DNA from: a virus | Length of the DNA stretch: 27,220 nucleotides | Strand: one strand, 5' to 3' | IMG/VR virus record: IMGVR_UViG_3300047382_000219 | Location: 1 to 27,220 of that record | Part shown: positions 1 to 27,220 of the stretch, piece by piece | How positions within the stretch are numbered: position 1 is the stretch's first letter | Layout: each line of letters opens with the position of its first letter | Program-made: the position numbers and the translations under genes | Notes under the pieces: model-generated | Told to the model about the DNA's origin: nothing | Database searches by the model: none | Seen by the model: the letters and a program-made list of their open reading frames with translations, nothing else

Positions 1-3000
1 CAAGAGTAGTAACAAGATCATTAGTACCATCTGACACTGTGATTTCATCACATCCAACAAACGCTGTTAGAATTTTGATTGTTACAGATTTTACATAATA
101 TAGTTTACCTGCAACATCTTTGATGTCACCAATGTCGAATGTGCCACTACCATTTGCTGTGAAATCTTTGCGAAGGAAGTTATCACCAACTTTGGCAATT
201 TCATCATCGACATATTTCTTAGTAGATACAACCATATCATCTGAATTATCAAAATCAATTTCTGTACCTGCTGGTAGCATAACCATGCCGCCTGTACCAT
301 TAGTATTGTCTGCTGTTTTTGGAGCCAATACAAGATTAGCTTCTGCAGATGCACCAACTGCCGCAAGTTCTACGCCGCCTGTGCCATTTTTGATTTCTAA
401 TGAATCAGTTGCGGTGTCTGCAGTTTCAACAAACGTTGCGATTAGCGTGTCATTTGAGCCATAAACCTGAGTTTTGCCTTCTGAACCGCCACCTGTGCCG
501 CCTTTGATGATAACATCACCTGAAGCGTGTGAGGATGTACCGTTACCGCCTTTAAGAACCAGATCACCTGCGTCACCTGCTACAGACACACCGCCTGAAA
601 CAGTTAAATCAGTGTCATCATCACCTTGAAGAACAGCTTCGCCTGATTGACCAACTAGGAAAACATCGCCGCCATCTTGACCTTGTAGATACATATCTAC
701 AACACCTGTGCCGCCTGCATTTTTAGCAGTTAGTGTAACACTACCTGTTGCACTTGACATATCTAGATATTCAGCAGTTGTCATACCAGAAGTTTGAATT
801 GCAACATCGCCTGCTGCAGTACGTAGAGTTTCTTGGTATCCATATACCAATGCACCCGATGCATCTGCGATTAGAACTTGATGCTCTAGACCACCTACTG
901 CGATACCTGTACCACCATTTGCGATTGGTGTAATACCAGTGATATCTGCAGTCATATCGACTTTTGCATATCCTAATGCACCAGAAGCGTTAACTTTTAG
1001 TACTGTTGAATTTGCACCTTTTGCTAGTTCTGCTACTGCGCCTGCTGCCGCCATGACCATTAGTGAGTCATCTGCGAATGCAGCCGTATCAGTGCCAGTA
1101 CCACCATCAGTTCTTGCGATTTGACCAGTTAGACCGAAACTTGCCGCTTGGATTTCACCAACTTTGATGTTAGCCATGTTACCAGCTGCATCTTCAGATG
1201 ACCATACATCGTCTGTTTCATCCCAATACCATTGTGCATTGTCTGATGAACCACGATTTACTACAATACCTGAATCTTCAGTTGGTGCAGCGTTTGCAGC
1301 AACGTTTGAATTCAATTCAATCATGTTATCTTCGATAGCAACTGTTTCTGATAGTGTAGTTGTTACTGCACCTGAAACTGTTAGATTACCGTTGATTACT
1401 GCATCACCTGTTACTGTTGCAGATGCTAGAGTTGTTGCGCCTGCTGCAAGTGTGTTCGCACCAAAATCACCATTCACACCGAATGTTGCCGCTGTGTCTG
1501 TTAGTGTCATTTTAGTTGCTGTTGCGTTATCATCAATACCAGTTGAAGCAAAATCTGAGATTGTGCCACCGTGGATTTTATCACCTAAGATTTGATCATC
1601 TGCAAGTGTTAATGTTCCTGCTGATACGTCTAATGCAAAGTTTGCACCCACAGTAATATCATAACGTGATATTGTTGAATGTGGAACTGCAGTAGCGTGA
1701 ACTTTACCCAATAGTGATGAATCTGAAATCGTTCCAGCGTGAACTGCGTCACCTGAAATTTGGTCAGCATCAAATGTAAGTGTAACACCACCTAGGTCAA
1801 TGTCTGTACCAGAAATAGAACCACCAGTAATTGTAACATTACCTGAGTTTAGATCTGTTGCTGTAACAGTTGTCATGCCAGTAGCAGTACCACCTGTTAA
1901 AGTAACATTGTTTGATGCTAGTGTTGAGAACGTACCTGCTGCTGATGTGTTTGCACCAATAACAACTGCGTCCATTTCACCGCCACCAAAATCAACAACG
2001 TCTGAAGTCAAAGTTGCACCTGAAATTGCACCACCAGTAATTGCTGCGGATGCTGAAGTCAATGTTGAGAATGTACCTGCTGCTGATGTAGTTGCACCAA
2101 TAATTGTACCATCAACATTGCCACCTGTTACGGTTGCTGCTGCAGTTGTCATTGTTGAGAATGTACCTGCTGCTGATGTAGTTGCACCAATAATTGTATC
2201 ATCTACTGCGCCACCGTTTAGATCAACTGAGTCTGATACTAATGTTGAGAAAGTACCTGCTGCTGATGTAGTTGCACCGATAGTTGTACCATCTATTGTA
2301 CCACCAGTAACTGCAATTCCGCTGGTTGTTAATGAATCAATTTGAATTGAACCAATTACACCACCGTTGATAGCATCACCTGAAATTTGGTCATCTGCTA
2401 GAACTAGAGATGCTGCTGATACGTTTACGGTATCACCTGCTTCTGCAGTTAGTCCACCAGTTACAACGCCATCTTTTAGACTTACACCATCAACTGTTAC
2501 ACCAACATCTGCTGAATATTCAGCGATTGTATCTACTGTAACTGTACCAGAGAATGTTGCATTTGAACCTGCTACCTCATTGGTAAATGTAATACCTGCA
2601 TTTGGAGTTAGTTCACCGATGTTATCAACTGCGATTGCATCCATAGATTGTGAACCAATTTTTAGGTCTGCTAGTGCTGTACCTACTTTGAATTCCCAAA
2701 CGTCAAGAGTTTCATTCCACTGTAGTGTTGCATTATCTTCTGAACCACGATCAACTTCAATACCTGCTGAACCACTTGTTACACCTGCGCCAACTTCACC
2801 AGCATTTAATGTGATTAAGTTATCTGCTACTAGTGTTTCTGACGAATTAACAGTAGTAGTTGTACCTGTTACTGTTAGGTCACCATTTACGATTAGGTTT
2901 GCATCAAATGTTGCATCTGTATCCGCTAGTGTTAAGATTGTACTAGTTGTTCTAGTTTCTGTACCACCATCTGCTACTAATACGCCTAGTGGAGTTACAT

Positions 3001-4714
3001 TATCATCAATACCCTGTGATGCGAAGTCAGAAATTAAACCACCGTTGATTTTATCACCTGAAATTTGATCATCATCAAGTAAAAGTGTTTGACCAGTTAA
3101 ATCAATATCGGTATCTGCAATTGTACCACCAGTGATAGTTACTGCTGCACTTGCCATTGTTGAGAATGTTGCTGCTGCTGATGTTGTTACACCAATTGCT
3201 ACGTCATCCATAGTACCGCCATTGATATCTGCAGTTGTGATTGTTGCATCTGTAAATGATGAAGTACCTGTTGCAGTTACGCCATTGTCTTTTAATAGAA
3301 CACCGTCAACTGTGACACCAGCATCTGCTGTTTTTTCATCGATTGTATCAGTTGTAATACCACCTGCTCCAACAGATGCACCGCCAAAGTCAATGCCTGC
3401 TGCTGCAACAATTTTACTATTAAATGTAATATCGCCTGCTGATGTGAATGCTTCTACTGTATCTGCTTTGAATAAAGTAGTTGCACTTAGGTTTGTAAAT
3501 TTACCAGTTGATGCAACTGCATTACCAATAGCAGTATTATCAATCGCACCGCCATTTAAATCTACTGTATCAGAAGTTAATGTTGTGAAGATTGCTGCTG
3601 CTGATGTTGTTGTACCAATTGCAACATTGTCGATTGCTGAACCTGCAGCACCGTCTACGTCTAGTACACCGTCTACGTCTAGTGTTTTGCCAGCGCCAAC
3701 TGTAATATCATAACCTGATAAAGTGTTGCCTGCAGCACCTAGTAGATTAGCACCATCAATAGTACCACCACCAACTGAATCACCTAAGATTTGGTTAGCT
3801 GCTAGAGTTAGTGTACCGCCTGAAATGTCAATTGTGCCACCAGTGATAGCGACTGTTGCAGCATCTTGTACTGCCATTGAACCTAGACCTAGGTTTGTAC
3901 GCGCAGTTGCTTTTCCTGCTACATCAGAAGCGTCTACACCTAGACCACCATTTGCTAGTGGTAGTGCACCTGAAATTGCGCCTGAGTTAGTGATATCTAA
4001 TGCACCATATACTACGCCGCCGTTACCGTCTGATTTTAGAACCTCACCGGTGATTGCAGTGCCTTTGATTGTTAGAGCATCATTCGTATCAATTTTAATG
4101 AATGCATTATCTACATTGATATCGATTGTGTTGCCTATTTTTGATAGACCATCGCCTGCTGTTAACTGACCAGTACCTGTGAACTGTGCAAACTCAACTG
4201 CTGTTGAACCTGGTGTCACTGGACCGTTAGTTGTACATACAAAACCTTGGTCTGAGTTTACAGTACCTTCTTCGACGAAGAAGAATGAACCAGTAAATTC
4301 ACCTGTTGCATCCATATCAATCGCACGTACTAGTGGCGCAGTTCCTGCTGCCCATACATAGATACCATTTTGTGATGCAGTTGCCTGGTCTTTCAATAGA
4401 ATGCGGTCGCCTTGTACAAGGTTAACACTATCGATTGTTGATCCTGGACTTGTTAGTGTGATGTCACCAGTTGTTGCTGCACGAACAGATTCTTTTACGT
4501 CAAGACCTTGTGCAACTGAGTCAACATATGCTTTTGAAGTAGCATGGTTGTCATCGGTTGGTGTTGTTTCCACTGCCACGTGTGTCAGTGTAGTACCATC
4601 AGTTGTGATTTTGAACAGTGAGTTACTAGTATCGTATACGACTTTACCGCCGCCTTTACCATACTGTACCGACTGACCAATACCAGCAATACCGAAATTT
4701 TTAATTAAAGCCAT
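1..4714 (-). CDS. Large repeat-rich virion fibre/structural protein, 3' end outside window
   Basis: The frame is open from an ATG at 4714 to the left edge (about 1570 residues visible), so the C-terminus is missing. The start MALIKNFGIAGIGQ is preceded by AGGAG at 8 bases. The first ~160 residues contain a stretch ending in SKAYVDSVAQGLDVKESV, a pattern common in phage fibre proteins. The rest is dominated by Gly/Thr/Ala/Ser repeats of the type IGATTSAAGTFSTLTS (about seven copies) and by two longer modules, each with a TTVNSSETL/TTTLSETVA-like strand followed by VDRGSEDNATLQWNE or VNRGSSDNAQWYWDE and an Asp/Trp-rich end. These patterns are typical of phage tail or whisker fibres. I infer an extended beta-structured virion protein, possibly a tail fibre or adhesin. 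The exact T4 counterpart cannot be assigned. It is the last visible gene of the structural block. Confidence 0.88.
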   Translation of the reverse strand, partial: MALIKNFGIAGIGQSVQYGKGGGKVVYDTSNSLFKITTDGTTLTHVAVETTPTDDNHATSKAYVDSVAQGLDVKESVRAATTGDITLTSPGSTIDSVNLVQGDRILLKDQATASQNGIYVWAAGTAPLVRAIDMDATGEFTGSFFFVEEGTVNSDQGFVCTTNGPVTPGSTAVEFAQFTGTGQLTAGDGLSKIGNTIDINVDNAFIKIDTNDALTIKGTAITGEVLKSDGNGGVVYGALDITNSGAISGALPLANGGLGVDASDVAGKATARTNLGLGSMAVQDAATVAITGGTIDISGGTLTLAANQILGDSVGGGTIDGANLLGAAGNTLSGYDITVGAGKTLDVDGVLDVDGAAGSAIDNVAIGTTTSAAAIFTTLTSDTVDLNGGAIDNTAIGNAVASTGKFTNLSATTLFKADTVEAFTSAGDITFNSKIVAAAGIDFGGASVGAGGITTDTIDEKTADAGVTVDGVLLKDNGVTATGTSSFTDATITTADINGGTMDDVAIGVTTSAAATFSTMASAAVTITGGTIADTDIDLTGQTLLLDDDQISGDKINGGLISDFASQGIDDNVTPLGVLVADGGTETRTTSTILTLADTDATFDANLIVNGDLTVTGTTTTVNSSETLVADNLITLNAGEVGAGVTSGSAGIEVDRGSEDNATLQWNETLDVWEFKVGTALADLKIGSQSMDAIAVDNIGELTPNAGITFTNEVAGSNATFSGTVTVDTIAEYSADVGVTVDGVSLKDGVVTGGLTAEAGDTVNVSAASLVLADDQISGDAINGGVIGSIQIDSLTTSGIAVTGGTIDGTTIGATTSAAGTFSTLVSDSVDLNGGAVDDTIIGATTSAAGTFSTMTTAAATVTGGNVDGTIIGATTSAAGTFSTLTSASAAITGGAISGATLTSDVVDFGGGEMDAVVIGANTSAAGTFSTLASNNVTLTGGTATGMTTVTATDLNSGNVTITGGSISGTDIDLGGVTLTFDADQISGDAVHAGTISDSSLLGKVHATAVPHSTISRYDITVGANFALDVSAGTLTLADDQILGDKIHGGTISDFASTGIDDNATATKMTLTDTAATFGVNGDFGANTLAAGATTLASATVTGDAVINGNLTVSGAVTTTLSETVAIEDNMIELNSNVAANAAPTEDSGIVVNRGSSDNAQWYWDETDDVWSSEDAAGNMANIKVGEIQAASFGLTGQIARTDGGTGTDTAAFADDSLMVMAAAGAVAELAKGANSTVLKVNASGALGYAKVDMTADITGITPIANGGTGIAVGGLEHQVLIADASGALVYGYQETLRTAAGDVAIQTSGMTTAEYLDMSSATGSVTLTAKNAGGTGVVDMYLQGQDGGDVFLVGQSGEAVLQGDDDTDLTVSGGVSVAGDAGDLVLKGGNGTSSHASGDVIIKGGTGGGSEGKTQVYGSNDTLIATFVETADTATDSLEIKNGTGGVELAAVGASAEANLVLAPKTADNTNGTGGMVMLPAGTEIDFDNSDDMVVSTKKYVDDEIAKVGDNFLRKDFTANGSGTFDIGDIKDVAGKLYYVKSVTIKILTAFVGCDEITVSDGTNDLVTTL
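2043..2300 (-). repeat. 90-bp tandem repeats inside the fibre gene
   Basis: A segment beginning aatgttgagaa on the plus strand recurs at 2061, 2151 and 2241, a 90-base (30-residue) period, with near-identical sequence over about 45 bases. Diverged copies occur near 1921, 3160 and 3580. They encode the IGATTSAAGTFST repeats of the fibre. Confidence 0.75.
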
Positions 4715-4751
4715 TAAAGTTCTCCTATTATATAGCTATTAAATAAGAACA

Positions 4752-4764
4752 CGAATACTATTCG
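4752..4764. promoter_or_regulatory. Palindrome in leader of the fibre gene
   Basis: CGAATA-C-TATTCG is a perfect 6-base inverted repeat with a one-base centre, 38 bases upstream of the fibre start at 4714. It could be a protein-binding site or a small leader structure. Its function is unknown. Confidence 0.3.
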
Positions 4765-4827
4765 AGTCTTACATTGGTTAAAGTTTTCATGAAAAATTTA
4801 TCCGGGAAGAACACATCAGATAAATTA

Positions 4828-4847
4828 TGTAAGATTGTCATCTTACA
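4828..4847 (-). other. Perfect hairpin between two structural genes
   Basis: TGTAAGAT-TGTC-ATCTTACA forms an 8-bp stem with a 4-base loop. On the minus strand it lies after the stop of the 677-residue protein gene and just downstream of an ATAAATA box. It has no following U-tract, so it is more likely a 5' leader hairpin or an RNA-processing element than a standard terminator. Confidence 0.45.
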
Positions 4848-4851
4848 ATTG

Positions 4852-4859
4852 TATTTATG
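4852..4859 (-). promoter_or_regulatory. Candidate T4-type late promoter (CATAAATA)
   Basis: CATAAATA on the minus strand resembles the late promoter box of T4-family phages (consensus TATAAATA, often relaxed to NATAAATA in marine relatives). It lies in the 174-base gap before the fibre gene that starts at 4714. The spacing would place the +1 at the edge of the 4828-4847 hairpin. Confidence 0.4.
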
Positions 4860-4888
4860 CTTCATGTATTTTGTATTTTATACGAATA

Positions 4889-6922
4889 TTAAACGTAAGT
4901 TACGATTACTTTTATTTCGCCTTCTGTTGCATCAAAATGTGATAACTTCGCTTTTATCTCTATTTCAGTTGCGCCCTCATAGTGATAATCTGGATTAGTT
5001 ACATATGAACCACTAGATTCTAAATCATTAGAATCTGCGCTCATAAGACGGTCTGATTCTGCGGTGGTGCCAATCTCTAACGAAGGGATATTGCCTGGAG
5101 TATAGCCAGCCATTGGAGAAATAACTTCAACCAATACACTAACAACTTTTGAGTTATCAGACATTCTTCCTAACACGACGGTATCAGATGTTCCAAATCC
5201 AGATATTGGACAAGTGAATGTATATGACAATGTGCTTGCATCTGTTGCCGCACTATCTTGGTCTGCTACTAATGACCATGCTGACCCATCCCAAATGAAC
5301 AGTGCCCACTCACCTTCGCCACTATCAAGAACATATGCTGCATCACCAACCAGCACACCAGTAAGTGCATCTCTTTCTGCTATTCCAGCAACAACAGTTG
5401 TACCTGCTTTGCGTACACCTTGTTCAACATTGAGACCAATAGCATATGATCCATTATGTCCAGATAATACTCCAAAATCAACAGTTGGTGATCCAATTTC
5501 ATCAGTTATTATTATCTCGCCGCCATCATCTCTTATAAGTTGTAATACAAATGCACTTGCAGCAGCAGGATATGTTAGTCCCAATGCAGCGATAGAATTA
5601 GTTCCTGCAAAATTATTTCCATTTGCATCAGGAGATACATTTACAATTGTAATACTTCCACCTGATGCTTCAAATATTATTAGATTTCCATTTGCATGAC
5701 TTGCAGTTATATCATTAATTCCTGCTGCATTAATATCATTCGCCATATCTTCTGCAATAGCAACTGGCATTCCAAATGAACCTTGTCCTGCAGTAGTAGT
5801 AGTAAAATCAACTGCTGATCCATTAATGGTTGCTGAAAACGGTGCAAATCCACCAACAAGACCGTATGCATTTCCATACGTTCCTGAATCTGATTCAATC
5901 TCATTAGGTGCAGGGCTTGCTTCTGCAATTACTTTATGTTGTTCGGTTAACGCATTAATATCATCTTTTGCGTTTGTTACACTCACTACGCCACCACTAC
6001 TTGTCAAGAATTGAACATCAATACCATTGATACCCATCTTATCGCCTGCAGTACATGAACCATTTGTAATAGTTCCACGTGATACACTTGGTATTTGATC
6101 TTTAATTTTTAGAAAAATAGCAACATTTTGTTTTTCAGTAGTTAGTTCACCGGTACCATCAATTGCTGGATATATAAAATCGCCTGCTGTACCTGGTAGT
6201 CCAGGCACAAAATCAATAACACCATTTGCAGGTCTTAGAAGAAAATTATTTGGACCAGGACCAGGATGTGTTACTGTGCCAACTAATCTATCCATATTAT
6301 CTTGTCCTGCAACTTCAAATTCACCAGTATCAGGATTCATACAAATCACATCACCTTCATCAAATCCATGTGTGTCTTGATTCAAAAGATAGTTATTAGA
6401 TGGATTGAGATACTTAAATCGTGAGTTGACATTAGGATAGAAATCGCTAGAAACTGAGCCAACTGGTAGCGGATCAATCATAGGATCGCCATTTTCATTA
6501 AGTTGAAATACGATTGCACTGCCAGGAATATTGAATATACCAGTACCAGCCGCACTTCTGAAAGTGTTGTATCTGAGTCTATCTTCAACCTGACAAGTAA
6601 CTGACAATGCGGTTTTTTCTATTATTGAAACAATTTGCAATGCTCTACCATCTGTTGCACCAGCAATGAAATCACCAACAGTTATGTCAAATCCATCAAA
6701 TCTAAATGGAGTACGTGTTAAATGTGAACCATGATTCACCTGCGTGACACCCATTGTTATTTCCCAACGATATGCTTTAGCGTTACTTGCACCAGACCAC
6801 CAATTATCACCTAGACCATCATCATGTGGCCAGGATGCAATATTTTTAGCACTTATTACAGTACATGATATAACTTTTGCCGGAACATTTAAATCTATTG
6901 CACTTGTCTTATAATTAATCAT
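4889..6922 (-). CDS. Virion structural protein, 677 aa, probably tail/fibre associated
   Basis: I do not recognise a named family. The protein is 677 residues, acidic, Gly/Ser/Thr/Asp-rich, and has no signal peptide or membrane segment, as expected for a phage structural protein. The N-terminal part (to about residue 135) is mixed and includes a Trp-rich stretch (DNWWSGASNAKAYRWEITMG). The middle (about 280-500) has repeated beta-type patterns with INGIDVQFLTSSGG and ATINGSAVDFTTTT, which look like two copies of one module. The C-terminal ~60 residues carry LEIGTTAESDRLM and a closing beta-type segment. AAGGA lies 10 bases before the ATG. It starts 25 bases after the 2308-residue fibre gene, so the two are likely cotranscribed. 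I infer a fibre-linked structural component. Confidence 0.8.
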   Translation of the reverse strand: MINYKTSAIDLNVPAKVISCTVISAKNIASWPHDDGLGDNWWSGASNAKAYRWEITMGVTQVNHGSHLTRTPFRFDGFDITVGDFIAGATDGRALQIVSIIEKTALSVTCQVEDRLRYNTFRSAAGTGIFNIPGSAIVFQLNENGDPMIDPLPVGSVSSDFYPNVNSRFKYLNPSNNYLLNQDTHGFDEGDVICMNPDTGEFEVAGQDNMDRLVGTVTHPGPGPNNFLLRPANGVIDFVPGLPGTAGDFIYPAIDGTGELTTEKQNVAIFLKIKDQIPSVSRGTITNGSCTAGDKMGINGIDVQFLTSSGGVVSVTNAKDDINALTEQHKVIAEASPAPNEIESDSGTYGNAYGLVGGFAPFSATINGSAVDFTTTTAGQGSFGMPVAIAEDMANDINAAGINDITASHANGNLIIFEASGGSITIVNVSPDANGNNFAGTNSIAALGLTYPAAASAFVLQLIRDDGGEIIITDEIGSPTVDFGVLSGHNGSYAIGLNVEQGVRKAGTTVVAGIAERDALTGVLVGDAAYVLDSGEGEWALFIWDGSAWSLVADQDSAATDASTLSYTFTCPISGFGTSDTVVLGRMSDNSKVVSVLVEVISPMAGYTPGNIPSLEIGTTAESDRLMSADSNDLESSGSYVTNPDYHYEGATEIEIKAKLSHFDATEGEIKVIVTYV

Positions 6923-6946
6923 TTTAATTATTCCTTAAATAAATTA

Positions 6947-9900
6947 TTATATCATTGACACCACGATCCATGCATGTGTATCTGTCCCAAAACTTCTTCC
7001 AGCGCCAGTGTCTGCCTCTCGTAATACTAAGTTCATAGTAAGTGATCCTAGTGAACCAAATGCAATTGGTGACCCAGCGGATCCACCTGCATTAAGAGTA
7101 CGAGTGGTCATATCTTTATTAAGTGGCATAATTATATACTGATTTGTTGTTCTAGAATATCCGTAAACAAGTACGTTTGATGGTGGGAATGAATATCCGC
7201 TAAATGTCACAGCAACTTCGCCTGAGTTTACATCAACAATATTTGCTGATATTCCACTTGTTGTATTCGAAATACTAGACAATGAACCATTTGTCGCATA
7301 GTTAAGTTTGAAATACTCTGTGGTACTACCGCCACCACCGCCACCACCGCCGGTTGCCGGTGCTGCAGGTGCCCATTCGCTACTTGTAGCATCCCAAGTA
7401 AGAACATCACCATTTGTTGGAACTGTTGCATCGACATTGCCTAAATCACCTAGTGATTCTGTTGATAAATCTACAGTTCCGCCGCTTGCTGGAACGAATT
7501 TACTACCATCCCATTCTAAGAATTGACCTGTTTGAACACCGGAAATGTCAACATTATTCAGTTCGCCGATAGATGAACTTGAAAGATTTGCTGCTGCTGG
7601 AGCAGTTGGTTGCCATTGTGTACCAGACCATGCTAGTAATTGTCCTAATGCTGGAGCACTAGAAGAAACATTGTTTAAATCACCTAAATTAGAGTCTATT
7701 GAAACAACCAAATTATCTACACTAATGCCTGTTCCTGCTGTATATACATTATGAGCAAGAAGACCGTTACTATCTCCTAGTTGAGAAACATCATTCGGAA
7801 TTGTAGGCTTATCTGTTAAATCATTATACGATGAAACTCCCCCACCGCCACCTGATACAGTAGCGAATGAGAAGTTACCTGAACCATCGGTTGTTAGCAC
7901 CTGTCCAGATGTTCCATCATTAATAGATAAGTCAGTTAATTCTAATCCGTTAATTGTATTACCAGTAAAATCAACTGTTCCACTAAATGTAGTTGTTTGT
8001 GAACCTGATGAATTTGTGAATGCGATGTGTGTTGCTTTGCTACCAGAACCGTCATCACTCTGAATTACCATTGGTTGTGAAGCATTATCTGCGCCTACCC
8101 AATAGTTTGTTTTAATCTTACCGCCACCTGTTGGTCCAATAATTAGAGCGCCAGCGCCACTCGCATCATATTCAAAGCCAGCAACACCGCCCAAACTACC
8201 ATTATCGTTATATTGAATTGAGCCGTTGCCACCTTGTGGAGTAACTTCTGCACTTGCCATATCTGCTGGTGCATATGTAAATACGCCGTCACTTGAATTA
8301 AATGTCAGTGACCCGCCACCTGATTTAGTTACAGTGTTTACACTTACTGATGAACGTGTTTCTGATGAGATATCTGGTGGAATAAATGTAAATACACCAG
8401 TCTGTGCACTATATTGCAACGAACCAGACGCACTTCCAATTGATTGATTTGTTACACTAAGATCAGAAAGAGCAATACCGCCGCCTGTACCGCCACCACC
8501 GCCGGAACCTAATAGACCATCTGCATCTGATAATTCATTTACATCTGACGGGATAGTTGGTGCACCGTTCAAATCTGTATAGTTGCCAGAGAAAGGAACA
8601 GATGAAACTTGTAACCATGTAAAGAAACCACCCAAATCATAGTTTATGTACATTTCAGATGTACTATCATCATACCACAATTGTCCTGCCACCGCATCTG
8701 TCGGAGCGGTTGAGCCAACTGGTATTCCAGGAATATTTCTGTTTTCCCATTCGCCAGATATATTATTATATGTTAGAACCTGTCCTTCTTCTGTAGAAGA
8801 TACGGAAACATCATCTAAATCATCAATTGTTGTTCTCGCTACTGCTGATGTCAGCGTAAATGTACCGGTTACGTCATTATATTCTAAAAGTGTCTCATCG
8901 CCGCTTGCTGTTGCGTTTGATACACTTAGATCAGTTAAAGATATGCCAGAGCCACCAGATGACGTTGAATCAGATGCTGGTGCCCAAGAACTACCATTCC
9001 ATTTTAGTACCTGGCCGGTGCTGGCTGCAGAAGCACTCACATCAGTTAAATCACCCAATACTGTGGCACCACCTCCACTTAATAGTTCATTTGTATCGGT
9101 TAAATCACTGATATCTGCTGGAGCATCAGTGATGCCATATCCTGCTAGTGTAGTTGGAGTGTCAGTCAAATCTGCCCACGCGCTAGAACCACCGTCAGTA
9201 ATACCATATCCTGCTAGTGTAGTTGGTGTGCCAGTTAATTCATCCCATGTACTTGCACCACCATCAGTAATACCATATCCTGCTAATGTAGTTGGTGTGC
9301 CAGTTAATTCATCCCATGTACTTGCACCACCATCAGTGATGCCATATCCTGCTAATGTAGTTGGTGTGCCAGTTAATTCATCCCATGTACTTGCACCACC
9401 ATCAGTAATACCATATCCTGCTAATGTAGTTGGCGTGCCAGTTAAATCATCCCATGTACTTGCACCTGAAATACCTGATAAATCTACCGAATTACCGCCT
9501 GATATTTGTAAACTTGAACCTACAAGTGTCAAACTTTGACTATCTGTATTTGCCGCTTGAATGATGCCAGTACTATCTGTTAGTTCTGATATATCTTGTG
9601 GAATAGAAGGTTTATTAACTAAATTTGCATAATCTTTTAAATCTTCATCATTGAATAATAATGATGTCCCTGCTGTTTTTAATGTATTGCCTGCGGAGCC
9701 GAAATAAATTGTAGTATCACTTATGTATAAATCTTTTACCATATTTGTTGGACTACCAATATTAAATCCGGCATTTGTCGATGGAATAAGATCGAAATCC
9801 CAACCTCCGTTCAAATATGATTTTACGTCAGCATCTGTATAATTTGAACCACCGCCGCCGCCTAATCCAGATAAATCTATTGAGTTTCCATTATCAATTG

Positions 9901-12900
9901 AAAGTGTGGTACCATCTAATGTTAGATTTTGATAATCTGGTGCGGTAGATTGTGGATTCAATTCGATCCAGAATGGGAATCCACCTAAATCATAGTTTAT
10001 TAGTAGAGCAAAGTTTGCGGAATCAAACCATAATTCCCCATCTAATGGCGCGGTTGGTGCAGTTTCTGATATATTAACAGTATATAACTCGGTTAAATCA
10101 ACTGAATTTCCAGTTGATATTTCTAATGTTTTAGTATCATGTGTGTATGTGAGATTCTGTGGAGATGGAATATCTGATAGTTTGGCTAATTTATTACCAT
10201 TCCAGGTCACATCATTTACAGAGTCTGCTGCAAGTATATTTCCAGCAAGTAAAACTTCGCCAACATGAATGTCTTTCCAGCGTCTACCATCTGAGCCTAA
10301 ATGCTGCGAATTATTTATTTCAGGAACAAAGTTCCAACTCGCATCTAGTGCCAATGTTGTTGTTGGCAGATTAGATGTTAATCCATCTATTCCAAGACCA
10401 GATAGATCAACTGTGTTACCACCCGAAATTGTTAAATCGGTATCTACTAGTGCTAACGTTTGTGGTATGCCTTCACCGTCTCCGCCGCCGCCGCCACTGC
10501 CTCCAGTTGGAGCTGCTGCTACCCATGTAGTGCCGTTGTATGTTAGTACATCTCCTATATCACCTTCTATTGTAAGATTGTCTGCTAGAACTGCAGTACC
10601 ATGAAATCTTTCACCATATACATCATTGAAACGTAGTTCTGCACTACCTATGTCCCAAAGATTATCTTCTGATGGTGCACTATGTCCATCTAATTTTATA
10701 TAGTTATCAACATCATTATATACTGGTAGGGTAATACTATTACCATCCGAGATAGTAATTTCATTACCAGAGATTGATAGTGACTGTGTTGCTATGAAAG
10801 CGCCTAGGTCCGTTAACTCAATTGAATTACCGTTGGATATAAATAGTTTTCCTTCTGCTATTGACAAGTCTTGATAATCAGCATCCAATCTGGCTGCTAG
10901 TTTATCATCAACCCATTGTTCAGTAGCATATCCAGTTAAATCGGTTGCAGCATCTACCAGTGATACTAGATCAACTGAATTACCATTTCCTGAACCACTT
11001 GATATTGAAAGAATAGTTCCAGAAAATGTTAGTTCTTGTCCATCACTATCACCCAATGAGTTGATAGTATTAACAACATAATCCTGTGTTGCATATTGAG
11101 TTAAGTCAACATCTTCAACTAAACTAGAAAGATCAACGGAGTTACCACCTGATATCGTAAGTGTTTTATCATTCAATGATAATACTTGTTCATCGGTATT
11201 AACATATTCAGATAAGTCTACCGAATTACCACCTGATATTGTAACTAAATTATTTGCAAGTGTTAATAATTGTGATTCATGCACAAGTAAATTAGTTGTA
11301 TCAGTTAGTTCGGAAATATCAGTTGGCGCACCAGTTAAGTCTGAATATACACCACTGAATGCTTGTGGTATTGTTGGTGTATCTGTAAGATCATTATATG
11401 ACCCACTAAATGCTTCTGGTATTGTTGGTGTATCTGTAAGATCATTATATGACCCACTAAATGCTTCTGTTTTTAGAGCATAATCGGATAAGTCTTGATG
11501 ACTTGTTAGATACCCACTATCATTTGATAGTTGGCTAACATTAGTTGGAATACTTAAATTACTTATTGCTGACGAAAGTTCAGCATCAGTTGCCATTGAA
11601 TCTTGAATTTCTTTGAACGTGTCAAATGCTGCATCTGCCCCACCAATTAGATTACTGATAGCATTATCTACATATGCCTTGTTTGCAATTGTTGAATCTA
11701 ATGAAAACTCTGTTCCAGTTAACTCTAGTCCATTGCCAGCAGTATATGTTGTATCAACATTAGTATCTGTCCAAGGAACATTGACAAACATTTCTTCGCC
11801 ATTTAACTCTACTGGATAATTTGTGCCATTTGCACTGTACCCAATCTTAACTAATCCAAGTGTTTCAGCAGTTGCAGTTGCATATGTTGTATCTGTATAA
11901 CTAGTTAAATAGCCGCTGTCATTTGTGAATGCACTGACATTTGTTGGTATTGCAGGAATAGTAGGCGTATCAGTAAGATCATTATATGACCCACTGAATG
12001 CTTCTGTTTTTAGAGTATAATTTGTTAAATCCTGATGTTCTGTCAAGTAACCACTATCATTCGTAAATGCACTAACATCTGTTGGTATTGTAGGAATAGT
12101 AGGTGCATCTGTCAGATCATTATATGATCCACTGAAAAGATCAGATTCTAATAGACCTATCGAATTAATAACATAATCTTGAGTTGCGTACGGTGATAGA
12201 TCCACTGTTGTAGCCAATGAAGAAAGATCAATGGTATTACCACCTGAAATCGTCAGTTCTGTGCCATTTAAAGTGATTTGCTGTGCATCAACATTGGCAT
12301 ATTCAGATAAGTCAATTGAATTTCCACTTGTTATACTAAGCATATTATCAGAAAGAGATAATACTTGATTTTCGGTAAGAAGATTTGTTGTATCTGTTAG
12401 TTCAAATAAATCTGTTGGTATTGTAGGTTTGTCAGTAAGATCATTATACAATCCAGAAAATAGTTCAATTTTTAATGCATATGCTGCTAGATTTTGATGA
12501 CTGGTTAAGTAACCACTGTCATTTGTGAATTCACTAACATTTGTTGGAACTGTAGGAATATTTGGTCTATTTAAAAGATTATTATAATCTAGGTTATCTG
12601 CAATATTTGTAAGTAAATTCGCTGTATCTGTTAGATCCGAAATATCTGCAGGTAGTGTTGGTTTATTTTGCAATGTATTCCAGTCTGCATATGGAATATC
12701 AATATTATCGATGGCTGTAGTCAAATCAGTTGTTGTAACATAATTTCCTAAGTTTAGACTTACACTATTACCATTTGTAATACTTAGAATATTTCCATCC
12801 CATGTTAACTCTTGGTATGCTTTTGGACCAGCAACCCATGCTGCTCCGTTATATGTTAGAACTTCATCTACTTCGCCATTTACTGATAAATTATTTGCAA

Positions 12901-13873
12901 GAATTGCAGTACCATAAAAAGTCTCTGCATAAATGTCATTGAAACGATAATCGCTTGAACCTATATCCCATGTTTTATTTAAATTTGGTAAAGAGTGTCC
13001 ATCTGTTTTAATAAAGTTATCAACGTCAACTGGTGATGGCAGAGTAATTGAATTACCACCAGTTATAGATAGTGTTTGGCCATTTATTACAAGAGTTTGT
13101 GGAGTTGCATTAAATTCATTTTGGCCAGCACCGGCAGGTGCAGATACCCAGGTTGAACCGTTCCATGTTAGAACATCGCCATTATTTGAACCTACAACTG
13201 TTAAATTGTCTGCCAGAACTGCTGTACCATGCAATGTTTTCGCATATATATCATTATATCTGAAATCACTGCTGCCTAGATTGAATGTATCATCAATTGT
13301 AGGAGCATTATTTGCATTAAGCCTCATATAGCGGGCATCACTATCTGCTTGACTGATTGCGCCAATATTTGTTCTTGCTAACGATTTATTTGGAACGTCG
13401 GATAAGTTATTTGAATTTACTAAAAATTGTGTAGTATCAATATTTGCAGATAAAGTTATGGTTTCACCATCGTCTGCTACGATTATTCCATTACCACCTG
13501 CGATACTTTTAAAACTAAATGTACCTTCAGAATCTATGCCAGATAGCAACGCACTACCTGATCCAAGATTAGTACCACTTTGTAGGTTAGTTGATAAATC
13601 TGCAGATATTATCAGTCCATTGCCACTATCTGTTATTGTTACATTTGTACCGGCTGTTATGGTTTGTAATACAAGTGATGATCCAGTTATTGAACCTAGT
13701 TGATTGCCAGCGCCGGTATGACTAACCGAATCCAAGCCAGCACCGCCTGCAGAACTTGTTCCTGCTGCATTGATAAATGCACCTTCAGATGTGTTATATA
13801 CAAGAACTTGATCTTCTTGTAAATTTCCAACTAGTTTGAAGGTTGGATTAAATGGTGTTGCGTTGATACTCAT
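6947..13873 (-). CDS. Giant repetitive tail fibre protein, 2308 aa
   Basis: The start MSINATPFNPTFKLVGNL is preceded by AAGGGG at 7 bases. The body mixes several repeat types: YNDLTDxPTIP (six close copies plus variants), SGGNSVDLS/NGNSIDLS (well over ten), NDSGYLTSHQDL, a TWDIGSSDYRFNDIYA...GTAVLADNLTV module (several copies), and five 23-residue copies of STWDELTGTPTTLAGYGITD. YNDLTDKPTIP and LAGYGITD repeats are hallmarks of phage tail fibres. Five glycine-rich runs act as apparent linkers. The last ~125 residues form a non-repetitive domain ending HAWIVVSMI, a plausible distal tip. I infer the main host-recognition fibre or a long adhesin. Its size well exceeds the T4 long-tail-fibre subunits (gp37 is about 1026 aa). 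Confidence 0.9.
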   Translation of the reverse strand: MSINATPFNPTFKLVGNLQEDQVLVYNTSEGAFINAAGTSSAGGAGLDSVSHTGAGNQLGSITGSSLVLQTITAGTNVTITDSGNGLIISADLSTNLQSGTNLGSGSALLSGIDSEGTFSFKSIAGGNGIIVADDGETITLSANIDTTQFLVNSNNLSDVPNKSLARTNIGAISQADSDARYMRLNANNAPTIDDTFNLGSSDFRYNDIYAKTLHGTAVLADNLTVVGSNNGDVLTWNGSTWVSAPAGAGQNEFNATPQTLVINGQTLSITGGNSITLPSPVDVDNFIKTDGHSLPNLNKTWDIGSSDYRFNDIYAETFYGTAILANNLSVNGEVDEVLTYNGAAWVAGPKAYQELTWDGNILSITNGNSVSLNLGNYVTTTDLTTAIDNIDIPYADWNTLQNKPTLPADISDLTDTANLLTNIADNLDYNNLLNRPNIPTVPTNVSEFTNDSGYLTSHQNLAAYALKIELFSGLYNDLTDKPTIPTDLFELTDTTNLLTENQVLSLSDNMLSITSGNSIDLSEYANVDAQQITLNGTELTISGGNTIDLSSLATTVDLSPYATQDYVINSIGLLESDLFSGSYNDLTDAPTIPTIPTDVSAFTNDSGYLTEHQDLTNYTLKTEAFSGSYNDLTDTPTIPAIPTNVSAFTNDSGYLTSYTDTTYATATAETLGLVKIGYSANGTNYPVELNGEEMFVNVPWTDTNVDTTYTAGNGLELTGTEFSLDSTIANKAYVDNAISNLIGGADAAFDTFKEIQDSMATDAELSSAISNLSIPTNVSQLSNDSGYLTSHQDLSDYALKTEAFSGSYNDLTDTPTIPEAFSGSYNDLTDTPTIPQAFSGVYSDLTGAPTDISELTDTTNLLVHESQLLTLANNLVTISGGNSVDLSEYVNTDEQVLSLNDKTLTISGGNSVDLSSLVEDVDLTQYATQDYVVNTINSLGDSDGQELTFSGTILSISSGSGNGNSVDLVSLVDAATDLTGYATEQWVDDKLAARLDADYQDLSIAEGKLFISNGNSIELTDLGAFIATQSLSISGNEITISDGNSITLPVYNDVDNYIKLDGHSAPSEDNLWDIGSAELRFNDVYGERFHGTAVLADNLTIEGDIGDVLTYNGTTWVAAAPTGGSGGGGGDGEGIPQTLALVDTDLTISGGNTVDLSGLGIDGLTSNLPTTTLALDASWNFVPEINNSQHLGSDGRRWKDIHVGEVLLAGNILAADSVNDVTWNGNKLAKLSDIPSPQNLTYTHDTKTLEISTGNSVDLTELYTVNISETAPTAPLDGELWFDSANFALLINYDLGGFPFWIELNPQSTAPDYQNLTLDGTTLSIDNGNSIDLSGLGGGGGSNYTDADVKSYLNGGWDFDLIPSTNAGFNIGSPTNMVKDLYISDTTIYFGSAGNTLKTAGTSLLFNDEDLKDYANLVNKPSIPQDISELTDSTGIIQAANTDSQSLTLVGSSLQISGGNSVDLSGISGASTWDDLTGTPTTLAGYGITDGGASTWDELTGTPTTLAGYGITDGGASTWDELTGTPTTLAGYGITDGGASTWDELTGTPTTLAGYGITDGGSSAWADLTDTPTTLAGYGITDAPADISDLTDTNELLSGGGATVLGDLTDVSASAASTGQVLKWNGSSWAPASDSTSSGGSGISLTDLSVSNATASGDETLLEYNDVTGTFTLTSAVARTTIDDLDDVSVSSTEEGQVLTYNNISGEWENRNIPGIPVGSTAPTDAVAGQLWYDDSTSEMYINYDLGGFFTWLQVSSVPFSGNYTDLNGAPTIPSDVNELSDADGLLGSGGGGGTGGGIALSDLSVTNQSIGSASGSLQYSAQTGVFTFIPPDISSETRSSVSVNTVTKSGGGSLTFNSSDGVFTYAPADMASAEVTPQGGNGSIQYNDNGSLGGVAGFEYDASGAGALIIGPTGGGKIKTNYWVGADNASQPMVIQSDDGSGSKATHIAFTNSSGSQTTTFSGTVDFTGNTINGLELTDLSINDGTSGQVLTTDGSGNFSFATVSGGGGGVSSYNDLTDKPTIPNDVSQLGDSNGLLAHNVYTAGTGISVDNLVVSIDSNLGDLNNVSSSAPALGQLLAWSGTQWQPTAPAAANLSSSSIGELNNVDISGVQTGQFLEWDGSKFVPASGGTVDLSTESLGDLGNVDATVPTNGDVLTWDATSSEWAPAAPATGGGGGGGGSTTEYFKLNYATNGSLSSISNTTSGISANIVDVNSGEVAVTFSGYSFPPSNVLVYGYSRTTNQYIIMPLNKDMTTRTLNAGGSAGSPIAFGSLGSLTMNLVLREADTGAGRSFGTDTHAWIVVSMI
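9124..9465 (-). repeat. Five 69-bp tandem repeats in the giant fibre gene
   Basis: The 69-base unit (23 residues, core LTGTPTTLAGYGITD) occurs five times head to tail. The inner copies are nearly identical at the DNA level; the outer ones (for example ADLTDTPTTL) have drifted. Such arrays can expand or contract by recombination or slippage, keeping frame because the unit is a multiple of three. Confidence 0.9.
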
Positions 13874-13884
13874 AAGTATGCCCC

Positions 13885-14253
13885 TTAATAATTCAAATAT
13901 ATTTTATCAATATATCCAACTGTGCTTATGTCTGTTTGTCCTAAGGATGTTCTGTCTAGTATTGCACGTAAAAATACCAAATTTGCAGTGAAGGTGTATC
14001 CTTCAACTCCAGTAAATTCGTTATAATCTTTAAACGGTAAGCCATCAATTAATACATTGAACCAATCTTCGTCTGTAGGATTAGTTGCAAGTGTGCCTTG
14101 AATTTTTACTCTGCCTGTCAAGTCTTGGCCATAGATTGCTATTGTATGAAGACCGTCAGTAAATCCATAGTAACTATCTCCCGGAACTGCTTCTCCAATA
14201 AGATCGAGATTTGTACCTGAATTAGGTAAAAGAGTTATTGTTTTGCGTGCCAT
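13885..14253 (-). CDS. Small virion structural protein, 122 aa
   Basis: 122 residues starting MARKTITLLPNSGTNLD, with no membrane segment. Mid-protein VKIQGTLATNPTDEDWF and the C-terminal FLRAILDRTSL...VGYIDKIYLNY look like a compact beta-sandwich of the kind seen in small structural proteins of T4-like marine phages. That resemblance is from memory of the family, not a search. It starts 8 bases after the stop of the 56-residue gene and ends 11 bases before the giant fibre gene, placing it in the fibre/baseplate operon. The function is unproven. Confidence 0.75.
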   Translation of the reverse strand: MARKTITLLPNSGTNLDLIGEAVPGDSYYGFTDGLHTIAIYGQDLTGRVKIQGTLATNPTDEDWFNVLIDGLPFKDYNEFTGVEGYTFTANLVFLRAILDRTSLGQTDISTVGYIDKIYLNY

Positions 14254-14261
14254 TTTTATTC

Positions 14262-14432
14262 CTATTCTTCTGCTGTGTCAACTTCAACAATAGCGGCAGA
14301 TCCAATTAATTCCGCAACGACTTGTTCAATCGTCTGCGAAACTTCATCGTTGATAAGATTTGCTTTATCTTCGCCGCTTTTGGAAAGTTGTGATACTCGA
14401 ATTATTAGAATTTCTTCTTTTATATTCGCCAT
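14262..14432 (-). CDS. Small hypothetical protein, 56 aa, in structural operon
   Basis: The ORF starts MANIKEEILIIRVSQLSKSG and ends TAEE. GAGG lies 7 bases before the ATG, and an ATAAATA late-type box lies 38 bases upstream. It is acidic and probably alpha-helical, with no cysteine or signal. It is the first gene of the structural block and ends just before the 122-residue protein gene. I do not recognise the family. The strong RBS and tight packing argue that it is real. Confidence 0.72.
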   Translation of the reverse strand: MANIKEEILIIRVSQLSKSGEDKANLINDEVSQTIEQVVAELIGSAAIVEVDTAEE

Positions 14433-14469
14433 AATTTATCCTCATAATTTACTAATTAGTTATATAAAC

Positions 14470-14477
14470 TATTTATC
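14470..14477 (-). promoter_or_regulatory. Candidate late promoter (GATAAATA) for the structural block
   Basis: GATAAATA on the minus strand lies 38 bases upstream of the 56-residue gene and just past the stop of the 236-residue gene. It matches the T4-family late promoter box. This is the natural entry point for transcription of the genes down to 6947 or beyond. Confidence 0.5.
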
Positions 14478-14480
14478 AAT

Positions 14481-15191
14481 TTAGAATATTTCATGCCGTA
14501 ATAATGCTTTGGTAATTTTAATAATATTTTCACTTGCAATAAATGCCATTAATTGCATATCAATGTGTTCTTTGCAATATATCACATAGGAATTATAGTT
14601 ACTATGTCGAAATACATAGGATAAATTATATCCTGTAGAAGAATAGACAGTAGAAGAATAATTTGGATCTTTATTGAACTTTCTTAAATTATTATTCAAA
14701 AAATAATTATTATTATCAATGTATGATTCATTTAATAACGGTCCTAGTGTAACATGTAGATTATTATTGTATCTTAACTGAATTTTGTATCTGAATTTTT
14801 TATGATACAGTTTATTTTTTATTTCAACATTATCTTCATATCGTTCAAACTGTTCTGCCAAATTATCAATGAAAGGGACATGGTGCTCTTTTTGTAAATC
14901 GGGATACCGATTTGTGGCACGTTCAAATACTTTCTTTTCCTCAAAATATACATGTGTCATTGAACTATTTGTAAACTTTGTCCCTGGTTGACTTCTAAGA
15001 AATCGTATACAATTTGCCCTAGAAACTTGATCCTCTACATTTGTGGGATAATCAAACCACCAACCATATCCAGTTCTATTTTTATATGATTCAATAATTT
15101 CCTTAGATGGAAATCCATATAGGCGTTTATATGCTATTTTATAAGGATATTTTTTGTAAAATAATTTTGTAGACTCAAAAGTTCTAATCAT
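14481..15191 (-). CDS. Unknown 236-aa protein coupled to ClpA
   Basis: I do not recognise a family. The protein begins MIRTFESTKLFYKKYPYKI and is basic and Tyr/Asn/Lys-rich, with a stretch YIDNNNYFLNNNLRKFN near residue 160. It has no membrane segment or signal. Its ATG overlaps the clpA-like stop by 8 bases (ATGATTAG), so translation is probably coupled. Position suggests a link to the ClpA/DnaJ pair (adaptor, substrate or regulator), but this is inference only. Confidence 0.75.
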   Translation of the reverse strand: MIRTFESTKLFYKKYPYKIAYKRLYGFPSKEIIESYKNRTGYGWWFDYPTNVEDQVSRANCIRFLRSQPGTKFTNSSMTHVYFEEKKVFERATNRYPDLQKEHHVPFIDNLAEQFERYEDNVEIKNKLYHKKFRYKIQLRYNNNLHVTLGPLLNESYIDNNNYFLNNNLRKFNKDPNYSSTVYSSTGYNLSYVFRHSNYNSYVIYCKEHIDMQLMAFIASENIIKITKALLRHEIF

Positions 15192-17427
15192 AATTAAACA
15201 CTATTTCATCTTCATGAACTTTAACAACTACTTTGCCTCCATTCATTAGTTTTCCAAAAAGAATTTCTTTGGATAATGGCTTTTTAATATTGTCATTAAT
15301 AACTCGTTGAAGAGGTCTTGCTCCCATATCTGGTATGTAGCCACGTTCACGCAACCATGCCTTGGCGCCAAGAGTCAATTCAATTACTACACGTTTGTCT
15401 GATAACATCACATTTAATTCTTTAATTGATTTATCAACAATCATATCAATATGTTCACGCTGCAATGAAACAAATTCAACCATCGCATCTAATCTATTTC
15501 TGAATTCAGGTGAAAAGAACTTTTTTACAGCCTGTAGTGATGCATCGTCATTATCATTACTAAACCCAATTGCCAACTTAGATTTCTGTGATGCACCTAG
15601 ATTACTAGTCATAATTAGAATAGCATTACTGAAATCAGCAACTTTGCCGGTTGAACTTGTTAGTCTACCATCATCCATGACTTGTAAAAGTAAGTTCATA
15701 ACACTAGGATGTGCTTTCTCAACTTCGTCTAGCAGAATAATACAATTTGGTGTTTCTTCTACATCATTGATCAATTTGCCAGACCCAGCACCACCTTCTG
15801 CATGTCCAACATATCCGGGAGGTGCACCTATTAGTTTCGATACACTGTGTTGTTCCATGTATTCACTCATATCATATTTTCGAAGTGTTACATCTAAATT
15901 ACTTGCGAGTTGGCGACATAGTTCTGTTTTTCCTGTGCCGGTAGGACCTACAAATAAGAAACTACCAATTGGTTTATTTGTTGGTCGCATTCCTGATTTA
16001 GCAACTAGAATAGATTCTACTAATGTGCTTACTGCTTTATTTTGACCAAATAAATTTGTTCTTATATTTGATTCCAGATTTGCATAATTCGTATTTTCTT
16101 TTGCATCAATCATGTCTAATGGTATGCGTGTAATCTTTGATACTGCATGTTCAATTGCACTGTTGTCAATGATACCTGAAATATTATTTAATTTTTGCCT
16201 TGCACCCGCAACATCAATAATATCAATTGCACGATCTGGATTAAATTTGCCATGCATATAACGTTCTGCCAAGTCTACAGCATAATCAAGTGCATTATCA
16301 TCATATGGATTACCATGAAATTCTTCGTAGTACTTTTTAAGACCTTTAACAATAAGTTTAGTATCTTCTTTGCTGGGCTGCTCAACTAATACTTTTTGAA
16401 AGCGGCGCTGTAATGCTCTATCTTTTTCAAAGTTTTCACGATATTCTTCGCTTGTTGTCGCACCTATACATAGCAACTTACCACCTGCCAATAGTGGCTT
16501 CAATAAATTAGCGATATCAATATTTGATCCACCTGCTGATCCTGCACCCATAATCATATGAATCTCATCCATAAAAAGAATTATATTATCTTTTTCTGAG
16601 AGTTGTTCAAAAACTATTTTAGCACGTTCTTCAAATTCGCCACGGTATTTAGTTCCTGCTACCATACCTGTAATATCAAGTGAGTACACTATTTTGTTTT
16701 TTAGAATGTCTGGACAGTTATCATTTACAATATTTAATGCAATACCTTCTGCTATTGCAGTTTTACCTACTCCCGGCTCACCTACAATAATGACATTATT
16801 TTTCTTTCTTCTCGCCAACACTTCTGTAATTTCAATGATTTCTTCACTTCTACCAATTACAGGATCAATTTTTCCGTCTGCTGCTGCTTTATTCAAATTT
16901 TCACAAAAATCTTCAAATTTAATTTGCCCTTGCCCTTGTGGTCCTGCCATGCCTGCTGGTCCACGTTGCGTTCTAGCCTGAAAGATTTCATAAAAATCTT
17001 TTTCAATAATACTAATGACTTTATCACGTGATGCACCATTTTTCTTTAAAATATAATAAGCATGGGATGATGGTTCACTTAATAATGAGACAATTAAATC
17101 TTTACAGAACATTTCTTTTCTGCCAGTAAAAATAACTTGTGCAACTGCACGATTAAAAACACGATCTATTGCTAAAGTATGTCTTGGACCAGTGGGCTCC
17201 ATTATCTCCACTGTGAGATCATCCCGTTGTGCCAAGTTTTCTTCAAGTTCTCTAATAATATTAATAATATCACACTTCATTTTTTCTAATAATGCTAGAA
17301 CATCTTTTTCCTCTATAAGAGTATAAAGTAAATGTTCTAATGTCACATATTCATGTGATAATGATGCCGCCTTAATAATCGATTGATCCAAGACCCAATT
17401 AACTCTATTACTATAATTATTACTCAT
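15184..17427 (-). CDS. clpA: ClpA-type AAA+ unfoldase (Clp ATPase)
   Basis: 747 residues, close to ClpA (about 758). A Clp N-domain spans about 1-145, followed by a Gly/Pro/Gln linker (153-170). D1 has Walker A GEPGVGKT (216-223), pore loop KYRG (260-263) and Walker B LFMDEIH (284-290). D2 has Walker A GPTGTGKT (494-501), pore loop GYVG (538-541), Walker B LLDEVEK (565-571) and sensor-2 GARPLQR (702-708). No ClpB-type M-domain coiled coil is present between D1 and D2, so it is ClpA/ClpC-like, not a disaggregase. I620-G621-F622 sits where ClpA has its IGL ClpP-docking tripeptide. It should unfold proteins for ClpP, which must come from the host because none is visible here. It overlaps the dnaJ-like gene by 8 bases. 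Confidence 0.95.
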   Translation of the reverse strand: MSNNYSNRVNWVLDQSIIKAASLSHEYVTLEHLLYTLIEEKDVLALLEKMKCDIINIIRELEENLAQRDDLTVEIMEPTGPRHTLAIDRVFNRAVAQVIFTGRKEMFCKDLIVSLLSEPSSHAYYILKKNGASRDKVISIIEKDFYEIFQARTQRGPAGMAGPQGQGQIKFEDFCENLNKAAADGKIDPVIGRSEEIIEITEVLARRKKNNVIIVGEPGVGKTAIAEGIALNIVNDNCPDILKNKIVYSLDITGMVAGTKYRGEFEERAKIVFEQLSEKDNIILFMDEIHMIMGAGSAGGSNIDIANLLKPLLAGGKLLCIGATTSEEYRENFEKDRALQRRFQKVLVEQPSKEDTKLIVKGLKKYYEEFHGNPYDDNALDYAVDLAERYMHGKFNPDRAIDIIDVAGARQKLNNISGIIDNSAIEHAVSKITRIPLDMIDAKENTNYANLESNIRTNLFGQNKAVSTLVESILVAKSGMRPTNKPIGSFLFVGPTGTGKTELCRQLASNLDVTLRKYDMSEYMEQHSVSKLIGAPPGYVGHAEGGAGSGKLINDVEETPNCIILLDEVEKAHPSVMNLLLQVMDDGRLTSSTGKVADFSNAILIMTSNLGASQKSKLAIGFSNDNDDASLQAVKKFFSPEFRNRLDAMVEFVSLQREHIDMIVDKSIKELNVMLSDKRVVIELTLGAKAWLRERGYIPDMGARPLQRVINDNIKKPLSKEILFGKLMNGGKVVVKVHEDEIVFNYD

Positions 17428-17797
17428 TGTATTCCTTAAATGTTATTTTTAGTATCGTATCTGGTAATATATTTTTAACAACCAATGTATCGCCAAACTT
17501 TGTATCTTTTGGAACAAAAACATCAAAAACTATTAGATTATCATACATAAATGCAGATGTTTCTCCCTGACAATATCGCATTTCTAATTGATCTAGTTTG
17601 ACTGTTAAGTTTATTGTAATGATTTTGTTTTTTACATAATTATTTTTTACCTGTATATATGCAAGTCTGACTGCATTAAATTCGTCATTTGATCCGCCAT
17701 GATCTGGATGAGATTTCAATAAACATCTTTTGTATGCTTGTCGTATTGCTTCTTCACTGGAGTATTTATTTATTCCTAATATACTATATGCTTCCAT
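17420..17797 (-). CDS. Mini J-domain co-chaperone (DnaJ-like)
   Basis: 125 residues. The N-terminal J-domain (1 to about 55) has the start AYSILGI and the invariant HPD at 30-32, which stimulates DnaK ATPase. The region from about 62 to 120 (INLTVKLDQLEM ... FVPKDTKFGDTLVVKNI) resembles a single DnaJ C-terminal substrate-binding beta domain. The G/F-rich region and zinc fingers are missing, so this is a much shortened type II-like J protein (E. coli DnaJ is 376 aa). The Shine-Dalgarno is weak (AGTAGTAAT). It sits directly upstream of and overlaps the ClpA gene, so the two are probably made together. The partner would be host DnaK. Confidence 0.88.
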   Translation of the reverse strand: MEAYSILGINKYSSEEAIRQAYKRCLLKSHPDHGGSNDEFNAVRLAYIQVKNNYVKNKIITINLTVKLDQLEMRYCQGETSAFMYDNLIVFDVFVPKDTKFGDTLVVKNILPDTILKITFKEYNE

Positions 17798-17803
17798 TTA
17801 TTA

Positions 17804-18202
17804 CTACTGTATACTATCGGTGATATCGTTTTCATCACCATTTGAATAATAATCTTCATATGCAACGATGATTGCATTTTGTTCGCTTAGTTTTTTAAGA
17901 ATTTTTGCCATGTCTAATGCAAGTGCTTCATACCCAGAATTAGTTAATGCATATACAACAACTGGTTTTCCACTTGCTTTTATTTTATCAAATTCTTCTG
18001 TGGCATTATCAGGTGTAATAATTATCCAATCGATCTTAGATAATCTTAGTTCCTCAGATACTGGCAATATTAGTTCTGGTCTGTCAATAGGCTGTGGTGT
18101 ATATTCTAGTTCTCTTGGTGTTCTACTACATGCACTAAGGCTTATAGTTAGGGTTAGCAATATCAGAACATTCATTGTTGATTTGTGAAGGTTTCGTAGC
18201 AT
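17804..18202 (-). CDS. Outer-membrane spanin lipoprotein (Rz1-like o-spanin)
   Basis: From the ATG at 18202 (AAGGA 8 bases upstream; the in-frame ATG at 18211 has no spacing to its RBS) the protein is 132 residues. It has a basic N-terminus (RNLHK), a hydrophobic core and a lipobox SLSAC with the acylated Cys at about 25. The mature part begins with a Pro-rich stretch (TPRELEYTPQPIDRPELILP), as in o-spanins. It then has an unusually long globular tail for an Rz1 (IDWIIITPDN ... IIVAYEDYY). Its start lies inside the i-spanin gene in another frame (68-base overlap), the classic Rz/Rz1 arrangement. It joins inner and outer membrane fusion at lysis. Confidence 0.88.
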   Translation of the reverse strand: MLRNLHKSTMNVLILLTLTISLSACSRTPRELEYTPQPIDRPELILPVSEELRLSKIDWIIITPDNATEEFDKIKASGKPVVVYALTNSGYEALALDMAKILKKLSEQNAIIVAYEDYYSNGDENDITDSIQ

Positions 18203-18599
18203 TGATTTCATCCTTTGTTAGTGGTGATCCACCCACTATCTCTAAACATCTTAACATATTATCACTTGCTTTGTCAATAATTTTTTGAACATCTTTGGGT
18301 CTACTGGCTGCTAGAAAATCTAACTCATGTCTTGCTAATTTATTTTCTAATTTGCGAACACGACTGTCGGCTGCTTTGAATTTTGAGTTTGCTTTATCAA
18401 ATTCTATTCTAACACGTTTTAAATCTTCTTGTGTTTTATTCAAGGCTGCCTGAGTTGCCTTTTGTGCCATTTCAGATTTGGCAGCATTCTCTGCATATAT
18501 TCTTATCTGGTTTTGTGTGTACGTGTAGTACTGCCATAGCGCAAAGCCTGCTGCAGCAAGTACCGCAGCAATAATTAAATATTTTTTTATTGTGAACAT
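18135..18599 (-). CDS. Inner-membrane spanin (Rz-like i-spanin)
   Basis: 154 residues. One N-terminal transmembrane helix (about 7-24: YLIIAAVLAAAGFALW) is followed by a long charged coiled coil (about 30-105, AENAAKSEMAQKATQAALNK and onward), which is the periplasmic arm. The C-terminus has two cysteines. This is the i-spanin plan: N-in membrane anchor plus a periplasmic helical rod that binds the o-spanin, whose gene overlaps its 3' end. It starts 5 bases after the upstream gene's stop. No endolysin or holin is visible in the window. Confidence 0.87.
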   Translation of the reverse strand: MFTIKKYLIIAAVLAAAGFALWQYYTYTQNQIRIYAENAAKSEMAQKATQAALNKTQEDLKRVRIEFDKANSKFKAADSRVRKLENKLARHELDFLAASRPKDVQKIIDKASDNMLRCLEIVGGSPLTKDEINATKPSQINNECSDIANPNYKP

Positions 18600-18604
18600 C
18601 TAAA

Positions 18605-19018
18605 TCACTCTTTGTTGTTTTTAAGCCAATTATTAATATCATCGTTGGATACAGTTATCGATTTACCGTTAAAGAAATCAATTGTCCAATCGTTAATATC
18701 AATCAATCTACTAACATCTTCTAAAATTGCGAATACTTTATGCATTAGATTTTCATTTTTAATTTCAACAAAAACTAGATAGTATCCATTGTCGTCTGCA
18801 ACTGGCGAAACTTCGGTGTCCAGAATATCAACTATACTTCTTTCTAAAAAACGTGCTAAATCGTCTGCTGGTCTTTCATCTTTTGTATAAAATGAAACAA
18901 CAGTAACCTCATTTACAGATGCCACTTTAGGTTCAAAATCTGCAACAGAAATTGTTGGTTTAACCAATGACTGTAATTCATTATATTTTACACCCTCATT
19001 TAATTGTTTAAATTTCAT
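18605..19018 (-). CDS. Conserved-looking hypothetical protein, 137 aa
   Basis: 137 residues starting MKFKQLNEGVKYNEL, with a mixed alpha/beta composition. Core motifs are KPTISVADFEPK, VTVVSFYTKDERPADDLARF and ILDTEVSPVADDNGYYLVFVE. The pattern recalls a protein of unknown function common in T4-like marine phages (family memory only). It has no signal or membrane segment. Its ATG overlaps the stop of the upstream 172-residue gene by 4 bases (ATGA), so translation is coupled. The product may be structural or regulatory; this is not resolved. Confidence 0.78.
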   Translation of the reverse strand: MKFKQLNEGVKYNELQSLVKPTISVADFEPKVASVNEVTVVSFYTKDERPADDLARFLERSIVDILDTEVSPVADDNGYYLVFVEIKNENLMHKVFAILEDVSRLIDINDWTIDFFNGKSITVSNDDINNWLKNNKE

Positions 19019-19533
19019 GAGTCGATCTCCTGACTATTAATATTTGTATCATCATCTAGTCCTGAAGCATATGCATCTTGAAGGTCTGACATATCAACCT
19101 CACCGTTATCAGTTTTTACTTTTTCATCACTAAAATCATCAATATATTTTCGTGGCATAAAAATATCTATCAACCATACTACTTCATTTTTTAGTTTAGG
19201 ATTGCCATCACTATCTATATCATCTGGTGATTCTGGTATAACCGGTGTTTTTAATATACCTTTTTCAAATTTGATTTCACAATCTATTTTTTCTAGTCGT
19301 AAGCCGCCCTTAGGATCAGGCATACCTTTATATGGATACATTAATTTCACATGAAGCCAATAGCGTGACAAATCTGGACCTTCGATAATCTCACCTAGAT
19401 CCCAATTTTTATATGCATACATGCCAGTATCTTCTAGAATTTTTTCAAATTCCATTAATATATCTAATAAGGTTTTATTCTTATTGATATCACGTAGATT
19501 ATCAAGTATATCATCTTTCATTATGTCAGACAT
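19015..19533 (-). CDS. Conserved-looking hypothetical protein, 172 aa
   Basis: First gene of the leftward block that includes the spanins, DnaJ and ClpA. GGAG lies 8 bases before the ATG. The core YAYKNWDLGEIIEGPDLSRY followed by WLHVKLMYPYKGMPDPKGGLR is well-ordered beta-type sequence; the ends are acidic. Similar NW.LGE..EGP and MPDPKGA patterns occur in uncharacterised T4-like phage proteins, to my knowledge. No catalytic motif is recognised. A promoter-like TTGACA-N17-TAAATA lies just upstream. Confidence 0.78.
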   Translation of the reverse strand: MSDIMKDDILDNLRDINKNKTLLDILMEFEKILEDTGMYAYKNWDLGEIIEGPDLSRYWLHVKLMYPYKGMPDPKGGLRLEKIDCEIKFEKGILKTPVIPESPDDIDSDGNPKLKNEVVWLIDIFMPRKYIDDFSDEKVKTDNGEVDMSDLQDAYASGLDDDTNINSQEIDS

Positions 19534-19557
19534 TAGTTAAACTCCATTTGTTAATAG

Positions 19558-19586
19558 TATTTATCACATAAAAACTTTTTTGTCAA
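19558..19586 (-). promoter_or_regulatory. Promoter for leftward lysis/chaperone block
   Basis: On the minus strand TTGACA (19586-19581), a 17-base spacer and TAAATA (19563-19558). The same place also reads GATAAATA (19565-19558), a T4-type late box. So it may be a mixed early/late promoter for the gene starting at 19533, 25 bases on. Confidence 0.5.
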
Positions 19587-19607
19587 TATGTAATAATATC
19601 ATACAAT
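19580..19607 (+). promoter_or_regulatory. Possible phoH promoter (TTGTCA-16-TACAAT)
   Basis: Plus-strand TTGTCA (19580-19585), a 16-base spacer and TACAAT (19602-19607). Its -35 overlaps the -35 of the leftward promoter on the opposite strand. It would give an ~80-base leader before phoH. Confidence 0.4.
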
Positions 19608-19694
19608 TAGATAATTTAATTGATAAGTATTATTATGAGAGCAATAAAATTATCTCATACTTTGAAATAACCTTTCACAAGGAGGAATCCAAAT

Positions 19695-20450
19695 ATGGCA
19701 CGAAAGAAGCGTGTTGAAAGTAAACCAACTAAAACTAACCGTGAAACTTATCATCCAGATGGCCAGCGTAGCGGTATCATACCATTAAGAAAAAAATCAA
19801 TCCCCACAATTTTACCACGTAATATAGCACAAGAAGATTATCTATATCAACTGGCAGATCCAAAAAATAATATATGTTTTGCGATTGGACCAGCAGGTAC
19901 AGGTAAAACTTTATTGTGTACACTTATGGGCGTAAAAGCGTTTATGGAAAGAGAGGTAAAAAAGATTATTATTACTCGTCCTGCTGTATCAGTAGACGAA
20001 CAACATGGTTTTTTGCCAGGTGATCTAAATGAAAAAATGGCACCATGGACAAGACCAATTTTTGATATATTCGAAAAGCATTTTTCGGTGGCTGAAATTG
20101 AATCAATGTTAGCAGAGAACATTATAGAAATCGCACCACTTGCATATATGCGTGGCCGAACGTTTGAGAACGCTTGGATCATTGCAGATGAAATGCAGAA
20201 CGCTACAAAGTCACAAATGAAAATGCTATTGACCCGCATAGGCAACAACACTAAGATGATTGTTACGGGTGACTTAAAACAACATGACCGAGGTTTTTCA
20301 GAGAACGGTCTTTCAGATTTTATGGAACTTACTAGACGTTATGAACTTGCAAATATGAATCATATTGCTATCTCACGTTTTGATATGATGGATGTAGAAC
20401 GACATCCAGCAGTTGTGGAAGTTCTTAAAATTTACGGAGAAGACGAATAA
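19695..20450 (+). CDS. phoH: PhoH-like P-loop ATPase
   Basis: 251 residues, the usual size of phage PhoH. A basic N-terminus (ARKKRVESK) precedes the core. Walker A GPAGTGKT is at 65-72, the conserved ITRPAVSVDEQHGFLPGD block at about 93-110, MRGRTFENAW at 152-161, Walker B ADEMQNA at 164-170, and the TGDLKQHD motif at 191-198. A perfect AAGGAGG lies 9 bases before the ATG. PhoH is widespread in marine phages; its proposed roles involve RNA or nucleotide metabolism under phosphate stress, not settled. It is the only convincing plus-strand gene here and is closed by a strong hairpin. Confidence 0.95.
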   Translation: MARKKRVESKPTKTNRETYHPDGQRSGIIPLRKKSIPTILPRNIAQEDYLYQLADPKNNICFAIGPAGTGKTLLCTLMGVKAFMEREVKKIIITRPAVSVDEQHGFLPGDLNEKMAPWTRPIFDIFEKHFSVAEIESMLAENIIEIAPLAYMRGRTFENAWIIADEMQNATKSQMKMLLTRIGNNTKMIVTGDLKQHDRGFSENGLSDFMELTRRYELANMNHIAISRFDMMDVERHPAVVEVLKIYGEDE

Positions 20451-20452
20451 AA

Positions 20453-20477
20453 AAAGGGGAGCGCAATGCTCCCCTTT
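20453..20477. terminator. Bidirectional intrinsic terminator
   Basis: AAAGGGGAGC-GCAAT-GCTCCCCTTT forms a 10-bp GC-rich stem with a 5-base loop between the converging phoH and HAD genes. On the minus strand it is followed by a run of seven T, a strong terminator for the HAD gene. On the plus strand the T-tract is only three, so it is weaker for phoH. Confidence 0.88.
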
Positions 20478-20508
20478 ACATTTGGATTAGTTAGAAAGAG
20501 AGGAACAT

Positions 20509-21102
20509 CTAACCCAGAACAGTGTGCACAATTGCATTCCAATCTTCGCACCGAATGATTTCTTTGTTATCACAATCTTCATTGTGTGGGTGTGAAATCA
20601 ACACGCTTTTCAAACCAAACTGTAAACCACATTCAGCATTTTCAGTTTTATCTTCTAACCAATATTCAGCAGTTGGATACTTTGCTGTAAATTCAGCAAG
20701 AGCATCATCTTTGTCTGCGCCTGTATCAAGGCAAATAACTTCTTTACATACATCCATACCAAATACATTCTTTAAGTTAGAGATACGGAGTAGCCGTGCT
20801 TTTTCATCAAGTGAAAGAGAAGTGATAACAACAAACTGGTAGCCTGCTTCAACTAGCCGAGCAACCCCACTCCGAGCATCACGAAATGCTGGAAGAAATC
20901 CCATCCACGCACTTTCATTGAATTCTTTTACTAAACGCTTTCCGTCAGCCTTTGCAATACCATATGTAATGCTCATGTCATATACGTTTTCTACTTTTTT
21001 AGAATAACCTTTTTGAACCATCCACTCTGAGAACATACCCTCCCAATTAAGCATAACACCATCACAGTCAGTAAAGATAATTTTTTCGTTTGACATATTC
21101 AT
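20509..21102 (-). CDS. HAD-superfamily phosphatase, deoxyribonucleotidase-like
   Basis: 197 residues (191 if the second ATG at 21096 is used; neither has a strong RBS). HAD motif I FTDCDGVML has the nucleophile D12 and acid D14. Motif II is VITSLS (S95), motif III probably K131 in ADKDDAL, and motif IV WLEDK (E150, D151). Between motifs I and II a helical cap of about 70 residues with Trp and Met fits a C1-cap 5'(3')-nucleotidase-like enzyme. The likely role is nucleotide or small-phosphate hydrolysis in the infected cell; the substrate is unknown. It has its own sigma70-type promoter just upstream and a terminator just downstream, so it is probably a single-gene unit. Confidence 0.88.
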   Translation of the reverse strand: MNMSNEKIIFTDCDGVMLNWEGMFSEWMVQKGYSKKVENVYDMSITYGIAKADGKRLVKEFNESAWMGFLPAFRDARSGVARLVEAGYQFVVITSLSLDEKARLLRISNLKNVFGMDVCKEVICLDTGADKDDALAEFTAKYPTAEYWLEDKTENAECGLQFGLKSVLISHPHNEDCDNKEIIRCEDWNAIVHTVLG

Positions 21103-21124
21103 ACTTTCTTCTTATTACTCTTAC

Positions 21125-21153
21125 TTTATATAGTGATTCGTTCAGAATGTCAA
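21125..21153 (-). promoter_or_regulatory. Sigma70-type promoter for the HAD gene
   Basis: Minus strand TTGACA (21153-21148), exactly 17 bases, TATAAA (21130-21125), ending ~22 bases before the HAD start. The spacer GAACGAATCACT is shared with the promoter at 24588-24616. Confidence 0.85.
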
Positions 21154-21156
21154 GTA

Positions 21157-21342
21157 CTAATTTTGTTTTTTGTGCCTACGAACACGTTCACGCCATACAA
21201 CATAACTACGTTTTTTAAGATTATATTTCATTATTTTCATAACTTCATCTTCAGTTAAATCATACTGAGATTTAATATCAGCCCAAGTTGTTTTATCACA
21301 CCAGGCACTCGCAATAAGTTCAGATAAATTATATTCAGTCAT
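21157..21342 (-). CDS. DUF2805/TIGR03643-like small protein
   Basis: 61 residues: MTEYNLSELIASAWCDKTTW, then IKSQYDLTEDEVMKIMKYNLKK and a basic end (VVWRERVRRHKK). The order W-DKT..-I...-GL/DLTE-EV-K-MK--LK--S-..WR-RV matches the DUF2805 family as I know it, a small helical, possibly DNA-binding protein found in bacteria. Its ATG overlaps the stop of a possible upstream small ORF by 4 bases. Its stop is followed at once by the HAD promoter. The role is unknown; a helix-turn-helix-like regulator is plausible. Confidence 0.8.
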   Translation of the reverse strand: MTEYNLSELIASAWCDKTTWADIKSQYDLTEDEVMKIMKYNLKKRSYVVWRERVRRHKKQN

Positions 21343-21497
21343 ATGATTACCGTAAATTTGTACGGACGCATCTTTATACCATCAGCCCACCAACTAGTAA
21401 CTTGTTGTAGTTCGGTCATCAACACTAACACACTCCGCTGTGCGACAATACTCTGCATCGACATTTTTTTGTATGAGAACAACCTCACTTCATTCAT
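21339..21497 (-). CDS. Doubtful small ORF, 52 aa
   Basis: The ORF from ATG 21497 (MNEVRLFSYKKMSMQ) ends WWADGIKMRPYKFTVII, and its stop overlaps the next ATG (ATGA), which favours a real gene. Against it, there is no good RBS at 21497; later in-frame starts (GTG/ATG near 21410-21420) follow a GGAG and would give only ~26-28 residues. It lies after tRNA-Ser, in a 200-base stretch otherwise without a gene. Confidence 0.35.
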   Translation of the reverse strand: MNEVRLFSYKKMSMQSIVAQRSVLVLMTELQQVTSWWADGIKMRPYKFTVII

Positions 21498-21546
21498 ATG
21501 GGATCTTGTAACCCATACTAGCAAGTAGTAACTCTTGCGTGGCTCT

Positions 21547-21634
21547 TGGCAGACAGGGTGGGATTCGAACCCACGGAACCTCTCGGTTCGCCGGATTAGT
21601 AATCCGGTGCTTTCGGCCACTCAGCCACCTGTCC
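21547..21634 (-). tRNA. tRNA-Ser, anticodon ACT
   Basis: 88 nt with encoded CCA (21549-21547) and discriminator G73, as for serine. The long variable arm (CGAACCGAGAGGTTC) marks class II. The anticodon stem CCGGA/TCCGG encloses the loop TTACTAA, giving ACT (reads AGU). Bacterial tRNA-Ser for AGY normally has GCT, so A34 is unusual. Position 1-72 is G-U. Confidence 0.88.
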
Positions 21635-21641
21635 ACATTCT

Positions 21642-21718
21642 TGGTCGGAGTATAAGGATTCGAACCTTAGACCTCTGCGTCCCAAACGCAGCGCACTACC
21701 AGACTGTGCTATACTCCG
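21642..21718 (-). tRNA. tRNA-Pro, anticodon TGG
   Basis: 77 nt with CCA. Acceptor CGGAGTA/TACTCCG, including the C1-G72 pair typical of bacterial tRNA-Pro, and A73. The anticodon stem CTGCG/CGCAG holds the loop TTTGGGA (TGG). Confidence 0.93.
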
Positions 21719-21724
21719 TATTAA

Positions 21725-21799
21725 TGGTATCCCGTAGGGGAATTGAACCCCTCTTTCCAGGTTGAAAACCTAGCGTCCTAACCGATAGACGAACGGGAC
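21725..21799 (-). tRNA. tRNA-Glu, anticodon TTC
   Basis: 75 nt with CCA. Acceptor GTCCCGT/ACGGGAT has G1-U72 at the end, and A73. The anticodon stem CTAGG/CCTGG holds the loop TTTTCAA (TTC). It lies 6 bases from tRNA-Pro. Confidence 0.92.
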
Positions 21800-21890
21800 A
21801 AATAATGTCAAGCAGTTTATGGTCGTGCTTAGGACATTCTGGGCACCATTTGTTCAATTATTTTAAAAGAGGAACAAAACCCTTTAACTA

Positions 21891-21967
21891 TGGCGCGGTT
21901 GACGGGACTCGAACCCGCGACCCTCGGCGTGACAGGCCGATACTCTAACCAACTGAGCTACAACCGC
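21891..21967 (-). tRNA. tRNA-Asp, anticodon GTC
   Basis: 77 nt with CCA. Acceptor GCGGTTG/CAACCGC, G73, anticodon stem TCGGC/GCCGA with loop CTGTCAC (GTC). All arms pair normally. The ~90 bases between it and tRNA-Glu hold no clear gene. It begins 6 bases after the stop of the 80-residue gene, so the two share a transcript. Confidence 0.94.
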
Positions 21968-21973
21968 TTGTTA

Positions 21974-22216
21974 TTATTCTCCAATATCAAATGACAATTG
22001 ACGTTCTGCATCTGCCTCTTCTTTGCGTTCTGAAATAATCATATCGACAATTTCATTAAATGATTCATAAAATTGTTCATCGTCTTTCCAGAATGAGCGA
22101 CACGCAGCATATGCATCAGCATCTACGAAATTCCAGTTGATTGAATAATCTTCATTGAGGTTTTCTGATTTCTCAACTGCATCACGGATTTCGATTTCAA
22201 GCATTGAATGGATCAT
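21974..22216 (-). CDS. Small acidic hypothetical protein, 80 aa
   Basis: 80 residues, MIHSMLEIEIRDAVEKSENL, acidic and mostly helical. It has a central WNFVDADAYAACRSFW and an end ERQLSFDIGE. I do not recognise a family. It is transcribed from the sigma70-type promoter at 22248-22276 and runs into tRNA-Asp. A GAGAG-type RBS lies about 8 bases before the first ATG; the ATG four codons later is also possible. Probably an early phage protein. Confidence 0.68.
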   Translation of the reverse strand: MIHSMLEIEIRDAVEKSENLNEDYSINWNFVDADAYAACRSFWKDDEQFYESFNEIVDMIISERKEEADAERQLSFDIGE

Positions 22217-22247
22217 TGTGATTCTCTCTTATCGTTTCTATACATAT

Positions 22248-22276
22248 TTTATAGCATGGTAGAAATAGATTGTCAA
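22248..22276 (-). promoter_or_regulatory. Sigma70-type promoter with extended -10
   Basis: Minus strand TTGACA (22276-22271), 17 bases, TGC-TATAAA (-10 at 22253-22248). The TG two bases before the -10 makes an extended -10. It drives the 80-residue gene and the tRNAs downstream, and shares TTGACAATCTA and ATGCTATAA with the promoter at 24236-24264. Confidence 0.87.
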
Positions 22277-22289
22277 GAGTTATTTTAAA

Positions 22290-22421
22290 TTATTTGTCTA
22301 TTCCTAAACATGGAATAAGAATTGACTGCTTACAATTATCTGGATATGCAATTGCTGAAACAATGATCGGCATACCCAGCATAAAGAAAGAAATAATAAT
22401 AAAAGATAGTAATAGTTTCAT
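22290..22421 (-). CDS. Small predicted secreted/periplasmic peptide, 43 aa
   Basis: The ATG at 22421 follows AGGA at 9 bases and begins 17 bases after the CCA of tRNA-Tyr. The product starts MKLLLSFIIISFFMLGMPII, a Lys2 plus hydrophobic core typical of a Sec signal. A cleavage site is likely after VSAIA (residue 25), leaving an 18-residue mature peptide, YPDNCKQSILIPCLGIDK, with two cysteines that could form a disulphide. No lipobox is present. It could instead be a single-span membrane peptide. The function is unknown; superinfection exclusion or lysis timing are possible for such phage peptides, but this is speculation. Confidence 0.66.
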   Translation of the reverse strand: MKLLLSFIIISFFMLGMPIIVSAIAYPDNCKQSILIPCLGIDK

Positions 22422-22438
22422 AAGTTATAATCCTAATT

Positions 22439-22522
22439 TGGTGGGCGACCCTGGAATCGAACCAGGCATGAGTCACCTCGGCGGAGTTACAGTCCGCTGC
22501 CGCACCTTGCAGCCCGCCGCCC
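22439..22522 (-). tRNA. tRNA-Tyr, anticodon GTA
   Basis: 84 nt with CCA. Acceptor GGGCGGC/GTCGCCC, A73, and a class II variable arm as in bacterial tRNA-Tyr. The anticodon stem GCGGA/TCCGC holds CTGTAAC (GTA). It lies between the 67-residue gene and the secreted-peptide gene. Confidence 0.92.
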
Positions 22523-22533
22523 AAGATTTTATG

Positions 22534-22737
22534 TTAGTCTAAAAATTCAATCATTTTCAGAATACGTGTACGATTCTCTTCATCGCTGACAATGTTCTCC
22601 ATCATTTCTTCAATGGTAGCGTCCTCGGCATCAATATCGTTTAACCATCCATCAATATTTAATGGATCGTCTTCCAAATTTTCACGTTCATACACTTCGT
22701 CTGCTAATAGTCTTTCTAATGCTTCAAAATCTGTCAT
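22534..22737 (-). CDS. Very acidic small hypothetical protein, 67 aa
   Basis: 67 residues, MTDFEALERLLADEVYEREN, with about 20 Glu/Asp and few Lys/Arg. It is predicted helical and ends RILKMIEFLD. No family is recognised. Strongly acidic small phage proteins can mimic nucleic acid, but nothing here proves that. The RBS is weak. It starts 37 bases after the odd class II tRNA and stops 11 bases before tRNA-Tyr. Confidence 0.62.
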   Translation of the reverse strand: MTDFEALERLLADEVYERENLEDDPLNIDGWLNDIDAEDATIEEMMENIVSDEENRTRILKMIEFLD

Positions 22738-22774
22738 TTTAATTCATTGCCTATTTTTGTTTCATTTTAATATT

Positions 22775-22865
22775 TGGTAGAAGTGGGTGGATTCGAACCA
22801 CCTCAAAGGCGCTAATCTGGCGCAAAGAGCATATAAGACTCCTCTGACTACCAAGTCTCACTTCC
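22775..22865 (-). tRNA. Class II tRNA-like gene, anticodon TAT (isotype uncertain)
   Basis: 91 nt with CCA and A73. Acceptor GGAAGTG/CACTTCT (G1-U72) and T arm GGTGG-TTCGAAT-CCACC are sound. A long variable region with a GCGC/GCGC stem marks class II. From GGTAG onward the spacing equals that of tRNA-Leu(TAA) in this window, putting the loop CTTATAT in the anticodon position (TAT, reading AUA). The anticodon stem GGAGT/GCTCT has two G-U pairs. The 5' half of the D arm is about four bases shorter than in the Leu gene. It could be tRNA-Ile(TAT), a Leu tRNA with an altered anticodon, or a decaying gene. Confidence 0.65.
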
Positions 22866-22872
22866 AATTCGT

Positions 22873-22949
22873 TGGTGCTCCCGGTAGGACTCGAACCTAC
22901 GACCGACCCGTTATGAGCGGGTGGCTCTAACCAACTGAGCTACAGGAGC
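22873..22949 (-). tRNA. tRNA-Met (or Ile2), anticodon CAT
   Basis: 77 nt with CCA. Acceptor GCTCCTG/CGGGAGC, A73, anticodon stem ACCCG/CGGGT with loop CTCATAA (CAT). It is not an initiator: G1 pairs with C72. From sequence alone, elongator Met and lysidine-modified Ile2 cannot be separated. Confidence 0.9.
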
Positions 22950-22962
22950 GTTATTATTAATA

Positions 22963-23145
22963 CTATCGTTCCACTAATGGCGTTGATGAAATATAGTCAT
23001 GATAGTCGCCACTTTCATAATAGTCACGATATGCAGATTCTTTTACAATTATTCCGTTATCTTTCATACGATATGTAACAATTTCTCTACGAATGACACC
23101 TTCTACGTCTGATTCGAATGCATTTTTAAATGGTCCATCTGTCAT
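22963..23145 (-). CDS. Small hypothetical protein, 60 aa
   Basis: 60 residues with a strong AAGGAG 8 bases before the ATG. The start MTDGPFKNAFESDVEGVIRR precedes a Tyr/Asp/Ser-rich end (YRDYYESGDYHDYISSTPLV). No family is recognised, though the tail resembles other short T4-like phage proteins I have seen. It lies between tRNA-Leu and tRNA-Met, 13 bases from the latter. Presumably an early host-takeover protein. Confidence 0.68.
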   Translation of the reverse strand: MTDGPFKNAFESDVEGVIRREIVTYRMKDNGIIVKESAYRDYYESGDYHDYISSTPLVER

Positions 23146-23168
23146 ATTGTATTCTCCTTAATAATATT

Positions 23169-23255
23169 TGGTACTCGTACCCGGACTTGAACCGGGACGC
23201 CTATAAAGGCAACAGATTTTAAGTCTGGCGTGTCTACCGATTCCACCATACGAGC
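23169..23255 (-). tRNA. tRNA-Leu, anticodon TAA
   Basis: 87 nt with CCA. Acceptor GCTCGTA/TACGAGT (G1-U72), A73, long variable arm, D loop with CGGTAGACAC. The loop CTTAAAA gives TAA, reading UUA, a common codon in AT-rich genomes. The outermost anticodon-stem pair is mismatched (C-U). Confidence 0.9.
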
Positions 23256-23264
23256 ATATTTCAA

Positions 23265-23525
23265 TTAGATGATATAATCATCGTGTTCATTTTCCCATTG
23301 ACTGATAGCATTACGTAATCCCATTGCTAACCAATCGCCACCTGACATATCAAGCATTTCGCTCCATTGTTCAACAACTTCATCAATTTGTTCACGTTCC
23401 AATTCATCGGGCGAATCTACACCAAAGTGTTCCTGAATTAATCCAAATGCCCATTCAGTAACTTCACCTTCTAACCAATCAAGCATTTTGTGTGGTCGAT
23501 GAATTTCAAATTTATCTTCACTCAT
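23265..23525 (-). CDS. Hypothetical protein, 86 aa
   Basis: The start at 23525 was chosen because GGAGG lies 5 bases upstream and the ATG overlaps the preceding stop by 8 bases (ATGAGTGA); an in-frame ATG at 23543 lacks this. The protein begins MSEDKFEIHRPHKMLDWLEG. It is acidic and helical, with several Trp (EQWSEMLDMSGGDWLAMGL). No family is recognised. It is probably coupled to the small membrane-protein gene upstream. Confidence 0.72.
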   Translation of the reverse strand: MSEDKFEIHRPHKMLDWLEGEVTEWAFGLIQEHFGVDSPDELEREQIDEVVEQWSEMLDMSGGDWLAMGLRNAISQWENEHDDYII

Positions 23526-23883
23526 GTTCGCCTCCATTTCCACGTCCGGTATACTTACGACCAGACTGTAATAATTTGTTTAGTGATTCAGGATTTTTTT
23601 CTGCTTGTCGAAAAGTAACTGCAGTAATTGTAATCCCACTAATTAGAAAAATGTGAAACGCTGCACTAATACCAAAAGCAAACATACTACCTACCATTAC
23701 TGCGAAGATGCCACTCCAAATAAAGAATAGGCATTGAAATACCATATGTCCTACCATTGGATCTAAATTACGTAGTGGTGATTTTTCAACTGTCATTACA
23801 CTATCCCACATTTCTTTAGGTAGTGTAAAGAGAGTTGTTAGAGTATTTGCCCACCCAATAGTAGGCTTATTAGAGGGTTTCAT
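23518..23883 (-). CDS. Small membrane protein, 121 aa
   Basis: 121 residues. A soluble N-terminus (to about 47, Lys/Pro-rich, WANTLTTLFTLPKEMW) precedes two hydrophobic helices at about 48-70 (VFQCLFFIWSGIFAVMVGS) and 73-93 (AFHIFLISGITITAV). A polar basic tail RKYTGRGNGGEHE follows. There is no signal peptide. Both ends are likely cytoplasmic. No known holin or exclusion family is recognised, but two-span phage proteins often act at the host inner membrane. It lies just after tRNA-Arg in transcript order. Confidence 0.75.
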   Translation of the reverse strand: MKPSNKPTIGWANTLTTLFTLPKEMWDSVMTVEKSPLRNLDPMVGHMVFQCLFFIWSGIFAVMVGSMFAFGISAAFHIFLISGITITAVTFRQAEKNPESLNKLLQSGRKYTGRGNGGEHE

Positions 23884-23903
23884 TTTCTTCTCCTTATTTA
23901 ATT

Positions 23904-23980
23904 TGGCGGTCCCTATAGGATTCGAACCTATGACCTACTGCTTAGAAGGCAGTTGCTCTATCCAGCTGAGCTAAGGAACC
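23904..23980 (-). tRNA. tRNA-Arg, anticodon TCT
   Basis: 77 nt with CCA. Acceptor GGTTCCT/AGGGACC, G73, anticodon stem ACTGC/GCAGT with loop CTTCTAA (TCT), reading AGA, a frequent phage codon rare in many hosts. Confidence 0.93.
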
Positions 23981-23991
23981 GATATTCTTAA

Positions 23992-24207
23992 TTAGTATAC
24001 TAACTGGAATCCATCTACCGGACTTTGATTCCAACCACGTGCTTCTGCATATACTTGAATAATATATTTAAGTGTGGTTCCCTTAGGCCAGGTTGTACTT
24101 TGTTTCCAAGCCCACATATCCATTTCAACCATACGTGATTGTTGGCCTTGAGCAGTTCCAGCATTAACCTTGTTTGATTCGTCCCAAATCATTTCTGCAT
24201 CTGACAT
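23992..24207 (-). CDS. Small hypothetical protein, 71 aa
   Basis: 71 residues with AAGGA 7 bases upstream: MSDAEMIWDESNKVNAGTAQ, then a Trp-rich centre (MDMWAWKQSTTWPKGTTL) and the end GWNQSPVDGFQLVY. No family is recognised. It follows the extended -10 promoter at 24236-24264 by about 30 bases and is the first gene of the transcript that continues into tRNA-Arg and the membrane protein. Confidence 0.7.
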   Translation of the reverse strand: MSDAEMIWDESNKVNAGTAQGQQSRMVEMDMWAWKQSTTWPKGTTLKYIIQVYAEARGWNQSPVDGFQLVY

Positions 24208-24235
24208 CGTGTGTTCCTTTTTATCTTATATACAA

Positions 24236-24264
24236 GTTATAGCATACTGATTCTAGATTGTCAA
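24236..24264 (-). promoter_or_regulatory. Sigma70-type promoter with extended -10
   Basis: Minus strand TTGACA (24264-24259), 17 bases, TGC-TATAAC (-10 at 24241-24236). It matches the 22248 promoter at the ends of the spacer (AATCTA and ATGC). It starts the 71-residue gene and tRNA-Arg unit. Confidence 0.87.
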
Positions 24265-24267
24265 CCT

Positions 24268-24399
24268 TTAATTTCCAAAATAGTTAATTAAATTCCACCA
24301 TGTATACTGTGGACCTTGACCAAAGTCCATCCAGCCCAATGCAAATACACTGACCATAGCATAGCAAATAAATTCATCAAGTTTTTCACGCTTACTCAT
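24268..24399 (-). CDS. Small hypothetical protein, 43 aa, possibly membrane-associated
   Basis: 43 residues, MSKREKLDEFICYAMVSVFA, with a hydrophobic patch (about 11-24) followed by GWMDFGQGPQYTWWNLINY. The patch may be one membrane-associated helix. The ATG overlaps the stop of the 55-residue gene by 8 bases (ATGAGTAA). It ends just before the next promoter. The function is unknown. Confidence 0.6.
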   Translation of the reverse strand: MSKREKLDEFICYAMVSVFALGWMDFGQGPQYTWWNLINYFGN

Positions 24400-24559
24400 T
24401 TGGCGCATACTCTGCTTCAAAGTCAGATACGATATCTTTCTTGGCAATCAACATTTGTTCAAGACTACACATTGCAGCAAACTTTTCGTCACTCGCACCT
24501 TCGGTAAATGCAATGATTGCATTTTCTAGAACTTGTATATCGTTTAGAACATCATTCAT
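24392..24559 (-). CDS. Small acidic hypothetical protein, 55 aa
   Basis: 55 residues, MNDVLNDIQVLENAIIAFTE, then ASDEKFAAMCSLEQMLIAKK and the end EYAPNE. It is helical and acidic. GAGGT lies 7 bases before the ATG, and the promoter at 24588-24616 sits directly upstream. It overlaps the 43-residue gene by 8 bases, forming a two-gene unit. No family is recognised. Confidence 0.65.
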   Translation of the reverse strand: MNDVLNDIQVLENAIIAFTEGASDEKFAAMCSLEQMLIAKKDIVSDFEAEYAPNE

Positions 24560-24587
24560 AATAGACCTCTTTTGTTATTACTATTAT

Positions 24588-24616
24588 GTTATACAGTGAT
24601 TCGTTCTAAATGTCAA
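24588..24616 (-). promoter_or_regulatory. Sigma70-type promoter
   Basis: Minus strand TTGACA (24616-24611), 17 bases, TATAAC (24593-24588). The -35 lies inside the 3' end of the 235-residue gene. The spacer GAACGAATCACT is shared with the promoter at 21125-21153. Confidence 0.85.
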
Positions 24617-25313
24617 GATATATTTCGTTTAACCAATCAAAATCATTTATTTTTTGTAAGGCTTCTGGCGAATTACGATAGAATTCACCAAAGTCTTCTC
24701 CCATCGTTGCACCAACAGAAATTAATTCCCAGTGTTCAATGGGTAATGGTGATTTCCAGCGTTCAAGTCTTGATTGTATATCATCAGATGCCACTCCACT
24801 TGCTAGTTTAACGCATTCTCTAAACGCACCTTTCCATGCATTAAATGGAGTCGTTGCAAATCTAGTTTCATTTGAAGGTTTGTCTATACGATAATATGGA
24901 TAGCCAAGTTTTGCAACACCAGTTGTTACATCAACTATTTTTGTGGAACTTTTAACAAAGAATGAATTTCGATTAAATAATTTAACACCACCATATCCTG
25001 TAAGTTCACCTGTTGCTGGATTTAATGCTCTCCAAACGTGAGTACACTGCGTCTGTGGCACAGTAGGATATACATCTATGCTATCTGATGGTATATATGA
25101 AAAATCAAAATCATCAATTATCCAAGCATCACCATCAACAACATAAAAGTTTTCAGTAGCACTTTGTTCTGCACACGTTAGATGCGCCTCATATACTCCA
25201 TCGATATCAGCAGTATTAATAACTCGCTGATTCTTTGCAACCTTAGATAATATTCTGTTTAAATTGTTATCTGAATAATCATCCTGGTAAGTAAGATAGA
25301 ATACATCTATCAC
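24606..25313 (-). CDS. DxD-containing protein, possibly glycosyltransferase-like, 235 aa
   Basis: The protein starts MIDVFYLTYQDDYSDNNLNR, a pattern like the N-terminal strand of GT-A-type enzymes, and has YVVDGDAWIIDDFDF with a D60-x-D62 motif where nucleotide-sugar enzymes bind metal. A later GYGGVKLFNR segment and a Trp/Pro-rich C-terminal half lack a known motif. Similar proteins occur in T4-like marine phages, to my recollection. A role in glycosylating phage or host targets is plausible but not shown. Its ATG overlaps the groES-like stop by 4 bases (ATGA). Confidence 0.7.
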   Translation of the reverse strand: MIDVFYLTYQDDYSDNNLNRILSKVAKNQRVINTADIDGVYEAHLTCAEQSATENFYVVDGDAWIIDDFDFSYIPSDSIDVYPTVPQTQCTHVWRALNPATGELTGYGGVKLFNRNSFFVKSSTKIVDVTTGVAKLGYPYYRIDKPSNETRFATTPFNAWKGAFRECVKLASGVASDDIQSRLERWKSPLPIEHWELISVGATMGEDFGEFYRNSPEALQKINDFDWLNEIYLDI

Positions 25314-25642
25314 GCCACTTGTATCTCTGGTGGTTTGCCATTATCGCTGACGCCTAAAATGCCTTCTGGGTCGCCTAGCCAAAAACGAATTGATTCTGTT
25401 TCTGATAATCGGAGGTCTTGCCCTTGTGACCATCTACCGTGTTGCATAAGAACCCAATCGCCAACTGCAACATCAGTTTGCTCTGGTCCTACTGCATATA
25501 CTTCTGCCCAGCGTGGTCTAATGCCTCTGTCACCTGCTTCTGCGGTACTATCATCCAAATGAATAATTCCATTTAGTTTTTTAAATCCTGTATCCATATT
25601 AGTAAGAATAATTTTATTTCCAACTGGAGATAACGTTTTCAT
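25310..25642 (-). CDS. GroES-like co-chaperonin (T4 gp31-type role)
   Basis: 110 residues from the ATG at 25642 (AAGGA 7 bases upstream; an ATG one codon earlier is spaced too close). LSPVGNKIILTN starts the GroES beta-barrel. A mobile-loop-like GFKKLNGIIHLDDSTAE follows, then WAEVYAVGPEQTDVAVGDWV, equivalent to GroES EVVAVGPG..VKVGDRV, and a C-terminal region ending IQVA. This is the GroES-family plan. Phage GroES replaces host GroES so that GroEL can fold the major capsid protein, as T4 gp31 does. GroEL would come from the host. It is coupled to the DxD protein. Confidence 0.88.
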   Translation of the reverse strand: MKTLSPVGNKIILTNMDTGFKKLNGIIHLDDSTAEAGDRGIRPRWAEVYAVGPEQTDVAVGDWVLMQHGRWSQGQDLRLSETESIRFWLGDPEGILGVSDNGKPPEIQVA

Positions 25643-25652
25643 CATTGTTTCC

Positions 25653-26120
25653 TTATTTTGATTTTTTAGATTTATTTTTCTTTGGTTCTTCTGCTTTTAC
25701 AAAATTGCCATCTGCATCTTCTACCCATTCATCATCATTATTATATTCTTCGGGTATTGGACCAGGGCTAACATTTTCAAATACTGGTTCTACTTTTGTT
25801 TCTTTTTGAGCAGGTGGTGCTGGCTCAGGTGCTGGCTCAGGTGCTGGCTCTTGCCAATCATCTTCCATTGGAACTTCTTGGTTCTTTGGTTTAGGAGTAT
25901 CATCTAATTTAATAGATGCCTGTTTAACTGCATTTGGATTATTTTGATTATAATGTTCTCTTGCAATTTCATCTGCGGCTTTCATAACCCTACCACCACG
26001 GCCTAGTTTGTCACCTCTTGCATTCGATGATGTATTGCCAACGGTGATATTTTTTTCTTGTTTTGATAGTAATTTTCCAAGGTCTAGTTCCACCCCTCGC
26101 ATACTTCTGTATTTTTTCAT
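25653..26120 (-). CDS. Charged Pro/Ala/Glu-rich phage protein, 155 aa
   Basis: 155 residues, MKKYRSMRGVELDLGKLLSK, with a conserved-looking N-terminal half including NTSSNARGDKLGRGGRV. Then comes a low-complexity EPAPEPAPEPAPP stretch (DNA repeat at about 25822-25851) and acidic and lysine tails (KKNKSKKSK). AAAGG lies 7 bases before the ATG. It is probably partly disordered. Similar proteins occur beside virion genes in T4-like marine phages as I recall, perhaps head-related, but the role is unproven. No enzyme motif is seen. Confidence 0.7.
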   Translation of the reverse strand: MKKYRSMRGVELDLGKLLSKQEKNITVGNTSSNARGDKLGRGGRVMKAADEIAREHYNQNNPNAVKQASIKLDDTPKPKNQEVPMEDDWQEPAPEPAPEPAPPAQKETKVEPVFENVSPGPIPEEYNNDDEWVEDADGNFVKAEEPKKNKSKKSK

Positions 26121-26132
26121 TTCTTTGCCTTT

Positions 26133-26681
26133 CTATCTAAGGAATTCTTGCCAATCTAACTCATAGTAAACACTATTTATTCGATGTATACCGATTATGT
26201 ATAACACATAACTTGCGACACTACTGCCACGCCCTACACCCCATACAATGTTATTTTCACGCATAAAATCTACCAGATAAACCATATATTGTAGTAATGG
26301 TAGCATATCACGTTTATTAAATTCATCAAGTTCTTCTATACATCTATTCTGATTTTCTGTAGGAGTTAATTCTAGTACATAATCAATTATATTTAAGTTC
26401 TTATATTTTTCTGGAATAAACCAATCTTTTTGAAGTCTACGATCAAAATCTTCAATATCTCCTGTTAATTCTTCTATGGCTGTTATTTCTGGTATGTTAA
26501 TATAATTACTTGTATTTGCCTTATTATATTTTTCGAAATCTTCATGCCAGTCAACATATTTTATCTGACTAATATCTTCGCCATTGTATAACATCTCATA
26601 TAGGTCATGTCTATTATATATAACACGTCCGTATTGATCTTTTAATGAATCAATCTTCAACGATTTTTGGCTGCCAATCAT
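26133..26681 (-). CDS. Truncated DNA polymerase III alpha-like protein
   Basis: From the ATG at 26681 (AGGTGAGG about 11 bases upstream; a GTG at 26699 is possible) the protein is 182 residues. Its last ~45 residues (WGVGRGSSVASYVLYIIG, HRINSVYYELDWQEFLR) match the conserved GRGS...YLLGI...FERFL block of bacterial PolIIIalpha. The stop falls before the catalytic aspartates, so it cannot polymerise DNA. The upstream part (LKIDSLKDQYGRVIYNRHDL) is helical and Glu/Asp/Tyr-rich. It is a stand-alone fragment, perhaps a clamp- or primase-related accessory factor or a remnant. It overlaps the upstream gene by 32 bases. Confidence 0.85.
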   Translation of the reverse strand: MIGSQKSLKIDSLKDQYGRVIYNRHDLYEMLYNGEDISQIKYVDWHEDFEKYNKANTSNYINIPEITAIEELTGDIEDFDRRLQKDWFIPEKYKNLNIIDYVLELTPTENQNRCIEELDEFNKRDMLPLLQYMVYLVDFMRENNIVWGVGRGSSVASYVLYIIGIHRINSVYYELDWQEFLR

Positions 26682-27220
26682 GTATCTTAATAACCTCACC
26701 TGGGTGATCTACCAATTCTAACTCACCCAGTATTACTTGTTGTATTTCATCTAATACATTATCATATTCCGGCGGCGTTGTCAAGTCTGTTTCTTCATCA
26801 ACATCATAATCATGTGTTTCTGGTGTATTACGGAACCACCACGGCGTTTTATAATAATATTCTTTTTGTCCTACCCAAGTTTCAAGACTCGGCATTGCAG
26901 GATAATCTTCATCTGCATATGTATAACTCATTACCGGATTTTCAAATTTACTTGTTATCTTTACACTTACAATATCAATGTTACCTTCCGCAATTGCATT
27001 TAATTTAGCACTTATTGTCATCGCAATAATATCACTTGTTGGTAAATATGGAAACATTACGATGTTATTAGATAAATTATCCATATTAATAAGTGCTGAT
27101 TTATGTGTAAAAACACTTTGATGTAATATCTCTTCTAAAAAGAATTTTATTTTTAAAAATGCAGCATTGCCCATAGCGAGATCAGATGTGCACCATACAA
27201 AATCTATTTCAGCATCGAAA
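26650..27220 (-). CDS. Hypothetical protein, 5' end outside window
   Basis: The frame is open to the right edge; the visible part is about 189 residues. The ATG at 27174 is internal because upstream codons (FDAEIDFVWCTSDLA) continue the frame. The middle has VMFPYLPTSDIIAMTISAKLN, KEYYYKTPWWFRNTPETH and an acidic end. It looks like a conserved T4-like phage protein of unknown function, with a beta-rich middle and no signal or membrane segment. It overlaps the PolIII-like gene, so it is in the same operon. Confidence 0.72.
   Translation of the reverse strand, partial: FDAEIDFVWCTSDLAMGNAAFLKIKFFLEEILHQSVFTHKSALINMDNLSNNIVMFPYLPTSDIIAMTISAKLNAIAEGNIDIVSVKITSKFENPVMSYTYADEDYPAMPSLETWVGQKEYYYKTPWWFRNTPETHDYDVDEETDLTTPPEYDNVLDEIQQVILGELELVDHPGEVIKIHDWQPKIVED

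Follow-up and report, generated by a model that had tools for sequence, protein, structure and literature searches.

The codon AUA poses a problem to bacteria: lysidine is normally needed to read it, and a tRNA with the anticodon UAU risks misreading AUG. Unusual tRNAs with this anticodon have been described in nematodes and in environmental DNA. The nematode nev-tRNA-Ile(UAU) is a class II tRNA that is charged with leucine in vitro, with no detectable mistranslation in worms (PMC4300185). Allo-tRNAs have 8/4 or 9/3 acceptor/T branches, and most carry SerRS determinants and accept serine (PMC7609411); their UAU group (Mukai et al. 2017, as reviewed in PMC7609411) has an 8/4 branch, disrupted stems and a link to transposons, and is unusable for translation in E. 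coli. LeuRS makes no use of the anticodon, and its core determinants are U8:A14, A15-U48 and A20a (PMC9976931). A search of open-licence papers returned no description of a phage family of class II tRNA(UAU).

The window analysed here is a stretch of 27,220 nucleotides, positions 1 to 27,220 of the IMG/VR virus record IMGVR_UViG_3300047382_000219. It encodes a Clp ATPase-type protein (15184-17427, minus strand) whose closest relatives, at 44-47% identity, are in the jumbo phages Phosso, MIJ3/PA5oct and Atu_ph07, a similarity pointing to a large myovirus. Within a cluster of nine tRNAs, ARAGORN called a tRNA-Ile(tat) at 22775-22865 on the minus strand, as are all tRNA features below, and the minimum-energy fold of this segment was a full cloverleaf (-29.7 kcal/mol). 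The 7-bp acceptor stem pairs GGAAGUG (22859-22865), which opens with a G1.U72 wobble, with CACUUCU, followed by the discriminator A73 and an encoded CCA (22775-22785). A single linker base, A (22858), joins the acceptor stem to the D arm GACU-UGGU-AGUC (22846-22857; 4 bp and a 4-nt loop), and there is no U8. The anticodon arm (22824-22844) has 7 bp, with invariant G.U pairs close to its base, and a CUUAUAU loop in which the anticodon UAU (22833-22835), reading AUA, precedes an invariant A37. It is followed by a long variable arm, GCGC-CAGAUUA-GCGC (22809-22823; 4 bp, loop conserved), a CUUUGA linker (22803-22808) whose UUGA is conserved in the alignment, and the T arm GGUGG-UUCGAAU-CCACC (22786-22802), with a 5-bp stem. 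The family model R1 scored this copy at 107.4 bits (E 7e-27). The gene is real and intact, and ARAGORN and the fold bear out the preliminary description of a tRNA with CCA, good acceptor and T arms, a long variable arm and anticodon UAU.

The gene is a copy of a widespread, mostly unannotated phage tRNA family. Its 91-nt sequence is identical in seven other contigs, which together with the size of the family and its covarying stems puts the gene well past a chance occurrence, and blastn found unannotated relatives in the cyanophages S-SRM01 and S-SKS1. Pattern scans of IMG/VR matched at least 119 and at least 120 contigs, nearly all of them true members, and copies with a visible anticodon came to at least 172, representing at least 89 distinct sequences. 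Among the matches listed, the acceptor and T stems were fully paired (12 pairs) and A73 was present in 172 of 172 copies, G1.U72 was present in 168, and CCA directly followed the gene in 82. Members were found in IMG/VR contigs, S-SKS1, S-SRM01, the jumbo-phage type of the window and two Nostoc genomes; the Sinorhizobium jumbo phage Phosso has a divergent member (88.7 bits), annotated as tRNA-Ile(tat). All members share A73 and the 7/5 acceptor/T branch, and their 4-bp D stem carries a short NGGN-type loop; a long anticodon stem and long variable arm were seen in all aligned sequences. Model R1 gave the family 98-112 bits (Phosso 89) and ordinary tRNAs 38.5 bits or less, tRNA-Leu genes being the nearest of these. 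The same model found no member in Atu_ph07, PA5oct, P-SSM2 or T4, and class II tRNA(UAU) was absent from six further T4-like cyanophages. One 284-kb virus contig holds two copies (G004:C1:11781-11868 and 117588-117675). The published S-SRM01 list, made with tRNAscan-SE 2.0, contains 11 tRNAs and not this one, and the S-SKS1 database record also omits it.

A cellular origin was considered and rejected. The pattern scan of genome contigs gave only two matches, both in Nostoc; two cyanobacterial samplings gave one match each, in the same Nostoc, with no family member in the other sampled cyanobacteria, and none was found in the plasmids searched. On the contigs with the Nostoc copies (L129:1249-1336 and L130:3064-3151) there is also a gene for a tyrosine-recombinase-like integrase, which hints at a mobile element.

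The Rfam tRNA model RF00005 (gathering score 29) finds both tRNAs flanking the window gene but did not match the gene itself or the copies at loci L003, L012, L022, L129 and L160. At a relaxed threshold the best Rfam match was tRNA-Sec, RF01852, with 28 bits for the window copy, 32.2 for Nostoc and 31.1 for L012 against a cut-off of 47, and none of the Rfam models folded the gene as an ordinary tRNA-Leu with another anticodon. Like tRNA-Sec, the family lacks U8, has a short UGGU-type D loop and is long in both anticodon stem and variable arm; tRNA-Sec, however, has the anticodon UCA and an 8-bp acceptor stem, whereas the family has UAU, a 7-bp acceptor stem, a 4-bp D stem and A73. Allo-tRNAs(UAU) resemble it in their long variable arm, tRNA-Sec-like build, anticodon and occurrence in environmental DNA. 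Unlike them, the family has a 7/5 branch, fully paired in all 172 copies among the matches listed, has A73 and is sited in phage tRNA operons. Likened by description, nev-tRNA-Ile(UAU) is also class II, conserved and Leu-like in some features, with anticodon UAU and no detectable effect on the meaning of AUA, but it is encoded by eukaryotic nuclear genes and has known in vitro leucine charging, whereas the phage family is known from sequence alone.

Ordinary tRNAs offer further points of comparison. The tRNA-Leu(UAA) of the same cluster (23169-23255), called by ARAGORN and the Rfam tRNA model, is an ordinary class II tRNA; tRNA-Leu(UAA) shares with the family its class, A73 and G1.U72, which is frequent in phages, and differs in anticodon, D arm and core, and variable-arm length. 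The two genes had been said to align base for base in spacing from the D-loop GGTAG onward. The match extends to the anticodon, 12 nt in each gene, but not past it: from there to the 3' end the UAU tRNA has 61 nt versus 53, its variable region being larger by 8 nt. The D arm, previously called shortened, is indeed shorter than that of tRNA-Leu, but it shows no local deletion: it is the conserved GACU-NGGN-AGUC arm of the family, with one linker base in place of U8-N9. Bacterial tRNA-Ile2 (CAU) likewise reads AUA and has A73, A35, U36 and A37, but its C34 is modified by TilS and its body is class I. The class I tRNAs(UAU) of cyanophages S-PM2 and S-SM2 share the anticodon, G1.U72 and A73, yet have an ordinary class I body with a short variable loop.

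To examine selection on the structure, covariation was computed on 46 distinct family sequences and 27 base pairs. Pairing was retained in 99.4% of cells, double-sided changes occurred at 18 of the 27 pairs compared to 5-12 in slid structures, and the covariation score was 0.503 compared to 0.06-0.10. Compensatory changes were seen in four of five helices: the acceptor, anticodon, variable and T stems covary (helices 1, 3, 4 and 5). The D stem GACU/AGUC (identical in 46 of 46 sequences), two G.U pairs close to the base of the anticodon stem and most of the variable-arm loop never varied, and these parts may make up an invariable tertiary core or a surface contacted by a protein. A long-range helix, UCAGAG/CUUUGA, suited several members (also L011 and Nostoc) and failed in the L012-type clade and L160; it was dropped because the 7-bp anticodon stem accounts for the same changes.

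The anticodon was UAU in every copy collected among the matches listed. IMG/VR patterns with a non-U34, non-A35 or non-U36 anticodon, which demand the most frequent forms of the D arm and variable loop and whose spacing was verified on the window, returned no family member, and a search that left both D arm and anticodon free again gave UAU in every member among the matches listed. In the 46-sequence alignment U33 and A37 were also invariant, and position 38 was free to vary. A fixed U33-UAU-A37 beside a drifting position 38 is what codon reading needs and would be hard to explain for an idle anticodon.

Operon context points the same way. In S-SKS1, S-SRM01, L027 and L049, the class II tRNA(UAU) precedes a CAU tRNA and tRNA-Leu(UAA). 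The same operon slot is filled in S-PM2 by a class I tRNA(UAU) unrelated to the family, giving the order UAU - CAU - Leu(UAA); S-SM2 has a UAU-CAU pair with a class I UAU tRNA, and L070, L058 and L076 hold UAU tRNAs of both classes. One slot filled by unrelated bodies with only the anticodon in common is the best argument that AUA reading is the selected function. Class I UAU tRNAs of cyanophages were located at L328:3382-3456 (S-PM2), L365:2480-2553 (S-SM2), L070:2261-2334 and L041:5551-5623.

The CAU neighbour in the window (22873-22949), called Met by ARAGORN, has a CUCAUAA loop and the pairs C4-G69 and C5-G68. Judged by these loop and acceptor features it is probably a lysidine-type tRNA-Ile2, also because S-PM2 has distinct CAU tRNAs of initiator-like and of elongator-like type in addition to the one in the slot. 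A probable Ile2-type CAU tRNA was present in the complete or near-complete carriers S-SKS1, S-SRM01, G002, G009 and Phosso, and some carriers also have a class I UAU tRNA, so the class II tRNA(UAU) is not the sole AUA reader. The idea, drawn from partial loci, that no other tRNA reads AUA in large arrays was dropped, as the full genomes G002 and G009 carry a probable Ile2 gene. Other unusual tRNAs were seen in carriers. Several have a class I tRNA-Leu(UAA), lacking the long variable arm (L002:5658-5730, L070:2336-2410, L063:2641-2713), and L172 and L074 also have short tRNA-Leu genes (UAG, UAA or CAA). The pieces of Phosso that were read (loci L274-L293) gave two ARAGORN tRNA-Pyl(CUA) calls among 62 tRNA calls, which are possible amber suppressors; a tRNA-Pyl has been reported in its relative, phage AP-J-162 (PMC11242549).

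What AUA encodes in carriers was assessed from homologous proteins. AUA sites in S-SKS1, S-SRM01, G002, G009, Phosso and the window aligned with Ile/Val, as did AUU and AUC sites: the aligned residues were I at 30-37%, V at 17-22% and L at 9-18%, a pattern unlike that of Leu codons, which aligned with Leu at about 30-60%. By log-likelihood, Ile was ahead of Leu by 833 over 1573 sites, and Ser and Met models were rejected. By a mixture fit, the Leu-like share of AUA was 0.11 in carriers, with none in three non-carriers; once six more non-carrier cyanophages were included, however, the Leu excess was 0.07-0.09 in five non-carrier cyanophages versus 0.04-0.05 in the cyanophage carriers. A carrier-specific Leu trace was dropped, and the small excess is no sign of Leu decoding because it is equal or larger in phages without class II tRNA(UAU); weaker conservation at AUA sites accounts for it. 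An AUA/UUA code swap, prompted by the class I tRNA-Leu(UAA) genes, was rejected as UUA remains Leu, and an initiator-like role on AUA starts as AUA start codons were not enriched. From these alignments AUA is read as isoleucine in carriers, which gives the meaning of the codon and not the amino acid on the class II tRNA(UAU). Relative AUA use in the Synechococcus phages sampled was 0.28-0.33 without an AUA tRNA, 0.39-0.45 with a class I UAU tRNA and 0.49-0.61 in class II carriers, a gradient confounded with G+C, which also differs between phages. In Phosso, AUA makes up only 3-5% of Ile codons.

Charging was considered through identity determinants. The Ile-type A73, A35, U36 and A37 were invariant in the family alignment and in the 172 copies among the matches listed. 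Position 34, where IleRS uses G or lysidine, is always U, and the minor IleRS determinants are mostly absent (C4-G69 in 7/46, C29-G41 in 4/46). No phage-encoded class Ia synthetase was found in 18 carriers, so a host enzyme must act. Class Ia enzymes dock on the tRNA face opposite the variable loop, and the long arm would therefore not have to block IleRS. E. coli IleRS was reportedly found by Taniguchi in 2013 to charge UAU tRNA poorly, and such a tRNA is said to be able to misread AUG. Among the options of the preliminary description (leucine through LeuRS, charging by IleRS, or decay), charging by IleRS agrees best with the codon data.

We consider it probable that this is a functional phage tRNA of a distinct class II family that reads AUA through UAU and delivers isoleucine; its expression, its Ile charging by a host synthetase (most likely IleRS) and its independence of TilS are inferred. 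Its D, anticodon and variable arms resemble those of tRNA-Sec and are set on a 7/5 acceptor/T branch. With U rather than C as the first anticodon base, it would not need the host enzyme TilS, whose role is to turn C34 of tRNA-Ile2 into lysidine, and AU-rich phages would gain a lysidine-independent AUA reader alongside the probable CAU Ile2 gene.

An unlikely, though not negligible, alternative is an expressed tRNA-like RNA that is mainly non-decoding, acting as a decoy, spare or regulator; its odd body might, for example, escape or attract host enzymes that cut or modify Ile tRNAs, and so withstand or absorb them. Its co-occurrence with the probable Ile2(CAU) and, in some carriers, with a UAU tRNA of class I, its retention in Phosso despite rare AUA, a conservation of the loop and D stem beyond base-pairing needs, and the related allo-tRNA(UAU) genes unusable for E. 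coli translation (PMC7609411) would all suit such a role. The strictly kept U33-UAU-A37 with its drifting position 38 argues against it, as do the encoded CCA in 82/172 copies among the matches listed, the siting in tRNA operons and the sharing of the operon slot with class I UAU tRNAs; in an unsystematic look, no consistently linked protein gene was noticed. Decay of a tRNA-Leu into a pseudogene is barely conceivable. The D arm is shorter than in tRNA-Leu, the Rfam tRNA model misses the window copy, and one relative, L011:6128-6220, looks broken: its T arm is disrupted, its anticodon arm contains one base too many and ARAGORN does not call it. That copy is probably a decayed family member. 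For the window copy, however, the covariation refutes this reading, as compensatory changes in four of five helices, the invariant anticodon and the identical copies in seven contigs show the opposite of what pseudogene homologues would.

Leucine at AUA, wholly or partly, through LeuRS charging is improbable. The tRNA does have A73, a class II shape and the G1.U72 of many phage tRNA-Leu genes, its nearest ordinary relatives by model R1 are tRNA-Leu, LeuRS ignores the anticodon (PMC9976931), and nev-tRNA-Ile(UAU) sets a precedent for in vitro Leu charging (PMC4300185). But AUA aligns as Ile in all carriers, the Leu excess is no smaller in non-carriers, and U8:A14, A15-U48 and A20a are missing: the linker is a single base (usually A), the D loop measures 3-5 nt and A stands before the T stem. 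The earlier suggestion of Leu at AUA thus found no support in either codon data or LeuRS core determinants, most of which the family lacks. Charging by another synthetase, SerRS (as for allo-tRNAs) or MetRS, giving a missense or specialised tRNA used for instance at AUA starts, is more improbable still. The tRNA-Sec-like shape, the mostly Ser-accepting allo-tRNAs and a weak 1-72 pair resembling that of initiators would fit, but the discriminator is A73 and not G73, Ser and Met models fail at AUA sites, AUA starts are not enriched and Phosso has a strong C1-G72 pair.

Delivery of isoleucine at AUA by the class II tRNA(UAU) remains our preferred reading. Its fuller form, which we advance tentatively as possible but somewhat doubtful, is that this phage-specific tRNA class, with a core of its own, is a true class II isoleucine tRNA of the bacterial kind, which a host synthetase recognises by determinants that belong to neither the known IleRS nor the known LeuRS set, and that it reads AUA without lysidine. 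The family also marks a blind spot of annotation, as the published S-SRM01 list and the S-SKS1 record leave it out and the Rfam tRNA model misses the members tested. The cultured carriers S-SKS1, S-SRM01 and Phosso make charging directly testable. If the reading is true, a family that always carries UAU on a body unlike that of any known isoleucine tRNA would extend the rules of tRNA identity and provide a second, independent counterpart to the nematode nev-tRNA-Ile(UAU) puzzle.
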